The position numbers and the translations under genes are program-made. A stretch of DNA of 64,000 nt from Betaproteobacteria bacterium (GTDB lineage: Bacteria > Pseudomonadota > Gammaproteobacteria > Burkholderiales > SG8-41): NCBI GenBank assembly GCA_900299145.1, contig OMIN01000012.1:1-64000 (forward strand). The letters are read 5' to 3'. Positions 1 through 64,000 of the stretch are shown here, in pieces. Numbering within the stretch: the stretch's first letter is position 1; the number at the start of each line of letters is the position of its first letter. The notes beneath the pieces are model-generated. The model saw nothing but the letters and a program-made list of their open reading frames with translations, had not been told where the DNA came from and did not search any database.

Positions 1-50
1 TGCCTGAGCTTTGCGACCGCCTGCTCCGGGCCATGCTTCTTGTTCGCCAT
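1..50 (-). CDS. IS3-family transposase OrfA, first 16 codons (runs off the window)
   Basis: Read on the minus strand, an ATG at 50 opens a frame giving MANKKHGPEQAVAKLR, which resembles the N-terminus of OrfA proteins of IS3-family elements (basic residues, then a PEQ-(I/V)-(V/A)-KLR helix). An AAGGAG ribosome binding site lies at 58-63, seven bases upstream. The rest of the gene, OrfB and the far inverted repeat lie beyond the window. The left end of the IS should fall near 70-95, where the integrase-like sequence to the right begins. The match is short, so the IS subgroup cannot be named. Confidence 0.55.
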   Translation of the reverse strand, partial: MANKKHGPEQAVAKLR

Positions 51-577
51 TCGTAGACTCCTTCTTCCAAGTTGAAAAATACAACATTCAACCTGGCACA
101 GAAAAAGCCAGTCAGGTCACCGGGGCACGATTCCGAGAAATTGCGACCCTGAAATGGTCGCAAATTGATTTCGAAAACCAAGCAATCGCCCTGTGGCGAT
201 CAAAGGTCAAGAACGAATCGATCCTCTACATGACTTTAAGGGTTAAGATCACACTCGAAGCACGGCAGAAAGCAAGAACGTCCGAATACGTCTTCACCAA
301 TAGATCCGGTGATCACAAAGGATACACCGGCACCACCCTCGCACGGGCATTCAGAAGGGCTGGATTACCGGACTGCTCCCCACATACCCTTCGCCATACG
401 CATGCAACCCGGCTCATCCAGAATGGCATGACGATCTATGAGGTCAAGGAAATCCTTGGGCATTCAGACATCCGGACAACAATGCGGTATGCCCATCTTG
501 AGAAAAAGGCGGTATTTCGAAAGGCTAAAGACCTGATAGAAAAACTAAGCGGCAATGCAGCCTCAGAAACCCCCTAA
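11..577 (+). pseudogene. Tyrosine recombinase (integrase), catalytic domain only, 5' end replaced by an IS
   Basis: The frame encodes the C-terminal catalytic domain of a phage-type integrase: Arg40 in TGARFREI, a lysine around 65-67, HTLRHTHATRL with His125 and Arg128, His151 in LGHSDI and the nucleophile Tyr160 in MRYAHL. All catalytic residues are present, but the roughly 150-200 residues that normally precede them (arm-binding and core-binding domains) are missing. An in-frame stop at 5-7 and the OrfA start on the opposite strand show that the first 25-30 codons come from the IS and its leader. It is therefore probably a remnant cut by insertion. It may once have driven integration of the element into the nearby tRNA-Gly gene. 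A separate function for the catalytic fragment cannot be excluded. Confidence 0.75.
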
Positions 578-930
578 ATCCTCGTTTAAACCGCCATTGC
601 GGAATTGGGAAAATCGCCCCCTTGCTCACCCCCCATCAGGTATTTTCCAAATCCGTAAAACACTGTTTTTGGACCTGCCCTCAGTAAATCTTTAGCGTCT
701 CCACCCATATAAACCCAAGACGAATTTGAATAATCCCGGGGTGGATGACCCATCCTTAGCCTGGGATTTCCAGACAACGCAATTCCTGTTTTACGTGTTT
801 TCTCGACCCGATAAATAATGGCGACACTGGTGGTTTGCAGCGGGACAGGAGTCCGAAGCACTTCCCCTACCCATGCAAGCCATCTCTGTCACCACACTCA
901 CGGACTCGAGTGAAAATTTAGGGGAACTGA
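578..930. other. 353-bp gap before the replication gene; no confident gene
   Basis: The interval between the integrase remnant and the primase-helicase holds one minus-strand frame (586-861, 91 codons) with no recognisable domain and no convincing ribosome binding site, so it is not called. A promoter for the gene at 931 should lie here. No clear iterons, DnaA boxes or terminator were recognised by eye. Confidence 0.4.
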
Positions 931-3900
931 ATGGACACCAAAAATACGGAAGTTGTTGTTGCAATCCACCAGCACATCATCAACAAGCACCAAGGCGGCG
1001 ACACCCGTCTCTTTGCTGAGGGTTGGCTTAATGTAGAGTTGCTGATTGATGATTTTGCAAAATGCATTAACGAAGGATGGGCATATTGCGCCCAGATGTC
1101 CGGGACACGCAAGACACAGAATTTCCTCCGCTGCAATATATCATCGGTCGACATTGATAGTGGAATGACAATGGAAGAAGCGTTATCGCACCCCTTTTGT
1201 CAGTCTCACCTCTCACTGGTTTATCGGACATTTTCTAATACCCTTGAGAATCCCCGGTTTCGCTTGGTGTTTGTATTGCCAAGGCTAATTGAATCGGCTG
1301 TGGAGCAAGTCGCTGTCAACAATGCCTTGAATATCAAGTTTCACGGTGACCCCAGCACCAGAGATGCTGCAAGGATATTTTTCGGGAATGCTGACTCCGA
1401 ACCAATGGTATTTCCACGGATGATCACTGAGGAAGTGCTTGATCAATTGCTTGAAATCGGCAAGCCGAGAATCAGCGATTCGCACAACGACTCCGGCACA
1501 GCAAGTCGGCAGTCAGCAATATACCTAGACCCCGATCTTGTCATCGAGACCGAGAAGCGGGGAAAGATATTACTTAAAGACATCAAATCAAAACTCTCAG
1601 TCAAATGCCCGTTCCACATTGACCAACGTGCCAGTGCATTTGTTTCGACGACGAATTCTGGAGGTAAGTTCCTGCACTGTGTTGTCTGCCGGACAACGCA
1701 TTGGATGAAAGGGTCAAAAGCCCCTCACCTTCCCGATTTTGTTGACATGCTACGGGAAAGTAATAAAGAGATTGCTGAAGGCAGCTGGAACCACACATTT
1801 GCACGTTTGGAATTTAAGCCTCTTGTGGCATTTGACTCGAGAGACAGAATTGAATTTTTGAACAAAAAGTTTTTCCAGCTCGACGCATTGCCCAGTGGCA
1901 TTACACTGATTCGCAGCCCCAAGGGAACTGGAAAGACAACGACACTCCTGCAAATATTGGATCCTCTTGTTCGAAGTAACTATGCAAAGATCACTCTTGA
2001 GCAGTTTGAAAATCAAGATGCTGATGAGCCGCCCCGTAGCCTTGAGACTGACTACAAGGTGCTGTTGATTGGTCACAGGCAAGCACTGATACGGGATTTG
2101 TGCAAAAGGTTGAATCTCTTTTGCTATCTCGATGATTGTGATGATTGGTCATCCTCAGATCGGCATAGAAAGAGGCGCTATGGCGTTTGCCTTGATAGTT
2201 TGAAGAAGGTTGCATATTGCCAATACGACTTGATCATTATCGACGAGAGTGAGCAAGTTTTCTCCCACTTCATGTCGAAGACCATGAGGGACCCCGAAAA
2301 AATATTCAACTTTCTAGGGGATATTATTCGGACTACGCCTGCGGTTGTTGCTCTCGATGCGGATCTTGGTTGGACAACCTTCCTTACGCTTGGGAGGATG
2401 AAAAGGTTAGAGTCGATTACAAAGTCGAATTTTTCACAACTGCATTTTTATATTAATGAGTATAAGCACCCGGCAAGAAAAGTTGAAATTTTTGATTCCA
2501 AGGCGCACCTGATTGCAATGATGATTGTCGACTTGTATCTTGGAAAGAAAATCTTTGTTGCATCGAATTCAAAGACTTTGACTGAGAACCTCGCTGAAAC
2601 AATACAGCGGGAGTTTGCTGGGCAGGATCCCAAGAATGTTATTGCAATTACATCGGATAACTCAAATACAAAAGAAATTCAGGATTTTATTCTCAACATT
2701 AAGACCCAAGCCAAGAAGTTTGATGCGATTCTGTCATCGCCCTCCCTGAACACCGGATTGGACATCACGTTCCCTAATAATGAAGAGCATTTTGATACTG
2801 TCTACGGTTTTTTTGAGGTGCTAATCAACACGCACACGGACATTGACCAACACCTTTCCCGTGTGAGGCATCCAAAGAATGTTCGTGTTTGGGTGTCTAG
2901 CAGGAAATTTAACATGTCGACCAGTGTCACCACGATCAAAACCGATTTGCTACTTGACCACATCGTTGCAAACACGGCTATTGGCAGAACACCGATACCC
3001 GCTGCAGACCTATCGGAAATTGGGGATCCCTTCCTCAATATGGCTTCTGTGGTTGTCTCTCAGCAAAGACACTCAAAGAATAATCTGCGTGACAATTTTA
3101 TTGCCTACAAGATTCAAGCAGGATTTGAGGTGATTCATGTCAAAAGGGATGATCTTATTGCAGATGAAGGAAAGTTTTTTTACAGGGAAGGCAAAAGGGC
3201 TGCCAGGGAATCATTCGCCCTGTCGCTGATAGACAGTCGACCGATAGGCAAGCAACGTGCCGATGAAATTGAAGAATCAATCAGCGCTAATGAAGAGGTT
3301 TCGCTTGCTGATAAAAGATCGTTGTCGAGGTCCCGGATTGAAGCATTCTATAGAGCGAAGATCACTGAGAACTTGATTGCTGTAGACCGTAATGGACTTT
3401 ATCGCAGCGCCGTCAAAAGCTTTGAGTCGTTATTTGACCCTGAGAATATTAAGTTGGGCAAAGATATATCCAATTATCTTTGGAAGGCTGCTACCGAGAT
3501 TGATCAACGGATGTCACGCCTAAGCTTGGTAATGAAACTTGAATTGGGATTAAACGAAAACATGAAGGCAATCCTTATCAGAGAATTACTCAAGAGGACT
3601 CCGGTTTTTGATGGCAAGCAGTTTTTAACGACAGTGCACTATACGGCTGATGATCTTTCTGAACTGGCTAGAACAGCGAAGAAGCACAAACGTCTGATAG
3701 AAGGTCAGGTTGGAATCACCGTTAGAGGTGATGTAATGAAGAAGCCGACGCAATTTCTTGGTGATCTTCTTGGCACAATTGGATTGCGCCATGAAGTTGT
3801 AAAAATGTCAAAGAAGGACGACACCAAGATTTACGTCTACTCTCTGAAAGATGAGTCACTACAGCAGGTCACTGAAATCACCAGACGGAGAAGAGAAATT

Positions 3901-4092
3901 GCCGATGGCTGGAAATTTGTTGATGACCTCAATGGAATAAGTCCCCAGGATGAACCCTATGATAAGGGTGTAATTTCACATTATGGAATTCCTTGGGATA
4001 AATATTTCAAGTGTGTTTATGCAGATATGGTCGCCAACGAAAAGTTGAGGAAATTTAAGGCAATACCCCCTGAGGATCAACTTCCCATTTAA
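931..4092 (+). CDS. Primase-helicase replication protein of the integrated element
   Basis: A 1053-residue protein that looks like a self-contained replication initiator. Residues about 65-160 resemble an archaeo-eukaryotic-type primase core: the acidic pair is in SSVDIDSG (Asp74, Asp76), followed by FSNTLENPRFRLVFVLPR and ARIFFGN. A zinc-binding module follows (Cys226, His229, Cys250, Cys253). From about 320 a helicase core is visible: Walker A SPKGTGKTT at 329-337, DES at 438-440 as motif II and QHLSRVRHP at 640-648 as motif VI, the order found in origin-binding SF2-type helicases. The last 350 residues are unrecognised. Primase plus helicase in one chain is known from plasmid replication proteins such as CyRepA1, but membership is not proven. 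The start follows TTAGGGGA at a good distance. Base composition is much lower in G+C than in the chromosome. Confidence 0.8.
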   Translation: MDTKNTEVVVAIHQHIINKHQGGDTRLFAEGWLNVELLIDDFAKCINEGWAYCAQMSGTRKTQNFLRCNISSVDIDSGMTMEEALSHPFCQSHLSLVYRTFSNTLENPRFRLVFVLPRLIESAVEQVAVNNALNIKFHGDPSTRDAARIFFGNADSEPMVFPRMITEEVLDQLLEIGKPRISDSHNDSGTASRQSAIYLDPDLVIETEKRGKILLKDIKSKLSVKCPFHIDQRASAFVSTTNSGGKFLHCVVCRTTHWMKGSKAPHLPDFVDMLRESNKEIAEGSWNHTFARLEFKPLVAFDSRDRIEFLNKKFFQLDALPSGITLIRSPKGTGKTTTLLQILDPLVRSNYAKITLEQFENQDADEPPRSLETDYKVLLIGHRQALIRDLCKRLNLFCYLDDCDDWSSSDRHRKRRYGVCLDSLKKVAYCQYDLIIIDESEQVFSHFMSKTMRDPEKIFNFLGDIIRTTPAVVALDADLGWTTFLTLGRMKRLESITKSNFSQLHFYINEYKHPARKVEIFDSKAHLIAMMIVDLYLGKKIFVASNSKTLTENLAETIQREFAGQDPKNVIAITSDNSNTKEIQDFILNIKTQAKKFDAILSSPSLNTGLDITFPNNEEHFDTVYGFFEVLINTHTDIDQHLSRVRHPKNVRVWVSSRKFNMSTSVTTIKTDLLLDHIVANTAIGRTPIPAADLSEIGDPFLNMASVVVSQQRHSKNNLRDNFIAYKIQAGFEVIHVKRDDLIADEGKFFYREGKRAARESFALSLIDSRPIGKQRADEIEESISANEEVSLADKRSLSRSRIEAFYRAKITENLIAVDRNGLYRSAVKSFESLFDPENIKLGKDISNYLWKAATEIDQRMSRLSLVMKLELGLNENMKAILIRELLKRTPVFDGKQFLTTVHYTADDLSELARTAKKHKRLIEGQVGITVRGDVMKKPTQFLGDLLGTIGLRHEVVKMSKKDDTKIYVYSLKDESLQQVTEITRRRREIADGWKFVDDLNGISPQDEPYDKGVISHYGIPWDKYFKCVYADMVANEKLRKFKAIPPEDQLPI

Positions 4093-4106
4093 TCCGGCAT
4101 GAACCT

Positions 4107-4163
4107 GGGGATAACCCTTTTGATCTTTTATAGAATCTATAAAAAACCCTTACTGTTATCCCC
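4107..4163. repeat. Nested inverted repeat just after the replication gene
   Basis: GGGGATAAC at 4107-4115 is matched by GTTATCCCC at 4155-4163, and inside it TTTTATAG (4126-4133) is matched by CTATAAAA (4137-4144) across a three-base loop. ATAACCC recurs at 4191-4197. The position 14 bp behind the primase-helicase stop suits a terminator or a replication-associated structure. The inner stem is A/T only and lacks a following T run, so a simple rho-independent terminator is not a good fit. Confidence 0.6.
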
Positions 4164-4279
4164 TCCTCCGAATTTTAGTCCATATTGTAAATAACCCCAG
4201 TCTTAATAAAAAAATCCCGTTGAATGACAAAGGGAATCCATCAATTAGGGAATGCAGGAGTGTCCGTCACACTTTATAG

Positions 4280-4456
4280 TTACTTAGCGGTGTGTTCGAT
4301 GGAAAGCAGTGTGCCTGCATGAATTTCGTTTGGTGCCTTGGCATTTGTGGTCCCAGAATCGATCACGGAAATCACCGGCTCACTATCTGCTTTCTTTTGT
4401 TTCATTCTTTGGGCACAAAACATCTTGAACGTGAGAAGTTTTCTTTTTGGCTTCAT
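4280..4456 (-). CDS. 58-residue basic protein of the integrated element, unknown function
   Basis: The ATG at 4456 has a perfect AGGAGG (4465-4470 on the plus strand as CCTCCT) with eight bases of spacing, which decides this start over the longer frame beginning at 4543. The product begins MKPKRKLLTFKMFCAQRMKQKK, so its first 22 residues are strongly basic, and the remainder is acidic to neutral. No domain is recognised. It runs against the replication gene and lies in the same low-G+C DNA. Size and position would fit an excisionase, copy-control or DNA-binding accessory protein, but nothing in the sequence proves that. Confidence 0.6.
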   Translation of the reverse strand: MKPKRKLLTFKMFCAQRMKQKKADSEPVISVIDSGTTNAKAPNEIHAGTLLSIEHTAK

Positions 4457-4877
4457 ATAGGCTTCCTCCTGTTGAATGTGTAGAAGGTATTTATCAGACC
4501 AGCAAATACCAACAACACTTCGAAGCCAATATTCAAATAGCATTTTTTTATTATCAGTTCACAATCCCCACTGCCTCTCGAAGCCGGGTCTTATCAAGCT
4601 GATGATAGGGGCTTGGTACACCGGTGATTTAACAGGGAATTCTCTGAATCCACACTTGAAGTGGTAGAGAACTGTGGCGACTTAGGATCCAATCACGATC
4701 TGTCAGCCAATGACATGCCTAATGACAAACACATATTTTCGATGATCGAGGTGGGATGTGATTGGTAACACCCATTCCAGCTACCGCTATTGCAGCCTTG
4801 ATTTGGCGAACAACGACTGGAATCACGGCGGAAGCAAACGGTAGGACCGATGGGGACGCTAGCCTCGACTCACAGTG
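4457..4877. other. 421-bp gap at the right end of the element; no gene seen
   Basis: Between the small basic gene and the broken tRNA no reading frame has a ribosome binding site or recognisable product. Apart from the last base pairs next to the tRNA, no repeat or second tRNA piece was found on either strand. The promoter of the small gene must lie here. Such an interval next to an att junction could contain recombinase arm sites, but none is evident by eye. Confidence 0.4.
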
Positions 4878-4914
4878 TTGGGAAGCTGCCGTTCTACCAT
4901 TGAACTACACCCGC
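4878..4914 (-). tRNA. tRNA-Gly(CCC), 5' half only, cut in the anticodon loop
   Basis: Read on the minus strand from 4914 the sequence starts GCGGGTGTAGTTCAATGGTA and continues to GCAGCTTCCCAA. This reproduces acceptor strand, D arm and anticodon arm of a bacterial tRNA-Gly with anticodon CCC, the glyU type of enterobacteria. After the anticodon loop the expected GCTGC stem, T arm and CACCCGC acceptor strand are absent and the sequence changes to that of the integrated element. It cannot fold into a tRNA as it stands. It is best read as an attachment-site remnant; an intact copy would be expected at the other end of the element, outside the window. Confidence 0.8.
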
Positions 4915-4987
4915 GCGGCCTGATCAGGTTTGTGATTTTACCACTGCGGCTCGCCGGCATCGCGGCCAACGCGTGTACCGCACGGCG

Positions 4988-6538
4988 TCAGGATTCAACC
5001 TTGTCGACGGTAAAACGCACGCGCGCACAGGCGTCGGTTTTTTCCACCACGTTCAGCAATTGCAATGCCAGCACGCGATCGCCAAAGCTCATGTGCACGC
5101 TGGTCTCATCGTCGTAGCGCAAGGGGTCGGCCACCAGCAGTTCAATTTCCGCCTGCTCGGCCGGGTTCGCCGTAAGCAGCACCGCCTTGTCCATCGGCAT
5201 GCGCTGGGTGATACGCAGCGGCTCCTCGGCGTAATCTTCGCGCATCACGCGCACCGCCTGCGCGCTGCGGCTTAACACCTGTACACCGATTTGCTGCTGT
5301 CCGCCGTCAAGCCGTTCCACCCGCCGCACCATGCCCACCGCCCAATCACCGGTGGCCTGATTTTCAATGCCAGCGACGTTGCCCACACTCACCCAATCCG
5401 CATTCACCGCGGGAATCACCGCGCCGAAGCCGCCCTCGCTCACGTCGTTGGCGAGCCAGCTTTCGGCGTTGGATTTTTCGGTAAAATCGAACGGGTCTTC
5501 CTCGACATGCTCCAGCACGGCGACGATGTGATCGAAGCCCGGCACTACGGTTAGGCGCGCATTGGTTTTTTGCCGCTCGTGCGCACGCTCCGCCGGCTTA
5601 CCCGACCAGTCGCGGTGTATCTGCGACAGCACCGGCGTCAAAAACTCCAGATCGATGGGATAGGTAAACCCCAATTCCGGCGGCGTCTTGCCCGTATCCT
5701 CGATGTACGCAAGCGCCGTGCACAGCGCATCTACCGCGGCACCCGCGCCAATGTAAATACGCTCGGCGTTTGCCTCCGGCGCGCGCGACAGCAACGCCGG
5801 CACGCGCGGATTCTTCAGATCGAACGCGTGCGTGCAGCCCGCGCCGGGCGTGCGCGAAAGCACAAAGTGCGAGGCATGGCGGCTGACGATGAACGTCGCC
5901 AGATCCTGCGCGGGCGGCTGCAGGTTGTCGGTGGAAATCACCGACTGCAACAGCACCTTCAGAAACTCCCGCTTGATGGTGGAAGTTTCCCCGGGGTAAA
6001 TCAGCATTTCCTCGTCGATGTTTTCCGGCTCGATGTAGCTGTACAGATTCGCCAGCCCCATCCAGATCGAGGGTGCAGGCGCAGCATAACGTAGCCGCAG
6101 CCAATGCAACTGGCGGCGCAGCGCACGCATGGCGCGTCCGACAGACACGCGTGCCGGCTTGCGAAAGCCCGCGGCGGCGGCGGGATCCGCCGCGTAGTGC
6201 TGCACGCACAGCACGTAGGCCGTGGCAAGTTCGTTCCAGCAGTTATAGGCGCCATTCCACAAGTCGCTTTCACGCTGCTTGGTCTGGCGCGAGGTTTGCA
6301 GATATTCACGCAACAACGAGCGGGTGTGATCCACCGTCGCCGCATCGAGCAGACAAATGTCGTCGTAGCGCTCTTCAAGGGTCATTGAATCCGCGCAGTT
6401 GATGGCGTCGAGCGCTTCAGTGATCTGCACCGCCGCCGCAACCGGGTCGTCCACCGGCAGGCCCGAGATGACATCGTGCGGTTCACGCAGCAACGCCATG
6501 CCGTCCGCGGTTTTCTGAGTCCCCATCCAGTTCAGCAT
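4988..6538 (-). CDS. Conserved betaproteobacterial protein, possibly PilZ-like at the C-terminus
   Basis: The start at 6538 is preferred to an upstream one at 6580 because GGAG lies nine bases before it; it gives 516 residues beginning MLNWMGTQKTADG. There is no signal peptide or membrane segment. The N-terminal two thirds look helical, with a block ending in RRQLHWLRLRYA. The last 110 residues, around GDWAVGMVRRVER and QIGVQVLSRSAQAVRV, recall PilZ-type beta barrels that bind cyclic di-GMP, but the RxxxR signature is not obvious, so this is only a suggestion. I recognise it as a type of uncharacterised protein found in betaproteobacteria and cannot assign a role. It is followed on the same strand by the broken tRNA-Gly. 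Confidence 0.7.
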   Translation of the reverse strand: MLNWMGTQKTADGMALLREPHDVISGLPVDDPVAAAVQITEALDAINCADSMTLEERYDDICLLDAATVDHTRSLLREYLQTSRQTKQRESDLWNGAYNCWNELATAYVLCVQHYAADPAAAAGFRKPARVSVGRAMRALRRQLHWLRLRYAAPAPSIWMGLANLYSYIEPENIDEEMLIYPGETSTIKREFLKVLLQSVISTDNLQPPAQDLATFIVSRHASHFVLSRTPGAGCTHAFDLKNPRVPALLSRAPEANAERIYIGAGAAVDALCTALAYIEDTGKTPPELGFTYPIDLEFLTPVLSQIHRDWSGKPAERAHERQKTNARLTVVPGFDHIVAVLEHVEEDPFDFTEKSNAESWLANDVSEGGFGAVIPAVNADWVSVGNVAGIENQATGDWAVGMVRRVERLDGGQQQIGVQVLSRSAQAVRVMREDYAEEPLRITQRMPMDKAVLLTANPAEQAEIELLVADPLRYDDETSVHMSFGDRVLALQLLNVVEKTDACARVRFTVDKVES

Positions 6539-6764
6539 ACTTGCTCCGAACACTCGATTGCCCGTGGGAAATTCTAACAAGAAATCAGATATTTACCTAC
6601 CCGAATCGGGGTGGCCCGGTTGTTTTGCCAGCGACGGCGCTGTTCAGACCCGCTAAAATGCAGGTTGCAAGCGGCATCGTCTGGTGTTTTCATGGCATTT
6701 GGCGAAGCCCATTACCGCCATCGTAAACACAACCGCAGTGCCGAACCGCTGCACCACCACGTAA

Positions 6765-6968
6765 TTGATTACACTTTCGGTCAATGGCGAAAGCCGCCAG
6801 TTTTCATCGCCGCTCACCTGCGCCGGGCTGATTGCCGCGCTGGGTTTGGCCGGCAAACGCGTGGCGCTTGAACGCAACGGTGAGATCGTGCCGCGCGGGC
6901 GACATGCCGACGAGGCGCTCGCCGATGGCGACAAAGTCGAAATCGTGGTGGCCGTTGGCGGCGGCTGA
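6765..6968 (+). CDS. thiS: Sulfur carrier protein ThiS
   Basis: A 67-residue ubiquitin-like protein ending in AVGGG; the terminal Gly-Gly is adenylated and converted to a thiocarboxylate that supplies sulfur for the thiazole ring of thiamine. The VNGES segment and the DGDKVEIVVAVGGG tail are typical. The start is a TTG that follows an in-frame TAA directly, so no upstream extension is possible, and no strong ribosome binding site is seen. The gene is followed after 30 bp by thiG, its partner. No TPP riboswitch (CTGAGA and ACCTGATCTGG-like blocks) was found in the 226 bp upstream. A second frame, starting at 6692 and overlapping the start of thiS, is Arg/His-rich and not called. Confidence 0.9.
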   Translation: MITLSVNGESRQFSSPLTCAGLIAALGLAGKRVALERNGEIVPRGRHADEALADGDKVEIVVAVGGG

Positions 6969-6998
6969 TCCCCTCATCAAGGTTTCCAAGGACACAAC

Positions 6999-7802
6999 AT
7001 GACCGCGCATGAACATCTCGATCCACTGGTAATCGGCGGCAAAACTTACACCTCGCGCCTCCTGGTGGGCACCGGCAAGTACAAGGATTTCGCCGAGACC
7101 CGCGCGGCAGTCGATGCCAGCGGCGCGCAAATCATCACCGTTGCCATCCGCCGCACCAACATCGGCCAGAACCCCAACGAGCCGAGCCTGCTGGAAGCAT
7201 TGCCGCCGTCGAAATTCACCATGCTGCCCAACACCGCCGGCTGCTACAGCGCCGACGAAGCGGTGCGCACGCTGCGCCTTGCGCGCGAGTTGCTCGACGG
7301 TCATGATCTCGTCAAACTCGAAGTACTCGGCGATCCGAAAACCCTGTACCCCAATGTCGTCGAAACCATCGCCGCTGCGAAAACCCTGGTGAAAGACGGC
7401 TTCAAGGTTATGGTTTACACGTCTGATGACCCGATCATCGCCAAGCAGCTCGAAGACATTGGCTGTGTCGCCGTGATGCCACTGGCCTCGCTGATCGGTT
7501 CCGGCATGGGCATACTGAACCCGTGGAATCTGCAAATCATCATCGAAAACGCGAAAGTGCCGGTGGTGGTCGATGCAGGTGTGGGCACGGCCTCCGACGC
7601 GGCGATTGCCATGGAACTGGGTTGCGACGCCGTGCTGATGAATACGGCGATTGCCGCCGCGCGCGACCCGGTGCTGATGGCGGGCGCCATGAAAAAGGCG
7701 GTCGAAGCCGGCCGGGATGCCTTCCGCGCCGGCCGCATGCCGAAGAAGCTCTATTCCGCGTCACCGAGTTCGCCGACCGGCGGCATGATCGGAAAGCCAT
7801 AA
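6999..7802 (+). CDS. thiG: Thiazole synthase ThiG
   Basis: Cytoplasmic TIM-barrel enzyme that joins 1-deoxy-D-xylulose 5-phosphate, dehydroglycine and the ThiS thiocarboxylate into the thiazole phosphate of thiamine. The 267 residues contain the Schiff-base lysine in [10 protein letters not shown] (Lys106), [15 protein letters not shown] and the phosphate-binding [13 protein letters not shown] and [10 protein letters not shown] segments. Length and start (ATG with AAGG upstream) are normal for the family. It directly follows thiS, and trmB comes next in the same direction, an arrangement common in betaproteobacteria. There is no sign of degeneration. Confidence 0.97.
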
Positions 7803-7807
7803 AATAA

Positions 7808-7829
7808 ATAATAAAAACAAATAGTTACG
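7808..7829 (+). repeat. A/T-rich dispersed repeat, copy 1 (between thiG and trmB)
   Basis: Contains ATAAAAACAAATAGTTACG just behind thiG. The A-rich strand matches the direction of both flanking genes. It lies in the reading frame that runs into trmB and may affect where trmB is started. Confidence 0.8.
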
Positions 7830-7871
7830 AAACGATACACTATAGAGACCTCACGCCACATCCGCAGCTAC

Positions 7872-8513
7872 GTGCTGCGCCAGGGCCGCGTCTCCAGCGC
7901 GCAGCAGCGCGCCTGCGAAACGCTGCTTCCCCAGTATGGCGTGGCATTTTCCGAAACACGGCTTGACCTTGCCCGATGCTTTGGCCGCGCTGCGCCGAAG
8001 ATTCTGGAAATCGGTTTCGGCATGGGCGAAACCACAGCGGCCATCGCCGCCGCGCAGCCGGAGAATGATTATCTGGGCATCGAGGTGCACACGCCCGGTG
8101 TAGGCAATCTGCTCAAGCTGATTGATGCGGGGGCATTGACGAACGTGCGCATCATCCAGCACGACGCGGTAGAAGTGCTGCGCCATATGATCGCGCCGCA
8201 AAGCCTCGACGGCATACACATTTTTTTCCCCGACCCGTGGCCGAAAAAGCGCCATCACAAACGGCGGCTGATCCAGCCACTGCTGGTGGACACGCTGACG
8301 GAAAAACTCAAACCTGGCGGGTATCTGCACGCCGCCACCGACTGGCACGAATACGCCGAACAGATTCTCGCGGTGCTCAGCGCCTCGCCAGCGCTGCAAA
8401 ACACCGCAGCGGGTTACGCGCCACGCCCGGCTTATCGCCCGCAAACCAAGTTTGAAGCGCGCGGCCTGCGGCTGGGCCACGGCGTGTGGGATATCGTATT
8501 CCGGCGGCGGTAA
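7872..8513 (+). CDS. trmB: tRNA (guanine-N7-)-methyltransferase TrmB
   Basis: Methylates G46 in the variable loop of tRNAs using S-adenosylmethionine. Visible motifs are the SAM-binding [17 protein letters not shown], the catalytic-site [15 protein letters not shown] and the C-terminal TKFEARG. The first usable codon is GTG at 7872, but the family normally starts earlier: the codons before it read RHIRSYV, which fits the usual N-terminal RPIRSYV. No ATG, GTG or TTG exists upstream before the stop at 7812-7814, so the gene either starts late or uses a rare codon such as ATA or ATC. An A/T-rich dispersed repeat occupies the place where a normal start would be expected. Confidence 0.93.
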
Positions 8514-8517
8514 ATCT

Positions 8518-10659
8518 TCAGCCGCTGTTGGCGGCCGGTACGTCGGCGGCACCTTCGTCGGCTTTTGCCTGCGCGCGTGCCGCCAGAAATTCCCGCAACG
8601 CCTTCGGATTAAGCGGCCGCGAGAAAAAATAGCCCTGAATTTCGTCGCAACCGTTGTCGCGCAAAAAGCCCAACTGCTCTTGTGTCTCAACGCCTTCGGC
8701 AATCACTTTCAGATCGAGCGCGTGTCCCAGCTGTATCACCGCGCGCGCGATGGCCGCGCCGTCGGCCGAGGAATTCACCTCACGCGTGAACGATTGATCT
8801 ATCTTGAGGCGATCAATCGGAAAACGCCGCAGATAACTCAAACTGGAATAGCCGGTGCCGAAATCGTCAATGGCCATTTGCAGCCCGAGGCTTTTGAGTT
8901 CCTTTAACTTGGCCACCACCGCGTCGACGTCCTTCATCGCCAACCCTTCGGTGATTTCCAGTTCCAGATGTTTCGGATCAAGCCGCGTGCGCGCGAGAAT
9001 TTCCGCCACCTTGAGAATCAGCCGCTCGTCGCGAAACTGGCGTGGCGAAAGATTCACCGCGACGTGCCCCACTGAAAAACCCTCGTCGCGCAACGCCCTG
9101 GTTTCACGGCAGGCTTCCTCCATCACCCAGCCGCCGATGGACACGATCAAGTCGGTTTCCTCGGCCACCGGGATGAAACGTCCCGGCGACACCATGCCCA
9201 TGTCCGGGTGCTTCCAGCGCACCAGCGCCTCCATCCCGATGACGCGGCCGTCGCGCGCGCTCACCTGCGGCTGGTATTGCAGTAGCAACTCGCCGTTCTC
9301 GACGGCGCGGCGCAACTGCGCCTCCATGTAAAGCCGTTCCTCGGTAAAACGGTCGCTGTCGGCCGAGTAAAAATAGTAGCAGTCACCGCCCAGCGTGCGT
9401 GCATGGCGCATGGCCGTATCGGCGCGGCGCAACAGCGTTTCCGGATCGGGGCCGTCGTTCGGAAACAGTGCGCAGCCGATGCTGCAAGTCACCACCACTT
9501 CCTGCGTGCCGATCATGAATGGCTCACGCACGGCCGCCAGCACACGCTTCATCGCCTGCGCGGCGCCGCCAAGGGTGTCAATATCGATCAGCGTCATGGC
9601 GAACGAATCTGCACCCAGCCTCGCCACCGAATCATGATCGCGCAACGCACCGCGCAGCCGCTGCGCAACACCCTTTAACAACTCGTCGCCCGCGTCGTGA
9701 CCGAGACTCTGATTCACGTACTTGAAATGGTCGACGTTGACGACGAAAGTGGCGACCATGCGCTCATAGCGCTGCCCGTAGGCGATACCATGACGCAAAT
9801 GATCGACCAGCAATGGCCGGTTGGCGACACCGGTTAGGCTGTCGTGCGTGGCCCGCTGCACCATTTCATCAAGATAATGGCGCGTCTGCGTGAAGTCGGT
9901 GATGGTGCCCACCAGCGTGGACGATGGTTCGCCGCCCGCGCCGGGCAATGCCACACCGCGCTCGGTAACCCAGCGCGGCGTACCGTCCGGCGAAATCACG
10001 CGATACTCAACGTTGTAGCTGTCGCCCCTGGCCAGCTGATTTTGCACGTCCTGATACGCCATGGACACGTCGTCGGGTGAAATAATCGATGCCCACGAAC
10101 GAACTGCACCCTCCGTGAAATCAGCCGCCGGATAACCCGTCAGGCCCAGGCTGCCTTCGCTGACAAACTGCATACTCCAGTCTTCAGCCATCCGGCGCTG
10201 GTAAACCACCAGCGGCAGATGGTCGATGAGCGTGTCGAGCCGCCGTTCGTTATCTCTGATCCGGATATCGCGCACCACCTGCTGCGTCATATCAACGGCC
10301 ACGCCCAACGTGCCCGCGACACCGCCGTTGTTGTCGAGCAGTGCGATGCGGTGCGTGGCGTAATGCCGCGATTCGCCCGACGGACTGAATAAAAAGAGCT
10401 TGCCGTGCCGCGCCTTGCGCGTGGTGGCGACCTCACCATCTTCCTGCAACGACTGTTCGGCAAGCTCCAGCGGAAACAGGTTGAAATCGGTGACGTCGAT
10501 GACGTCAATGTCATCGCCGCCGGTCTGAAACAGACACATCTCACGAAACGCGCGATTCACCACCACATAGCGATGCCCGGCGTCCTTCACCCACGCCGGA
10601 TCAGGCAGGGTTTCCAGAAAACCATCGGAAATAACTTGCGCGAGCGTCTGTATGTCCAT
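8518..10659 (-). CDS. PAS-PAS-GGDEF(degenerate)-EAL cyclic di-GMP phosphodiesterase
   Basis: A 713-residue protein with two PAS-type sensor domains (about 1-130 and 140-265), a GGDEF domain (270-440) and an EAL domain (450-700); no membrane segments, so cytoplasmic. The GGDEF site reads GADSF at 349-353, which should abolish diguanylate cyclase activity. The EAL domain is intact: MEALVRW (EAL at 477-479), NLSPRQF, EITEG, DDFGTGYSS at 598-606, KIDQSF and AEGVET. The likely net activity is hydrolysis of cyclic di-GMP, with the inactive GGDEF domain perhaps acting as a GTP sensor as known for other such hybrids. It converges with trmB four bases away. Signal and output are unknown. Confidence 0.93.
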   Translation of the reverse strand: MDIQTLAQVISDGFLETLPDPAWVKDAGHRYVVVNRAFREMCLFQTGGDDIDVIDVTDFNLFPLELAEQSLQEDGEVATTRKARHGKLFLFSPSGESRHYATHRIALLDNNGGVAGTLGVAVDMTQQVVRDIRIRDNERRLDTLIDHLPLVVYQRRMAEDWSMQFVSEGSLGLTGYPAADFTEGAVRSWASIISPDDVSMAYQDVQNQLARGDSYNVEYRVISPDGTPRWVTERGVALPGAGGEPSSTLVGTITDFTQTRHYLDEMVQRATHDSLTGVANRPLLVDHLRHGIAYGQRYERMVATFVVNVDHFKYVNQSLGHDAGDELLKGVAQRLRGALRDHDSVARLGADSFAMTLIDIDTLGGAAQAMKRVLAAVREPFMIGTQEVVVTCSIGCALFPNDGPDPETLLRRADTAMRHARTLGGDCYYFYSADSDRFTEERLYMEAQLRRAVENGELLLQYQPQVSARDGRVIGMEALVRWKHPDMGMVSPGRFIPVAEETDLIVSIGGWVMEEACRETRALRDEGFSVGHVAVNLSPRQFRDERLILKVAEILARTRLDPKHLELEITEGLAMKDVDAVVAKLKELKSLGLQMAIDDFGTGYSSLSYLRRFPIDRLKIDQSFTREVNSSADGAAIARAVIQLGHALDLKVIAEGVETQEQLGFLRDNGCDEIQGYFFSRPLNPKALREFLAARAQAKADEGAADVPAANSG

Positions 10660-10700
10660 GTTTGCGCACTGGCGCGCCGGGTAGTACCGAACTGCCCCGG

Positions 10701-10750
10701 CGCTATTCGGCCGTATTCGACCCTATTTGACCTTATTCGACCCTATTCAA
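10701..10750. repeat. Tandem repeat, five 10-bp units, at the stop of a Bug gene
   Basis: Five units in register, CGCTATTCGG, CCGTATTCGA, CCCTATTTGA, CCTTATTCGA and CCCTATTCAA. The last unit carries the TAG stop of the Bug gene at 10743-10745. The array fills most of the gap between two minus-strand genes. Confidence 0.85.
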
Positions 10751-11732
10751 CCCGCAGCCCCGCGTCCTTGATAAGTTTGCCCCAGCGCGCGCTTTCGCCC
10801 GCCATAAAGGCGCCGAACTGTTCAGGCGTACTGGACACCGCCGCCACAGCCAATTCGGCCAGCCGCGACTTCACGTTTTGCGTTGCGAGCGCCTTGACCA
10901 AGTCAGCGTTCACCTTGTCGATGATCGGACGCGACACGCCCGCCGGAAACAGAATGCCCCACCAATTCACAGCGGCAAAACCCTTCAAACCGGCTTCGGC
11001 CAGCGTCGGCAATTCTGGCGTGAACGGCCAGCGCTGCTCACTGGTTACCGCCATGGCGCGCAACTTGCCGGTTTTCATCGCCTGCATCGCGGGCACCGCG
11101 TCGGAAAACATGGTGGTGATCTGCCCACCCATGAGGTCGGTAATCGCCAGTGCGTTGCCCTTGTACGGCACGGTGATCAGCTTCACGCCCGCAAGTTGCT
11201 GGAACATTTCACCGGCGAAGTGCGACATACTGCCCGGGCCGCTGGTGCCATAGGTCAACTCACCGGGTCGCTGTTTGGCCAGCGCCACCAGTTGCGCAAT
11301 GGTGGTCACCGGCATGGTCTTGGGCACCACCAGAATATTGGCGGAAATGGTGATGCGCGACACCGGCGCGAAATCCTTCTGCCAGTCGTAATTCACCTTC
11401 GCCAACAAGGGCTTCGCCACCACCGGGCCGAAGTTACCGAGCAGAAACGTATAACCATCGGCCGGCTGACGCGAAGCGTATTCCATGCCGATGGAGCCAT
11501 CGGCCCCCGGACGCGATTCCACCAGCACCTGCTGCCCCCAGTATTCGGACAGCTGTTGGCCGATGATGCGCGCCATCACATCGGAACTGCCACCCGCGGG
11601 ATAAGTGACAATAAAGCGCACGGTCTTGTTCGGATAGTTTTGCGCGTGAGCCGTGCCGTAAATCGGGCCGAACACCCCAAGTACCCCGGCCGCGGCGGCC
11701 GCGCTCAACGTCAATTTGATCAACCGATTCAC
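10743..11732 (-). CDS. Bug/TctC-family periplasmic solute receptor (1)
   Basis: Periplasmic binding protein of the tripartite tricarboxylate family; members bind carboxylates, amino acids or aromatic acids in a closed venus-flytrap cleft and hand them to TctAB or act as sensors. The preferred start is the GTG at 11732 with AGGAGG immediately upstream, giving a signal peptide ending GTAHAQ before NYPNKTVRFIVTYPAGGSSDVMAR. ESRPGADGSIGMEYASRQPADGYTFLLGN and VPYKGNALAITDLMGGQI are the family's ligand-loop regions. The longer frame to 11834 has no leader-like sequence. No tctA or tctB is nearby. It lies between the EAL protein gene and hemW on the same strand. Confidence 0.9.
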   Translation of the reverse strand: MNRLIKLTLSAAAAAGVLGVFGPIYGTAHAQNYPNKTVRFIVTYPAGGSSDVMARIIGQQLSEYWGQQVLVESRPGADGSIGMEYASRQPADGYTFLLGNFGPVVAKPLLAKVNYDWQKDFAPVSRITISANILVVPKTMPVTTIAQLVALAKQRPGELTYGTSGPGSMSHFAGEMFQQLAGVKLITVPYKGNALAITDLMGGQITTMFSDAVPAMQAMKTGKLRAMAVTSEQRWPFTPELPTLAEAGLKGFAAVNWWGILFPAGVSRPIIDKVNADLVKALATQNVKSRLAELAVAAVSSTPEQFGAFMAGESARWGKLIKDAGLRVE

Positions 11733-11870
11733 GCTTCCTCCTGATGGTGGTTTGTTATTGTCCGCAGCAAATTTACCACGTAACCCATGGCGCAAATATC
11801 CACAAAAAGTCTCACTGGCGTGAATTCCCTGCAACGTCCAATAAGGTGCGTCCGGGATGCCGGGCTCTAT

Positions 11871-11890
11871 TATAAGTATTTGTTTTAAAA
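11871..11890 (-). repeat. A/T-rich dispersed repeat, copy 2 (hemW 3' end)
   Basis: On the minus strand the sequence reads TTAAAACAAATACTTATA directly behind the hemW stop codon at 11897-11899, in the same direction as hemW and the following Bug gene. Confidence 0.75.
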
Positions 11891-11896
11891 AAATTT

Positions 11897-13210
11897 TTAC
11901 TTACCGGCGCTACCGTCAGCCGGTAGAAACAATTGCAGTAAATCATTGAGAAATCGCCGCCCCTGCAAGGTGGGCGTCACGCGCTGATGGTCACGCGTGA
12001 TGAAACCGCGCTGTTCGGCAGCGTCGAGCGCACGCAGCACACGCGTCAGCGGCACACCAGCACGCTCCACGAAAAGCGCGAGTTCGAATCCTTCGGTGAG
12101 ACGCAGCGCATTCATCATGAATTCAAAGCCGATATCGGCGGCGCCGATTTCCTGTAACGTCTGCACCGCGTTGCCGGCCAGCGCTTTTTCCCTATATTGC
12201 GCCGGCTGGCGGTAACGCGCCTCACGCGCCACGCGATCCGGAAACGAAATCTTGCCGTGCGCGCCTGCGCCGATGCCAATATAGTCGCCAAACAACCAAT
12301 AATTCAGATTGTGCCGGCAACGCCGGCCCGGTTGCGCGAAGGCCGAGGTTTCATAGTTGTCGTAACCGTGCGCCACCAGCAGCGTTTCAATGCGTGCCTG
12401 CATGTCAGCGGCGATATCGTCGTCCGGCAGTTTCGGCGGGTAGCGATAAAAGTAAGTGTTCGGCTCCAGTGTCAGGTGATAAGCCGACAGATGCGGCGGC
12501 TTGAAAGAAAGGGCAGTTTCGATATCCGTCAGGGCTTCATCAAGCGTCTGTTCCGGCAAGCCGTACATCACATCCAGATTGAAATTGTCGAAGTACTCGC
12601 GTGCGATGCCGATGGCGCGGCGTGCCTCGGTGTCGTCGTGGATGCGGCCCAGCGCCTTCAGATGTTTCGGGTTAAAACTCTGAATACCCAGCGACAGCCG
12701 GTTCACCCCCGCTGCACGGTATTCGCGAAAGCGGGCCGCGTCCACTGTACCGGGATTCGCCTCCAGCGTGATTTCAGCGTCGGGGTTGAGCGTGAGCCGT
12801 GCGCGCACGCCGGCAAGAATCGCATCCACCGCCTCGCCCGGCAACAGGCTCGGCGTGCCACCGCCGATAAACACCGTGCCGATGCGCCGCCCCCACACGC
12901 GCGGCAGTGTCTGCTCGAAATCGGCGATCAGCGCATTGACGTACTCCTGAAAAGGCGCGCCGCTCCCGCCTTTCACTTCATGCGAATTGAAATCACAGTA
13001 AGGGCATTTTTTCACACACCACGGGATGTGGATGTAGAGTGAGAGCGGCGGCAGCGCTTTAAATGCTGGTGAAGCGTGAGGCGTGAGGCGTGAGGTGTGG
13101 ACCGGTTGGGTTGATCCGGCATGTGTCACTCGCGCTGTTTCCGCTGGCAAGTCAGCGTCCTTGCCAGACACTTGCGCTTCACGCCTCACGATGTAACCCT
13201 CACGCCTCAC
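11897..13210 (-). CDS. hemW: Radical SAM heme chaperone HemW-like protein
   Basis: The core starts with LPPLSLYIHIPWCVKKCPYCDFNSHE, which holds the CxxxCxxC iron-sulfur motif of radical SAM proteins; GGGTPSLL, EANPGT, NRLSLGIQSF and YEISAFA-like YETSAFAQPG follow. HemW proteins have the extra cysteine-containing CPYCDF signature and are thought to insert heme into respiratory enzymes rather than act as coproporphyrinogen dehydrogenase. The frame opens with a GTG at 13210 that overlaps the rdgB stop. Its first 50 codons are largely made of heptamer repeats (RREGYIVRREA, RLTPHASP), so the native N-terminus probably lies nearer the LPPLSLY segment. There is no ATG in that extension. The C-terminus ends in an A/T-rich repeat. 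Confidence 0.9.
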   Translation of the reverse strand: MRREGYIVRREAQVSGKDADLPAETARVTHAGSTQPVHTSRLTPHASPAFKALPPLSLYIHIPWCVKKCPYCDFNSHEVKGGSGAPFQEYVNALIADFEQTLPRVWGRRIGTVFIGGGTPSLLPGEAVDAILAGVRARLTLNPDAEITLEANPGTVDAARFREYRAAGVNRLSLGIQSFNPKHLKALGRIHDDTEARRAIGIAREYFDNFNLDVMYGLPEQTLDEALTDIETALSFKPPHLSAYHLTLEPNTYFYRYPPKLPDDDIAADMQARIETLLVAHGYDNYETSAFAQPGRRCRHNLNYWLFGDYIGIGAGAHGKISFPDRVAREARYRQPAQYREKALAGNAVQTLQEIGAADIGFEFMMNALRLTEGFELALFVERAGVPLTRVLRALDAAEQRGFITRDHQRVTPTLQGRRFLNDLLQLFLPADGSAGK

Positions 13211-13212
13211 GC
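13074..13212. repeat. Heptamer repeats at the rdgB-hemW junction
   Basis: Three copies of GCGTGAG stand at 13074-13094. Their complements recur at 13177-13190 (CTTCACGCCTCACG) and 13198-13212 (CCTCACGCCTCACGC). The arrangement is an inverted pair of short 7-bp arrays that covers the end of rdgB and the first codons of the hemW frame. Confidence 0.8.
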
Positions 13213-13817
13213 TTTAACAGCGCGGCCAACGCCGCCAGCGCCAGCCCCCGATGACTGATTTTATTTTTCTCAGCCGCTGGCAACTCCGCCGCCGTCCTGT
13301 TCAACGTGCGCAGGAAAAAATACGGGTCATAACCGAATCCGCCGTCGCCGCGCGGCGTATCGATAATTTCACCATGCCAGCGGCCTTCGGCAATCAAGGG
13401 CTCCGGATCATCGGCGTGGCGCACCAGCACAATCACGCAGGTGTAGTGCGCGCGTCGGTCGGCATTGGCTTGTAGCGCCGCGATCAGCTTTGCGTTGTTG
13501 CGTGCGTCTTGTGTATCGCGGTTGCCCGCAGTTTCAGCGTACCGCGCCGAGTGCACCCCTGGCGCACCTCCGAGTGCTTCCACGCAAATGCCGGAGTCGT
13601 CTGCAAAGGCTGGCAGGCCCGACGCACGCGCCGCGTGCCGCGCCTTCGCCAGCGCGTTTTCAACGAAGGTGCCGTGAGGCTCTTCCGCCTCGCTGATGCC
13701 GAGCGCCGATTGCGGCACGATTTGCCAGCCCAGCGGCTCGCACAACTGGCAAAACTCGCGCAGTTTGCCGGGGTTGCCCGAAGCCAGTATCAGCTTTTTG
13801 GCCAGCAGCGAACTCAT
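13200..13817 (-). CDS. rdgB: XTP/dITP pyrophosphatase RdgB
   Basis: House-cleaning enzyme that hydrolyses non-canonical purine nucleoside triphosphates (dITP, XTP, ITP) and keeps them out of DNA. The 205 residues show the family signatures: LASGNPGKLREF at the N-terminus, FADDSGICVEALGG with the metal-binding acidic pair, GFGYDPYF and KNKISHRG. Length is normal. It sits between a Bug gene and hemW in the usual rph-rdgB-hemW order for betaproteobacteria, except that two extra genes have entered between rph and rdgB. The last three codons are made of the heptamer repeat at the junction. Confidence 0.96.
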   Translation of the reverse strand: MSSLLAKKLILASGNPGKLREFCQLCEPLGWQIVPQSALGISEAEEPHGTFVENALAKARHAARASGLPAFADDSGICVEALGGAPGVHSARYAETAGNRDTQDARNNAKLIAALQANADRRAHYTCVIVLVRHADDPEPLIAEGRWHGEIIDTPRGDGGFGYDPYFFLRTLNRTAAELPAAEKNKISHRGLALAALAALLKREA

Positions 13818-13824
13818 AAAATAA

Positions 13825-13846
13825 TTAATTAAATCAATTGGTTATG
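13825..13846 (+). repeat. A/T-rich dispersed repeat, copy 3 (diverged)
   Basis: ATTAATTAAATCAATTGGTTATG stands directly upstream of rdgB. It is a diverged copy, and its A-rich strand is opposite to the flanking minus-strand genes. Confidence 0.5.
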
Positions 13847-13894
13847 GATACCGCTTAAGCATACCGCTCTGCAGCGCGGCGGATCGTGGTATTG

Positions 13895-14866
13895 CTATTG
13901 CGGCTTCAAGCCTATCGCACGCGCGACCTTGCCCCAACGCTCGATGTCGTCGCGGATGATGGCCGTGAATTCCGCCGGTGATGACCCCACCGGCTCCACC
14001 GCCAGCGCGGCGAGTTCATTCTTGCCGGCGCCGGATTTCACATACGCATTGATCGCTTGTGATACACGCTCCACTGCCACGCGCGGCGTGCCGGCAGGTG
14101 CGGCGATGCCGTACCAGAAACCATGCGTGAATCCCTTCAAGCCCGCTTCTTCCAGCGTCGGCGCAGACGGCAACAACGGTGTGCGCTGCGTCACCGCAAT
14201 GGCCTTCAGCCGTCCTGCTTTCACCAGCGGCACCGAGGCCACGGGGTTATCGAAAAACGCCTGCACCCGGTTCGATGACAGATCGGGATAGATCAACGCG
14301 GAACCCTTGAACGGCACAGGCACCATGTCCGTGCCAGTCGCACTCTTGAACGCCTCGGTCAGCAAATAGCCCAGCGTGCCAGTGCCCACGTGCGCGACGT
14401 TGACCTTGCCCGGATTCGCTTTCATATAGGCCACGAATTCCGCCAGCGTGTTTGCCGGCAACGCGGGCGCGGCAACGATGATGTACGGCGTGACACCAAT
14501 TTGCGTCACCGGCGCGAAGCTCTTTAGTGCGTCGTACGGGATTTTTTGCGTCAGTCCCGCCACCGGATGCGTGCTCGACGTGGCAATGCCGAGCGTGTAA
14601 CCGTCGGCATTGGCCTTGGCCACAAGATCAGTACCAATAATGCCGCCCGCGCCGCCACGATTGTCGACCACCACCGGCTGCCCCACCGCACCCGATAGCG
14701 CATTCGACGCCGCGCGCCCGACGAGATCCGTGCCGCCACCCGGTGGAAACGGCACGATCATGCGGATGGGTTTGGCGGGCCAGTCCGCGGCCAGAGCGGC
14801 CGTGGCCGTGACTACCGTATTGCATGCCAGCAACGCAACCAATGCGCCTGCGAACAATTTGCTCAC
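13895..14866 (-). CDS. Bug/TctC-family periplasmic solute receptor (2)
   Basis: The GTG at 14866, 11 bases after the stop of the aldolase gene, gives a 35-residue leader ending ATAALA before ADWPAKPIRMIVPFPPGGGTDLVGRA. VVDNRGGAGGIIGTDLVAKANADGYTLGIA, NVAHVGTGTLGYLL and VPFKGSALIYPDLSSNRV match the usual receptor regions. The longer frame to 15013 would run deep into the aldolase gene and is rejected. Tight coupling to the aldolase gene suggests that both serve one substrate, perhaps a hydroxy acid or a sugar acid; the ligand itself cannot be read from sequence. Confidence 0.9.
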   Translation of the reverse strand: MSKLFAGALVALLACNTVVTATAALAADWPAKPIRMIVPFPPGGGTDLVGRAASNALSGAVGQPVVVDNRGGAGGIIGTDLVAKANADGYTLGIATSSTHPVAGLTQKIPYDALKSFAPVTQIGVTPYIIVAAPALPANTLAEFVAYMKANPGKVNVAHVGTGTLGYLLTEAFKSATGTDMVPVPFKGSALIYPDLSSNRVQAFFDNPVASVPLVKAGRLKAIAVTQRTPLLPSAPTLEEAGLKGFTHGFWYGIAAPAGTPRVAVERVSQAINAYVKSGAGKNELAALAVEPVGSSPAEFTAIIRDDIERWGKVARAIGLKPQ

Positions 14867-14877
14867 GCCGGTTCCCG

Positions 14878-15624
14878 TTACTTGCGTATCAACTTCGGAT
14901 ACACCACGCCATCGCCCTGCCCAAACATCCATTCCATTTCTTCCTTTTTCAGATACTCCGGCTGCGTGCCCTTCGCTGCGCACAGCGCCTCCACCATGAT
15001 CTGCCGCCGGCACTCAGCGTGATAAACATTCACCCGGTGATAGCACTCGGACACGTTGCGCCCCAGCACGGTAATGCCGTGGCGCTTCATCACAATGCAG
15101 TTGGTGCCGTGGATGAAAGTCTTGATCGGGCCGACATCTTCCTCAACGTTCAGATGCGCGGGCAGATACGCCAGCGGTTTCTGCATCAGATACGAAAACG
15201 TCAGCGAAAAACTGCGTATCTCCTCGCAACCCGCGGCCAGCAGCGCGATGGTTTCATCGTGATGCAAATGAATCACGCAGTTCACATCGGGCCGCAGCCG
15301 CAGAATTTCGCGATTCATCTGATGGCCGACACTGGTCGCCTGCTCGCCATGCAACACACGGCCGAAGGGGATGTCGGTGATCACCAAGTCGCCGATTTCC
15401 ATTTCTTCGAGCGACACGCCCGCCGGCTTCGCATACGCTAGACCATCCGGAAAATCCGCGTGCGGCACCCGAATCACCATGCCGCCCAGCGTGCTTTGCA
15501 CGTAGCCGCGCGCGGCGAGCCGGTGCGCGTAACGCACGTAGGTTCCGCCCACCGCGGGGTCGAACGTCACCCGCGGATCGGGCGTGTATTCGTTGACTTG
15601 ATACAGTGGTTGCGGATTATTCAC
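14878..15624 (-). CDS. Class II aldolase/adducin-family protein
   Basis: The fold is that of L-fuculose- and L-ribulose-phosphate aldolases and epimerases: VRYAHRLAARGYVQSTLGGMVIRV at the N-terminus, the zinc ligands in CVIHLHHDETIALLAAG and a third histidine in RHGITVLGRNVSE. The GTG at 15624 has GGGAG eight bases upstream and avoids overlap with rph, so it is preferred to the TTG at 15660. The product has about 248 residues and no leader, so it is cytoplasmic. Relatives include aldolases and decarboxylases acting on 3-oxo and hydroxy acids; the substrate here is unknown. It is coupled to the downstream Bug receptor and was apparently inserted into the rph-rdgB order. Confidence 0.88.
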   Translation of the reverse strand: MNNPQPLYQVNEYTPDPRVTFDPAVGGTYVRYAHRLAARGYVQSTLGGMVIRVPHADFPDGLAYAKPAGVSLEEMEIGDLVITDIPFGRVLHGEQATSVGHQMNREILRLRPDVNCVIHLHHDETIALLAAGCEEIRSFSLTFSYLMQKPLAYLPAHLNVEEDVGPIKTFIHGTNCIVMKRHGITVLGRNVSECYHRVNVYHAECRRQIMVEALCAAKGTQPEYLKKEEMEWMFGQGDGVVYPKLIRK

Positions 15625-15652
15625 GGGCGTTGCTCCCTGAAACAGTGAACGA

Positions 15653-16390
15653 TCAATCAAGCCCCAGCGCGGCGCGCTGCTTCCCGATCAGTGCGCGAAT
15701 GCCTTGCTGCGCAAGCTCCACCATCGCATCCATCTCCTTGCGCGAGAATGGCACGCCTTCGGCGGTACCCTGAATTTCGATCAACCCGCCACTGCCGGTC
15801 ATCACCACGTTCATGTCGGTGTCGCAACTGGAATCCTCGAGGTAATCGAGGTCCAGCAGCGGCGTGCCACCGTGCATACCCACCGACACCGCGGCAACGT
15901 GTTCGCGCAGGGGCGATGTAGCGACCAGCTGTTTGGCGAGCAGGCCGCTGACCGCGTCATGCAACGCCACGAACGAGCCGGTAATGCTGGCGGTGCGCGT
16001 GCCGCCGTCGGCCTGCAGCACATCGCAATCGAGGTGTATGGTGCGCGGCCCCAGCGCTTCCAGATCGACCACCGCGCGCAGCGAACGGCCAATCAGCCGC
16101 TGGATTTCCTGCGTGCGGCCCGACTGCTTGCCACGCGCCGCTTCACGATCCGTGCGCGTGCGCGTCGAGCGCGGCAGCATGCCGTACTCCGCCGTTACCC
16201 AGCCCCTGGTAGTGCCGCGCAGATGCGGCGGCTGCTTTTCCAGCACGCTCGCCGTGCAGAGCACTTTGGTATTGCCGCTTTCGATCAACACCGCGCCCTC
16301 GGCGTGACAGGTAAAGTTGCGTGTGATGCGTATCACGCGCAATTCATCGGGCTTCCTGCCGCTGGGTCTTTTACCGGCTGCTGCGCTCAT
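15653..16390 (-). CDS. rph: Ribonuclease PH
   Basis: Phosphorolytic 3'-to-5' exoribonuclease that trims the ends of tRNA precursors and acts as a hexamer. The product shows [15 protein letters not shown] at the start, the phosphate-binding [27 protein letters not shown] and the metal-site block [18 protein letters not shown], then SVG and [18 protein letters not shown]. The start [18 protein letters not shown] at 16390 is preferred over the ATG at 16408; both have weak Shine-Dalgarno matches. It is divergent from yicC with only 38 bp between the starts, so the two promoters overlap, as in many betaproteobacteria. Confidence 0.96.
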
Positions 16391-16428
16391 GCTATCTTCC
16401 GCGTTCAATTATTGAATGCAGATTATAC

Positions 16429-17319
16429 GTGAGCGCCTCCTCCACACATCCGCCCATTTACAGCATGACCGGCTACGCCGCCGCCGCGCGCGAACTGCCC
16501 GGCGGCGCGCTTACCGTGGAAATTCGCGCGGTCAACAATCGTTATCTGGACATTCAGTTTCGTTTGCCCGAAGAACTGCGCGCAATCGAGCCGGCGTTGC
16601 GCGAAGTGCTCGCCGCGAAGTTGACTCGGGGCAAAATCGAATGCCGCGTAGCGCTGTACGCAGCGGCAGCCGCGCCCGTGGCGCCGGAACTGAACGCGGC
16701 CTTGTTGCACCAACTCGCCGCGTTGAACGCAGAAGTGCTGAAAGTGTTCCCGCAAGCCGGCAGTTTGCGCGCCGCCGACGTGCTGCGCTGGCCCGGTATG
16801 CTGGGTGCAGACACGCTTTCCGCCGACGCGGTGCGCGCGGCGTGCCGCGAACTCACCGCCGCCGCGCTGGAGGATTTCATGGCAGCGCGCGCGCGCGAAG
16901 GCGCGAAGCTGAAGGATGCCATCCTGCAACACGCCAGCGCGATCGAAGCGCGGGTCGCCGGCCTCGCGCCGCGTATGCCCGCCGCCATCACCGCATTTCA
17001 GGAAAAACTCAACCAGCGCCTGCGCGATGCGCAAATCAACGCCGACGACGAGCGCATCCGGCAGGAAGTGGTGCTCTACGCCGGCAAAATCGACGTCGAC
17101 GAGGAACTCACGCGTCTGAAAGCCCACATGGGCGAATTGCGGCGTATCCTTGCCAAAGGGGGTGCTGCGGGCAAGCGGCTGGACTTTCTGATGCAGGAGC
17201 TGAACCGGGAAGCCAACACGTTGGGCTCGAAAGCTGCCGATATCGAAATCACGCAGGCGTCGATGGACTTGAAATTGCTGATCGAGCAAATGCGCGAACA
17301 AATTCAGAATATTGAGTAA
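16429..17319 (+). CDS. yicC: YicC-family endoribonuclease
   Basis: The 296-residue protein has the hallmarks of the YicC/YloC family: IYSMTGYAAAARE at the start, VNNRYLDIQFRLPEELRAIEP, RGKIECRV and, in the DUF1732 part, KRLDFLMQELNREANTLGSKA followed by a long helix ending QNIE. Members have been shown to cleave RNA, and in E. coli YicC is linked to stationary phase and sRNA decay. The start is a GTG at 16429; the ATG of MTGYA at 16465 is a possible alternative. It lies upstream of gmk, as is common. The 95-bp gap to gmk is filled by heptamer repeats. Confidence 0.93.
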   Translation: MSASSTHPPIYSMTGYAAAARELPGGALTVEIRAVNNRYLDIQFRLPEELRAIEPALREVLAAKLTRGKIECRVALYAAAAAPVAPELNAALLHQLAALNAEVLKVFPQAGSLRAADVLRWPGMLGADTLSADAVRAACRELTAAALEDFMAARAREGAKLKDAILQHASAIEARVAGLAPRMPAAITAFQEKLNQRLRDAQINADDERIRQEVVLYAGKIDVDEELTRLKAHMGELRRILAKGGAAGKRLDFLMQELNREANTLGSKAADIEITQASMDLKLLIEQMREQIQNIE

Positions 17320-17328
17320 TGGCTAGTT

Positions 17329-17403
17329 AACAGTAAACCGTTAACAGTGAACCGTAACTCCGCCACAGCGGTGCTGTTCACGGTTTACCGTTCACTGTTC
17401 ACC
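17329..17403. repeat. Two opposed arrays of four heptamers between yicC and gmk
   Basis: Left array 17329-17356: AACAGTA, AACCGTT, AACAGTG, AACCGTA. Right array 17376-17403: GTTCACG, GTTTACC, GTTCACT, GTTCACC. The right array is close to the reverse complement of the left, so the RNA could form a long imperfect hairpin just before the gmk start at 17415. Confidence 0.85.
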
Positions 17404-17414
17404 AACTCCTCATC

Positions 17415-18038
17415 ATGAGCGGCAACCTCTACATCGTCAGCGCCCCCTCCGGCGCGGGAAAAACCAGCCTTGTCGCGGCGCTGCTCAAGGCCGACCCGCT
17501 GGTACGCAAATCGGTTTCGTTCACCACGCGCGGCCCACGCGCGGGCGAGGTCAACGGCCGCGAATACAATTTTGTCAGTGTCGACGAGTTTGAACGCATG
17601 CGTGCGGCGGGGGAGTTCGTGGAAAGCGCGCTGGTGCACGGCAACCATTACGGCACATCGCACAAATGGATGAGTGCGCGGCTTGCCGAGGGGCAGGACA
17701 TTCTGCTGGAAATCGACTGGCAGGGCGCAGCCCAGGTGCGCCGCGTAAATCCAGCGGCGGTTACGATTTTCATCCTGCCGCCATCCTACGAAGCGCTGCG
17801 CGAGCGGCTCACCGGGCGCGCCACCGATGCTGCCGAGATCATCGCTCAACGGCTCGCCAACGCGCGTGAGGAAATCACGCATGTGCTTGATTTTGATTAT
17901 GTTATTATTAACGAAGACTTTGATCGGGCGGCGCGGGAACTTGCCGCCGTGGTGGTTGCCCAACGTTCGACCCGCGCCAGCCAACAGGCGCGCAACGGGG
18001 CGCTGATTGATCAGTTGCGTAATCCCGCATCCGGCTGA
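17415..18038 (+). CDS. gmk: Guanylate kinase
   Basis: Essential cytoplasmic enzyme that phosphorylates GMP to GDP with ATP. The P-loop is SAPSGAGKTS near the N-terminus, followed by the GMP-binding SFTTRGPRAGEVNGREYNFV, ESALVHGNHYGTS and DILLEIDWQGAAQVR, and by the lid arginines in ERLTGRATD. The 207 residues and the ATG at 17415 are normal for the family. It precedes rpoZ and spoT in the gmk-rpoZ-spoT order that is widely conserved in proteobacteria. Confidence 0.97.
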   Translation: MSGNLYIVSAPSGAGKTSLVAALLKADPLVRKSVSFTTRGPRAGEVNGREYNFVSVDEFERMRAAGEFVESALVHGNHYGTSHKWMSARLAEGQDILLEIDWQGAAQVRRVNPAAVTIFILPPSYEALRERLTGRATDAAEIIAQRLANAREEITHVLDFDYVIINEDFDRAARELAAVVVAQRSTRASQQARNGALIDQLRNPASG

Positions 18039-18046
18039 CCGCCACT

Positions 18047-18078
18047 TTGTAATTTCGTAATTTTGTAATTTCGCAATT
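18047..18078. repeat. Tandem repeat, four 8-bp units, between gmk and rpoZ
   Basis: TTGTAATT, TCGTAATT, TTGTAATT and TCGCAATT follow one another directly behind the gmk stop. The rest of the gap up to 18139 (ACCCCCGCGC, TTTCGTAACCCCGCAC) looks like further degenerate units. Confidence 0.8.
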
Positions 18079-18139
18079 TCATACCCCCGCGCTTTCGTAA
18101 CCCCGCACTTTTCAATTTTCTCTGTTCACTGGACACATC

Positions 18140-18346
18140 ATGGCCCGCATTACCGTAGAAGACTGCCTGAAACGCATTCCCAACCGTTTTGAAATGGCGC
18201 TCGCCGCGACCTATCGTGCGCGGCAAATCGCCAACGGCTCGCAGCCGATGCTCGAAACCAATCGCGACAAGCCCACCGTGATGGCGCTGCGCGAATTGGC
18301 CGCCGCCAAATTCGGCAAAGAAATTCTTTTAAAAACAAATACTTAG
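18140..18346 (+). CDS. rpoZ: RNA polymerase omega subunit
   Basis: The 68-residue omega subunit supports folding of the beta-prime chain and mediates part of the ppGpp response. [30 protein letters not shown] and [19 protein letters not shown] are clear signatures. Its last residues ILLKTNT and the TAG stop are encoded by an A/T-rich dispersed repeat, so the native C-terminal tail appears to have been replaced or cut by the repeat, with overall length kept near the usual 67. It lies between gmk and spoT, 20 bp before the latter. Confidence 0.96.
18327..18345 (+). repeat. A/T-rich dispersed repeat, copy 4 (supplies rpoZ C-terminus and stop)
   Basis: TTTTAAAAACAAATACTTAG overlaps the last codons of rpoZ. 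Read in frame it gives LLKTNT and a TAG stop. The A-rich strand is the sense strand. Confidence 0.8.
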
Positions 18347-18366
18347 CCATGTTCTAGCTCGCAGTC

Positions 18367-20490
18367 ATGCCCGACGGCGCGACGCTTCTCCAGGAATGCG
18401 CCGGCTATCTGAAGCCGGACGATGTCGCGCAACTGCAAACCGCCTATACCTTTAGCGAATCGGCCCACAAAGGCCAATTTCGCAATTCTGGCGAGCCGTA
18501 TATCTCGCACCCGCTGGCCGTTGCCGGCATTCTTGCCAAGTGGCATCTTGATCCGCAAGCGTTAACCGCCGCGCTGCTGCACGACGTGATGGAAGACACG
18601 CCCATCACCAAACACGAGTTGCAGCAGACGTTCGGCAAACCGGTGGCCGACCTCGTGGATGGCGTTTCCAAGCTCGACAAAATCGAGTTTGAAACGCAGG
18701 AAGAAGCGCAGGCCGAAAATTTCCGCAAAATGCTGCTGGCGATGGCGCGCGACGTGCGCGTCATCCTCATCAAGCTCGCCGACCGGCTGCACAACATGCG
18801 CACGCTGGATGCCGTGCCCGCGCACAAGCGGCGGCGCATCGCGCGCGAGACCATGGAAATTTACGCGCCCATCGCCAACCGGCTGGGGCTGAACAGCATT
18901 TATCAGGAGCTCGACGATCTGTCGTTCAAGCACCTGTATCCGACGCGCTGCAACGTGCTCACCAAGGCGGTCACCAACGCACGCGGTAACCGGCGCGAAG
19001 TGGTGGGCAAAGTGCTCGCCAATATCGAAAAGCGCCTCGCCGATAACGGCGTGGTTGCCCAGGTGCAGGGGCGTGAAAAACATCTGCATTCCATTTACAA
19101 CAAGATGCGCGAGAAGCACCTGTCGTTCGGCCAGGTGCTAGACGTTTTCGGCTTTCGCATCATCGTCAAGGACGTGCACGCCTGCTACATCGCACTGGGC
19201 GTGCTGCACGGCCTCTACAAGCCAATTCCCGGCAAGTTCAAGGACTACATCGCCATTCCGAAATCGAACGGCTACCAGTCCCTGCATACACACCTTTTCG
19301 GCCCGTTCGGCAGCCCCATCGAGATCCAGATCCGCACGCAGGAAATGCACAAGATCGCCGAGGCCGGCGTGGCCTCGCACTGGCTATACAAGAGCTCGGA
19401 TCAATCAATCACCGAATTGCAGCGTAAAACGCACCAGTGGCTGCAAAGCCTGCTCGAGATGCAGTCCGAATCCGGTGATTCCGTGGAGTTTCTCGAACAT
19501 CTGAAGGTTGATCTCTTTCCCGACGCGGTTTACGTGTTTACGCCCAAGGGCAAAATCATGTCACTGCCACGCGGCGCCACGGCGGTGGATTTTGCCTATG
19601 CCGTGCACACCGACATCGGCAACCGCTGTGTTGCGGTGAAAATCAATCACGAGTTGCTGCCACTGCGGCAGGAACTCAAGAACGGCGACCGCGTGGAAAT
19701 CATCACCGCCTCGCACGCCAAGCCCAACCCAATGTGGCTGAATTTCGTCGCCACTGCGAAGGCGCGCGCGCACATCCGGCATTTTTTGAAGACCATGCAT
19801 TTCAACGAGTCGGTGCAATTGGGTGAGCGCCTGCTCAATCAGGCGCTCACCGCACTGAAGTCAAACCTTGCAGCCGTGCCGGAAGCGCAGTGGACCAAAC
19901 TCATGCGCGAAAACCACGGCAAATCGCGCGACGATATTCTGTCGGACATCGGCCTGGGCAAACGTCACGGCGTGGTGGTGGCGCGCCAGCTGCTCGCGCT
20001 ACGCGAACTGGCGCCGGGCGAAGCCGCCGCGCAAACCAAACTGGGCACCGTCGTCATTCGCGGCTCGGAAGGCATGGCCGTACAGTTTTCCAAATGCTGC
20101 CATCCGATACCGGGCGACCGCATCGTCGGCCTTATCAGCAAGGGTCAAGGCATGGCGATTCACACGCACGATTGCCCGGTTCTGGCGAAATCGCAGCACG
20201 AGCCGGAGCGGCTGCTCGACGTGGAATGGGACAACGAATCGCGCAAGCTGCACGACGTGAACGTACGCATCGTGGTGGCCAACGAACGCGGCGTGCTGGC
20301 CAAGGTGGCGGCGAGCATCGCCGACGAGGAATCGAACATACAAAACGTGACGGTCGACCCGCAGGACGGCGGCCGCTACGCCACAATGAATTTCACACTG
20401 CAGGTGGCTGACCGCAATCACCTTGCGCGCATCATGATCGAGTTGCGGCGCATACCTGAAGTGGCAAGGATCACACGCCTGCGAGCGTAG
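18367..20490 (+). CDS. spoT: Bifunctional (p)ppGpp synthetase/hydrolase SpoT/Rel
   Basis: A 707-residue stringent-response enzyme. The hydrolase HD domain is intact (SHPLAVAGILAKWHLD, ALLHDVMEDT), the synthetase domain has GFRIIVKD, PIPGKFKDYIAIPKSNGYQSLHT and EIQIRTQEMHKIAEAGVASHW, the TGS domain starts at VYVFTPKGKIMSLPRGATAVDFAYAVH, and an ACT domain closes the protein. Both catalytic domains look functional, as expected for betaproteobacterial SpoT. CCHPIPGD in the zinc-finger-like region is conserved. It lies in the gmk-rpoZ-spoT cluster, separated from rpoZ by 20 bp, with no separate promoter visible. Confidence 0.97.
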   Translation: MPDGATLLQECAGYLKPDDVAQLQTAYTFSESAHKGQFRNSGEPYISHPLAVAGILAKWHLDPQALTAALLHDVMEDTPITKHELQQTFGKPVADLVDGVSKLDKIEFETQEEAQAENFRKMLLAMARDVRVILIKLADRLHNMRTLDAVPAHKRRRIARETMEIYAPIANRLGLNSIYQELDDLSFKHLYPTRCNVLTKAVTNARGNRREVVGKVLANIEKRLADNGVVAQVQGREKHLHSIYNKMREKHLSFGQVLDVFGFRIIVKDVHACYIALGVLHGLYKPIPGKFKDYIAIPKSNGYQSLHTHLFGPFGSPIEIQIRTQEMHKIAEAGVASHWLYKSSDQSITELQRKTHQWLQSLLEMQSESGDSVEFLEHLKVDLFPDAVYVFTPKGKIMSLPRGATAVDFAYAVHTDIGNRCVAVKINHELLPLRQELKNGDRVEIITASHAKPNPMWLNFVATAKARAHIRHFLKTMHFNESVQLGERLLNQALTALKSNLAAVPEAQWTKLMRENHGKSRDDILSDIGLGKRHGVVVARQLLALRELAPGEAAAQTKLGTVVIRGSEGMAVQFSKCCHPIPGDRIVGLISKGQGMAIHTHDCPVLAKSQHEPERLLDVEWDNESRKLHDVNVRIVVANERGVLAKVAASIADEESNIQNVTVDPQDGGRYATMNFTLQVADRNHLARIMIELRRIPEVARITRLRA

Positions 20491-20540
20491 CCCCCAGCAC
20501 TCCCCTGCGGGCTTGGCCCGCAGCGTACGCCGGCGTCCAA

Positions 20541-21530
20541 CTACTCCCCCTGTATCTTCGCCGCCTTGATAATCTGCGCCCAGCGCGGCAATTCCTTTTG
20601 CAGCAGCGCCGTAAACTGTTCCGGCGTGCTCGCTTCGACTTCCACGCCCTGTTGCGCGAAGCGCTCGCGCAACTCCGCGCCCGCCAGCGCGCGGGCGACG
20701 CTCTGATTGAGCTTCGCAATGATCGGGCGCGGTGTCGCAGCCGGCGCAAGCAGCCCGTACCAGGTAATGTATTCGTAGCCCGGCACGCCGGTGTCGGCGA
20801 TGGTGGGCACGTCCGGCAGCATCGGCGAGCGGCGAGCGCCGGAAACTCCCAGCGCGCGCAGCCGGTTCGATTTGATGTGGCCGATGGCGGACACCACCGG
20901 CACGATCATCATCTGCACCTGCCCGCTTACGGTGTCGATCAACGCCGGGCCGCCGCCCTTGTACGGAATCAGCGTGCCTTTCACGCCGGCCATGTCCTCG
21001 AATAGCGCCACCGCCAGGTGAAGCGTGCCGCCCACGCCGGCCGCATAGTTAATCTGCCCCGGCTTTGCTTTCATCAGTGCGATCAATTCTCGCGTGCTTT
21101 TCGCGGGCACCGCCGGGTTCACCACCAGCACGCTCGGCGTTACGCCGATCAACGTAATCGGCGCAAATTCACGCAGCGTGACATACGGGATTTTCGGATA
21201 CAGCGCGGGCAGATACGTTAGCGCGCTGTTCATTGCCAGAAGCGTGTAGCCGTCGGCCGGTGCCTTGGCGACGATGTCATTGCCGACGATGCCGCCGCCG
21301 CCCATGCGGTTATCGGCGATGAACTGCTGTTTGTATTCCTCGCCGAGCTTCGCACCGGTCAACCGCCCGACGATATCCACACCGCCGCCTGGCGCGTAGG
21401 GAATCACCACGCGCACCGGCTTGACCGGATAATTCAGTGCTGAATTTGCCGGGGTAACCTGAGACAGCGCCAAGCTGGACGCGAGGAGCTGCGCCAGCGC
21501 TGCGGTGTATCGTAACGCCGTCAATGCCAT
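20541..21530 (-). CDS. Bug/TctC-family periplasmic solute receptor (3)
   Basis: MALTALRYTAALAQLLASSLALSQ forms a leader, followed by LNYPVKPVRVVIPYAPGGGVDIVGRL, ADNRMGGGGIVGNDIVAKAPADGYTLL and IPYKGGGPALIDTVSGQVQ. The ATG at 21530 overlaps the TGA of the mlaC-like gene in an ATGA arrangement, so the receptor is translationally coupled to a gene that otherwise belongs to lipid transport. The ADNR in place of VDNR and the run of four glycines set it apart from the other receptors here. It converges with spoT. Confidence 0.9.
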   Translation of the reverse strand: MALTALRYTAALAQLLASSLALSQVTPANSALNYPVKPVRVVIPYAPGGGVDIVGRLTGAKLGEEYKQQFIADNRMGGGGIVGNDIVAKAPADGYTLLAMNSALTYLPALYPKIPYVTLREFAPITLIGVTPSVLVVNPAVPAKSTRELIALMKAKPGQINYAAGVGGTLHLAVALFEDMAGVKGTLIPYKGGGPALIDTVSGQVQMMIVPVVSAIGHIKSNRLRALGVSGARRSPMLPDVPTIADTGVPGYEYITWYGLLAPAATPRPIIAKLNQSVARALAGAELRERFAQQGVEVEASTPEQFTALLQKELPRWAQIIKAAKIQGE

Positions 21531-22144
21531 CAGCCAGCGTTCTGTCTGTTCTTGGCTTCCAGCGCCTTGATCAAACCATCAATGCCGGACTTGGTGATTT
21601 CGTTATTGAACGTGCTGCGATAGTTGGTCACCAGACTGAGGTTCTCAACCACCACGTCGTACACCTTCCAGCCGCTGCCCGACTTCGCCAGCCGGTAGTC
21701 GACCGAAATCGGCTTGCGCGAGGAATCTTTCACGAAGGTTTTCACCGTCACGTCGTCGTCCGCGGGCTTCACCGCCGCCGGGCGCACGTCCACCGCGGCA
21801 TCAGCCGAGTTCGACTGACTCAGCGCCTGACTGTAGGTGGTCACCAGCAATGTGCGAAACGCGCTTTCCAGCGACTGCTGCTGCGCGGGCGAAGCATCGC
21901 GCCACGCACGCCCCACGGCCAGCCGCGTCATTGCCTGGAAGTCAAAATTCGGCAGCACTTTTTTGTCCACCACGTCGGATAGCTGGCGGCGATCCTTGTT
22001 GGCCTTGATCACGCTCAGCACTTCGTCCACCATGCCTTTGACCAGCGAGTCCGGCGCCGCGGCGGATTGCGCGAAGGCCGCGCCCGCCGCCAACAGTGTC
22101 ACGCCGCCAAGCCATACCATCAGTGTTTTGTACAGTTGCTTCAT
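21530..22144 (-). CDS. mlaC: MlaC/Ttg2D-like phospholipid-binding periplasmic protein
   Basis: MlaC proteins carry phospholipids between the outer-membrane MlaA complex and the inner-membrane MlaFEDB transporter. The product starts MKQLYKTLMVWLGGVTLLAAGAAFAQ, a good signal peptide, with AAGGAAATTCGACT before the ATG, and continues with VVDKKVLPNFDFQAMTRLAVGRAWRDASPAQQQSLESAFRTLLVTTYS and VDYRLAKSGSGWKVYDVVVENLSLVTNYRSTF, both diagnostic for the family. No other mla gene is within the window, so it is either a lone paralog or a displaced member. It is coupled to the Bug gene behind it. Confidence 0.9.
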   Translation of the reverse strand: MKQLYKTLMVWLGGVTLLAAGAAFAQSAAAPDSLVKGMVDEVLSVIKANKDRRQLSDVVDKKVLPNFDFQAMTRLAVGRAWRDASPAQQQSLESAFRTLLVTTYSQALSQSNSADAAVDVRPAAVKPADDDVTVKTFVKDSSRKPISVDYRLAKSGSGWKVYDVVVENLSLVTNYRSTFNNEITKSGIDGLIKALEAKNRQNAG

Positions 22145-22295
22145 AGTCGAATTTCCTTTCGTTGCGCGAAATCGCACGCCAGCACGGTCGCGCCGCCGGT
22201 GCGATGATGCTTAGGCGCATTTCCCTAAACGCGGTTCCCGCCAGACGGTTACAGCCGCTTCTGCGCTGGCCGAAAAGCATCTTCAAAAAATCTCT

Positions 22296-22313
22296 GTTAA
22301 AACAGATACTTAC
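22296..22313 (+). repeat. A/T-rich dispersed repeat, copy 5
   Basis: GTTAAAACAGATACTTAC lies between the start of mlaC and the end of the MFS gene. It belongs to the AACAGATA subtype shared with the copies at 25716 and 58487. The A-rich strand is opposite to both flanking genes. Confidence 0.65.
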
Positions 22314-22376
22314 CAATCATCTGCACCTGCGCGGGACAGCGTGCAAAACGCTGTTACAAAATTTCACCGGCGTATC

Positions 22377-23606
22377 TCAGGTTTTCGCCCGCGCCGACGC
22401 TGCCACGGGGCCGGTCAGCGGCGCCACACCGGACTGCCCGTTGCTGCGCAGCCACATCAGCCACAGGGTAAATCCGCTTGCCAGCAGCAAAAACGGAATG
22501 GTGCCGTAGTTCACCGCGTGCCAGCCGCTCATGGTCAGAAGCATGCCCGAGGACATCGACGAAATCGCCATGGTGCAAAACACCATCAGGTCGTTCGCTG
22601 CCTGCGTTTTGGCGCGCTCGGCGGGTGTGTGACATTCGGTGAGCAGCGCCGAGCCACCGACGTACATGAAATTCCAGCCCACGCCGAGCACGAACAACGC
22701 GATCCAGAAATTAATGACGCCGGTACCTGCCAGCGCAGCAAGCACCGCGCCGAACAACAGCACAATGCCGGCGAAGATCACCTTCAGCACGCCGAATTTC
22801 TGGATCAGCGAACCGGTAAAAAACGACGGCCCGTACATGCCCAGTACATGCCACTCCAGCACGAATGCCGCCGAATTGAAGTGGTGATCGTGCGCGCGCA
22901 TCGCCAGCGGCGTCGAGGTCATAAAGAGATTCATGATGCCGTACGACAGCGCCCCTGCCAGCGCCGCCACGATAAACGCCGGCTGGCGCATGATCTCGCG
23001 GATCGGCCGGCCGCCGTCTTTTCGGTCTTTTTCCGAGAGTTGCGGAATATCCAACTGCGTCAAAACCAGCGCCGCCACCACGCACACACACATCAGCGAC
23101 AGATACGACCCCAGAAACATGTGATCCGCAAACAGATCCTTGGTGCGCTTGGCCATTTCCGGCGCGACAAAACCGCCGACAATGCCGCCCGCCAGCGTCA
23201 GCGAAATCGCTTTGGCGCGAAAGCTGGCATCGGTGGCATCCGCCGCAGCGAAGCGGTAATACTTGCCGAAGGCGGTGTAGCTGCCCATCACCATCATGCC
23301 CAGACACAGCAGCCAGAAATTCGACAGATAAATCGCCAGCGCGTTAATGCCCGCGCCCACGAAGCCGATGCCCGTGCCCGCCTGAAAGCCATTGCGGCGG
23401 CCCACCGCCTTCATCAGCATCGATGCCGGAAATGTGGTGAGCGCCGAACCGATCACGTAACACGTCAGCGGTATGGTGGCCAACGCGGCCACCGGCGCCA
23501 ATGCCACGCCGGCCAACCCGGTGACCAGAATCAGCGTCACGCCGCCGGTTTGCAGCGTGGCCTGACAGGCGGAGAGAACTAAAACGTTTCTGTGTTGTTT
23601 TTGCAT
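22377..23606 (-). CDS. MFS transporter
   Basis: A 409-residue inner-membrane protein starting MQKQHRNVLVLSACQATLQTGG, with about twelve hydrophobic segments and the MFS loop GRRNGFQAG between helices 2 and 3. The stretch GKYYRFAAADATDASFRAKAISLTLAGG and the C-terminal half with LTECHTPAERAKTQAANDL match a group of MFS proteins often annotated as riboflavin or drug transporters, but the substrate cannot be told. The ATG at 23606 lies one base after the stop of the preceding Bug gene, so both are cotranscribed, and the longer frame to 23711 lies within that gene. The pairing of a Bug receptor with an MFS carrier is unusual. Confidence 0.9.
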   Translation of the reverse strand: MQKQHRNVLVLSACQATLQTGGVTLILVTGLAGVALAPVAALATIPLTCYVIGSALTTFPASMLMKAVGRRNGFQAGTGIGFVGAGINALAIYLSNFWLLCLGMMVMGSYTAFGKYYRFAAADATDASFRAKAISLTLAGGIVGGFVAPEMAKRTKDLFADHMFLGSYLSLMCVCVVAALVLTQLDIPQLSEKDRKDGGRPIREIMRQPAFIVAALAGALSYGIMNLFMTSTPLAMRAHDHHFNSAAFVLEWHVLGMYGPSFFTGSLIQKFGVLKVIFAGIVLLFGAVLAALAGTGVINFWIALFVLGVGWNFMYVGGSALLTECHTPAERAKTQAANDLMVFCTMAISSMSSGMLLTMSGWHAVNYGTIPFLLLASGFTLWLMWLRSNGQSGVAPLTGPVAASARAKT

Positions 23607-23607
23607 G

Positions 23608-24582
23608 TTACTCAGGTTTGATTCCCGCAGCCTTGACCACCGGCCCGATGCGCGAAAGATTCGCGCGAATGTAATCGCCGAACTCCGCCGGCGTGCCGCC
23701 AATGAGAGCAAACCCCAAAGCGGACAAGCGATCTTTGGTCTCCGGCAACCGCGTCACCCGCAGCGTCTCGGCATTAAGCCGAGCCACGGTATCCGCCGCC
23801 GTGCCCGCAGGCAACAAAAAGCCCGTCCACGAATCAAAGTCATAGCCCGGCACGCCGGATTCGGCAACACTGGGAATGTTGGGCGTTGCGGCAATGCGCT
23901 TGCCGCCGGTAGTGGCAAGTATGCGCAGCTTGCCGCTGTTGGCGTGTGGCAGCGCTGTCGCCAGCCCCGGCACCATCATCGGTATTTGCCCTGCCAGCGT
24001 ATCGTTAAACGCCGCCGCGAGCCCCTTATAAGGCACATGCAGAATGTTGATGCCGGTCATCGATTTCAACATTTCCATCGGAATGTGCTGCGCGCTGCCG
24101 ACGCCGCCCGACGCGTAGTTCAGTTGCCCCGGCCGCGCCTTGGCAAACGCGATCAGCTCCTTGACGTTCGTCACCGGCACTGACGGATGCACCGCCAGAC
24201 AATTATTGATCTCTGCCGCCAGCAGCACCGGCGCAAAATCCTTCAGCGGGTCATATGGCAGCTTGGCGTAAAGATACGGGTTGATCGCGAGTGTCGCCAC
24301 GTTGCCCATTCCCACGGTGTAACCATCCGGCGCGGCGCGCGCAATCGCCTCCATGCCGATAATGCCGTTGGCGCCGGTGCGGTTGTCGACAACGACTTGC
24401 TGCTTCCATTGCTCCGACATCTTTTGCGCGTAGTGACGGGCGAGCACGTCAACTGCACTGCCGGGCGCGAAGGGCAGGACGAGGCGAACGGATTTGGCGG
24501 GGTAGGTTTGGGCAATGGCAACTGACGCGAGCATCACTGGCACGATCAATACGACAGCCCGAACAATGCTTTGAAACTTCAT
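23608..24582 (-). CDS. Bug/TctC-family periplasmic solute receptor (4)
   Basis: MKFQSIVRAVVLIVPVMLASVAIAQ is the leader, then TYPAKSVRLVLPFAPGSAVDVLARHYAQ, VVDNRTGANGIIGMEAIARAAPDGYTVGMGN, NYASGGVGSAQHIPMEMLKSMTG and VPYKGLAAAFNDTLAGQIPMMV. PGSAVD replaces the more usual PGGxxD, a small change in the first ligand loop. It is the first gene of a pair with the MFS transporter behind it and is preceded by a paired palindrome at 24631-24703. Confidence 0.9.
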   Translation of the reverse strand: MKFQSIVRAVVLIVPVMLASVAIAQTYPAKSVRLVLPFAPGSAVDVLARHYAQKMSEQWKQQVVVDNRTGANGIIGMEAIARAAPDGYTVGMGNVATLAINPYLYAKLPYDPLKDFAPVLLAAEINNCLAVHPSVPVTNVKELIAFAKARPGQLNYASGGVGSAQHIPMEMLKSMTGINILHVPYKGLAAAFNDTLAGQIPMMVPGLATALPHANSGKLRILATTGGKRIAATPNIPSVAESGVPGYDFDSWTGFLLPAGTAADTVARLNAETLRVTRLPETKDRLSALGFALIGGTPAEFGDYIRANLSRIGPVVKAAGIKPE

Positions 24583-24630
24583 AACTTCCCTTTATCGACA
24601 GTTCTACAAGCGTCTACAAACCACATGTGT

Positions 24631-24703
24631 AATTCCGCGAAAGCGGGAATCCATACGTGGTCCCAGTTGGCGCTGTGTTATGGATTCCCGCTTTCGCGGG
24701 AAT
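24631..24703. repeat. Paired palindrome of the ATTCCCGCGAAAGCGGGAAT type (1)
   Basis: A 24-bp arm at 24631-24654 faces its complement at 24680-24703; each arm is itself palindromic around CGCGAAAGCG. The layout matches intergenic repeats found in many beta- and gammaproteobacteria, similar to dRS3 of Neisseria. The stem could stop or stabilise transcripts from either side. Confidence 0.85.
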
Positions 24704-24809
24704 GAAGAGGGTACTATTCGACGCAACCCAACAAACGCGGTGTGGCAAATGACTGACACTTACGCCGATAAGACTGGTGGCGTCAAGCACGCGCAAACGC
24801 AACGGAAAC

Positions 24810-25574
24810 TCACGACCCCGAAACCGTAACCCCGCCATCCACCACAATCATCTGTCCCGTCACAAACGCCCCCGCCTCGCAAGCGAGAAACGCGGCGACG
24901 CCGCCAATGTCCTTCGGCTGGCCGATGCGCCGCAAGGGCGTTGCGGCCTCGCGCGATTTCAGCCGGTTTTCATCTGACCACAGCGCTTTCGCAAAATCGG
25001 TTTTTACCAGCCCCGGCAGAATGGTGTTGACGCGAATGTTCTTGTCGCCCCACTGCACCGCGAGCGCACGCGCGAGGCCCGCCTCGGCCGCTTTCGAAGT
25101 GCCATACAGCCCCAACACCTGACTGCCGCGCAGCGCGCCGATGCTGGAAATGATGATCATCGAGCCGCCTTCGCCGCGCTCGGCCATCGTCGGGAGCACC
25201 ATATTGGCAAGCCAGAAAACACTCTTCACATTGGTGGACATGATTTTGTCGAACACGTCGTCGGTGGCCGTGGTCAGCGGACCAAAGTGCGGGTTCGACG
25301 CGGCATTGCACACCAGGCTGTCGATGCGGCCCCATTTATTCATCACGGTATCGACCAAGCTCTGCGCCGCCGCCTTGTCGCCCACGTTGCACGGCACCGC
25401 CAGCGCTTCCTGCCCGCGCGCGGTGAATTCGGCGGCCACCTTGTCGCAGGCATCGGCCTTGCGGCTGGAAATCACCACTTTCGCGCCGAGGTTGGCCATT
25501 TCCTCGGCGATGGATTTGCCGATGCCCTTGGTGGAACCGGTAATGAGTGCTACTTTTCCCTTGAGACTGAACAT
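24810..25574 (-). CDS. Short-chain dehydrogenase/reductase
   Basis: A cytoplasmic NAD(P)-dependent oxidoreductase of the classical SDR type. MFSLKGKVALITGSTKGIGKSIAEEM holds the cofactor-binding TGxxxGIG; CNAASNPHFGP, the serine in IIISSIGALRG and the YGTSK of the Tyr-Lys pair are all in place. VRVNTILPGLVKTDFAKALW and AFVTGQMIVVDGGVTVSG close the fold. SSRK after the second strand suggests NADP. The start at 25574 has AGGAG upstream; the longer frame to 25643 lacks one. Close relatives are annotated as 3-oxoacyl-ACP reductases or glucose dehydrogenases; substrate unknown. Confidence 0.93.
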   Translation of the reverse strand: MFSLKGKVALITGSTKGIGKSIAEEMANLGAKVVISSRKADACDKVAAEFTARGQEALAVPCNVGDKAAAQSLVDTVMNKWGRIDSLVCNAASNPHFGPLTTATDDVFDKIMSTNVKSVFWLANMVLPTMAERGEGGSMIIISSIGALRGSQVLGLYGTSKAAEAGLARALAVQWGDKNIRVNTILPGLVKTDFAKALWSDENRLKSREAATPLRRIGQPKDIGGVAAFLACEAGAFVTGQMIVVDGGVTVSGS

Positions 25575-25715
25575 GTTGACTCCTGATTGCAAAATCGTTT
25601 CTTGCCACAAACGGCAGCGGGCGTGACTATACCGCATCGCCACCGCGCACCCATTACGGCAACATCACGCCCTGACTTGCGAATCCCGCACCAGGCCACA
25701 ATGCGCATGCAAATC

Positions 25716-25737
25716 GTAACTATCTGTTTTAATTAAC
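25716..25737 (-). repeat. A/T-rich dispersed repeat, copy 6
   Basis: On the minus strand GTTAATTAAAACAGATAGTTAC, between the divergent SDR and enoyl-CoA hydratase genes, 15 bp before the latter's ATG. Confidence 0.75.
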
Positions 25738-25752
25738 TTTTTTGAGGCGATT

Positions 25753-26553
25753 ATGAACATTAACACCAACACCGAAAAACTCCTCGCCCACAAAGACGGG
25801 GCCGCCGGCTGGATCACCTTTAACAACCCGGCCAAGCGCAATGCCATGTCGTATGAGATGTGGCTGGGGCTCGACATCGCGCTTGATGCCTTCATCGCCG
25901 ACCCGGCGATTCGCGTGATTGTGCTGAAAGGCGCAGGCGACAAGGCATTTGTGTCGGGCGCGGACATCAGTGAATTCAAAGAAAAGCGCGCCAACCCGCA
26001 AATGGTGGCCGAGTTCAACAAAGTCTCCGGCGCCATCGCCGAAAAATTGCAGAACTGCCTGAAACCCACCATCGCCATGATTCGCGGCTACTGCATGGGT
26101 GGCGGGCTGGGCACCGCGTTACTGTGTGATCTGCGCATCTGCGCCGACGATTCGCGCTTTGGCATCCCCGCCGGCAAGCTCGGCGTAGGTTACAAATACA
26201 CCGCGTTAAAGCGCCTGAGCGATCTCGTCGGCCCCGCTAACGTCGCGGAGATTTTTTACACCGCACGCCAATTCGACGCACAGGAAGCCAAGGACATGGG
26301 CCTCGTCAACCGCGTGCTGCCGGTCGACAAGCTCGAAGCCTTTGTGGCCGATTACGTCAAAACCATCGGTGGCAATGCCCCGCTCACGTTAAAGGCGGTA
26401 AAAGTCTGCCTCGGCGAAATCGCCAAGGACGACCACAAGCGCGACATCGCGCTATGCGACCGCGTGGTTGATGACTGTTTTGCGAGCGAGGATTACACCG
26501 AAGGGCGCACGGCGTTTATGGAGAAGCGTAAGGCGGTGTTTCGGGGGCGGTAG
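25753..26553 (+). CDS. Enoyl-CoA hydratase/isomerase family protein (1)
   Basis: Crotonase-fold protein of 266 residues. DGAAGWITFNNPAKRNAMSYEMW, SGADISEFKEKRA (oxyanion hole region) and MIRGYCMGGGLGTALLCDLRICADDSRFGIPAGKLGVGY are typical. At the two positions where true hydratases carry catalytic glutamates it has Gly (in GGGLGTA) and Ala (in FGIPAGKLG), so ordinary water addition to enoyl-CoA is unlikely; relatives with such changes act as isomerases, hydrolases or decarboxylases. Cytoplasmic. The upstream A/T-rich repeat occupies the expected promoter region. Confidence 0.92.
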   Translation: MNINTNTEKLLAHKDGAAGWITFNNPAKRNAMSYEMWLGLDIALDAFIADPAIRVIVLKGAGDKAFVSGADISEFKEKRANPQMVAEFNKVSGAIAEKLQNCLKPTIAMIRGYCMGGGLGTALLCDLRICADDSRFGIPAGKLGVGYKYTALKRLSDLVGPANVAEIFYTARQFDAQEAKDMGLVNRVLPVDKLEAFVADYVKTIGGNAPLTLKAVKVCLGEIAKDDHKRDIALCDRVVDDCFASEDYTEGRTAFMEKRKAVFRGR

Positions 26554-26615
26554 ATTGAAATTCTGGACAGCTTTCGGTCAGACATTCTGCGCGGGGATGG
26601 AGAGAATTTAAAAAT

Positions 26616-26637
26616 ACAATAAAATCAAATGCTTATA
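26616..26637 (+). repeat. A/T-rich dispersed repeat, copy 7
   Basis: CAATAAAATCAAATGCTTATA stands 60 bp behind the first crotonase gene, A-rich on its sense strand. One C replaces an A of the core. Confidence 0.6.
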
Positions 26638-26691
26638 TCAAGCAAGATTTAACTTGCCTTCGCCCCCTTGATTAGCCACATACACCTTTGA

Positions 26692-27069
26692 TTATTTGAA
26701 TCTCACCTTCTTTATGACCATCCATGTTGCCTTATCGACTTCAACATGAAGATTTATGGCCCGCAAAGACTTAAAAAATGGCGGCTCGTCTGTTTTTATG
26801 AAGCGCGAAGAAAATCGAACTAAATATGTGGTCGCATTTTCCTCGACGACAGTTTCATAGTTTTCAAGCATCCTTTGATCTGGATGCGTAACTGTCTCCT
26901 CTTTTAGGCTTGCAACCGCAACTTCCAATGCGCGAAGAATATTACCGTCAAGCTTTATTGATGAACCGACGCTTTCGGGATATTGATGAGGAATATCTGA
27001 CTGACACGCGGCTAACAACGCGAGCAAAATGCAACAACCCGATGCGTTTGCAGTGAAACTGCACTTCAT
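26692..27069 (-). CDS. Small lipoprotein, unknown function
   Basis: The product starts MKCSFTANASGCCILLALLAACQSD; LLAAC is a lipobox, so the mature protein should be lipid-anchored at the following cysteine and be about 100 residues long. The mature part (LRALEVAVASLKEETVTHPDQRMLENYETVVEENATTYLVRFSSRF, then VDKATWMVIKKVRFK) looks like a small alpha/beta domain of the NTF2 or PepSY size class, but no family is recognised. The start at 27069 is chosen because it directly precedes the basic n-region. The DNA is noticeably poorer in G+C than the flanking genes, which suggests acquisition. Confidence 0.75.
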   Translation of the reverse strand: MKCSFTANASGCCILLALLAACQSDIPHQYPESVGSSIKLDGNILRALEVAVASLKEETVTHPDQRMLENYETVVEENATTYLVRFSSRFIKTDEPPFFKSLRAINLHVEVDKATWMVIKKVRFK

Positions 27070-27240
27070 GAGCAACTATAGATCCGATGTCATTTGCACG
27101 ATTCGTTTTTGGATTGTAGGCTCAAAACTGCCCGCTTGGTGTAACCACATATCCATTGCCAGTTGCGCCGTAGTATCCACTAAGATCAAATGAGTCGTGG
27201 TCGATATACTAGGAAACTAGTGCCGCAGAAACCCCGCCTG

Positions 27241-28032
27241 CTACTTATTCTGAAACTTCGCCGGCCGCTTTTCGATAAACGCCGCCAGCGCTTCTTTCGC
27301 GTCCGCCGTGTAGCGCAGCTTGGTATTCATGGTGTTTTGCATGTCGATGAACTGCTCGGCGGAAATGTCGTGCGCGCGGTGCAGCGCCTGCTTGGTCATG
27401 CGCACGGCGATGGGCGCCTTGCTGTTCAGCTTGCGCGCCAACGCCATGGCTTCATCCATCAGCGTGTCGTGCGGCACCACTTTGTTGACCACGCCCCAGG
27501 CCTTGGCCTGCGCGGCATCGAACGGTTCGCCGAGCATGCAAATCTCGGTGGCGATGGCCATGCCCACCAGCCTTGGCAAATAGTACGCGGACGCCTCCGC
27601 CATCAAGCCACGCTCGACGAAGTTACAGCCGAAGGTGGCCTTGTCGCTGGCAATACGAAAATCCGCCGCGAACGCCATGTTGTTGCCCGCGCCGCGCGTG
27701 ACACCATTGACGGCGGCTATCACCGGCTTGGATATCTCGCCGAAGGCAATCGGGTAGTAATACCCCGCGTCGAACATCGGCTGCGTGAGGATGCTGTTGC
27801 CGCCGCCGGTGTTTTCGGCCTCGGCGCGCGCTTTTAAATCCGCGCCGGAACAAAAGCCACGCCCGGTGCCGGTGACGATCAGCGTCCAGATGTCCGTGTC
27901 GTACTCGGCCTTGCGCACGACATCCGCGATTTCTTCGCGCATGTTGTAGTCGAGCGCGTTGAGGCGGTCGGGGCGGTTAAGCGTGAGGATGCCGGTATGT
28001 TCGCGGACTTCCCAGAGGATGGATTTGTACAT
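27241..28032 (-). CDS. Enoyl-CoA hydratase/isomerase family protein (2)
   Basis: Crotonase fold: EHTGILTLNRPDRLNALDYNM, the oxyanion-hole segment FCSGADLKARAEAE and VIAAVNGVTRGAGNNMAFAADFRIASDKATFGCNFVERGL. The two usual catalytic glutamates are replaced by Asn and Phe at the aligned positions, but a glutamate occurs three residues later in FVERG, so some lyase or isomerase activity is possible. The ATG at 28032 with GGAAA upstream is preferred to a TTG six bases earlier. It forms a same-strand group with the next crotonase gene, separated from it by a 30-bp paired palindrome. Confidence 0.92.
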   Translation of the reverse strand: MYKSILWEVREHTGILTLNRPDRLNALDYNMREEIADVVRKAEYDTDIWTLIVTGTGRGFCSGADLKARAEAENTGGGNSILTQPMFDAGYYYPIAFGEISKPVIAAVNGVTRGAGNNMAFAADFRIASDKATFGCNFVERGLMAEASAYYLPRLVGMAIATEICMLGEPFDAAQAKAWGVVNKVVPHDTLMDEAMALARKLNSKAPIAVRMTKQALHRAHDISAEQFIDMQNTMNTKLRYTADAKEALAAFIEKRPAKFQNK

Positions 28033-28086
28033 GGGCAATTTCCAAATTTACAGTTGTCGAGACTTCGTACAAGTCAAAACCCTAAC

Positions 28087-28170
28087 CCGTCGTTCCCGCG
28101 AAGGCGGGAACCCATAACACACGTGCCATCGCGAACACCCTATGGGTTCCCGCCTTCGCGGGAACGACGG
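28087..28170. repeat. Paired palindrome (2), perfect 30-bp inverted repeat
   Basis: Arms 28087-28116 and 28141-28170 are exact reverse complements, each centred on TTCCCGCGAAGGCGGGAA. It lies between two crotonase genes of the same strand, so it may act as an internal terminator or RNA-stabilising stem. Confidence 0.9.
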
Positions 28171-28190
28171 TGAGGTATATCTGGCGCTGG

Positions 28191-29000
28191 CTACTTTGCG
28201 GCCGGCTTAAACCTCGGCGTGCGCTCCCGATCCCCCGGGTTGTCCCAACCCTTCCAATTCGGTTTGCGCTTTTCTGCAAAGGCCTTGCGTGATTCCACAC
28301 GATCGGACTGCGCGCCGTGGTTGTGCAGCAGTTTGGCGTAGGCCTCGATGTCATCGGGCACGCGGCCGCGCAGTGCCCGCGTCATGTACAGCGTGTTGAC
28401 GCGCGAAGCGGGCGGCAGGCTTAAAAGGTGGTCGGCCATCTTCTGCGCTTCGGGCATCAGTTGTTCGGCATCGACCAGACGGTTGAGGTAGCCCACTTCA
28501 TACATCCGTTCGGCGGTGAAGCGGAAGGCGAAAGCGACCTCGGTGGCGACAGCGTGCGGCAGGTTATTGAGAATGCCGTGGCTATGGCCTCCCAGCAGCC
28601 AGCGCTTCGCCTCGGACGATTCAAACGTCACGCCGCGCACCGCCACGCGAAAATCCGCGCGCTCGGTCAGCATAAAGCCGCCGCCCATGGCAAAACCGTT
28701 GATCGCCACAATCACCGGCTTGTCGAGCGTGCCGTTGTTGTACGGATTGTCGAGCTTCGCTGTTTCCTCGGATGCGCCGACGCGGCCCTTCTCAACGGAT
28801 TCCTTCATGTCCTCGCCCGCGCAGAAGGCGCGGCCCACGCCAGTAAATATCGCAACTTCCAGATCCTTGCTGTCACGAAACTCACACCACGCTTCGGCCA
28901 GCCGCGTGCGCATTTCGGTGCCCAGTGCGTTCATGCGCTCCGGGCGGTTCAGGCGGATGGTCATCACGCCATCGTTGCGTTCGACTTCGACAAAACTCAT
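28191..29000 (-). CDS. Enoyl-CoA hydratase/isomerase family protein (3)
   Basis: 269 residues: DGVMTIRLNRPERMNALGTEM, FCAGEDMKESVEKG and VIVAINGFAMGGGFMLTERADFRVAVRGVTFESSEAKRWLLGG. A glutamate is present at the second catalytic position (FESSEAK), while the first is Met. The start at 29000 has GGAGAGCGTC in front. The C-terminus (RKPNWKGWDNPGDRERTPRFKP) is longer than usual. Together with the neighbouring crotonase it may degrade an aromatic or branched acyl-CoA, but no thioesterase or CoA ligase is next to it. Confidence 0.92.
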   Translation of the reverse strand: MSFVEVERNDGVMTIRLNRPERMNALGTEMRTRLAEAWCEFRDSKDLEVAIFTGVGRAFCAGEDMKESVEKGRVGASEETAKLDNPYNNGTLDKPVIVAINGFAMGGGFMLTERADFRVAVRGVTFESSEAKRWLLGGHSHGILNNLPHAVATEVAFAFRFTAERMYEVGYLNRLVDAEQLMPEAQKMADHLLSLPPASRVNTLYMTRALRGRVPDDIEAYAKLLHNHGAQSDRVESRKAFAEKRKPNWKGWDNPGDRERTPRFKPAAK

Positions 29001-29063
29001 GACGCTCTCCTCGTAAATTGACGTCCTATCATACGCGGGATTGTGCCCGCGTTCTACGCAACA

Positions 29064-30317
29064 TCACCGCCGGTTTGCCGGCGCGTCCTTGCGCCAGATG
29101 GTCTCGCGCCAATGCCAGCCGATCCACGCCGTGCACATCAGCCCCGACACGCAATACAGCGTCGCGGTAACGCGATAGCCCAGATTCGCGATCAACGGCC
29201 CGGCGATTAGCAGCCCCACCGGCACGCCGTATATCATCAGCGTGCGCGTGCCCATGACATGCCCGCGAAACCCCTCGCGCGTGGTACGCAACAGCATCGC
29301 CGACAGCGGCACCATGCTCATGCTATGCGCGCAACCGGCCAGCATGATCATCGGGATGCCCGCGCTGAAGCCGGGCATCTGCGCGAAGGTCAAAGTCATC
29401 GTGTACCAGATGCCGCAAAAAATCAGCATCATGCGCGCGGGCGGCAGGCGGTAGCCAATGCGCGAGAGAATGATCGACCCCATCAGCGCCCCAAACGCAA
29501 AACTGGCCGCAAGATAACTCAAGCCGCGCTGATCGGTGTGATACACATCCTTGGCCACCACCGGCAGCAGGCTGTTGGTGAGCGGAAACGCGCTGACGTT
29601 CACCAGAAAGGCAATTGCCATCGCCGCCTGCAAATGCGGTGTGCGCCACACATAGAGAAGGCCATCGCGAAGATCACCGAATGCCGACGCCGGGCGCGCG
29701 TCCCGGGCGGCCTGTGTCACCGGCTTGTTCGCCGTTTTCAGGCTAAGCAGCAACGAGCAGAAATACAACCCCGCGATCACCACATACGCCTTCGCCATGC
29801 CGAGTGTGGCCGCCAGCGCTGCACCACTGAGCGCCCCCACCACGCGCGCGGAATCCTGCGTGGTACGCGAAATGCTGGTGGCGCCGATGATCCCCTGGGC
29901 AGGCATGGTCTCGCCGAGCATTGCGTAACGCAGCACCATGTCGGCGGGCCGCAACACGCTCATCACGATGCCAATGAAAAAAACATGCACCGGCTGCAGC
30001 ACGCCCGTCAGCGCCAACGTCATGGTAGTGGCCGACGATATGGCGAACCCCAGCCGCAGTGAACAATAGGTCGTCTTGTTGCCCACGCGCTGCCCTGTCA
30101 CGCCTAGCACCGGCGCGAACACGGTACCCAGATAAGTCAGCGAGCCGAACAACGTCAGCATCACCACCGATTTTGTTTCGACAAGGATGTACCACGCGAG
30201 AATGATGTTTTCCATCTCGATGGCCCACGAGGTCGATAAATCGGCGGGCCATTGAAAACGGAAACTCGGCACTGCGAAGGGCGCGAGCGCGGAACGTTTG
30301 GGTAGTGCGTCACTCAT
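29064..30317 (-). CDS. MFS transporter, multidrug-exporter-like
   Basis: 417 residues with roughly twelve membrane spans; NLILAWYILVET-like, GQRVGNKTTYCSLRLGF in the loop after helix 2, MLGETMPAQGIIGATSISRTTQDSARVVGALSGAAL and SYLAASFAFGALMGSIILSRIGYRLP resemble the EntS/MFS_3 group of exporters. The function could be export of a siderophore, drug or metabolite; the sequence does not decide. It follows the palindrome at 30382-30456 and has no obvious ribosome binding site before the ATG at 30317. Confidence 0.9.
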   Translation of the reverse strand: MSDALPKRSALAPFAVPSFRFQWPADLSTSWAIEMENIILAWYILVETKSVVMLTLFGSLTYLGTVFAPVLGVTGQRVGNKTTYCSLRLGFAISSATTMTLALTGVLQPVHVFFIGIVMSVLRPADMVLRYAMLGETMPAQGIIGATSISRTTQDSARVVGALSGAALAATLGMAKAYVVIAGLYFCSLLLSLKTANKPVTQAARDARPASAFGDLRDGLLYVWRTPHLQAAMAIAFLVNVSAFPLTNSLLPVVAKDVYHTDQRGLSYLAASFAFGALMGSIILSRIGYRLPPARMMLIFCGIWYTMTLTFAQMPGFSAGIPMIMLAGCAHSMSMVPLSAMLLRTTREGFRGHVMGTRTLMIYGVPVGLLIAGPLIANLGYRVTATLYCVSGLMCTAWIGWHWRETIWRKDAPANRR

Positions 30318-30381
30318 ATTTTGGGGATAGCCATTCGTGGCAGACCTTTGTGCAACGAAGGGACGGCAAAATTTTCCCTGT

Positions 30382-30456
30382 CATTCCCGCGAAAGCGGGA
30401 ATCCATGAGGCGTGCCAGATGGCACTGTGTTATGGATTCCCGTTTTCGCGGGAATG
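30382..30456. repeat. Paired palindrome of the ATTCCCGCGAAAGCGGGAAT type (3)
   Basis: Arms 30382-30406 and 30432-30456, 25 bp each with one mismatch (AAAGCG against TTTTCG). It lies between the MFS gene and the end of a Bug gene. Confidence 0.85.
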
Positions 30457-30509
30457 GCAATGTTAGTGTTGATGCGTCCGCAATCTCAATCAATTTCTCG
30501 GTTCCGCCA

Positions 30510-31487
30510 CTACTGAATCTTGATATCCGCAGCCTTAACCGCATCACGCCACATGCCGATTTCGCGGCGAATCTGCTCGAACAGCGCCTCGGGCGTGCCG
30601 CCGGTGGGCGAGACGCCGTCACCGCGCAGGCGCTCTTCCATGTCCTTGCCGCGGATGATCTTGCCGACTTCGCCGTTCAGGCGCTCCACCACCGGGCGCG
30701 GCAAGCCGCGGGGGCCGATCAGCCCGTGCCAGTTGCTAACATCGTAGCCGGGCACGCCTGATTCGGCGATGGTGGGGATATTCGGCTCTGCGGCGATGCG
30801 TTCACGCGTGGTCACCGCCAGCGCGCGGATGCGCCCCGCCTTGGCCTGCGCCAGACCCACTTGCGCCGTGGCGAAAACCAGCGAAATCTGTCCGGCGATC
30901 AAATCCGTCATCGCGGGCGCGCCGCCCTTGTAAGGCACGTGCACCATGCTGATTCCGGCGCCATGCAAAAAGAGCGCATTGGCCAGATGCACGATGGTGC
31001 CCTGCCCCGCCGAGCCATAAACAATTTGTCCCGGACGTGCTTTCGCCAGCGCAATCAGCTCGCGCAAATTCCTGGCCGGCAGCGACGGATGCACCGAAGC
31101 CACCAGCGGCCCGCGCGCCACCGGAATCACCGGCGTGTAGTCGTTCACCGGATCAAACTTGAGCGGATACAGGCTGGGGTTGATCGAGTAGCTCGGTGTG
31201 ATGAGGTTCAGCGTGTAACCATCAGGCGCGGCACGGATGCCCGCCTCAATGCCCAACGTGCTGCCTGCGCCCGCGCGATTTTCCACGATTACCTGTTGCC
31301 CGAGCGCTTCGGTGAGTTTTTGCGCCAATAGCCGCGCGATAAAGTCGCTGCCGCCACCCGCCACTGTGGCCACGATAATGCGCAGTGGTTTCACCGGGTA
31401 AGCCTGCGCCCGCGCGTGGCCCATCATCGCCAGCGGCAAAGCCAGCGCGAATAAGATATAAGTATTTGTTTTTATTGAATTTTTCAA
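30510..31487 (-). CDS. Bug/TctC-family periplasmic solute receptor (5), start inside a dispersed repeat
   Basis: The only available start is a TTG at 31487, and the first ten codons (MKNSIKTNTY) are the A/T-rich dispersed repeat read in its SIKTNTY frame. The leader continues ILFALALPLAMMGHARAQ, so the repeat supplies the basic n-region of the signal peptide. AYPVKPLRIIVATVAGGGSDFIARLLAQ, VENRAGAGSTLGIEAGIRAAPDGYTLNL and VPYKGGAPAMTDLIAGQI identify the family. It follows the next Bug gene by 24 bp on the same strand, without an in-frame ATG in between; both probably belong to one transcript. Confidence 0.88.
   Translation of the reverse strand: MKNSIKTNTYILFALALPLAMMGHARAQAYPVKPLRIIVATVAGGGSDFIARLLAQKLTEALGQQVIVENRAGAGSTLGIEAGIRAAPDGYTLNLITPSYSINPSLYPLKFDPVNDYTPVIPVARGPLVASVHPSLPARNLRELIALAKARPGQIVYGSAGQGTIVHLANALFLHGAGISMVHVPYKGGAPAMTDLIAGQISLVFATAQVGLAQAKAGRIRALAVTTRERIAAEPNIPTIAESGVPGYDVSNWHGLIGPRGLPRPVVERLNGEVGKIIRGKDMEERLRGDGVSPTGGTPEALFEQIRREIGMWRDAVKAADIKIQ
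31457..31485 (-). repeat. A/T-rich dispersed repeat, copy 8 (encodes Bug N-terminus)
   Basis: On the minus strand ATTCAATAAAAACAAATACT in frame with the Bug gene, translated NSIKTNTY. The gene's TTG start lies at its edge. Confidence 0.85.
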
Positions 31488-31511
31488 AAATGTCGTTTGT
31501 ACGAATCTGCG

Positions 31512-32486
31512 CTATTCCGCCTTCACGCCCGCCGACTTGATGACTTTGCCGAGCACCTCAATTTCGCGCGCGACAAACGCTGCCGCCTCCGCCGGCGTGC
31601 TGCCCACCGGGTCGGCGCCCTCGCGTGTCATGAACGATTTCATGTCCGGATGCTGCATCGCCTTGAGGGTTTCCGAATGCAGGCGCGTGACAATCGCGGC
31701 GGGCGTGGCGGCCGGCGCGAAAAACACAAACCAGTTCGAAATATCAAAACCCGGAAACATCGAATCCAGCGTCGGCACTTCGGGCAGCACTGCGGAGCGG
31801 CGCCTGGTGGTCACCGCAATCGCGCGCACTTTATTGGCGCGCAAGAACGGCGCCGCGCTGTTGACACCCGGAAACGCCATTTCGGTTTCGCCGCCCATCA
31901 GTGCGTTCATTGCGGGTGCCGCGCCCTTGTACGGAATATGCACCAGCGCCGCGCCCGTCATTTGCTGAAACATCGCGCCTGCAAGATGGCTGGTGGTGCC
32001 GCCGCCGTTGGACCCAAAGTTGAGCCCGCCGCGCGTTTTTTTCGATAGCGCCACCAGATCCTGCACCGTCTTCACCGGCACCGACGGATGCACCGTGAGA
32101 AGCGCGGGCACCGAGCCAGGCTGCGTAATCGCCAGCAAATCGCGGCGCGGGTCAAACGGCAGCTTCGGATACAGTGTGACATTCGCCGCAATCGCCGACG
32201 TGGTAAACAGCAGCGTGTGGCCGTCGGGCGCGCTCTTCGCAACAATCTCCGCGCCGATACTGCCGCCCGCGCCCGCGCGATTGTCCACCAGCACTGTCTG
32301 CCCGAACGCCTCCTGCAAGCGTTGCGCCAGCACACGCGCGAGAATGTCGGTGCCGCCGCCGGCGGCAAACGGCAACACAATGCGTATCGCGCGTGACGGA
32401 AACTCCTGTGCCGCCGCCGACACGGCCACAGTTACCGCCAGCCCCGCAAGCAGCAACCTGACTCTGCAAAAATTCCGCTGAAGCAA
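31512..32486 (-). CDS. Bug/TctC-family periplasmic solute receptor (6)
   Basis: Starts with TTG at 32486 preceded by GGGGAGG; leader MLQRNFCRVRLLLAGLAVTVAVSAAAQ, then EFPSRAIRIVLPFAAGGGTDILARVLAQ, VDNRAGAGGSIGAEIVAKSAPDGHTLLFT, FGSNGGGTTSHLAGAMFQQMTG and IPYKGAAPAMNALMGGETEMAF. The gene is first of a tandem pair with receptor 5 and is divergent from receptor 7, with 165 bp between the two start codons. Three receptors of different sequence thus lie side by side without any transporter subunit. Confidence 0.9.
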   Translation of the reverse strand: MLQRNFCRVRLLLAGLAVTVAVSAAAQEFPSRAIRIVLPFAAGGGTDILARVLAQRLQEAFGQTVLVDNRAGAGGSIGAEIVAKSAPDGHTLLFTTSAIAANVTLYPKLPFDPRRDLLAITQPGSVPALLTVHPSVPVKTVQDLVALSKKTRGGLNFGSNGGGTTSHLAGAMFQQMTGAALVHIPYKGAAPAMNALMGGETEMAFPGVNSAAPFLRANKVRAIAVTTRRRSAVLPEVPTLDSMFPGFDISNWFVFFAPAATPAAIVTRLHSETLKAMQHPDMKSFMTREGADPVGSTPAEAAAFVAREIEVLGKVIKSAGVKAE

Positions 32487-32651
32487 GTGACCTCCCCGTT
32501 ACTTGATTCTTGACTGAGAGTCGATCAATACCCGACCCATCCCTGTATCGTAGTCCGCCCGGCATTGCCGCACAATCACCAACCTGCGGCGGCAGCGCAA
32601 TGCGCCTCGGCTATACTGTGAACGACCTTTGACTTCGCCCCACACTTCCAC

Positions 32652-33668
32652 ATGCTGCAACGCGCGCCTTCGTGTCTCCCTTCGCGTCTCCTGACCAAGA
32701 CCGCCCTGCGAATGACACTGGCCGCGGCCTGCGCCTGCACCAGCGCCCGCGCGGCCGACACCGCCAGCGTGAACTATCCCCACTATCCTTCGCGCCCGGT
32801 GCGCATGCTGGTGGGCTTTACACCCGGCGGCACCAGCGACGTGGTGGCGCGCATCATCAGCCGCAAACTCACCGACGCATGGGGCCAGCAATTCGTGGTG
32901 GACAACCGCGCCGGCGCCGCCGGCATGCTGGCTGTGGAACTCACCGCGCGCGCCGCGCCCGACGGCCACACACTGATTTTTATTTCATCGACGTTTTCCA
33001 TGCAACCCGCGTCGACGCCCAGACTGCCGTACGACCCGCTGCGCGATTTCACGCCGATATCGCTCGCGGTGGCCTCGCCCTACATCGTGGTGGTGCATCC
33101 GGCGGTGGAGGCGAAATCCATCAAGGAACTGATCGCGCTCGCCAAAGCAAAGCCCGGGCAGCTTTCGAGCGCCACCGCCGGCCCCGGCAGCGCGATCCAC
33201 GTCACCGCCGAATTGTTCAACACCATGGCGGGCGTAAACATATTGCTGGTGCCTTACAAGGGCGTGGTCGGCATTACCGACCTCATCGCCGGGCAGGTGA
33301 ACATGGCGTTCGCGGGCTTCGCGCAATCCATCGCTCACGTAAAAAGCGGGCGGCTGCGTGTGCTGGGCATTTCAACTCAGGCGCGCTCGCCGTTAATGCC
33401 CGACGTACCGACCATTGCCGAATCCGGCGTGCCGGGCTTTGACGTGTCGATCTGGTACGGCCTCATCGGCCCGGCAAACCTGCCCAAGCCCGTGCTCGCC
33501 AAGCTGCACGGTGGCGTGACGCAAACGCTTAAAGCGCCCGATGTGCGGCAAACACTGGTCGACCTGAGCCTCGACATCATTGGCAACACGCCGGACCAAT
33601 TCTCGGCCATCATCCGCGCCGACATCGACAAGTGGATGAAACTCGCAAAATCCCAGAGATCCAAATAA
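32652..33668 (+). CDS. Bug/TctC-family periplasmic solute receptor (7)
   Basis: A longer leader than usual (MLQRAPSCLPSRLLTKTALRMTLAAACACTSARA) precedes NYPHYPSRPVRMLVGFTPGGTSDVVARIIS. VVDNRAGAAGMLAVELTARAAPDGHTLIF, SATAGPGSAIHVTAELFNTMAG and VPYKGVVGITDLIAGQVNMAF follow. A start at the internal MTLAAACAC would also give a good signal peptide. A 9-bp tandem array begins at the stop codon. The next gene encodes a CMD-family protein 54 bp downstream and may be cotranscribed. Confidence 0.9.
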   Translation: MLQRAPSCLPSRLLTKTALRMTLAAACACTSARAADTASVNYPHYPSRPVRMLVGFTPGGTSDVVARIISRKLTDAWGQQFVVDNRAGAAGMLAVELTARAAPDGHTLIFISSTFSMQPASTPRLPYDPLRDFTPISLAVASPYIVVVHPAVEAKSIKELIALAKAKPGQLSSATAGPGSAIHVTAELFNTMAGVNILLVPYKGVVGITDLIAGQVNMAFAGFAQSIAHVKSGRLRVLGISTQARSPLMPDVPTIAESGVPGFDVSIWYGLIGPANLPKPVLAKLHGGVTQTLKAPDVRQTLVDLSLDIIGNTPDQFSAIIRADIDKWMKLAKSQRSK

Positions 33669-33708
33669 TTCCAATAATTCATATACTTACAATATTTGCG
33701 ATATTTAC
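33664..33708. repeat. Tandem repeat, five 9-bp units, at the end of a Bug gene
   Basis: AATAATTCC, AATAATTCA, TATACTTAC, AATATTTGC and GATATTTAC follow each other from the Bug stop codon to 15 bp before the next start. The TATACTTAC unit also resembles the 3' part of the A/T-rich dispersed repeat. Confidence 0.75.
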
Positions 33709-33722
33709 GACAAGGCCCCGCC

Positions 33723-34151
33723 ATGAAGAAAACCCCAGCCGCCGCCCGTAGCAAAGCCTTCAAAAACGGCATCACCACCCGCAGCAAAGTGCTCGGCGCG
33801 GAATACGTCAAACGCTCGTTCAAAAACGCCGACGAATTCAGCATGCCGTTTCAGGAAGTCGCCACCGAATTCGCGTGGGGCAGCGTGTGGCCGCGCAAGG
33901 GCCTGTCGCTGCGCGATCGCAGCCTTGTCACTCTCGCCCAAGTCATCGCGCTCAACCGCCCCAACGAAATCCGCGTGCATCTTCGCGGCGCGTTGCGCAA
34001 CGGCATCAGCAAAAAGGAATTGAGCGAGCTGTGCCTGCATTCATTCCTGTATTGCGGCGGGCCGGCGTCGCTCGACGCTTTTCATATCATGAAGGAAGCG
34101 TTGCCGGCGTTGGAGGCTGAATATTTGGCGGAAAAGAAGAAAAAGCGCTGA
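33723..34151 (+). CDS. Carboxymuconolactone decarboxylase-family protein
   Basis: 142 residues with the CMD domain: NADEFSMPFQEVATEFAWGSVWPRKGLSLRDRSLVTLAQVIALNRPNEIRVHLRGALRNGISKKELSELCLHSFLYCGGPASLDAFHIMKEAL. The layout matches PcaC-type 4-carboxymuconolactone decarboxylases; the CxxC of AhpD-type disulfide reductases is absent, which argues for a decarboxylase or lactonase-like role. The start MKKTPAAARSK at 33723 is preferred to 33696, which lies in the 9-bp array. No other beta-ketoadipate gene is near. Cytoplasmic; ends in a lysine-rich tail. Confidence 0.88.
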   Translation: MKKTPAAARSKAFKNGITTRSKVLGAEYVKRSFKNADEFSMPFQEVATEFAWGSVWPRKGLSLRDRSLVTLAQVIALNRPNEIRVHLRGALRNGISKKELSELCLHSFLYCGGPASLDAFHIMKEALPALEAEYLAEKKKKR

Positions 34152-34178
34152 ACGCCACACGTTCGCAACAAGCAATTC

Positions 34179-34267
34179 GTAGGGCGGGAGGAGCGTAGCG
34201 TATCCCGCCACTTATCTGCGCCGCCGCCGCGCGAACGGCGGGTTGCGCTGCGCTTCACCCGCCCTAC
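34179..34267. repeat. Inverted repeat beginning and ending GTAGGGCGGG
   Basis: GTAGGGCGGG at 34179-34188 faces CCCGCCCTAC at 34258-34267, and the inner parts (AGCGTAGCGTATCCCGCC against GGCGGGTTGCGCTGCGCTT) pair imperfectly. It is a separate family from the ATTCCCGC palindromes and resembles a widespread proteobacterial intergenic repeat. It lies between convergent genes. Confidence 0.8.
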
Positions 34268-34284
34268 GGCACTACCCTACGATG

Positions 34285-34587
34285 CTAATCGATCATCAGG
34301 AAAAGCGAAGTCGTACACACGACTAAAGCAACTAGCAGTGCAAGTGGGATATCCACCCATCTCGTGCCTATGGCATCACGCATCCTTCTTAGCCGAATAA
34401 CCAAACCAAAAACGATTGCAGGTAGCGAAATTAGCGCAGCAAGGACAACCAAATATAACGCAGCCGCGCCGTTGTGTCCTCCTACGGCAATGAATCCCAC
34501 GACGCCAAGGAACGCAATCCCCACAAGGATGAAGGCTCCCATTGCGAGCAATTGAACTCCCGCTGTTTCACTTGATAGCTTTGTCAT
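34285..34587 (-). CDS. Small three-helix membrane protein, unknown function
   Basis: A 100-residue protein with three hydrophobic segments: LLAMGAFILVGIAFLGVVGFIA, LYLVVLAALISLPAIVFGLVI and IPLALLVALVVCTTSLFLMI. A basic loop RLRRMRDAIGTRW separates the last two. No family is recognised. G+C content is lower than that of the neighbours. The start is the only ATG, without a strong ribosome binding site. It is convergent with the CMD gene and lies 17 bp behind the dehydrogenase stop on the same strand, so it may be its last cotranscribed gene. Confidence 0.65.
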   Translation of the reverse strand: MTKLSSETAGVQLLAMGAFILVGIAFLGVVGFIAVGGHNGAAALYLVVLAALISLPAIVFGLVIRLRRMRDAIGTRWVDIPLALLVALVVCTTSLFLMID

Positions 34588-34604
34588 AGCCGTATATCAC
34601 CAAG

Positions 34605-35528
34605 TTATATTGCTCGTTTCAAAACCCTCAACCCCGCCATCCGCCCCAACACCTCACACACCGAAGCCGTATCCTGCTGCGACAACCCCTGCGCCATCGC
34701 GGTGGTGTAAACCGGCGCGCAGGTGGTGAACAGCGGCAACGGGCAATCCACCGACTTCGCCATGTCGCCGATGACCTGCATGTCTTTTTGCCACACTTCA
34801 ACTTTCATGGTGGCGGGCAGGTAGTTCTGCTGCACCATCAGTTTGCCACGCAGCTTGTAAATGCCATTGCCGAGCACGGGGCTGTCCTTGAACAGCGCCC
34901 ACGTCTGTTCAGCATTGAGACCCATTTTGCGGGCGAAGGTCATGCTCTCCGCGACGGCGACGTTGTAAATCGCCACCAGATGATTGGCGATATATTTCAT
35001 TTTGGTGCCGTTGCCGTACGCGCCGACATACTGGACGTTTTTGGTGAATACGTCGAGCACGGGCTTCGCCGTTTTGAACGCCGCTTGCGGCCCGCTGGCA
35101 AAAATCGTCCAGCCGCCTTCCTTCATGCGCACCGCCGTACCGCTGATCGGGCAATCCAACGTTTTCGCGCCTACTTTAGCGAGCGCCGCTTGCGCGCGGG
35201 ACTTGTCGTCCATGGTCAGCGTGCTGGTTTCGATGACGATCAGCGGCGCTTGTTTCGCGCCGCGTTTGGCCGCCGCGATATGTTTCACCACATCTTCGAG
35301 CACACTGGCCTTGGCAAGCGAGGTAATCACGATGTCGGCCGCTGCCGCCACTGCCGTTGCCGATGCGAGTGGGCGGCCGCCAGCTTTTTTAAGCCGGGCG
35401 CGTGCTGCGGCGACAGGGTCGTAGCCGACGACTTTGTAACCGGCAGCGCACAGAGCTTCCGCCATCATGCCGCCCATGATGCCAAGACCAATGACGCCAA
35501 CGGTTTGTAAGTATTTGTTTTTATTCAT
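34605..35528 (-). CDS. NAD(P)-dependent beta-hydroxyacid dehydrogenase (3-hydroxyisobutyrate dehydrogenase family)
   Basis: 307 residues. The Rossmann motif is GVIGLGIMGGMMAEALCAAGYKVVGYD; DIVITSLAKASVLEDVV and TLDCPISGTAVRMKEGGWTIFASG (substrate site) and the catalytic lysine in GNGTKMKYIANHLVAIYNVAVAESM are present. The family oxidises 3-hydroxyisobutyrate, tartronate semialdehyde and related acids; the exact substrate is open. The first codons ATG AAT AAA AAC AAA TAC TTA are the dispersed repeat read in a second frame (NKNKYL), so the repeat supplies the start codon. Without it the next start would be lost inside the Rossmann fold. Confidence 0.93.
   Translation of the reverse strand: MNKNKYLQTVGVIGLGIMGGMMAEALCAAGYKVVGYDPVAAARARLKKAGGRPLASATAVAAAADIVITSLAKASVLEDVVKHIAAAKRGAKQAPLIVIETSTLTMDDKSRAQAALAKVGAKTLDCPISGTAVRMKEGGWTIFASGPQAAFKTAKPVLDVFTKNVQYVGAYGNGTKMKYIANHLVAIYNVAVAESMTFARKMGLNAEQTWALFKDSPVLGNGIYKLRGKLMVQQNYLPATMKVEVWQKDMQVIGDMAKSVDCPLPLFTTCAPVYTTAMAQGLSQQDTASVCEVLGRMAGLRVLKRAI
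35507..35528 (-). repeat. A/T-rich dispersed repeat, copy 9 (supplies ATG of dehydrogenase)
   Basis: On the minus strand ATGAATAAAAACAAATACTTAC. The ATG is the start codon of the 34605-35528 gene and the core is translated NKNKYL, a different frame from the other coding copies. Confidence 0.9.
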
Positions 35529-35568
35529 TTATTTCTCTTCTCTTTATCCTGCCTCTTAACACTCACTT

Positions 35569-35664
35569 CGTCATTCCGGCGAAGGCCGGAATCCAGTGCG
35601 TAAACCAGCGGCGCTTTGCGCCGGATAATAACAACCTGGGTTCTGGCTTTCGCCAGAACGACGG
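35569..35664. repeat. Paired palindrome (4), diverged arms
   Basis: CGTCATTCCGGCGAAGGCCGG at the left and a diverged complement (GGTTCTGGCTTTCGCCAGAA) at the right flank a small GGCGCTTTGCGCC hairpin. It lies between two minus-strand dehydrogenase genes. Confidence 0.75.
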
Positions 35665-35707
35665 TGTTGTTGGCAAGGTTGCAATGGTTGGTTGCACGCG
35701 CCTGCCG

Positions 35708-36751
35708 TCACCCCATCACCAACGCCGCCCGCCCGATGGTCAATTCCTTGTCCAACCGCTGATGCAAGGCCTCGGCCTCAGCCAGCGGCGCGGTGTCGGT
35801 GACCAGTGCGCTGAATTCACCGCGCGCCACCAGTTCCAGGGTGTCCATCACTTCCTGCCGCGTGGCGTAGCGGCTGCCCATGAATTCGATTTCGTTGCGC
35901 AGCAGTCGGGCCGCATCGACCTTCACCGGCTGGCCGTTGCCGCCCAACGTCACCAGCCGCCCGCCCTTGCCCAAGGCGGCGAGCGCGGGTTCCAGCGTGC
36001 TGGCATTGCTGACGAAATCAATCGCGACATCGATGCCCTGGCCGTTGGTGGCTTCGAGCAACTGCTCTGCCACGCGCCCCGCCGAGGCATCGATGGTGAT
36101 ATCCGCGCCGCACTTCACCGCCGTTTCAAACTTGGCGGCGGCGGTATCGACGGCGATGACCTTTTTTGCCCGCGCCCAGCGCGCGACCTTGAGCATATGC
36201 ACGCCTAGCCCACCGCCCGCCCCGAACACGGCCACCGTGTCATGCGGCGTCACGCGCGCGCGGCGCACGACTTTCAGCGGTGTCGCCAGTGCGTCGGTGA
36301 TCACGCCTGCTTCGGCGGGGTTTTTGCGCCAGTCGATACCGTCAGGAAATTTCATGAAACTGCGCGCGGGCAGCTTGATGTACTCCGCATAGCCGCCGTC
36401 GCATTCGCGCCCGACATAGCCGCCGAAGTTGTCGCACAGCGTTTCGCGGTTGATGCGGCACCAATGGCAATGCCCGCAGGTGAAATAAAAATACGCGGTA
36501 ACGCCATCGCCCACCTTGATATCGGCGGCGTTCACGCCCGCTCCCACGGCCACAATTTCCGCGGTGATTTCATGACCGATGATGCGCGGATACTGATTGA
36601 GCTTTAGCCGCCCCGCGCGCGCGTGATGAATGGTGAGACCGCTCCCGCACGCCAGCACGCGCGCGACGGCCTCGCCGGGCCCGGGCGTGGGGTCGGGCAC
36701 ATTGGCGACCTGAAACGGCTGGCCGGGGCCGGTAAGCAACACAGCTTTCAT
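35708..36751 (-). CDS. Zinc-dependent alcohol dehydrogenase
   Basis: 347 residues of the medium-chain dehydrogenase family. The structural zinc site is CGHCHWCRINRETLC, the histidine of the catalytic zinc is in IIGHEITAEIVAVG, and the cofactor motif is VAVFGAGGGLGVHMLKVARW. The first catalytic cysteine lies in LACGSGLTIHH instead of the usual CGxCGTD, an atypical setting. Close relatives act on alcohols, sorbitol or threonine; the substrate is not evident. It stands on the same strand as the hydroxyacid dehydrogenase, separated by a palindrome. The start has AGAGGAGAC upstream. Confidence 0.93.
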   Translation of the reverse strand: MKAVLLTGPGQPFQVANVPDPTPGPGEAVARVLACGSGLTIHHARAGRLKLNQYPRIIGHEITAEIVAVGAGVNAADIKVGDGVTAYFYFTCGHCHWCRINRETLCDNFGGYVGRECDGGYAEYIKLPARSFMKFPDGIDWRKNPAEAGVITDALATPLKVVRRARVTPHDTVAVFGAGGGLGVHMLKVARWARAKKVIAVDTAAAKFETAVKCGADITIDASAGRVAEQLLEATNGQGIDVAIDFVSNASTLEPALAALGKGGRLVTLGGNGQPVKVDAARLLRNEIEFMGSRYATRQEVMDTLELVARGEFSALVTDTAPLAEAEALHQRLDKELTIGRAALVMG

Positions 36752-36932
36752 GCGATAGTCTCCTCTGTAATAGCTCCGCGGAACACACCTGCGGCGGTAG
36801 GGTTGCGCGCGGATTGTAGGTCAGAACACTGGCGGTGTCGCGCAAGGCGCGGGCGCGCGGCAGAGTACAATGCCCCGCCGCACGCCACGTTTTTCCGCAC
36901 ATTCTCACGCTACTGCCGCCCACAAAATCCCC

Positions 36933-39900
36933 ATGGAATTCATCCGCATCCGCGGCGCCCGCCAGAACAACCTCAAGAATCTTTCGCTGGACCTGCCCAC
37001 GAATGAACTGATCGTGGTCACCGGCGTATCGGGCAGCGGCAAGTCCTCGCTGGTGTTCGACACGCTGTACGCCGAGGGCCAGCGACGCTACGTGGAAACG
37101 TTCTCGCCCTATGCGCGGCAGTTTCTTGACCGGCAGGACCGGCCTCAGGTGGACACGATAGAGGGCATTCCACCTGCCATCGCCATCGACCAGACCAACC
37201 CGGTGCGCACCTCGCGTTCGACCGTGGGCACGATGACGGAGTTGAATGACCACCTGAAACTGCTCTACGCACGCGCGGCGGAACTCTATTGCAGGGGCTG
37301 TGGCGCAAAGGTCACGCGCGATACACCCCAGTCAATTTTTGAATCGCTTATGGCGCGTGCCCAGGCAGCGGGTGATCCGAGACTCACGGTGGCGTTTCCC
37401 GTGGCGGTACCGAAGAACTTTGCCGCCACCGAAGTGAAGAAGTTGCTCGAAGCACAGGGTTATACGCGTTACCTCAGCGAAGGCGAGCAAGCCTTTGAAG
37501 TCATTCAGGATCGTTTTCGCGCGGGAAACGCCGAGCGCGCGCGGGTGATTGAGGCCATAGAAGCCGCGATCAAAGTAGGCAATGGGCGAGTCAATGTGCA
37601 TGCCACCGCAGACACGCCTCACCCCTCACCCCTCACCCCTCACGCTCCGTGGCGTTTCTCCACGGACCTCCATTGCCCCGACTGCGACATCCACTACCAG
37701 GATCCCACACCGAGCCTGTTTTCATTCAACTCGCCGTTGGGTGCGTGTGACACCTGCCGCGGCTTTGGGCGTGTGATCGGCGTCGATTACGGCCTGGTGA
37801 TCCCCGACGAAGCGAAGACGCTGCGCGAAGGCGCGGTCAAGCCATGGCAGACGCCTTCGAACAAGGAGTGCCAGGACGATCTCGTCAACTACGCGAAGCA
37901 GCGCGGCATTCCGCTGGATACGCCGTGGCGGGAACTCAGCGAAAAACATCGCCATTGGGTGATCCATGGCGAGCCGCAATGGGTGAGCTGGAAGAAGTCG
38001 TGGCCGGGCACCTGGTACGGTGTTGCGCGTTACTTCAAGTGGCTGGAAAGCAAGGCCTACAAGATGCATGTGCGCGTGCTGCTCTCGAAGTACCGCGCCT
38101 ACACCGAATGCGAAACCTGCAACGGTGCGCGCCTGAAGGCAGAAGCGCTATGCTGGAAGCTGGGTGGGCAGCTTGATGCACACAATGTGCATGACCTGAT
38201 GTTGCTGCCCATCAGCCGCACGCGCGAGTTTATTCACGCCTTCAAGGCGCCCAGCCTGGCGGACGAAGCCACGGCCATGCTGCTCACGGAGATTCGCACG
38301 CGGCTCGATTACCTGATGGCGGTGGGCCTGGGCTATCTCACGCTCGACCGGCAATCGCGCACGCTGTCTGGCGGCGAGGTGCAGCGCATCAACCTCACTA
38401 CGGCGCTGGGCACGTCGCTAACCAACACCTTGTTTGTATTGGATGAACCGTCCATAGGCCTGCATCCGCGCGACATGGGCCGCGTGATCGGCGTCATGCA
38501 CAAGCTGCGCGATGCCGGCAATTCGCTGGTGGTGGTCGAGCACGACCCTCAGGTGATGTTTGCCGCCGATCGTGTGCTCGATATGGGGCCGGGGCCGGGC
38601 GTACGCGGAGGAGAAGTCGTTTATTTCGATGAAACAAAAAACCTATTAAAAACAAACAATTACAGCTCATCGCTGACGGCACGCTATCTCACGGGCGCAC
38701 TGCGCGCAGATGGCGGCCTGCGCGGTCACGCCCCGGACATGGCAAATCCGCGCACGCGCAAACTCACGTTGCGGGGCGCAACGGAACACAATCTCAAGAA
38801 CATTGATGTCGAAATACCGCTTGGCCATCTGGTCTGTGTCACGGGCGTGTCGGGCAGTGGCAAATCGACGCTGGTGCAGGATGTGCTGTACGCCGCGTTA
38901 CTGAAGGTGAAGGGCAAGCCCACCGAAACGCCGGGTGCGCACCGCATGCTGTCGGGGCATGAGCATATCGGCGACGTGGTGATGGTTGACCAATCGCCCA
39001 TCGGGCGCACCACACGCTCCAACCCGGCAAGTTACGTCGGCGCCTTCGATGCCATCCGCGATCACTACACCAAAACGCCGCTGGCGATGGAGCGCCAATA
39101 TACGGCGGGCACTTTCAGCTTCAACTCCGGCAATGGGCGCTGCCCGGCCTGTGGCGGCAACGGCTTCGAGCACGTGGAAATGCAGTTTCTGTCGGATGTG
39201 TATCTCAGATGCCCGGATTGCGATGGCCGCCGTTATCGCCCGGAAATCCTCGAGATCACCATTGAAGGCAAATCCATCGCCGATGTGCTGGACATGACGG
39301 TGAGCGAAGCGATCACCTTCTTCAAGGGCGATTACAAGGTCGCCGCCGCGCTGCGCCCGCTGGCGGAAGTGGGGCTGGAGTATCTGCGACTGGGCCAGCC
39401 CGTGCCGACATTGAGTGGTGGCGAAGCACAGCGATTGAAGCTGGCGGGCCATCTGGCCGAAGCCGCGAACTCAAGACTCAACACTCAAAACGCCACGCTG
39501 TTTTTGTTCGATGAGCCAACCACCGGCCTGCATTTTGAAGATATCTCAAAGCTGCTGAAAGCCTTTCGCAAGCTGATCTCGGCGGGGAATGCGCTTGTTG
39601 TCATCGAGCACAACCTGGATGTGATCCGTGCCTCGGACTGGATCATTGACCTTGGTCCGGAAGGCGGCGAAGCCGGCGGTGAAGTGGTGTGTGTGGGCAC
39701 GCCGGATGAGGCCATGGCCTGCGAGGCATCGCATACCGGCAAGGCGTTGCGGGAATATGAGCAAGTATCAGCGCCCGTGGAGGCAGTTGCACCACTCACG
39801 CAACACTCAAAACTCATCACGCAAAACTCACGCACCAGTGCCGCCGCTACCACCATTGCCATCCACAATGCCCGCGAACACAATCTGAAGAATATTGATG

Positions 39901-42518
39901 TCGCAATTCCTCGCGGGCAGTTCACTGTGGTCACGGGCGTTTCCGGTTCCGGCAAATCGACATTGGCGTTCGACATACTGTTCGCCGAAGGTCAGCGGCG
40001 GTACCTCGAATCACTCAACGCCTACGCGCGGCAGTTCGTGCAGGGCGCCTCGCGGCCGGAGGTGGACAGCATCACCGGTATACCGCCGACGGTGGCCATC
40101 GAGCAACGCACCAGCCGCGGCGGACGCAAAAGCACGGTGGCGACACTCACCGAGATTTACCACTTCCTGCGTCTGCTCTATGTGAAGCTTGGCACGCAGT
40201 ATTGCCCCGACTGCGATGTGGCGATTGAGCCGCAAAGTCCAGAGGCCATTGTCGCCAGCATCATGAAGCACTCGCGTAATGATCATGTCGGTCTGCTGGC
40301 GCCGCTGGTGGTGGGCCGCAAGGGTTATTACACGGACCTCGCCAAGTGGGCGGCTGCGAAAGGCCACACGCATTTGAGGGTGGATGGCGATTTCCTGCCC
40401 ACCGCGCAATGGCCGCGCCTGGCACGGTTTATCGAACACAACATCGAACTGCCCGTGGCCGATGTGACGGTGACGCCCGCCAACGAGCGCGCATTGCGCG
40501 AAGGTGTCACGCAGGCGCTCGCCCACGGCAAAGGCGTGATGCACGTGCTGGGCGGGCTCGACGCGCTGAAGCGTGCCATTGAGCGTCGCGAAAAATCCAT
40601 CTCTGCGCTGCCGCAGACGACGTACTCCGCCAATCGCGCATGCCCGTCGTGCAACCAGAGTTTCCCGGAGCTTGATCCGCGCCTGTTCAGCTTCAACTCG
40701 CGCCACGGCTGGTGCACCGCATGCTATGGCACGGGCATCAAGCTCACCGGCTTCGACTGGAGCGAGGAGCGCGAAAAGACCGGCACCGAGGAGCACGTCC
40801 TCGACTCGTGGCTGGAATGGCTGGAGCTGGAGGAAGCCTGCCCGGCATGCGAGGGCAAGCGCCTTAATCGCAATGCCCTGGCCGTGCGCTTTCACGGGCA
40901 ATCGATTGCGGAATTGACTGCGCTGCCCGTGTCCAAAGTTGCAGCGACGCTGGCAAAATTCGAACTGAAAGGCCGCGCCGCTGATATTGCGCGGGACGTG
41001 ATGACCGAGATACGCACACGGCTCACGTTCCTTGAAGAAGTGGGCCTGGGCTATCTCGCGCTGGACCGGGCCGCGCCCACGCTATCCGGCGGCGAAGCAC
41101 AGCGCATTCGATTGGCGGCGCAACTGGGCTCCAATCTGCGCGGTGTGTGTTACATCCTGGATGAACCGACGATTGGCCTGCATCCGCGCGACAACAAGAT
41201 ATTGCTCGACACGCTGCAAAAGCTCGAAGCCAAGGGCAACACGCTGGTGGTGGTGGAGCACGACGAAGACACCATCCGCCGCGCCGCGCATGTAATCGAC
41301 CTTGGCCCCGGTGCGGGCAAGGTTGGCGGCAAGGTCATCGGCGCCGGCACTGCGGCTGATCTGATGCGCAATCCGCAGTCGCTGACCGGCAAATTTCTGG
41401 CAAAGCCGTTGCAGCATCCGCTGCACCCGCCGCGCGCGGTGAATCGCGAAACACCGTCGATTGCCATCAAAGGCGCGACACTACATAACCTGAAGCGAGT
41501 AGGCGTGCGCATTCCGCTGGCGCGCTTCACCGCCATCACCGGTGTTTCCGGTTCGGGCAAATCGACGCTGGCGCGCGATGTGTTGCACGCGCAGCTGTCG
41601 GCTTTACTGTCTAAAAATAATTCAATAAAAACAAGTACTTACAAGAACATCTCGGGATGGGAGCTGGTAGGCCGCGTGCTCGAAGTCGATCAAACGCCCA
41701 TCGGCAAGACACCGCGTTCGTGCCCGGCGACGTACGTGGGCTTCTGGGACGCCATCCGCCGCCTGTATGCGGAAACCACCGAAGCCCGCGTTCGCGGATA
41801 TACCGCCAGCCGCTTCTCGTTCAACACGGCGGGCGGGCGCTGTGAAACCTGCGAAGGCCAGGGCCTGCGCAAAATCGAAATGAGCTTTCTGCCGGACGTA
41901 CGCGTGGCGTGCGAGACCTGTCACGGTGCGCGCTTTAACCCGGAGACGCTGGCCGTCACCTTTAAAGGCAAGAACATCGGCGAAGTGCTGGCGATGAATG
42001 TCGATGAAGCTGTCGAGTTTTTTTCCGCGCATCCGTCGATTCATCACGCACTCACGCTACTGCAGGACGTGGGCCTGGGCTACCTGACGCTCGGCCAGCA
42101 AAGCCCCACACTGTCCGGCGGCGAAGCACAGCGCATCAAACTGGTGACGGAGCTATCGAAAGTGCGCCCCAATGCCGACGACGCCAGCCAGCGCGCAGGC
42201 CGGGCCGGTGCGCAAAAAGCCACGCTGTATGTGCTCGACGAACCGACGGTGGGCCTCCACATGGCCGATGTGGAAAAATTGATCCGCGTGCTGCACCGTC
42301 TGGTCGATGCCGACAACACCGTGGTGCTGATCGAGCATAATCTGGATGTGATCGCCGATGCCGACTGGATCATCGACCTTGGCCCCGAAGGCGGTGACGC
42401 CGGCGGACGCATCGTCGCGCAAGGTACGCCGCGTATGTTGGCGGGCAAACCGGAGCGCTCGCATACGTCGCGGGTGCTGGCGGAGTTTTTAACGTCCAGA
42501 ACAACAGGCGTCGCCTAG
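36933..42518 (+). CDS. uvrA: Double-length excinuclease ABC subunit A with four ATPase domains
   Basis: UvrA recognises DNA damage and loads UvrB; the usual protein has two ABC ATPase domains in about 940 residues. Here 1861 residues hold two UvrA units in tandem: Walker A GVSGSGKS near residues 31, 636, 1002 and 1536, ABC signatures LSGGE near 477, 826, 1385 and 1727, each with a following LDEP-type Walker B, plus CxxC zinc modules in both halves. Such fusions are known from some betaproteobacteria. The start [16 protein letters not shown] at 36933 is chosen by homology; the frame is open to 36870. Five low-complexity in-frame segments interrupt it: heptamer repeats around residues 228-237, 845-852 and 954-967, and A/T-rich dispersed repeats around 571-577 and 1560-1570. 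All keep the frame. Confidence 0.95.
37616..37643. repeat. Four heptamers inside uvrA, in frame
   Basis: GCCTCAC followed by three copies of CCCTCAC. The translation ([11 protein letters not shown]) interrupts the insertion domain of the first UvrA unit. The same heptamer type occurs at the rdgB-hemW junction. Confidence 0.85.
38644..38663 (+). repeat. A/T-rich dispersed repeat, copy 10, in frame in uvrA
   Basis: TATTAAAAACAAACAATTAC, translated LLKTNNY. It lies between the first and second ATPase modules of uvrA, A-rich on the sense strand. Confidence 0.8.
39468..39488. repeat. Three heptamers inside uvrA, in frame
   Basis: AACTCAA, GACTCAA, CACTCAA, translated within NSRLNTQN just before the FLFDEP Walker B motif of the second ATPase domain. 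Confidence 0.8.
39793..39834. repeat. Degenerate heptamers inside uvrA, in frame
   Basis: Seven-base spaced CACT and CACG blocks such as CAACACT, CAAAACT, CATCACG and CAAAACT, translated [15 protein letters not shown]. They lie in the linker between the two UvrA units. Confidence 0.7.
41612..41642 (+). repeat. A/T-rich dispersed repeat, copy 11, in frame in uvrA
   Basis: The core ATTCAATAAAAACAAGTACT is translated NSIKTST. With its AAAAATA leader it is almost identical over 30 bp to the copy in the CocE-like gene at 63268-63300. It follows the fourth Walker A motif. Confidence 0.9.
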
Positions 42519-42531
42519 CGAGATGACACCG

Positions 42532-43497
42532 CTACAATTCGCGTCCTTCCTCCAAAAACAACCCCACCTCACGAAACAACTGCATCCGGTTCTTCTCCGT
42601 GAGGACAATATGCGTGCCCTCACCAATCACCACCAGGCGTTTTGACGGCGCGTTGACCAGCAGTGGGAACAACGTCTGCGCCATGTAAAGCGGCGTATCG
42701 GCGTCCCACTCAGCGAGGATCAGCAACACGGGCACGCGGATGTCGGCCGGGTTGTAGCGCGGAATGCCGGCGTTGGCGTACTCGCGGCTGTCGAGCACCA
42801 CGCCGTTGGGTGCGCGAAACGCGCGCGGGTTCTGGGTTTTTGACCATGGGTCTGCTTCGAATGCGGCTTCCATATAAGCCTCCTGCCAGCGCGCGGGCAT
42901 CAGTTCCTCCTGCTTGCCGGGCGGCAGGCCGGTGCCACGGCGCTTTTTCACCATCTCCGCGGTAACGATGCGGTAAGCGCCCAGCGACCCGCCCTGATCG
43001 GTCAGCGATACGCCCTGCGTACGCAGCCACCCCGGCGCGTACAGCGCCAGGCGATGCAACTTGTCGTTGTGGCCGGTGGTGTACAACGCCATGATGGTGC
43101 AGCCCCACGAGTGCCCGAGCAGACTGATTTTGGCTACGTTGCGGCGCTTCAGAATGAAATCGACTGCCGCGCCCACATCACGCGCGGCAGTGTCGGTGCG
43201 CACGATGGGCGGGTTCGCCATCGGAGGCTCGTCCATTTCGCGCGGGCGCGTGGACCGGCCATAGCCGCGCACACTGACGAAATAGACATCGTTGCCGCGC
43301 TCCGCCATCCATTCCATCCACGACACGCCATCAAGTTTGAGATCAAATCCACTTTCCGGCGAACCGGTTGCGCCATGCACAAACAGGATAATGTTATCCG
43401 GCGCAAAGCGTGTGAGTTCGGCCGGGCGCCGGTTGCGCACATGCAGTTCGATGCCCGCGTCAGCCGCGGGGATCATGAAGTCTTCGGTGATCAGCAT
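42532..43497 (-). CDS. Alpha/beta hydrolase
   Basis: The preferred start MLITEDFMIPAADAGIELHVRNRRP at 43497 gives 321 residues; the frame is open to 43728 but would overlap the next gene. Signatures are FVHGATGSPESGFDLK with the oxyanion-hole HG, the nucleophile Ser in LLGHSWGCT and the late VIGEGTHIVLTEKNRMQ, whose histidine completes the triad; LILAEWDADTP holds the acid. Substrate unknown; esterases and C-C bond hydrolases share this pattern. No signal peptide. It is divergent from the Bug gene at 43552, so a shared promoter region of about 55 bp serves both. Confidence 0.9.
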   Translation of the reverse strand: MLITEDFMIPAADAGIELHVRNRRPAELTRFAPDNIILFVHGATGSPESGFDLKLDGVSWMEWMAERGNDVYFVSVRGYGRSTRPREMDEPPMANPPIVRTDTAARDVGAAVDFILKRRNVAKISLLGHSWGCTIMALYTTGHNDKLHRLALYAPGWLRTQGVSLTDQGGSLGAYRIVTAEMVKKRRGTGLPPGKQEELMPARWQEAYMEAAFEADPWSKTQNPRAFRAPNGVVLDSREYANAGIPRYNPADIRVPVLLILAEWDADTPLYMAQTLFPLLVNAPSKRLVVIGEGTHIVLTEKNRMQLFREVGLFLEEGREL

Positions 43498-43551
43498 GGG
43501 GGTTTCTTGTCCAATGAGTGCGCACGGTTGCAGTGAGCCCGATGTTGCCGG

Positions 43552-44535
43552 ATGATGGCGATCATGAAAAGCCCATTTGCCGTTTACTGGTGCGTTGTTT
43601 TCGGCCTTGCTGCCTTGCCAGCGGCCTACGCGCAGCCTTACCCGGCAAAGCCCGTGCGCATCATCTCGCCCTTCGCGCCGGGTGGCCCGACGGACCTGCT
43701 GTCGCGCCCGGTGGGCGCGAAGCTGCATGAGGCACTGGGCCAGCCATTCATTGTCGATTACAAGGCCGGGGCAGCGGGCGCCATCGGCGCGGAATATGTG
43801 GCCAAGGCCGCGCCCGATGGCTACACCATTCTCGTCATTACCGGGTCTTTTACGGCGGCGCCGGCCACCACGGCGGTGCTGCCCTATGATTCGTTAAAGG
43901 ATCTGACGGGCGTGTCGCCGCTGGCGCGCGGGCATTCAGTGCTGGTGGTAAACTCGCGCACGCCGGTGCAAAGCGTGAAAGACCTGGTGGCACTGGCCAA
44001 AGCCCAGCCGGGCAAACTGAATTACGCGTCCGCCGGCCCCGGCAGCATCATTCATCTGGGCATGGAGCGCTTCAAGCTCATGGCAAAAATCGACGTGCTG
44101 CACGTGCCATACAAGGGCGTTGCGCCGGCGATGCAGGATTTGATCGGCGGCTACGTCGACCTGATGTTTGTCGGCACGTCGCCCGCGGTAGGCCACATCC
44201 GCGCCGGCAAGTTACGTCTGGTCGCCATTGCCGGCCCGCAGCGCTCCGATGCCTTTCCCGGAACGCCCGCCGTGGCGGAATTCGGCTATCCCGGTTTTGA
44301 AATTACCTCCACCTACGGCTTTCTCGCCCCCGCCGCCACGCCGCGCGCCATCATTTCACGTCTGAATGAAGCCACCGGCAAGGCGCTCTCGCAAGCCGAC
44401 ATCAAAAGGGCCTACGCCTCGTTCGGCGTGGACGTGTGGATTGATTCCGCCGAGCGCTACACGGCGTGGATCGGCGAGGACATCGCACGCTGGATCGCCG
44501 TGGCGAAAGCGATCAAATTTCAGCCGGGCGCTTGA
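43552..44535 (+). CDS. Bug/TctC-family periplasmic solute receptor (8)
   Basis: MKSPFAVYWCVVFGLAALPAAYAQ is the leader (ATG at 43564 is possible instead of 43552), then PYPAKPVRIISPFAPGGPTDLLSRPVGAKL, VDYKAGAAGAIGAEYVAKAAPDGYTILVI, NYASAGPGSIIHLGMERFKLMAK and VPYKGVAPAMQDLIGGYVDLMF. VDYKAG in place of VDNRxG is unusual in the second ligand loop. It runs towards an amidohydrolase gene and away from the hydrolase; a common substrate of the three is conceivable but not shown. Confidence 0.9.
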   Translation: MMAIMKSPFAVYWCVVFGLAALPAAYAQPYPAKPVRIISPFAPGGPTDLLSRPVGAKLHEALGQPFIVDYKAGAAGAIGAEYVAKAAPDGYTILVITGSFTAAPATTAVLPYDSLKDLTGVSPLARGHSVLVVNSRTPVQSVKDLVALAKAQPGKLNYASAGPGSIIHLGMERFKLMAKIDVLHVPYKGVAPAMQDLIGGYVDLMFVGTSPAVGHIRAGKLRLVAIAGPQRSDAFPGTPAVAEFGYPGFEITSTYGFLAPAATPRAIISRLNEATGKALSQADIKRAYASFGVDVWIDSAERYTAWIGEDIARWIAVAKAIKFQPGA

Positions 44536-44542
44536 TCAACGG

Positions 44543-45796
44543 CTAACGGTTTACTGGCGCGGCGTTCTTCACCACTTTGCCGCCGCGCATCACAAACACC
44601 ACGCGCGTTAGCACGGTAATGTCCTTTAACGGGTCGCCGTCGACGGCGATAATGTCCGCTTCCATGCCCTGCGCAATCGCACCCACGCTTTGCGCGAGGC
44701 CCAGCGAATCGGCCGCCACTGAAGTAGTGGACAGTATGGCTGCCATGGGGTCCATGCCTGCCTCCTTGACGCGGTAAATGGTTTCGCGCGCGTTTTGCCC
44801 GAAAGCGCCAGCAACAGCGTCGGTACCCATGATGATCTTGAGTTTGGGAAACTTCAGCGCGCGCTTGAACATTTCACGCTTGATGGGGATGCCTTTTTCC
44901 GTAAATGCAAAACCGATCTCGCTGAAATCCGGCCGCGTGCCGAGGTATTCCTTTTTGAATTCGATGTAGTTCTGAGACACCAGCCCGATATTGGGCTCGA
45001 AGAACATGCCGCGCTCGGCGAGCACTTCCATTTCCGTATCGGTAAGATAGGCGCCGTGGGCGATGGCGTTGCAGCCGGCCTTGGCCGCGGCGATGGTGGA
45101 CGAAGGCGAGTGCGCATGCACCCAACTGCGTTTACCGAGTGCCGCCGCTTCGCTGCACGCCGCGCGTATCTGCTCATCGGTCATGGTTTGCGGGCCGCCG
45201 ATGCGGATGCTGCCCGAGGCGAAGAGCTTGATCACATCTGCGCCCGCGGCTACCTGCTTGCGCACGAGCGCCCGGATTTCGTCGGGCGTGCCCGAGTGCT
45301 CATTAAGCGACGCATACGAGGTGAGAATACGGGGACCGGGCAGCAAACCACGCGCGATGACATTGCGTACATCCACATCGGACGCCGCGCCGATGGATTG
45401 CACTGTGGTAAAGCCCGCCATCAACATCAAGTGAGCGTTCTCGGCCGTGTGCAATGCTTTCTCTGCAGCGCTACCCTGTCCGTGGGTGGGCTTGCCGTCC
45501 TTGCCGAACCAGCGGTCCAGATGCACATGGGTATCGATCATGCCCGGCATCACGGTGATGCGCTCAAAGTCGTATGTCGCGCGCACCCCTGCCGCCGGTT
45601 GAATGCGCGCAATGCGGTTGCCTTCAACGGTAATTGCCATGTCACGCGATACACCGCCCTTCCCGTCGATCAACTGGCCGGCACGAATCACGATGGCCTG
45701 CTGCGACAGGGCTGACGTGGCGAACATCAGCGTGAGCAAGCCCAAGGCACGCAAGAACCTTACTGCAAGTATTTGATTTATTTGGATTTTCATCAA
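44543..45796 (-). CDS. Amidohydrolase-family protein with signal peptide
   Basis: The metal-dependent hydrolase shows VMPGMIDTHVHLDRWFG (HxH metal site), the lysine in GADVIKLFASG, SWVHAHSPSS, NAIAHGAYL and the late aspartate in IIMGTDAVAGAFG. It belongs with the imidazolonepropionase-like and prolidase-like amidohydrolases. The N-terminus MMKIQINQILAVRFLRALGLLTLMFATSALSQ has a hydrophobic segment and a plausible cleavage site, so the enzyme is probably periplasmic. Residues 3-9 are encoded by a diverged A/T-rich dispersed repeat. It is on the same strand as the Bug receptor gene behind its start (45816), and an operon of receptor and hydrolase is likely. Confidence 0.9.
   Translation of the reverse strand: MMKIQINQILAVRFLRALGLLTLMFATSALSQQAIVIRAGQLIDGKGGVSRDMAITVEGNRIARIQPAAGVRATYDFERITVMPGMIDTHVHLDRWFGKDGKPTHGQGSAAEKALHTAENAHLMLMAGFTTVQSIGAASDVDVRNVIARGLLPGPRILTSYASLNEHSGTPDEIRALVRKQVAAGADVIKLFASGSIRIGGPQTMTDEQIRAACSEAAALGKRSWVHAHSPSSTIAAAKAGCNAIAHGAYLTDTEMEVLAERGMFFEPNIGLVSQNYIEFKKEYLGTRPDFSEIGFAFTEKGIPIKREMFKRALKFPKLKIIMGTDAVAGAFGQNARETIYRVKEAGMDPMAAILSTTSVAADSLGLAQSVGAIAQGMEADIIAVDGDPLKDITVLTRVVFVMRGGKVVKNAAPVNR
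45766..45786 (-). repeat. A/T-rich dispersed repeat, copy 12 (start of amidohydrolase)
   Basis: On the minus strand TCCAAATAAATCAAATACTTG, a diverged copy. It codes for the residues just after the start codon of the amidohydrolase, ahead of its hydrophobic segment. Confidence 0.6.
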
Positions 45797-45815
45797 CTTC
45801 CCCCTGTGATGCGCG

Positions 45816-46781
45816 TCAGTCCAGCGTCGCCCCCGAATCCTTCACCACCTTTGCCCACTTCACGATGTCGCTGCGGATCACTTTCGCAAACTCTTCGGGC
45901 GACCACGGCGCGGGGATCGCGCCTTGTGCGGCAAATCTTTCAGCCATGTCTTTTTGCGTCAGTAGCTGATTCACGTCCGTGTTGATTTTTTTGACGATGG
46001 CGGGCGGCGTGCCGCCTGTGGTCAGAATGCCGAACCACGGCGTGACGACAAAGCCCGCGAAGCCCTGCTCGATCATGGTCGGCACGTCTTTCAGTGCATC
46101 GAGGCGTCTTTCGGTGGTCACCGCCAGCGGGCGAATGAGCCCGCCGCGGATCTGGCCGATCACCGACGGCATGCTGCCAAAGGCAAGTTGCACCTCGTTG
46201 GCGATGATGTTGGTCACCGCGATGGCGATGCCGCGATAAGGCACGTGCGTCAGTTGCACGCCCCCGGCCGTGGCGATCATCGGCCCGATCAGATGATTGA
46301 CGGTGCCGTTGCCCGCGGAACCGTATTTCAGATACCCCGGCTTGGCCTTCGCCAGCGCCATCAGTTCCTGCATGCCCTTCGCGGGCACGTTGTTGCCGGC
46401 AACCACCACATACGGCACCACCGCTAGATTCGCCGTGGGCTCGAAACTTTTCACCGGGTCCCACGAGAGATTTTTGTAGAGCACCGGGTTGATCGCATGC
46501 GTGCCGGGAAAGCCCAGCACCCACGTGTACCCATCCGGCGCGGCCTTGGCGGTGAGCTCGGTGCCGATATTGCCGCCCGCACCCACGCGGTTGTCGACCA
46601 CCACCTGCTGCGGCCATTGTTCAGTGAGCTTTTGCGCGACGATGCGAGACAGCACGTCGGAAGCGCCCCCGGGCGCCTGCGGCACAATGAAGCGCACCGG
46701 CCTGGCGGGGTAAGTCTGCGCGTGCGCGGCGCCGGCAGCCAGCGCCAGCATCAACACGCAACCATTCGTGACGGATTTCAT
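45816..46781 (-). CDS. Bug/TctC-family periplasmic solute receptor (9)
   Basis: The start at 46781 has GGAG at a fitting distance and yields MKSVTNGCVLMLALAAGAAHAQ, then TYPARPVRFIVPQAPGGASDVLSRIVAQ, VVDNRVGAGGNIGTELTAKAAPDGYTWVLG, KYGSAGNGTVNHLIGPMIATAGG and VPYRGIAIAVTNIIANEVQLAF. The frame extends to 46931, but that part overlaps the dioxygenase gene. It lies between the TauD-like gene upstream and the amidohydrolase gene downstream, all on the minus strand with short gaps: a three-gene unit of dioxygenase, receptor and hydrolase. Confidence 0.9.
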   Translation of the reverse strand: MKSVTNGCVLMLALAAGAAHAQTYPARPVRFIVPQAPGGASDVLSRIVAQKLTEQWPQQVVVDNRVGAGGNIGTELTAKAAPDGYTWVLGFPGTHAINPVLYKNLSWDPVKSFEPTANLAVVPYVVVAGNNVPAKGMQELMALAKAKPGYLKYGSAGNGTVNHLIGPMIATAGGVQLTHVPYRGIAIAVTNIIANEVQLAFGSMPSVIGQIRGGLIRPLAVTTERRLDALKDVPTMIEQGFAGFVVTPWFGILTTGGTPPAIVKKINTDVNQLLTQKDMAERFAAQGAIPAPWSPEEFAKVIRSDIVKWAKVVKDSGATLD

Positions 46782-46807
46782 CGTTGCTTTCTCCAGAAGA
46801 TTGTTTG

Positions 46808-47641
46808 CTAGCGCGGCCGGTCGCCCTGCAGCGTAATGCGATGCATGATGCGCCGGTGGCCGTGGTAATCGTTGATCGGGTAGTGCAGCGCCGCGCGGTT
46901 GTCCCACAGCGCCAGCGACCCCACGCGCCACTGAAAGCGGCAGGTAAACTCGGCCTTGATCTGATGTTGATGCAAAAAATTCAGCAACGGCGCGCTTTCT
47001 TCTTCAGTCCAGCCTTCGAAGCGCGCCGTGTGGCCGATGTTGATGTACAGCGCCTTGCGTCCCGTTTCCGGATGCGTGCGCACCACCGGGTGCGCCACCT
47101 CGAACACCTGATTGGCTTTGGCGCCAGGGCTGTTGGCCATGCGGTCTTCGCGTGATTTCGACACGTCGGCCTTGGCGCTGCAGCTCACGCCTTTTAACGT
47201 GGACAGGGTTTGTTTCAGGCCTTCCGACAACGCCTCATACGCGAGATACTGATTGGCGAACATCGTATCGCCACCCTGCGGCGGCACTTCCCGCGCGATC
47301 AGAAACGTGGCCATCGGCGGCTTTTCAAGATAAGTGGTGTCCGAATGCCAGATGCCGCCAAAATTGATGCGGTCGTGCTCCAGCTTCACCACCGGCGTGA
47401 TCACCGGAAAGCCCTCGATGCCGCTGATGAACGGATACTCCACGGGCTCACCAAAGCGCCCGGCGAACGCCAGATACTGCGCACTTGAAAGATCCTGATC
47501 GCGAAAAAAAATCACCACGTGCTCGTTCCACGCACGACGGATTTCGGCGATAGTGTCGTCTGACAGTTCGCGCCGCAAATCGACACCGCCGATTTCGGCG
47601 CCGATGCCTCCGGCAATCTTGGTCACGGTAATGCCCGGCAT
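46808..47641 (-). CDS. TauD/TfdA-family 2-oxoglutarate- and Fe(II)-dependent dioxygenase
   Basis: 277 residues. Iron ligands are in GGIWHSDTTYLEKPP (His-x-Asp) and the C-terminal NDYHGHRRIMHRITLQGDRP, whose arginine binds 2-oxoglutarate. The N-terminal GITVTKIAGGIGAEIGGVDL is typical. Relatives cleave taurine, 2,4-D, alkylsulfates and similar compounds; the substrate cannot be read. The start MPGITVTK at 47641 has GGAGGGAGAATC upstream and is preferred to 47665. Likely cotranscribed with the receptor behind it. Cytoplasmic. Confidence 0.93.
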   Translation of the reverse strand: MPGITVTKIAGGIGAEIGGVDLRRELSDDTIAEIRRAWNEHVVIFFRDQDLSSAQYLAFAGRFGEPVEYPFISGIEGFPVITPVVKLEHDRINFGGIWHSDTTYLEKPPMATFLIAREVPPQGGDTMFANQYLAYEALSEGLKQTLSTLKGVSCSAKADVSKSREDRMANSPGAKANQVFEVAHPVVRTHPETGRKALYINIGHTARFEGWTEEESAPLLNFLHQHQIKAEFTCRFQWRVGSLALWDNRAALHYPINDYHGHRRIMHRITLQGDRPR

Positions 47642-47728
47642 GATTCTCCCTCCACGCGTTCTCACTCTGGCGCGCAGTATACCGGAGGCGCGGTTATAAT
47701 TTCCCGCACGCCATTGGAGGGCGCCGCC

Positions 47729-48286
47729 ATGACTTATCGATTTTTCCGTCTGTTTTACCTTGCCCTGTTGTTGTTAACTGCCGCAGGTTGCGCCACGCAC
47801 AACACCGTGAGCGACGGCGACGATAGCCGGCTGATGTTAAAGGGCCACGATCCGGTCAGTTATTTCACCGCGGGCAAGCCATTGCCCGGCCGCCCTGACC
47901 TTAAAATGGATCACGAAGGGGTCACGTATCGCTTCGCCAACGAAGCCAACCTGGCGCAGTTTCGCGCCGCGCCGGATAAATTCAAGCCACAGTACAACGG
48001 CTTTTGCTCCAACGGCATGGTGTATGCGATTCCGCTGGGCGGCAACCACGACACGTTCAAGATCATCAACGGCAGGCTCTTCATGTTCGGCGGTGAAGGG
48101 TCGAAAAAATATTTTGAGATGGACGAGGCGCGCAATTTGCAGCTCGCTGAAAACTACTGGAAGACCGAGGTGCAAGGCAGCGTGCCGCGCCTTCAATCGT
48201 GGAAGCGGCTGCTGTTTAAAGTGCCGCATTACAAAACCAACCGCGAGCTGGCGGCAGAATACGAAGCGCGGCAAGGCAAAAAGTAG
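47729..48286 (+). CDS. YHS-domain lipoprotein
   Basis: The leader MTYRFFRLFYLALLLLTAAGC carries a lipobox, so the mature protein is membrane-anchored on the periplasmic side. The remainder has a YHS domain, seen as LMLKGHDPVSYFTAGKPLPGRPDLKMDHEGVTYRFANEANLAQFRAAPDKFKPQYNGFCSNGM, found in proteins thought to bind metals. The ATG at 47729 has GGAGG eight bases before. It is divergent from the dioxygenase gene and is followed by a dispersed repeat and pdxH on the same strand. Confidence 0.88.
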   Translation: MTYRFFRLFYLALLLLTAAGCATHNTVSDGDDSRLMLKGHDPVSYFTAGKPLPGRPDLKMDHEGVTYRFANEANLAQFRAAPDKFKPQYNGFCSNGMVYAIPLGGNHDTFKIINGRLFMFGGEGSKKYFEMDEARNLQLAENYWKTEVQGSVPRLQSWKRLLFKVPHYKTNRELAAEYEARQGKK

Positions 48287-48298
48287 TCATAAGAATAG

Positions 48299-48320
48299 TC
48301 AATAAAAACAAATAATTACG
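48299..48320 (+). repeat. A/T-rich dispersed repeat, copy 13
   Basis: TCAATAAAAACAAATAATTACG between the YHS lipoprotein gene and pdxH, 20 bp before the pdxH start, A-rich on the sense strand. Confidence 0.85.
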
Positions 48321-48339
48321 TTAGCGGTCGTCGATAACC

Positions 48340-49017
48340 ATGCTTGATCTTGCCCGCGTGCGCCAAGAGTACATGCGCGACGGCCTCGACGAAAAAGATG
48401 TGCTCGCTGACCCGCTTGCGCAGTTCGCACGCTGGTTCGATGACGCGCAAAAAGCCGATCTGATAATGCCCAACGCGATGTCGCTCGCGACCGTATCGGC
48501 GGACGGCAAACCATCGTCGCGCGTGGGGCTGCTTAAAGGTGTCGATGAGGGTCTTGGCGGTCTCGGTGGTCTCAGTGGTCATAGCGGCGGCTTCGTGTTT
48601 TACACCGATTACGATAGCCGCAAGGGCCGCGAGATCGCCGGCAATAATCACGCCTCACTGCTGTTCGCGTGGCTGCCGCTGGAACGCCAAGTTCGCATCG
48701 ACGGCACGCTCGAAAAAGTGAGCGCCGCCGAATCCGATGCCTATTTCGCCACGCGCCCTTTGGGCAGCCGCCACGCCGCGATTGCCTCGCCGCAAAGCGA
48801 AGTGGTCAGCGGCCGCGCGGCGCTGGAAGCCCGATTTATCGAGGCTGCGGCAGCGGGCGGCGAAAGCCCACCGCGCCCGGCGCACTGGGGCGGTTACCGG
48901 CTGACGCCGGTTGAGATCGAATTCTGGCAGGGCCGCGAAAACCGGCTGCATGACCGGCTGCTGTACTCGCGCATGGCCGCTGGTGCGCAGTGGCAGATTC
49001 AGCGGCTGGCGCCTTGA
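48340..49017 (+). CDS. pdxH: Pyridoxamine 5'-phosphate oxidase with a repeat-derived insertion
   Basis: FMN enzyme that makes pyridoxal 5'-phosphate. [87 protein letters not shown] and the C-terminal [28 protein letters not shown] and RLAP are all present. Between VDE and GGFVFYT, where homologs go straight from (F/V)DE to (R)GFVFYT, stand about twelve extra residues ([13 protein letters not shown]) encoded by four 9-bp units at 48550-48585. This site lies in a surface loop near the FMN-binding strand, so the enzyme may still fold; activity is not certain. Confidence 0.95.
48550..48585. repeat. Four 9-bp units inside pdxH, in frame
   Basis: GGTCTTGGC, GGTCTCGGT, GGTCTCAGT and GGTCATAGC, translated as a Gly/Leu/Ser loop within pdxH. 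Confidence 0.88.
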
Positions 49018-49062
49018 GAGGACTGAGTATCCAGCAGCACGCAGTTAATCAATCCCCGTGCA

Positions 49063-50055
49063 TTACAGAATCTGCCTGCCTACCCACCACGCGATGGCGG
49101 CCACGAACGCCGAGCACGGAATGGTGAGTACCCACGCCCACACCAGATTGCCCGCCACGCCCCAGCGCACGGCGTTAAAGCGCTGCGCGGAACCCACACC
49201 GACAATGGCGCCGGTGATGGTGTGCGTGGTGGACACGGGGATACCCAGTCCCGTCGCCATAAACAGTGTCATCGCGCCGCCGGTTTCCGCGCAGCAACCA
49301 TGAAAGGGCTTTAACTTGGTGAGGCGCTGGCCCATGGTTTTCACAATGCGCCAGCCGCCGAACAGCGTGCCAAGCGCAATGGTGATGTAGCAGGACACCA
49401 GCACCCACATCGGCAGCGGCTCTTTCGCGCCGGTGGCGCCATAAGCGATCAACAACATCCAGATGATGCCGGCGGTTTTTTGCGCGTCGTTGCCACCGTG
49501 GCCGAGCGAGTACATCGAAGCGGACACCAATTGCAGGCGGCGCGACCATCGGTCGACCCTGCTTGGCGTGCTGCGAAACACCAGATGCGAGAACACCACC
49601 ATCAACGTGGAAGCGAGCAAAAACCCGACCAATGGCGAAATCAGGATAAACGCCACCACCTTGGTGATACCGCTCGCCACCAGCGAGCCGGTGCCGACCT
49701 TGGCCACCGCCGCGCCGATCAACCCGCCGATCAGGGCGTGCGACGAACTCGACGGAATGCCGTAATACCAGGTGATGATATTCCAGGTGATCGCACCGAT
49801 CAGCGCGCCGAACACCACGTAATGATCGATGATGCCCGGATCGACTATGCCCTTGCCAACAGTCGTGGCAACTTTTACCTGAAAAATGAACAGCGCAATA
49901 AAGTTGAACGCCGCCGCCATCGCCACCGCCTGCGTGGGCTTTAACACCCCGGTGGAAACCACTGTTGCGATCGAATTTGCGGCATCATGAAAGCCGTTCA
50001 TGAAATCGAAGGCGAGCGCCACGATGACCAGAAACACCAGCACTTCGAAGCTCAT
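49063..50055 (-). CDS. PiT-family inorganic phosphate transporter
   Basis: Low-affinity phosphate symporter. The PiT signatures are DFMNGFHDAANSIATVVSTGVL near the N-terminus and GHGGNDAQKTAGIIWMLLIAYG in the second repeat; ITWYYGIPSSSSHALIGGLIGAAVAKVG and GLGIPVSTTHTITGAIVGVGSA form the paired half-sites. About ten membrane spans. The start MSFEVLVFLVIVALAFDFMNG at 50055 is preferred to 50133, which overlaps the upstream gene. It follows the DUF47 gene by 34 bp, the standard pairing. Confidence 0.95.
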   Translation of the reverse strand: MSFEVLVFLVIVALAFDFMNGFHDAANSIATVVSTGVLKPTQAVAMAAAFNFIALFIFQVKVATTVGKGIVDPGIIDHYVVFGALIGAITWNIITWYYGIPSSSSHALIGGLIGAAVAKVGTGSLVASGITKVVAFILISPLVGFLLASTLMVVFSHLVFRSTPSRVDRWSRRLQLVSASMYSLGHGGNDAQKTAGIIWMLLIAYGATGAKEPLPMWVLVSCYITIALGTLFGGWRIVKTMGQRLTKLKPFHGCCAETGGAMTLFMATGLGIPVSTTHTITGAIVGVGSAQRFNAVRWGVAGNLVWAWVLTIPCSAFVAAIAWWVGRQIL

Positions 50056-50089
50056 GCGCGTACTCCCGCCGCACGGGAAGAACGGGCCA

Positions 50090-50716
50090 TCATGAATTCT
50101 CCAGCACGATGCCTTCGATGATGTTGGCGACATCCTCGCAGCGGTCGGTGACGGTTTCCAGCAGTTCGTAGATCGCCTTCATCTTGATCAGGTGTTTCAC
50201 GTCGGTTTCGTCGCGAAAGAGCTTCGCCAGCGCGGCGCGCTCGACGTGATCGGCTTCCGATTCCAGCCGGTCGATTTCCTCGCACGCCTTGAGGATCTGC
50301 GCGGCATTGCTCATGTTCGACAACATGCGGACCGCGTTTTTGACCTGTAAGGCACAGGCTTCGCACACCTCGCCTAGCTTCCTCGTTTCCGGCGTCAACG
50401 TACGGATGTCGTAGAGAAACATCGACTGCGACACGTCTTCCATCAGATCCAGAACGTCGTCCATGCGCGTGATCAGCCGGTGAATTTCGTCGCGGTCGAG
50501 CGGCGTGATAAAGGTCTTGTGCAGCAGCTCGATGGTGGTCTGCGTGACCCTGTCCGCCTTTTTTTCAATGGTCTCGATGGCGTAGGCACGGCGCTGGATG
50601 TCATCCCCCGCCGCCATCAACGCGGCCAATTCACGTCCGCCCTGAACAATCAGCTCGGCGTGCTCGTTGAACAAATCAAAAAATTGCGCTTCCTTGGGCA
50701 TGAGACGGCCAAACAT
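50090..50716 (-). CDS. DUF47/PhoU-like regulator of the PiT transporter
   Basis: 208 residues of the PhoU-like four-helix family (DUF47): MFGRLMPKEAQFFDLFNEHAELIVQGGRELAALM, IEKKADRVTQTTIELLHKTFITPLDRDEIHRLITRMDDVLDLMEDV and KAIYELLETVTDRCEDVANIIEGIVLEN. Such proteins are encoded next to PiT transporters and bind metal and modulate phosphate uptake. The ATG at 50716 has GGAACCCCC-like sequence upstream with no strong match. The 11-bp tandem array begins 14 bp before the start codon, which may affect its translation or promoter. Confidence 0.95.
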   Translation of the reverse strand: MFGRLMPKEAQFFDLFNEHAELIVQGGRELAALMAAGDDIQRRAYAIETIEKKADRVTQTTIELLHKTFITPLDRDEIHRLITRMDDVLDLMEDVSQSMFLYDIRTLTPETRKLGEVCEACALQVKNAVRMLSNMSNAAQILKACEEIDRLESEADHVERAALAKLFRDETDVKHLIKMKAIYELLETVTDRCEDVANIIEGIVLENS

Positions 50717-51034
50717 GGAACCCCCTTATTGGCAACTGCGTGGCAACTGAGTGACAACTGCGTGGCCACAACGTGGCGGCTGCGTGGTCTTTGAATGATT
50801 ACAGCGGCGGCAGCGAACGGCGAGCACGACCGCAATTTTAAACCGCAATCCTAAAAATCAAGGCGCGTAGTGTAACGGCTTCCCGATGGTTTTGCGCGGC
50901 CTGTCGCCGCGATATAATCAACACATTGTCTGATGCGCGTGGTTCGTTGTGCGCTGTTCGCTGTTTACCACCAAGCCGTTGGCTTCCCTTTTGCTCTCAA
51001 AAGCGCTTCCCGAACGCGGTGCGCCCCTGCCATC
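50717..51034. other. 318-bp gap between divergent genes with an 11-bp tandem array
   Basis: The interval contains the promoters of the DUF47 gene and the DMT transporter gene. At 50731-50785 five 11-bp units follow each other (GGCAACTGCGT, GGCAACTGAGT, GACAACTGCGT, GGCCACAACGT, GGCGGCTGCGT). A frame reading into the DMT gene from 50933 has no conserved sequence. Confidence 0.75.
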
Positions 51035-51925
51035 GTGCACTCGCTGAATCCCCGCGCGCACCCTCGTACACTTAATGCGCTGCTCGCCTGGTACTTTGTG
51101 GCTATCTGGGGCAGCGGATTTATCGCCTCCAAGATTTCGCTGCAACACGCACCGCCCTTCACCTTTCTCAGCATGCGGTTTACGCTGGGCATTGTGTGCC
51201 TGATTCCTTTCCTGTGGCTGACGCGCCCGGCGTGGCCGGCCACGCGCATGAAGTTCGTGCACGTTGCCATTGCGGGCCTGCTGATGCACGCGATTCATCT
51301 GGGCGGCAGCCACTACACTCAGTATCTCGGCCTGTCTGCGGGCATTACTTCGGTGCTGCTGTGCATCCAGCCGGTGATCACCGCCATTATTGCCGCGCGC
51401 TGGATGAACGAGAAACTGAATCGCGCGCAGTGGCTGGGCATTATCGCCGGGCTCGCCGGCGTAACGCTGATCGTGTGGCACAAAATAGACGTGCGCGAAG
51501 CCAGCAGCGGCAGCCTTATCGCGGTGACGATTTCACTCATTGGCATCACCGCCGGGTCGCTGTATCAACGCGCGTTTTGCGCGGATGTCGATCTGCGCGC
51601 GGCGGCGCTGGTGCAGTTCGCCGCCACCCTGCTGGTGCTGGCGCCGCTGGCGTTTCTGTTCGAGGATCGCAACGTGCGCTGGTCGTGGGCGCTGGCGGGC
51701 GCGATGGTCTATCTGGTGATATTTGCTTCACTGCTGGCGGTGAGCGCGTGGCATTATCTGCTGCGCCACGGCGGCGCCACGCGCGTCACCAGCCTGATCT
51801 ACCTCACACCGGCGTTTGCCATCGTGCCGGAATTCGTGTGGTTCGGCATCACGCCCTCGCCCATCAGCTGGGTGGGCATAGTCATCACCTGCGCCGGCGT
51901 CGGCCTTGTGGCTTTTAAAAAATAG
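51035..51925 (+). CDS. EamA-family (DMT) transporter
   Basis: Inner-membrane protein with two EamA repeats of five spans each: NALLAWYFVAIWGSGFIASKISLQHAPPFTFLSMRF begins the first and GSLIAVTISLIGITAGSLYQRAF the second; RWMNEKLNRAQWLGIIAGLAGVTLIVW is the usual repeat junction. The family exports amino acids and metabolites; the substrate is unknown. The start is uncertain: GTG at 51035 is the last before TM1, and the frame is open to an ATG at 50933, whose 34 extra codons look non-native. The stop is adjacent to an A/T-rich repeat. Confidence 0.88.
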   Translation: MHSLNPRAHPRTLNALLAWYFVAIWGSGFIASKISLQHAPPFTFLSMRFTLGIVCLIPFLWLTRPAWPATRMKFVHVAIAGLLMHAIHLGGSHYTQYLGLSAGITSVLLCIQPVITAIIAARWMNEKLNRAQWLGIIAGLAGVTLIVWHKIDVREASSGSLIAVTISLIGITAGSLYQRAFCADVDLRAAALVQFAATLLVLAPLAFLFEDRNVRWSWALAGAMVYLVIFASLLAVSAWHYLLRHGGATRVTSLIYLTPAFAIVPEFVWFGITPSPISWVGIVITCAGVGLVAFKK

Positions 51926-51946
51926 TCAATAAAAACAAATAGTTAT
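51926..51946 (+). repeat. A/T-rich dispersed repeat, copy 14
   Basis: TCAATAAAAACAAATAGTTA directly follows the TAG stop of the DMT gene and precedes the MFS start by 13 bp; A-rich on the sense strand. Confidence 0.85.
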
Positions 51947-51958
51947 GATAATTCTGCT

Positions 51959-53107
51959 GTGAGTATTGGCCTTATATTTCTGCTCACGATTTTGCCGCAC
52001 GTGGCGTTCGCCAGCGCGCGCGTGACGATTTCGCTGTTCGCGCTGCACTTGGGCGCAACACCACTCACGGTCGGCGTGCTGATTTCGCTGCTGGCGGTGG
52101 TGCCCATGTTCTGCTCGGTGCGCTGGGGCCGCCAGATCGACCGCATCGGCATGTACACGCCGATGCGCATTGGCGCGTGGCTGATCCTGGCGGGCGCGTT
52201 GCTGGCGTTCGCGCTGCCGCGCATCGAAACGCTGTTCGTGGTGAGCGTCCTGGCGGGCAGCGGCTTCATGCTGTATCACATCTGCGTCAATCAGGCTGCC
52301 GCGCTGGTGGGCCGGCCCGAAGACCGCACGCGCAACTTCAGCGTGCTGGCACTCGCGTTTTCCACCTCCGGCTTTCTGGGGCCGATGATGGCGGGCTTTG
52401 CCATCGACGCCATCGGCCACCGCAACACGTTTTTGCTGAGCACCGGCTTTGTGGTCGCCACGCTCGCACTGATCCACGCTCGGCGGCGCGCGCTGCACCG
52501 CCTGCACCGGCCGGCAGGCGTGCCGCCACCAGCCGAAGAAGCGCCGGACAAACACATCGCCGACCTGCTGCGCATCCCGCCGCTGCTGCGCGTGTTCGTC
52601 ATCAGCGGGCTCCTGTCGGCGTGCTGGGATCTGTATTCGTTCGTGATGCCGATCCACGGCTCCGGCATCGGCCTGTCGGCCTCGAAAATCGGCCTGGTGC
52701 TCGGCGCCTTCGGCAGCGCGGTATTCATCACGCGGCTGATTTTGCCGTGGCTCGTGCACCGGGTGGAAGAACGAAAACTCCTCATCGGCGCAATGGTGCT
52801 CACCGGCATCACGCTGGCGCTGGTGCCGTTGACCAAAAGCGTGGCGCTGCTGATGGCGGCCTCCTTCGTGCTGGGCATCGGCCTCGGCGGCACCCAGCCC
52901 ATCATCATGGCGTTGCTCTACGCCAGCGCCCCGCCGGGCCGCGGCGGCGAAGCCACTGGCATGCGCACGCTGCTACTAAACATCACCCAGGCCACCATCC
53001 CGCTGATCTTCGGCGCGCTGGGCGCGGCGCTGGGCATGACGCCGGTGTTCTTTGCCATGGGCGCTGCGTTGTTGTGGGGGGCTTGGTATGCGCGGGGTGC
53101 GAGATGA
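51959..53107 (+). CDS. MFS transporter
   Basis: 382 residues with about twelve membrane spans. RWGRQIDRIGMYTPMRIG is the MFS loop between helices 2 and 3, and GPMMAGFAIDAIGHRNTFLLS in helix 5 is typical of proton-driven exporters. The central loop HRPAGVPPPAEEAPDKHIADLL separates the halves. The start is a GTG at 51959 without a clear ribosome binding site, because the dispersed repeat occupies that place. It follows the DMT transporter gene at 33 bp, so two carriers of different families may be cotranscribed. Substrate unknown. Confidence 0.9.
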   Translation: MSIGLIFLLTILPHVAFASARVTISLFALHLGATPLTVGVLISLLAVVPMFCSVRWGRQIDRIGMYTPMRIGAWLILAGALLAFALPRIETLFVVSVLAGSGFMLYHICVNQAAALVGRPEDRTRNFSVLALAFSTSGFLGPMMAGFAIDAIGHRNTFLLSTGFVVATLALIHARRRALHRLHRPAGVPPPAEEAPDKHIADLLRIPPLLRVFVISGLLSACWDLYSFVMPIHGSGIGLSASKIGLVLGAFGSAVFITRLILPWLVHRVEERKLLIGAMVLTGITLALVPLTKSVALLMAASFVLGIGLGGTQPIIMALLYASAPPGRGGEATGMRTLLLNITQATIPLIFGALGAALGMTPVFFAMGAALLWGAWYARGAR

Positions 53108-53263
53108 ACGGTAACCCGTAGCGGTTATGACTTTGGAATCGGCATTCCCATCGGCTTGACAGTGCCGTGCCACGATAGTCAGAATCCAATGCGGCGCGTG
53201 ACCGGTGTGACACTCGGCGCACGCTTGAATTTTCAACTTGCAACTTTCAAATGAGGCCAATCC

Positions 53264-54649
53264 ATGGCGGAACAAACCGAACGCGGGGCAGGCGTAACAG
53301 AGACGCTGGCTCGATTTGTCACTGACACCCACTATGACGCGTTACCGCCCGCAGTGGTCACTGCGGCAAAAATTGCCATATTCGACGGCATCGCCAATAT
53401 GCTTGCCGGGTCTACGCAGCCGTTGTCGGCCATCCTTGTCGAATACCTGAAGCAGATTGGCGGTAATCCTCAGTGCGCGGTGGTGGGCCATGATTTTCGA
53501 ACCAATGCACCCGCCGCCGCGTTCGCCAACGGGGTTTTCCTGCACTGTCTCGATTACGAGATTCAGGGCCAGCCGGTTGCCCATGGCACCTCGAATATCT
53601 TACCGCCCGCGCTCGCCTTGGCGGAAATGTCCGGTGCGTCGGGGAAGCGCCTGATCGAAGCCTATGTCATCGGATGGGAAATCAACGCGCGACTGCGCAA
53701 GGCCTCGGTGAAGTGCGATACGCGCGGCTACCACCCGCCCGGTTTGATTGGCCCATTGTCCGGCGCCGCAGCAAGCGCCAAAATATTGGGACTGGATGCC
53801 ACCGGTGTTCGCATGGCGCTGGGCATCGCGGCTTCGCATACGGGCGGGCTTACCGCCAACACCGGAACCATGGTCAAGTCAACTCATCCCGGTAACGCGG
53901 GCCGCACGGGCGTTGAATCCGCTTTGCTCGCGCAGGCCGGGTTTGAAAGCCGCGACGGCATTCTGGAGGCCTCGCGAGGATTCATCGAAACGTTGTTTGG
54001 CGCCGGCTTCGACTGGGATGAGCTCACACGCGATCTGGGCACACGGTTCCAGCTTGTCGACCCCGGGTTCAATATCAAGCGCTACCCGGCGCAAATTTTC
54101 ATGCAGTGGGTAATCGAAGCAGCTGTCACCTTACGGCAGCGGCACGATTTTCGCCCCGAGGACATCACGTATCTGGAATTGGAAGTGCCGGGAAGACACG
54201 AGCGATCAGGCCATGCGGGAGCCGCCAGCAGCGGTCTGGATGGCAAATTCGACTTCGCCTATTGCGGGGCGGTGGCGGTTGCCGACGGGCGGGTCGATAT
54301 CGACTCATTCAGCGACGCCAAGCGCTTCTCGCCCACAGTGGAATCCCTGCTGAAAAAAGTTCGCATCAAGCGCAATCCCGACATTCCGAAAGATCCGCCT
54401 GACAACTGGGCTGTGGCCAGCGTGGGTCTATCGGACGGGCGCGTGCTGAGCGAAAAATGCCGTCACTACAAAGGCTCGATTGCCAATCCGATGAATCGCG
54501 AGGAACGTCTTGTCAAGTTCAATGACTGCGCCAAGCGAAGACTCGACCCTGCCGACATCGAGCGCGTCATTGGCATGGCCGAGGCACTGGAGACCCTGCC
54601 CGACGTGCGGGCATTGATGTCCGTTCTGGGACATCGGTCGGTGAAGTAG
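53264..54649 (+). CDS. MmgE/PrpD-family protein
   Basis: 461 residues. Family members are dehydratases or decarboxylases such as 2-methylcitrate dehydratase and cis-aconitate decarboxylase. VTAAKIAIFDGIANMLAGS, ANGVFLHCLDYEIQG (the active-site D/H region is D-Y here), GLIGPLSGAAASAKILGLD, MVKSTHPGNAGRTGVESALLAQAGF and FNIKRYPAQIFMQWVIEAAVTL match the family. No prpB or prpC is nearby, so methylcitrate metabolism is not supported; a role in another acid pathway is more likely. The start at 53264 is an ATG with a weak ribosome binding site. Confidence 0.92.
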   Translation: MAEQTERGAGVTETLARFVTDTHYDALPPAVVTAAKIAIFDGIANMLAGSTQPLSAILVEYLKQIGGNPQCAVVGHDFRTNAPAAAFANGVFLHCLDYEIQGQPVAHGTSNILPPALALAEMSGASGKRLIEAYVIGWEINARLRKASVKCDTRGYHPPGLIGPLSGAAASAKILGLDATGVRMALGIAASHTGGLTANTGTMVKSTHPGNAGRTGVESALLAQAGFESRDGILEASRGFIETLFGAGFDWDELTRDLGTRFQLVDPGFNIKRYPAQIFMQWVIEAAVTLRQRHDFRPEDITYLELEVPGRHERSGHAGAASSGLDGKFDFAYCGAVAVADGRVDIDSFSDAKRFSPTVESLLKKVRIKRNPDIPKDPPDNWAVASVGLSDGRVLSEKCRHYKGSIANPMNREERLVKFNDCAKRRLDPADIERVIGMAEALETLPDVRALMSVLGHRSVK

Positions 54650-54855
54650 GACGGCTTGCCGGCAATACGCCGACTGCCTGCCGCTTTTGCAAAACCTGCC
54701 TCGAACGTCGGCTTGTACTTCCAAGAAACTGACATGCCCGAGCGGCATGTGATGGTGGTGAGGGCCGGTTTCGGGGATTGAAAAATGCGGGCCTGGAACC
54801 TTTTATCTAGAGACTCTACAGTGGACGGTCGAGGTCACTCGACCACCTCGCGCGG

Positions 54856-55992
54856 TTATCGGTCCTGCACGGAGCCGTCGTAGCCGAGCGGCGTGTCCAG
54901 CACTTTGTCCACGGGCGGATACTTGGCAATAGCGGCATCGTTAAGCGCAATGCCAAGGCCAGGTCCTTCGGGCACGATCAGATAACCGTCTTCCAGGCGC
55001 AGCGGCTGCTGTAACAACTCGCTCTTTGGCGGTTCCGATTCGCCGGTGTATTCCTGCAACGCAAAATTGGGGATGCAGGCATCGAGTTGCACGCAGGCCG
55101 CCGTGCTGACCGGAGAAAGGGGGTTGTGCGGGATCACTTTCACGTGTTGCGCCTCTGCCAGTGCGGCGACCTTCTTGCAGCCTGTTAAGCCGCCGCACAG
55201 GCACAGGTCCGGGCGCACATAGGCCGCACCCTTGTTCTCCAGCAATTGCTGGAACTCGAAGATGGTGGTGAAGCGTTCACCCGTGGCAATCGGGAGCGCG
55301 CACTGTTTCTGGACATCGCCCATGCGTGCGGGCGAGTCGGGCAGCATGGGATCTTCGTAGAAGAAAAGGTGAAACTGTTCGAGCCGGCGTCCAAGCGCGA
55401 CTGATTCCGCAGGATTCATCTGCCGATGCAGTTCCACGCACAGATCCACGTCCGGCCCGACTGCTTCGCGTACCGCACCGACGCGGCGAACGGCCTCCTC
55501 GGCCCAGCCGGCATAGGATTTGTGCAGATAAAAATCCCGCCCCCACGGGGAAAAGCGCACGGCGGTGAACCCCAGCCGCGCCTTGAGCACGGCATCGTGC
55601 GCCAATTGCTCGACGCTATCGCCTCGCACATGTACGTAGCAGCGCACCTTGTCACGAGTCTTGCCCCCCATTAGGTCGTAGATCGGCACGCCCAAACGCT
55701 TGCCCTTAATATCCCACAGCGCAATGTCAATCGCGGACAGCGCCCCCTGCACCACGGCCCCCATGAAGTGCGACGAACGATAGAGGAACTGATAGTTATG
55801 CTCGATGCGATGAGGGTCCTGTCCGCGCAGATAAGTGCTCATGACTTCGAGCATGGTCTGCGTCGGCCTCTGCCAGCCGTGCACACCGCCTTCGCCGATA
55901 CCGACCGTGCCGTCTTCGCAATAGATGCGCACCAGCAGCCAGCGGTCCCACAGCAAGGTTTCAACACGTTCGATCTTCGTAGGCTTGGTCAT
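54856..55992 (-). CDS. Enolase-superfamily sugar acid dehydratase (galactonate dehydratase-like)
   Basis: 378 residues starting MTKPTKIERVETLLWDRWLLVRI; the longer frame to 56106 has no leader. The N-terminal capping domain is followed by the barrel: KARLGFTAVRFSPWG, the metal ligands in DLCVELHRQMNPAESV and FYEDPMLPDSP and GERF, and the C-terminal HNPLSPVSTAACVQLDACIPNFALQEY, which is typical of D-galactonate and related dehydratases (the histidine acts as base). It converts a sugar acid to a 2-keto-3-deoxy acid; which acid is uncertain. Converges with the MmgE/PrpD gene over a 206-bp gap. Confidence 0.9.
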   Translation of the reverse strand: MTKPTKIERVETLLWDRWLLVRIYCEDGTVGIGEGGVHGWQRPTQTMLEVMSTYLRGQDPHRIEHNYQFLYRSSHFMGAVVQGALSAIDIALWDIKGKRLGVPIYDLMGGKTRDKVRCYVHVRGDSVEQLAHDAVLKARLGFTAVRFSPWGRDFYLHKSYAGWAEEAVRRVGAVREAVGPDVDLCVELHRQMNPAESVALGRRLEQFHLFFYEDPMLPDSPARMGDVQKQCALPIATGERFTTIFEFQQLLENKGAAYVRPDLCLCGGLTGCKKVAALAEAQHVKVIPHNPLSPVSTAACVQLDACIPNFALQEYTGESEPPKSELLQQPLRLEDGYLIVPEGPGLGIALNDAAIAKYPPVDKVLDTPLGYDGSVQDR

Positions 55993-56212
55993 GGGCACTC
56001 TCCGAGTAGCGCACTCTACTTGCATCACGTGCATCACCTGCAATAGGCCGAAGTTATCGAAGGCGCCAATATTATGACGGATTGGCCCGAGCTGAGCGGT
56101 GCTCACATCTTCAGACGAAGTTTGTCAGACAATATCTAAACTCATACAGTAGCAGACATTGATCTACCATAGACCGCGAACCTGTTTACCTTTCACTTTC
56201 ATCCCCCATCAA

Positions 56213-56244
56213 ACAAAAACGGCCAGCCCCAAGGGACTGGCCGT
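56213..56244 (-). terminator. Rho-independent terminator of the SWIB gene
   Basis: On the minus strand ACGGCCAG and CTGGCCGT pair across ten bases and are followed by TTTTTG. It lies 20 bp behind the stop of the SWIB-domain gene and is the clearest intrinsic terminator in the window. Confidence 0.85.
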
Positions 56245-56264
56245 CTCGCGAAAAGAGAAAACGC

Positions 56265-56573
56265 TTAACTCAAATGCTTGCTGACCAGCTTGGTCATCTC
56301 AAACATCGACACCGTTTTCTTGCCGCCGAAGATCGGCTTCAGTTTGTCGTCGGCGTTGATGTTGCGCTTGTTCTTGGCATCTTGCAGGCCGTGCTTCTTG
56401 ATGTAGGCCCAGATTTTTTTAGTGACTTCGGTGCGCGGCATGGCGCCGTTGCCGATTACCGCGCCGAGTTCGGCGCTGACTTTCATCGGCTTCATGAACG
56501 CCGCATTGGGCTTGCGCTTAGCGGCTTTCTTTTTTGCGGGGGCTTTCTTTGCGGCTTTTTTCTTTGCTGCCAT
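56265..56573 (-). CDS. SWIB/MDM2-domain protein with a lysine-rich tail
   Basis: 102 residues: a Lys/Ala-rich N-terminus (AAKKKAAKKAPAKKKAAKRK), which resembles histone H1-like bacterial tails, precedes an intact SWIB domain: FMKPMKVSAELGAVIGNGAMPRTEVTKKIWAYIKKHGLQDAKNKRNINADDKLKPIFGGKKTVSMFEMTKLVSKHL. SWIB-domain proteins are thought to be chromatin-associated in eukaryotes, and small ones occur in betaproteobacteria and chlamydiae, where one is fused to topoisomerase. DNA binding through the tail is likely. The start is the ATG at 56573, with GGAG upstream. Confidence 0.93.
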   Translation of the reverse strand: MAAKKKAAKKAPAKKKAAKRKPNAAFMKPMKVSAELGAVIGNGAMPRTEVTKKIWAYIKKHGLQDAKNKRNINADDKLKPIFGGKKTVSMFEMTKLVSKHLS

Positions 56574-56869
56574 CGTGGTTCTCCGTTATAAAAGGATTGA
56601 ACGTTATCGGGTTATGCTTTTTTAGCTGTTTCTGTTTTTGCCCTGAAGCCAACGCCGACTGCTATGACGCTGGCCGCATGGTGGCGACAGAATGCCGAGG
56701 GAAAACGGGCTTGTCAATGCTTTCCTAGAGGGAAAATCGACTTTTTCTTGGGGCGTGTGCCCCTCCGGCGACAAGCGGCGCTTGCGCTTTGCCGGTGCGG
56801 CTGTGTAATCTTTGGGCAGCCCGCCACGGGTTTTACCCGTCTTCAGGATCGTGCCGACATGCTGCCCCT
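56574..56869. other. 296-bp gap between divergent SWIB and TPM-domain genes
   Basis: Contains the promoters of both genes. Upstream-extended frames of the TPM gene reach 56789 but have no conserved sequence. A small inverted repeat, TTTCC and GGAAA around TAGAG near 56720, is the only structure noted. Confidence 0.4.
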
Positions 56870-57532
56870 ATGGTGCCCTCTATGCTGCCAAATTCCAAAG
56901 AGCAACAAGAAATCAACGAACTAGCGCGGCAATTCGAGCGCGTGACAGGAGCGCAGGTAGTGGCCGCCGTGGTCGGCAAGGCGGATGATTACCCGGATAT
57001 TCCATGGCGCGCCTTCGCCCTGGGGGCGGGGCTGGCGGCGCTGGCAGTGGTGTTGGATGAGTTCATCAGCCCCGACTGGGCGAGTATCCACACCCCCCTG
57101 CGCGACGTGGCGGCGATCCTTGCCGCCGGGGTGCTGTGTGCGCTGGCGGCGATTTTTAACCCGCGCTTCGCCCGGCTGTTTTTGAACCGGGGCCGGGCGG
57201 CGGGCGAAGTGCGGCAGTACGCGCAGGGGTTGTTTTTGCAGCGGGAAATGTTCCGTACCGCCGAGCGCTCCGGCCTGCTGATCATGGTGTGCCGTTTCGA
57301 ACGCAAGGTGTACATCCTGCCCGACACCGGCATTTCGCGGCAACTCACGCGCGGCGATCTCACCCCGGTGATTGCGGCCATGGCGCCGCATCTGGCGGAT
57401 TGGCGGCCAGTGGAGGCGTTTCGCGCCGGGCTGGATGGCATGGCGGCGCTGCTCGCGCGCAAGAACATCCGGTTTACGGCACACGGCAATGAATTGCAGG
57501 ATGGCGCAGTGGTTGAGGAGGGCGCATCATGA
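56870..57532 (+). CDS. TPM-domain membrane protein
   Basis: The product begins MVPSMLPNSKEQQEINELARQFERVTGAQVVAAVVGKADDYPDIPWRAFALGAGLAALAVVLDEF and contains two hydrophobic segments (AFALGAGLAALAVVL and VAAILAAGVLCALAAIF). REMFRTAERSGLLIMVCRFERKVYILPDTG and AHLADWRPVEAF-like segments are the TPM-domain features. The ATG at 56870 or at 56882 could start it. The TGA overlaps the ATG of the next TPM gene by four bases, so both are translated together. They resemble the pairs found next to LemA in other proteobacteria, though lemA is not in the window. Confidence 0.85.
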   Translation: MVPSMLPNSKEQQEINELARQFERVTGAQVVAAVVGKADDYPDIPWRAFALGAGLAALAVVLDEFISPDWASIHTPLRDVAAILAAGVLCALAAIFNPRFARLFLNRGRAAGEVRQYAQGLFLQREMFRTAERSGLLIMVCRFERKVYILPDTGISRQLTRGDLTPVIAAMAPHLADWRPVEAFRAGLDGMAALLARKNIRFTAHGNELQDGAVVEEGAS

Positions 57533-58482
57533 AAATCATCCGCACGCTGCTGACATTTCTGCTGTTTGCCTTCGTGCACGCGGCGCTGGCTGCCGACGTG
57601 CCGATGCTCACCGGCCGTATCGTCGATAACGCCGAGCTGATGACGCCCGCCACGCGTGCGAGCCTCACCGCCAAACTCAAGGCACACGAAGACAAAACCG
57701 GCAATCAGGTGGTGGTGCTCACCATTCCCACGCTGGGCGAGGAAAGCGTCGATGCTTATGGCGTGCGCGTGGTCGAGCAATGGAAAATCGGCAAAAAGGG
57801 CAAGGACAACGGCGTGCTGCTGCTGGTCGTGCCAAAAGAGAAAAAAATTCGCATTGAAGTCGGCTATGGCCTCGAAGGGGCACTGCCCGACGCGGTGGCA
57901 AGCCGCATTATCCGCAACGTCATCGCGCCGCCGTTCAAGGCCGGCCAGTTCGATCAGGGCATGGAGGCCGGTGTCACCGCCATCATCGGCGCACTGGAAG
58001 GCGACGCCGCTGCAACACCCGCCGACAAGCCGGAAAAAAGCGCGTCGGGCTTCCAGGAGCCGAATATGTCGCTCAGCGACAAGCTGCTGTTCGGCGCTTT
58101 CATCTTCGGCATTATCGGGCTATTCACTGTGATCGGCCTGTTCACGCCGGGCATGGGATGGTTTCTGTATTTCTTCCTAATCCCGTTCTGGGGCCTGTTC
58201 CCGATTGCCATCGTCGGCCTGAAAACGGCGATGGTTATCCTTGGCGTCTATGTCATCGGCTTCCCCATCGCCAAACTGCTGATCCAGCGCAGCGAGTGGT
58301 TCAAGAAACGCAATGCGCTTTCGGGCGACCGCCGCGGCCGCAACCGCTCACGCTACGACGGCGTCAGCCACAGCAGCGGCAGTTGGTCGTCCAGTTCCAG
58401 TTCAAGCTCGTGGGGGTCGAGCGACAGCTTTTCCGGCGGGGGCGGCAGTTCGGGCGGCGGAGGCAGCTCGGGCGATTGGTGA
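57529..58482 (+). CDS. TPM-domain protein with signal peptide and Ser/Gly-rich tail (YgcG-like)
   Basis: Leader MKIIRTLLTFLLFAFVHAALA, then the TPM domain: VPMLTGRIVDNAELMTPATRASLTAKLKAHEDKTGNQVVVLTIPTL, KGKDNGVLLLVVPKEKKIRIEVGYGLEGALPDAVASRIIRNVIAPPFKAGQFDQGMEAGVTAII. Two or three membrane spans follow and the C-terminus is made of Ser-rich and GGGGSSGGGGSSGDW repeats, the usual tail. The family is phosphatase-like in plants and of unknown role in bacteria, often linked to envelope integrity. The start overlaps the preceding gene. Confidence 0.92.
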   Translation: MKIIRTLLTFLLFAFVHAALAADVPMLTGRIVDNAELMTPATRASLTAKLKAHEDKTGNQVVVLTIPTLGEESVDAYGVRVVEQWKIGKKGKDNGVLLLVVPKEKKIRIEVGYGLEGALPDAVASRIIRNVIAPPFKAGQFDQGMEAGVTAIIGALEGDAAATPADKPEKSASGFQEPNMSLSDKLLFGAFIFGIIGLFTVIGLFTPGMGWFLYFFLIPFWGLFPIAIVGLKTAMVILGVYVIGFPIAKLLIQRSEWFKKRNALSGDRRGRNRSRYDGVSHSSGSWSSSSSSSSWGSSDSFSGGGGSSGGGGSSGDW

Positions 58483-58486
58483 TTTA

Positions 58487-58507
58487 CAACTATCTGTTTT
58501 AATTCAC
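58487..58507 (-). repeat. A/T-rich dispersed repeat, copy 15 (msrA stop)
   Basis: On the minus strand GTGAATTAAAACAGATAGTTG. The TGA of the cytoplasmic msrA gene lies inside it, and it separates two convergent genes. It is of the AACAGATA subtype. Confidence 0.75.
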
Positions 58508-59085
58508 TTTTTCAGTTGGGCCAAAAAGTGCTTGCGGAACTTCGCCACTTTCGGCGCGACCACGAACTGGCAGTATCCCGCGCCGGGATTGTTGGCGAAA
58601 TACTCCTGGTGATAACCCTCGGCGATGTAAAACACACCGGCGGGCGTGACTTCGGTAACAATGGGACTGCGCCATAGATTCGCCCCATTAAGCCGCGCGA
58701 TGATTTGTTCGGCTTCGTTTTTTTGCTCGGGTGAATGATAAAAAATCGCCGAGCGGTATTGCGTGCCCTGGTCGTTGCCTTGCCGGTTAAGCGTGGTCGG
58801 GTCGTGTATCACAAAAAACACGTCGAGCAGGTTGACGAAACTCACCACGGCCGGGTCGTAGGTGATCTGCACCACCTCGGCGTGGCCGGTGTTGCCGCCG
58901 CACACCTGCTCGTACGTCGGGTTGGGATTCTTGCCGCCCATGTAGCCCGACTCGACGGAAATCACGCCCTTGAGCTCGTCGTAAACCGCTTCCAGACACC
59001 AGAAACAGCCGCCGCCAAGTGTGGCAACTGCGGTGGCAACTGCGCCAGGAACCGCCGTCGTATTCGAGTTTGCTGTGTCGCTCAT
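58504..59085 (-). CDS. msrA: Peptide methionine sulfoxide reductase MsrA (cytoplasmic)
   Basis: Reduces the S form of methionine sulfoxide in proteins. The catalytic Cys is in GGGCFWCLEAVYDELKGV, with SGYMGG, YEQVCGGNTGHAEVVQI, DPTTLNRQGNDQGTQYRSAIFY and EGYHQEYFANNP following. The start MSDTANSNTTAVPGAVATAVATLGGG at 59085 is in a low-complexity N-terminus that contains two direct copies of a 12-bp unit at 59021-59044. There is no leader. The resolving cysteines at the C-terminus seen in some MsrA are absent (ends FLAQLKK). A second MsrA with a leader is encoded divergently. Confidence 0.95.
   Translation of the reverse strand: MSDTANSNTTAVPGAVATAVATLGGGCFWCLEAVYDELKGVISVESGYMGGKNPNPTYEQVCGGNTGHAEVVQITYDPAVVSFVNLLDVFFVIHDPTTLNRQGNDQGTQYRSAIFYHSPEQKNEAEQIIARLNGANLWRSPIVTEVTPAGVFYIAEGYHQEYFANNPGAGYCQFVVAPKVAKFRKHFLAQLKK
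59021..59044. repeat. Two 12-bp units inside msrA, in frame
   Basis: GTGGCAACTGCG occurs twice in direct succession and resembles the unit of the 11-bp array at 50731. It is translated AVATAVAT within the MsrA N-terminus. Confidence 0.7.
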
Positions 59086-59302
59086 ATGGATTTCCGTCGG
59101 GTTGCGGCGTGAAGTCGCGCCGGGGGGAATTTTGCAATACATTCGGGGTCTGAGTCGAACCTTTCGTGCAACCCTTACGGGTATCCGGACTTTCAGACTT
59201 TCGCATAATCCCTTAAGCCCGCGGCTGTAAGGTCGCGGCGCCCGAATCGACCAAACCGCGAACCCGCTACTTCACCGCGCCACTTTCGATCAGGAGAATC
59301 CC

Positions 59303-59920
59303 ATGCTGAACCTGCGCCGGCTTTTGCGAATCACGCTTTCCGCCCTGCTGCTTGGCCCCGCGCTGGCGCAGGCCCAGTCGCCCGTGGTCAAAACCGCCAA
59401 GGCAACGTTCGCTGGCGGCTGCTTCTGGTGCATGGAAGCGCCCTACGACAAGCTGCCGGGCGTGATCTCGACCATTTCCGGCTACATCGGCGGCACAGTG
59501 CGCAACCCGACTTACGAACAGGTTTCCTCCGGTCGCACCGGCCACACCGAAGCCGTGCAAGTGGAATACGACCCGTCCAAGGTGACGTACGAAAAACTCG
59601 TGGAAGTGTTCTGGGCGAACATCGATCCGACGGTGAAAAACGCCCAGTTCTGCGACCACGGCACGCAATACCGCACGGGCATTTTTTATCACGACGACAC
59701 GCAGCGCAAACTCGCCGAAGCGTCTAAAGCCACGCTGGACAAAACGAAACCGTTCAAGCAGCCCATCGTCACCGAAATCACCAAGGCCGGCGAATTCTGG
59801 CGCGCCGAGGACTACCATCAGGACTACTACCAGAAGAATCCGGTGCGCTACAAACTCTATCGCAACGGCTGCGGGCGCGATGCGCGGCTAAAAGAGCTTT
59901 GGGGGAAAGTGCCGGAGTAG
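59303..59920 (+). CDS. msrA: Peptide methionine sulfoxide reductase MsrA (secreted)
   Basis: The leader MLNLRRLLRITLSALLLGPALAQAQ puts this copy in the periplasm. The rest has the MsrA domain: ATFAGGCFWCMEAPYDKLPGVISTISGYIGG, YEQVSSGRTGHTEAVQVEYDP, DPTVKNAQFCDHGTQYRTGIFYHDD and AEDYHQDYYQKNPVRYKLYRNGCGRD. A late cysteine in RNGCGRD may act as resolving residue. ATG at 59303 with CAGGAGAATCCC upstream. Its divergence from the cytoplasmic copy leaves 217 bp between the starts. No msrB is in the window. Confidence 0.94.
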   Translation: MLNLRRLLRITLSALLLGPALAQAQSPVVKTAKATFAGGCFWCMEAPYDKLPGVISTISGYIGGTVRNPTYEQVSSGRTGHTEAVQVEYDPSKVTYEKLVEVFWANIDPTVKNAQFCDHGTQYRTGIFYHDDTQRKLAEASKATLDKTKPFKQPIVTEITKAGEFWRAEDYHQDYYQKNPVRYKLYRNGCGRDARLKELWGKVPE

Positions 59921-59926
59921 AAGTTT

Positions 59927-59949
59927 CGTAACTATTTGTTTTTATTGAC
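59927..59949 (-). repeat. A/T-rich dispersed repeat, copy 16 (VOC stop)
   Basis: On the minus strand GTCAATAAAAACAAATAGTTA follows the TAA stop of the VOC gene directly; it separates two convergent genes. Confidence 0.85.
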
Positions 59950-60498
59950 TTATTTTACAATAGCTCGATCTACCGGCGGATTCGCCACGGCTTCTTCCAG
60001 CGATTTGGCGCTGCGCCATTCATGCGGCGGGCGTACCACGCCATCCGCGCCGATCTGGTCGATGCCCCAATAGAACTCGATGTGGTGCCCATCCGGATCA
60101 AGGAATTCGATCAGCACCTGCGCCCCCGCGCCGCGGCGGCCCTCGAATACCAATGTGACGCCTTGCGCGCGCAGGTGATCGCGGGCGCGAAAAATATCGT
60201 CCAGCGAGGCGGCTTCAAACGCCATGTGGTGAAGCTCGTACCGCTGCGTGGCCGCCGGCGCACCGCCGATCAGCGCGATGCCATGGTGATCCGGGTTGCA
60301 ACGCATGAAGATCATGCCGCCCGGCATTCTGTCCTCGCCAATAATGTCGGACACCTTGAAGCCCAGCACGCCGGCGTAAAATGCCAGTGAACGCTCCAGA
60401 TTCGTCACCTTGATCACCACGTGGCCCAACTTTTTGAGTGCGAATGGCGGCTGTGTTTCGGAGATTGCGGCGCGCAGCTTTTCGATATCGACGGTCAT
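59950..60498 (-). CDS. VOC-family (glyoxalase/dioxygenase superfamily) protein
   Basis: The ATG at 60498 gives 182 residues; the longer frame to 60576 overlaps the Bug gene. A single VOC domain is visible: KKLGHVVIKVTNLERSLAFYAGVLGFKV, MIFMRCNPDHHGIALIGG, ELHHMAFEAASLDDIFRARDHLRAQGVTLVFEGRRGAGAQVLIEFLDPDGHHIEFYW. The metal ligands are the His of GHVVI, His in ELHHMAF and Glu in IEFYW, as in extradiol dioxygenases. The fold fits a catechol-type dioxygenase or a glyoxalase-like enzyme. It is on the same strand as the Bug gene, 35 bp behind it. Confidence 0.9.
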   Translation of the reverse strand: MTVDIEKLRAAISETQPPFALKKLGHVVIKVTNLERSLAFYAGVLGFKVSDIIGEDRMPGGMIFMRCNPDHHGIALIGGAPAATQRYELHHMAFEAASLDDIFRARDHLRAQGVTLVFEGRRGAGAQVLIEFLDPDGHHIEFYWGIDQIGADGVVRPPHEWRSAKSLEEAVANPPVDRAIVK

Positions 60499-60533
60499 GA
60501 AATACTCGTGTTGGACGTAAACGGATGGACAAT

Positions 60534-61508
60534 TCAGTCGAGCTTGATATTTGACTGGCGCACGACTTCCAGCCATTTTGCGGATTCAGCCTTGATAAAT
60601 GCCTGAAACTCAGCTGGGGTCGTGCCCTTGATCTCGCCAGCATAGGAATGCCACTTATCGATCAGAGGCTGACTCTGCGCGATGGCCTGCTTTACCGCGG
60701 CACTGAGCTTTTCCACATTCGCATGGGGGGTGCCCGCCGGTGCGAGCAAGCCGATACCGAACACGGGATTGAAATCCGTCACCCCCGATTCGGCAAAAGT
60801 CTGCACATTGGGATAGGCGGCGTGGCGAGAACTGCCTGTCAGTGCCAGTAACTTCAGCCGCCCCGCCGCAATGTTGCCGTACGATGCAGGTAGTGCGTCG
60901 AACATCAAATGTATTTGCCCGCCCACGAGATCGGCAAAAGGCGCGCTGGCGCTATAGGGCACGTGATGGAACTTGGCGCCTGAACGGTTTTCAAACAATA
61001 AAGCCGCAAGATGGTTGCCGCTGCCGACACCAACGTTGCCCGCCATCAGGCTGCCCGGTTTGCTTTTTAACTGTGCCACAACGTCCTTGACATTGCTTGC
61101 GGGCAGGCCGGCGGTTGCGAGCAGCCCAACGCGCACCAAGCCCATGAGGCTGACTGGCGCAAAATCCCGCTCGACGTTATAAGGCACCGATTTATAAACG
61201 TGCGGCACTATGCACAGCGCAGTAGGTGTGGCAACCACCAGCGTGTAGCCGTCCGGCGTCGCCTTGGCGCCCGCTTCCATGCCAATGCGGTTTGCGGCGC
61301 CGGGACGATTTTCCACCACCACTGTCTGCTTTAGTACCCTACTGAGTTCTGCCGTAACGCTGCGAGTATCAACATCGGGACCTGTTCCTGCCGGGAAAGG
61401 CGCGATGACGCGAATGGGTCTCACGGGGTAATCCTGCGCGTGTCCGGCGGTAGCGACGGCACTGAGGGCCAAGACGGCAAAACGGGTGAATCGGGCAAAG
61501 TGGATCAA
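60534..61508 (-). CDS. Bug/TctC-family periplasmic solute receptor (10)
   Basis: The TTG at 61508 with AGGGAG upstream starts a good leader, LIHFARFTRFAVLALSAVATAGHAQ; the frame to 61835 runs through the LysR gene and is rejected. DYPVRPIRVIAPFPAGTGPDVDTRSVTAEL, VENRPGAANRIGMEAGAKATPDGYTLVVA, MAGNVGVGSGNHLAALLFENRSG and VPYSASAPFADLVGGQIHLMF are the ligand-loop regions. It is divergent from a LysR gene, which probably controls it, and is followed by the VOC gene. Confidence 0.9.
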   Translation of the reverse strand: MIHFARFTRFAVLALSAVATAGHAQDYPVRPIRVIAPFPAGTGPDVDTRSVTAELSRVLKQTVVVENRPGAANRIGMEAGAKATPDGYTLVVATPTALCIVPHVYKSVPYNVERDFAPVSLMGLVRVGLLATAGLPASNVKDVVAQLKSKPGSLMAGNVGVGSGNHLAALLFENRSGAKFHHVPYSASAPFADLVGGQIHLMFDALPASYGNIAAGRLKLLALTGSSRHAAYPNVQTFAESGVTDFNPVFGIGLLAPAGTPHANVEKLSAAVKQAIAQSQPLIDKWHSYAGEIKGTTPAEFQAFIKAESAKWLEVVRQSNIKLD

Positions 61509-61597
61509 GGTGTTCTCCCTGTTTTTGAGTGGATTTTGGTTGCAACGGGGCGCGAGTATTCCGGCTTGCGCGCCGTTGGGGAACCCGGTATTTTGCG

Positions 61598-61624
61598 ATA
61601 GGGCTATATATGCTATACCCATAT
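61598..61624. promoter_or_regulatory. Candidate LysR operator between the LysR and Bug genes
   Basis: ATAGGGCTATATATGCTATA and the following CCCATAT form an imperfect dyad in the 127 bp between the divergent LysR and Bug starts. The layout agrees with a T-N11-A type LysR site and covers the expected -35/-10 region of the LysR gene. No experiment supports it. Confidence 0.5.
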
Positions 61625-61635
61625 AAGGAATCGTG

Positions 61636-62592
61636 ATGCCCCCGAACTCGAAGGACACCGACAGCCACATTGGCCGGCGCCTCAAGCTGCGCGATCTGCA
61701 AATCCTCGCCAGCGTTGCGCAGCATGGCAGCATGGCGAAAGCTGCGGCCCAGCTATCGACCGCACAGCCCACGGTGTCGCAAGCCATCGCCGATCTGGAG
61801 GAAGCCGTGGGTGTACGGCTGTTTGACCGCAGCACGCAAGGTGTCGTGCCGACGGTCTATGGTGAAATTCTGTTGAAACGCGGCGCCGAAGCGTTCGATG
61901 CGTTGAAGCAGGGCATGCGCGATATTGAGTTTCACGCAACGTCTGGTGCGGGTGATGTTTGGGTGGGATGCATGGAAGCGCTGTTACATGGATTATTGCC
62001 CGCAGTCATTCAGAGGCTTGCGCAACGGCACCCGAAGATTATTGTGCATGCGACAGAGGTAAATCCGTCAGAGAATGTTCACGTCCTGAGCGAACGTAAA
62101 CTCGATCTGTTGATCGGCAGATCCACGCGGGCGCAAGGGGATGATGATCTCAATTCGGAAACCCTGTTTGAGGATGCGTTTACCGTGGTCGCCGGGGAAA
62201 AAAATCCCTGGGCGCGCCGGCGCAAGGTTGCACTGGCGGATTTGATGGACGAAGGGTGGCTTTACGGCGAGCCGGGTAACGCCACGCAGGCGCGCATATC
62301 TGAAATCATATTGGCCAAAACCGGACGGCTGCCGCGGGTCGCCATGTACACCACGTCCATGAACTTGCGACTCGCCTTGCTGGCATCGGGTAACTACATT
62401 TCCTGCATACCGGGCTCGGTTTACCGTTACGGCGCCGCGGGAAGACCCATCAAGGAACTGCCGGTGGTGGATATGGCGCTTAAATTGCCCGTGGCGATTC
62501 TCACGCTCAAGAACCGCACGCTAAACCCGGCAGTGAAAATTTTTATCGACACCGCGCGGGACGTAGCGAAGACGATGCAGGCAGATGCTTGA
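61636..62592 (+). CDS. LysR-family transcriptional regulator
   Basis: 318 residues: the N-terminal winged helix-turn-helix is LKLRDLQILASVAQHGSMAKAAAQLSTAQPTVSQAIADLEEAVGVRLFDRSTQGVVPTVYG, and the rest is the effector domain with DLLIGRSTRAQGDDDLNSETLFEDAFTVVAGEKNPWARRR. ATG at 61636 with AAGGAA upstream. Divergence from a Bug receptor gene suggests that it activates that gene in response to the receptor's substrate or a derivative. It is the only regulator of this kind in the window. Confidence 0.93.
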   Translation: MPPNSKDTDSHIGRRLKLRDLQILASVAQHGSMAKAAAQLSTAQPTVSQAIADLEEAVGVRLFDRSTQGVVPTVYGEILLKRGAEAFDALKQGMRDIEFHATSGAGDVWVGCMEALLHGLLPAVIQRLAQRHPKIIVHATEVNPSENVHVLSERKLDLLIGRSTRAQGDDDLNSETLFEDAFTVVAGEKNPWARRRKVALADLMDEGWLYGEPGNATQARISEIILAKTGRLPRVAMYTTSMNLRLALLASGNYISCIPGSVYRYGAAGRPIKELPVVDMALKLPVAILTLKNRTLNPAVKIFIDTARDVAKTMQADA

Positions 62593-62691
62593 CGGCCGCA
62601 CTGACTATTCTCATCAAGGAAGCAAACGGAGGCCGCCTCAGTACATAACGCGCGCTGGCGCCGTAATGCCGTGCCGCGGCCAACGCCCGGA

Positions 62692-64000
62692 TCAGACTTT
62701 CGCCGGCACCACCGGGAGCAACATCGCTGCCGGATACTGCGGCCCGAAGTGCAGCGTGACGTTGCCGCCAAAGATATCTGGCGGACGATCATCCGGATCG
62801 TCGTGCATGAACGGCCCGCAGCCGCTCATCGGGTTTTTCATGTTGGAAAGCGATGCCGCGCTCAAGCCGTGATCGTAGTCCTTGCCCTTGATGGTGAGCG
62901 CAATGCGGTAACCCTTGGGCACGACAATGCAGGTGGGCCAGATTTCGATGTCGAGTTCGACGACCTCGCCGGGTGTCAGCGGCTGATTTTCGTCGTGCGT
63001 GTGATACGGGCGGTACGGCAGGCTCTTCGCTTTGTCGAGCTTGCGGTGCGAGGCGCGCAGCCAGCCTTGAGCGACCGGGGTCTTGGGATCGAGCGCGCCC
63101 TGAAACAGCACCTCTTTGTTTTGCGGATCGAACACGCGAAGTATCACAAACAGATCGGCATCAGCGGTCGTTGACGACACGAACAGTTTCAGTGCGGCTG
63201 GTCCGGTGATCTCGGTTTCCTTGTCCATCGGCGGCATGCTGAACGTAACGCCGTCGCCCATGGCATCGTAAGTAATTGTTTTTATTGAATTATTTTTAGC
63301 GGTACCAAGCGTGAGATTGGCACCATCAAGATAAAAATTTGTCCACTGCGTGCGCGCAATCGGCCATTCGTTTTCATGCCGCAGTACGAATTTTTCGCGT
63401 CCGTTGCTATCGTGCACATGCCGGATTAGCAGTTGCACTTTCGGCTGTTTATCCCAGCCATTTTGTTGACCCTTCAAAAAATAATCGAAAAACCTTTTCT
63501 GCAAGCCAACGCCGTAGTCGGTGTAAAACGGCGCCCAGTGCGAACCACCGTGCGCCTCCAGCCATTTGTGTTCCGACGCGGCGTGCATGAATCCCTCAAA
63601 GTTGCCGCGCGGATGCAGGCCCTGCCCACCCCAGTTGGCGGCGGAGAGCAGCGGCACTTTCACTTTGGACAAATCCCCGCTGCGCTCGCGGTAGTACGGA
63701 CCATCCAGCGTATTCTTGCTGAGATTCGCCCACATGTCTTCGCGGTTCTTGATCAGTTCCTCGTCGCTCAAGGTTTCCGGCCCGCAAGCCAGCTCGCCGG
63801 TGAGCGGGCTGCGCGAGCCGCGTTCACCGACGCCGTGCTGCACGGTTTTCACCTGCATATCCTGCCAGTTTTTGCGGAACACGCAGATGATGCCGCCATG
63901 GTGCGTAGAGTCACGGTAGTTGTCAGCCCAGCCTTCCCACACGCAGATCGCGGCCAGATGCGGTGGTTGCATCGCCGCCGCCTTCCATTGATTTGACGCG
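62692..64000 (-). CDS. CocE/NonD-family hydrolase, 5' end outside the window
   Basis: The reading frame is open through the window edge: codons before the ATG at 63972 read ASNQWKAAAMQPPHLAAICVWEGWADNYRD, which matches the family, so the true start is beyond 64000. Visible parts are the end of the alpha/beta hydrolase domain (PLLSAANWGGQGLHPRGNFEGF, GGSHWAPFY) and the C-terminal beta-sandwich (VTFSMPPMDKETEITGPAALKLFVSSTTADADLFVILRVFD). Members of this S15-related family hydrolyse esters and peptides such as cocaine or X-Pro substrates; the substrate here is unknown. An A/T-rich dispersed repeat is inserted in frame between the two domains (KNNSIKTITY). Confidence 0.92.
   Translation of the reverse strand, partial: ASNQWKAAAMQPPHLAAICVWEGWADNYRDSTHHGGIICVFRKNWQDMQVKTVQHGVGERGSRSPLTGELACGPETLSDEELIKNREDMWANLSKNTLDGPYYRERSGDLSKVKVPLLSAANWGGQGLHPRGNFEGFMHAASEHKWLEAHGGSHWAPFYTDYGVGLQKRFFDYFLKGQQNGWDKQPKVQLLIRHVHDSNGREKFVLRHENEWPIARTQWTNFYLDGANLTLGTAKNNSIKTITYDAMGDGVTFSMPPMDKETEITGPAALKLFVSSTTADADLFVILRVFDPQNKEVLFQGALDPKTPVAQGWLRASHRKLDKAKSLPYRPYHTHDENQPLTPGEVVELDIEIWPTCIVVPKGYRIALTIKGKDYDHGLSAASLSNMKNPMSGCGPFMHDDPDDRPPDIFGGNVTLHFGPQYPAAMLLPVVPAKV
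63268..63300 (-). repeat. A/T-rich dispersed repeat, copy 17, in frame in the CocE-like gene
   Basis: On the minus strand the core AATTCAATAAAAACAATTAC is translated NSIKTIT. With its AAAAATA leader it matches the uvrA copy at 41612 almost base for base over 30 bp. Confidence 0.9.

Follow-up and report, generated by a model that had tools for sequence, protein, structure and literature searches.

The window, the whole 64,000-nt stretch of betaproteobacterial DNA analysed here, opens at the first base of its contig with the end of an insertion sequence (positions 1..119, minus strand), which carries the start of a transposase frame that we take to be of the IS3 type and which cuts an integrase gene. 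Three further contigs of this genome carry copies that are 98-100% identical to it, each located at the very end of the contig or 2 bases short of it. The interrupted gene retains the C-terminal part of a tyrosine recombinase (119..577, plus strand; PF00589, E 1.1e-26), which shares 46% identity with residues 227-371 of the integrase adjoining the rep gene of a second genome, G021. Next come rep itself (931..4092, plus strand), a 57-bp palindrome (4107..4163) and, on the minus strand at 4878..4915, the 5′ half of a tRNA-Gly(CCC), which forms the border between element and chromosome. This arrangement indicates that the element is integrated into tRNA-Gly(CCC), and the adjoining recombinase fragment and tRNA site make it most likely that rep is, as the initial annotation proposed, the replication gene of an integrated element.

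The N-terminal part of the integrase was not found in the assembly; four other matches in the genome are only 26-42% identical and occupy their own frames of 308-423 aa, and are therefore probably different recombinases. A search for the left part of the element with the G021 integrase and the end of contig C102 yielded no linking contig, and the assembly lacks the remainder of the element. The broken integrase probably traps the element in this genome, where it is probably copied passively with the chromosome. A related element of 11.1 kb, at locus L037, is bounded by 48-nt repeats at a tRNA-Arg gene. It was the only one of seven regions examined to contain direct repeats of at least 22 nt spanning rep, in a search that longer elements would escape because the regions extend about 7 kb to either side. 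Among plasmids, the sole DNA-level relative of window positions 1-4980 was one record with a tRNA match.

The rep reading frame begins with ATG and runs for 1053 codons free of internal stops, and its product is the sole match to its own sequence within its genome. The protein comprises an archaeo-eukaryotic primase (AEP) domain, a zinc module, a UL9-like SF2 helicase and a C-terminal domain. All of the elements that had been recognized in one chain from the letters alone could be located in this 1053-aa frame: VDID at residues 73-76, a Cys/His zinc module at C226/H229/C250/C253, the P-loop SPKGTGKT at 329-336, DESEQ at 438-442 and RVR at 644-646; FSNT, with Asn103, occupies residues 101-104. 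The key motif residues are invariant or nearly so in one or other of two alignments of relatives (A2 and A3), with the exception of the primase motif II position, although the invariance of DESEQ is partly a selection effect, as the relatives were retrieved by searching for [IV]I[IV]DESEQ and D[THV]V[YF]GFF[ED]; neither the predicted AEP fold nor the helicase profile score depends on this selection. The predicted structure has low confidence at residues 1001-1033 and 1045-1053.

Residues 1-180 (931..1470, plus strand) are predicted to fold as an AEP. Foldseek matches the model of this segment to 6zp9 (E 1.6e-5), and VIA-align gives Z scores of 10.9 to the S-2L PrimPol and 9.1 to RepB′. Judging from their titles, all but two (pMV158 RepB) of the 50 structures listed are AEP-type primases or polymerases. 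Alignment of the N-terminal sequence with PDB sequences gave no convincing match (best E 0.24), and thus the AEP assignment rests on the fold. Motif I (hhhDhD) is present, with D74 and D76 invariant in all 12 rows of A3, as is an acidic residue for motif III, for which both the invariant D140 and the nearly invariant D145 are candidates.

At motif II, the sxH consensus is not matched: the sequence is FSNT, and the earlier reading that Asn replaces the histidine, here at residue 103, is confirmed. The motif could be read in 16 of the 24 rows having an AEP-profile match. Histidine occupies the position in 13 of the 15 readable proteobacterial proteins (window included), the two with asparagine being the window and L034. 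The pattern used did not read L028, L042, L046, L064, L065 or L067, of which L064 and L065 nevertheless show histidine. In L041 and L044, the primase motifs are visibly degenerate while the helicase motifs are intact. The suggestion that the change from His to Asn marks another family or mechanism is not supported, as most readable relatives keep the histidine and as AEP families with a relaxed motif II, bearing Gln, Tyr, Arg or Lys there, are described in PMC5862659. The assignment of an AEP fold, which derives from structural modelling, stands despite Asn103. The substitution probably weakens nucleotide binding, and so the window copy may make primers inefficiently or depend on a host primase.

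The zinc module (C226-P-F-H229 ... C250-x-x-C253; 1606..1689, plus strand) is conserved in both alignments, being invariant in A2 and, at C250 and C253, nearly invariant in A3; its match to the CHC2 zinc finger lies below the cutoff of that profile (13.2 bits versus 24.9). Residues 320-740 (1888..3150, plus strand) form an SF2 helicase core of the UL9/CyRepA1 type, as judged from structure and from profile matches to NCBIfam NF042913 (CyRepA1; 330 bits, cutoff 200, residues 322-954) and Herpes_ori_bp (PF02399; 41 bits, cutoff 20). All 14 members of A2 match NF042913, and hmmsearch with A2 retrieves UL9 chains (best E 3.4e-13). Together, the AEP fold and the helicase score bear out the proposed primase-helicase fusion. 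In profile searches, pSYSA CyRepA1 contains DUF3854, a module that lies outside NF042913 itself, and this domain is absent from the rep protein and from the 23 families matched by the 14 members of A2; a Toprim_2 match (E 0.058) occurs in one of these members. We therefore file rep under the CyRepA1 helicase domain family and not under the full-length pSYSA type.

The C-terminal domain (residues 741-1000; 3151..3930, plus strand) is mostly helical, includes a helix-plus-hairpin unit at 939-972 and is a candidate for the origin-binding part. Comparison of the predicted structure with known ones aligns residues 259-999 to UL9 of herpesvirus (Z 20.3, 560 aligned residues), whereas the 48 other chains listed give Z scores of at most 13.8 in alignments that end by residue 761. 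Two UL9 alignments reach model residues 985 and 999, and beyond residue 761 these UL9 rows are the sole support. The whole-chain comparison has an rmsd of 15.5 at 14% identity, and the high rmsd shows that the domains sit at different angles in the two structures. By sequence, the C-terminal part alone has no convincing match among PDB chains (best E 0.17). The part is conserved across the family, and a profile built from it matches pSYSA CyRepA1 (E 2.7e-15). Some 350 C-terminal residues had initially been left unrecognised; with NF042913 reaching residue 954, the pSYSA match and the UL9 alignment extending to 999, this portion of the protein is now explained, and its UL9-like character is supported by one structural alignment of the model.

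With replication proteins of VHML/phiKO2-type phages the protein shares the helicase region (phrog_4913, 199.7 bits, a family that includes N15 RepA), and tblastn gives 23-25% identity to such proteins over 43-48% of the query. VHML differs in having a Toprim domain in front and, nearby, a gene annotated as a putative protelomerase; phages of this type are linear in the prophage state. With the CyRepA1 family (NF042913; type protein Slr7037 of plasmid pSYSA) the common portion is the helicase plus C-terminal part, residues 322-954; in front of it, pSYSA CyRepA1 carries DUF3854, suggested to be Toprim-related (PMC10079941), where the window protein has its AEP domain and zinc module. The pSYSA gene is reported to be required for autonomous replication of that plasmid in Synechocystis (PMC9978351). 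The result that would speak against the initial annotation, a strong match to a common and well-studied family, is obtained in part: the match is strong, yet the family is recent and its pSYSA member has a different N-terminus. To call the element a little-described replicon type is fair, except that the helicase family has a name and its Synechocystis genetics are published (PMC9978351). AEP-UL9 fusions are already known. The all3500-type AEPs of bacterial mobile elements are described as an AEP followed by a UL9-related helicase (PMC5862659), the same domain order as here, a likeness drawn from the published description and not from an all3500 sequence. Asfarvirus and mimivirus proteins in which a primase is fused to a UL9-like helicase (PMC1594570) also resemble rep, although their hosts are eukaryotes, and Foldseek matches rep to named giant-virus proteins at 12-17% identity. 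UL9 itself, described as a helicase with a DNA-binding domain and without a primase (PMC12543377), aligns structurally with the modelled SF2 helicase and C-terminal part of rep, which alone of the two contains a primase.

A scan of genome and viral contigs with the single protein returned no relatives, whereas a scan with the alignment returned 35 loci in genome contigs and 3 in viral contigs. The protein matched 409 plasmid records, only one of them over at least 80% of its length. The AEP-bearing CyRepA1 branch occurs in alpha- and betaproteobacteria, and many relatives are located near recombinases. A tree of 32 helicase domains, from which nine Nostoc rows (assumed to be redundant) and short helicase matches, including the L033 and L042 pieces, were omitted, separates AEP and Toprim groups. 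The fork holding the proteobacterial set has support of 80/72, or 86/91 without the Beggiatoa row, and the window groups with L006, L029 and L030 (94/88); it falls in no starred set comprising half of the tree rows or fewer.

The palindrome starts 14 bp past the rep stop codon and consists of 9-bp outer arms (GGGGATAAC/GTTATCCCC), 8-bp inner arms and an AT-rich middle. A pattern search of 369 genomes found it in one, at the window site only. The pattern also adjoins rep in L006 (exactly) and L029 (one mismatch), and since the window and L006 served to define it, L029 is the only independent near-match. By itself, the palindrome is not rare for its flank: its score was reached in 4 of 40 shuffles of that flank, and a like site arose in 9 of 200. 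Single-strand DNA folding is strong at the window palindrome (z -4.8) and at several relatives' sites. No tandem repeats (iterons) were found in window positions 1-5000, and no known RNA family matched positions 1-7000 up to an E of 1, so there is no support for a tRNA-gene intron or a known RNA at the palindrome.

Inverted boxes recur beside rep in about half of the branch. A first rule identified them at 6 of 19 branch loci against 0.65 expected; five of the six sites were known beforehand, the sixth (L036 5456) carries a different box, and L029 was missed by one base. A second rule, which asks for inverted arms of 9 bp no more than 300 bp from rep and, like the first, was set after the sites had been seen, finds 10 of the 19 loci against 0.8 expected from shuffles; two of these are probably unrelated (a plain hairpin in L033 and a site inside a comM-like gene in L040), leaving 8 of 19. 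Outside the branch, the count is near chance (2 of 22 loci, 1.0 expected), in a set that omits L060, L063 and L067, is cyanobacterial in 16 of its 22 members, many of them closely related, and includes four loci with AEP-type matches (L046, L064-L066). The 300-bp rule misses palindromes in L009 (77 bp, upstream), L037 (70 bp) and L030 (60 bp), and near rep in L041 and L043 no palindrome rises above shuffles. The box sequence varies by Rep group (GGkGATAAC, GGTGCwAAC or GGACAAC); under the most tentative reading given below, initiator and origin would therefore co-evolve. On these sequence comparisons, the palindrome is a candidate replication origin or Rep-binding site. In the literature searched, as passages and listings, we found no description of the AEP-type CyRepA1 branch or its palindrome.

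We consider it likely, on the basis of sequence and structural models, that the rep product initiates replication of a small plasmid-like element of the integrative kind, with the palindrome as candidate origin. After excision, the element would be a circle, and Rep would use its C-terminal domain to bind the two inverted boxes. The helicase would then open the AT-rich middle of the palindrome, and the AEP domain would lay the first primer for extension by a host polymerase, in a theta-type start by analogy with pSYSA. It is quite conceivable, if somewhat short of an even chance, that Rep is an initiator whose AEP domain is dead in the window copy and that the element is a decaying relic. The rarity of Asn at motif II, the insertion sequence that cuts the integrase and the degenerate primase motifs beside intact helicase motifs in L041 and L044 fit such decay, whereas the intact 1053-codon frame, the retention of D74, D76 and D140 and the precedent of AEP families with other residues at motif II argue against it.

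The palindrome may instead be an autoregulation operator, a terminator or a recombination site, a reading to which we give somewhat less credence. Its position just upstream of rep in L006 and L029 would suit an operator and is at odds with a rep terminator; conversely, its position downstream of rep in the window, L032, L034, L035, L036, L042 and L044 speaks against an operator. The strong single-strand folds would suit a terminator; none was called at the palindrome, a result that weighs little because the scan allows only loops of 3-8. Tyrosine recombinase core sites have a spacing of 6-8 bp, which the arms, about 32-47 bp apart, fit poorly. AEP and SF2 helicase domains occur also in repair and defence systems, yet a role of the chain in defence or repair, and not in a replicon, is very improbable, given that the matched families belong to plasmid and phage replication and that many relatives lie near recombinases.

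The comparison shows the same type of replication helicase coupled to two primase modules that are unrelated to each other, a Toprim-type module in cyanobacterial plasmids and phage VHML and an AEP module in the proteobacterial branch. What is new here is the 57-bp palindrome beside rep. With a candidate origin of only 57 bp, the element offers a compact bacterial system in which a UL9-type initiator can be put to the test. More tentatively, and with rather more doubt than confidence, proteobacterial integrative elements might carry a complete miniature UL9-type initiation system, in which a one-chain primase, helicase and origin-binding domain is paired with a two-box palindrome whose middle, in the window, is AT-rich. 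If true, this would give the origin systems of herpesviruses and giant viruses a counterpart in bacteria, from which they may even derive.

The rep gene of the window (931-4092, forward strand) is a single open frame of 1053 amino acids. NCBIfam CyRepA1 covers residues 322-954 (330 bits; cutoff 200), and the protein also matches Pfam Herpes_ori_bp (41 bits; cutoff 20) and phrog_4913, annotated as "replication" (199.7 bits). The primase, zinc and helicase motifs named in the initial annotation are present and, with the exception of the motif II position, are kept in relatives of 25-34% identity. Among Pfam primase families none reaches the N-terminus. This region is instead matched by two PHROGs, of which one is named DNA primase and the other has an unknown function, and its residues 18-162 are approximately 30% identical to Nostoc plasmid proteins named PriCT-2. 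The predicted structure of residues 1-270 (pLDDT 85.6) has the S-2L PrimPol as its sole Foldseek match under 0.001 (E 1.6e-5). Structural alignment places this PrimPol ahead of RepB′ (Z 10.9, rmsd 3.1, 141 residues and Z 9.1, rmsd 3.5, 140 residues, respectively), with other archaeo-eukaryotic primases (AEPs) at Z ≤6.0. By predicted fold, then, the front of Rep is an AEP.

For the model of the whole protein (pLDDT 77.1, pTM 0.66), the top Foldseek match is the herpesvirus origin-binding protein UL9 of HSV-1 (E 2.9e-18). VIA-align pairs residues 259-999 of the model with UL9 chain 21-839 (Z 20.3, 560 residues, rmsd 15.5), and a second UL9 entry scores Z 19.7. The row that follows the UL9 entries has Z 13.8 and stops at residue 743, and all 48 rows ranked under UL9 stop by residue 761. 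A profile of 14 relatives detects UL9 chains by sequence, with a best E of 3.4e-13 over a portion of the helicase; the C-terminal profile by itself finds nothing convincing (best E 0.17). Kinship of the helicase with UL9 is thus supported by sequence and by predicted fold, and for the C-terminal part it is the alignment to UL9 that points to kinship.

The motif II position of the putative primase is occupied by Asn103, which the initial annotation had taken as a possible sign of a different family or catalytic mechanism. That suggestion was not borne out: histidine is found here in 13 of the 15 readable proteobacterial proteins, the window and locus L034 having asparagine, and PMC5862659 describes glutamine, tyrosine, arginine or lysine at this position in other AEP families. 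Asn103 is therefore, on these sequences, a local variant and does not mark a family. The same paper suggests that an altered motif II may be compensated by an arginine in motif IV.

Fusion of a primase to a UL9-like helicase is not new as such. It is listed for asfarviruses and mimiviruses (PMC1594570), all3500-type AEPs followed by UL9-like domains are described in PMC5862659, and giant-virus proteins align with the Rep model in Foldseek over as many as ~1,200 columns, including gaps. The primase module in front of this type of helicase differs between proteins: CyRepA1 of plasmid pSYSA carries DUF3854 at 145-271 and phage VHML a Toprim domain, whereas the window Rep has the AEP front. Using AEP-front, helicase and C-terminal profiles built from the AEP-bearing branch, we found that the three parts share a single frame in the window and in L009, L029-L032 and L034-L040, but are divided between two frames in L033 and L042; in L006 the AEP and helicase share a frame and the C-terminal part lies in another. 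Cyanobacterial loci L047-L062 and L068 combine the helicase and C-terminal part with DUF3854. The AEP profile matches weakly in L041, L044 and three viral contigs (L064-L066), and has no match in L043 or L045. Among branch members, AEP motifs are degenerate in L041 and L044, and the AEP part is absent from L043, which starts close to a contig end; helicase motifs in these loci are kept or mostly kept. In a tree of 32 helicase domains the AEP and Toprim groups lie apart, with weakly supported deep forks.

Rep has a single copy in its own genome. Of the 59 other genomes in the relatives set, one has it (G021, same family), and so does one of the 398 others in the order set (G269) when matches of E 1e-20 or better are counted. 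In the latter (L028 227-3375), the primase-like and helicase parts occupy two overlapping frames, either because the gene is naturally split or because its frame is broken.

The first 5 kb of the window has a GC content of 0.43-0.50 per kb, versus 0.51-0.67 further on. It opens with the terminal piece of a repeated insertion sequence (1-119), also present at the ends of contigs C145, C47 and C18; positions 119-577 then encode the C-terminal portion of a tyrosine recombinase. Beyond rep lies the 5′ half of tRNA-Gly(CCC) (4878-4915, reverse strand), from which the window departs at the anticodon loop. An intact tRNA-Gly(CCC) is located at the end of contig C102 (L007 5911-5990), with an upstream flank unlike that of the window. 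By pattern, exactly one such gene is present in 10 of 14 genus genomes, including the window's own, and none in the other four. The C102 side matches in all 9 of 9 sibling tRNA loci and the window side also matches in five of them, four in the 5.0-6.4 kb gene and one (L015) in thiG. The element thus splits the tRNA-Gly(CCC) site and arrived with a 5′ half of its own, although the assembly does not span the join. The 6 bases just upstream of the C102 copy are not those found on the chromosomal side in the window, so the promoter of this copy would now be supplied by the element. Adjoining the tRNA is a gene for a 530-aa protein with no Pfam match (4988-6580, reverse strand); similar DNA occupies the same place in 4 of 9 sibling tRNA loci. 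The element would presumably leave by excision; in this genome it is probably trapped because its integrase is broken.

Other sites are used by relatives. In L037, direct repeats of 48 nt at tRNA-Arg(CCG) bound an 11.1-kb stretch (409-11598) that contains rep (6998-9907) and a short, 197-aa recombinase (10702-11295) and is probably a whole related element. Near rep in L029, L030, L038, L041 and L044 we observed one half of a gene matching the ChlI/Mg-chelatase family, which we take to be comM-like. The homology ends near the same codon in these loci and likewise in L039, and a long comM-like frame is retained beside rep in L040. Given this shared end point, the gene may serve the element group as a second integration site.

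Fourteen bases past the rep stop codon, inverted outer arms GGGGATAAC and GTTATCCCC are separated by 39 bp, which contain a second inverted pair of 8 bp, each member lying 10 nt inward of its outer arm. The DNA fold has a z of -4.8, and 0 of 200 shuffles did as well. Judged simply as a palindrome, the site does not stand out, since 4 of 40 flank shuffles reach its score. The case for it rests on recurrence beside rep. The pattern GGKGATAAC N33-41 GTTATCMCC, derived from the window and L006, was found in 1 of 369 class-sample genomes, solely at the window site. It lies upstream of rep in L006 (exact) and L029 (one mismatch). In the tree these two loci fall together with the window and L030 (94/88); L030 has no box of this type. 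Boxes differ in other groups: GGTGCwAAC in L032 and L035, which are tree sisters, and GGACAAC in L031, L033 and L034, of which L031 and L034 are sisters and L033 was left out of the tree. Under a rule set after looking (exact 9-bp arms, 28-47 bp apart, ≤300 bp from rep), a site is present in 10 of 19 branch loci, where shuffles predict 0.8. Windows drawn at random from these loci contained one in 37 of 480 draws, or ~1.5 per 19, and outside the branch 2 of 22 loci have one versus 1.0 expected. Two of the branch hits, in L033 and L040, are probably unrelated, leaving 8 of 19.

Downstream of rep in L032 (10112-11106) are three 76-nt repeats ~460 bp apart, each with inverted ends and a common middle, the second 78% and the third 63% identical to the first. 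L034 carries one palindrome twice (9932-9983 and 10870-10921), as 52-nt copies 98% alike and 938 bp apart. Just upstream of the G021 rep is a 77-bp palindrome (L009 10293-10369) with 16-bp imperfect arms, too far apart for the 9-bp-arm rule; 0 of 40 shuffles reach its score. The UL9 box given in PMC12543377 likewise starts with GTT and finishes with CAC, a likeness to the palindrome box that is too short to count. Sequence and structure models establish the family, the AEP fold and the integration of the element. In the simplest reading of the window palindrome as a putative origin, the Rep initiator would bind the two inverted boxes, then open the middle of the palindrome and lay a primer.
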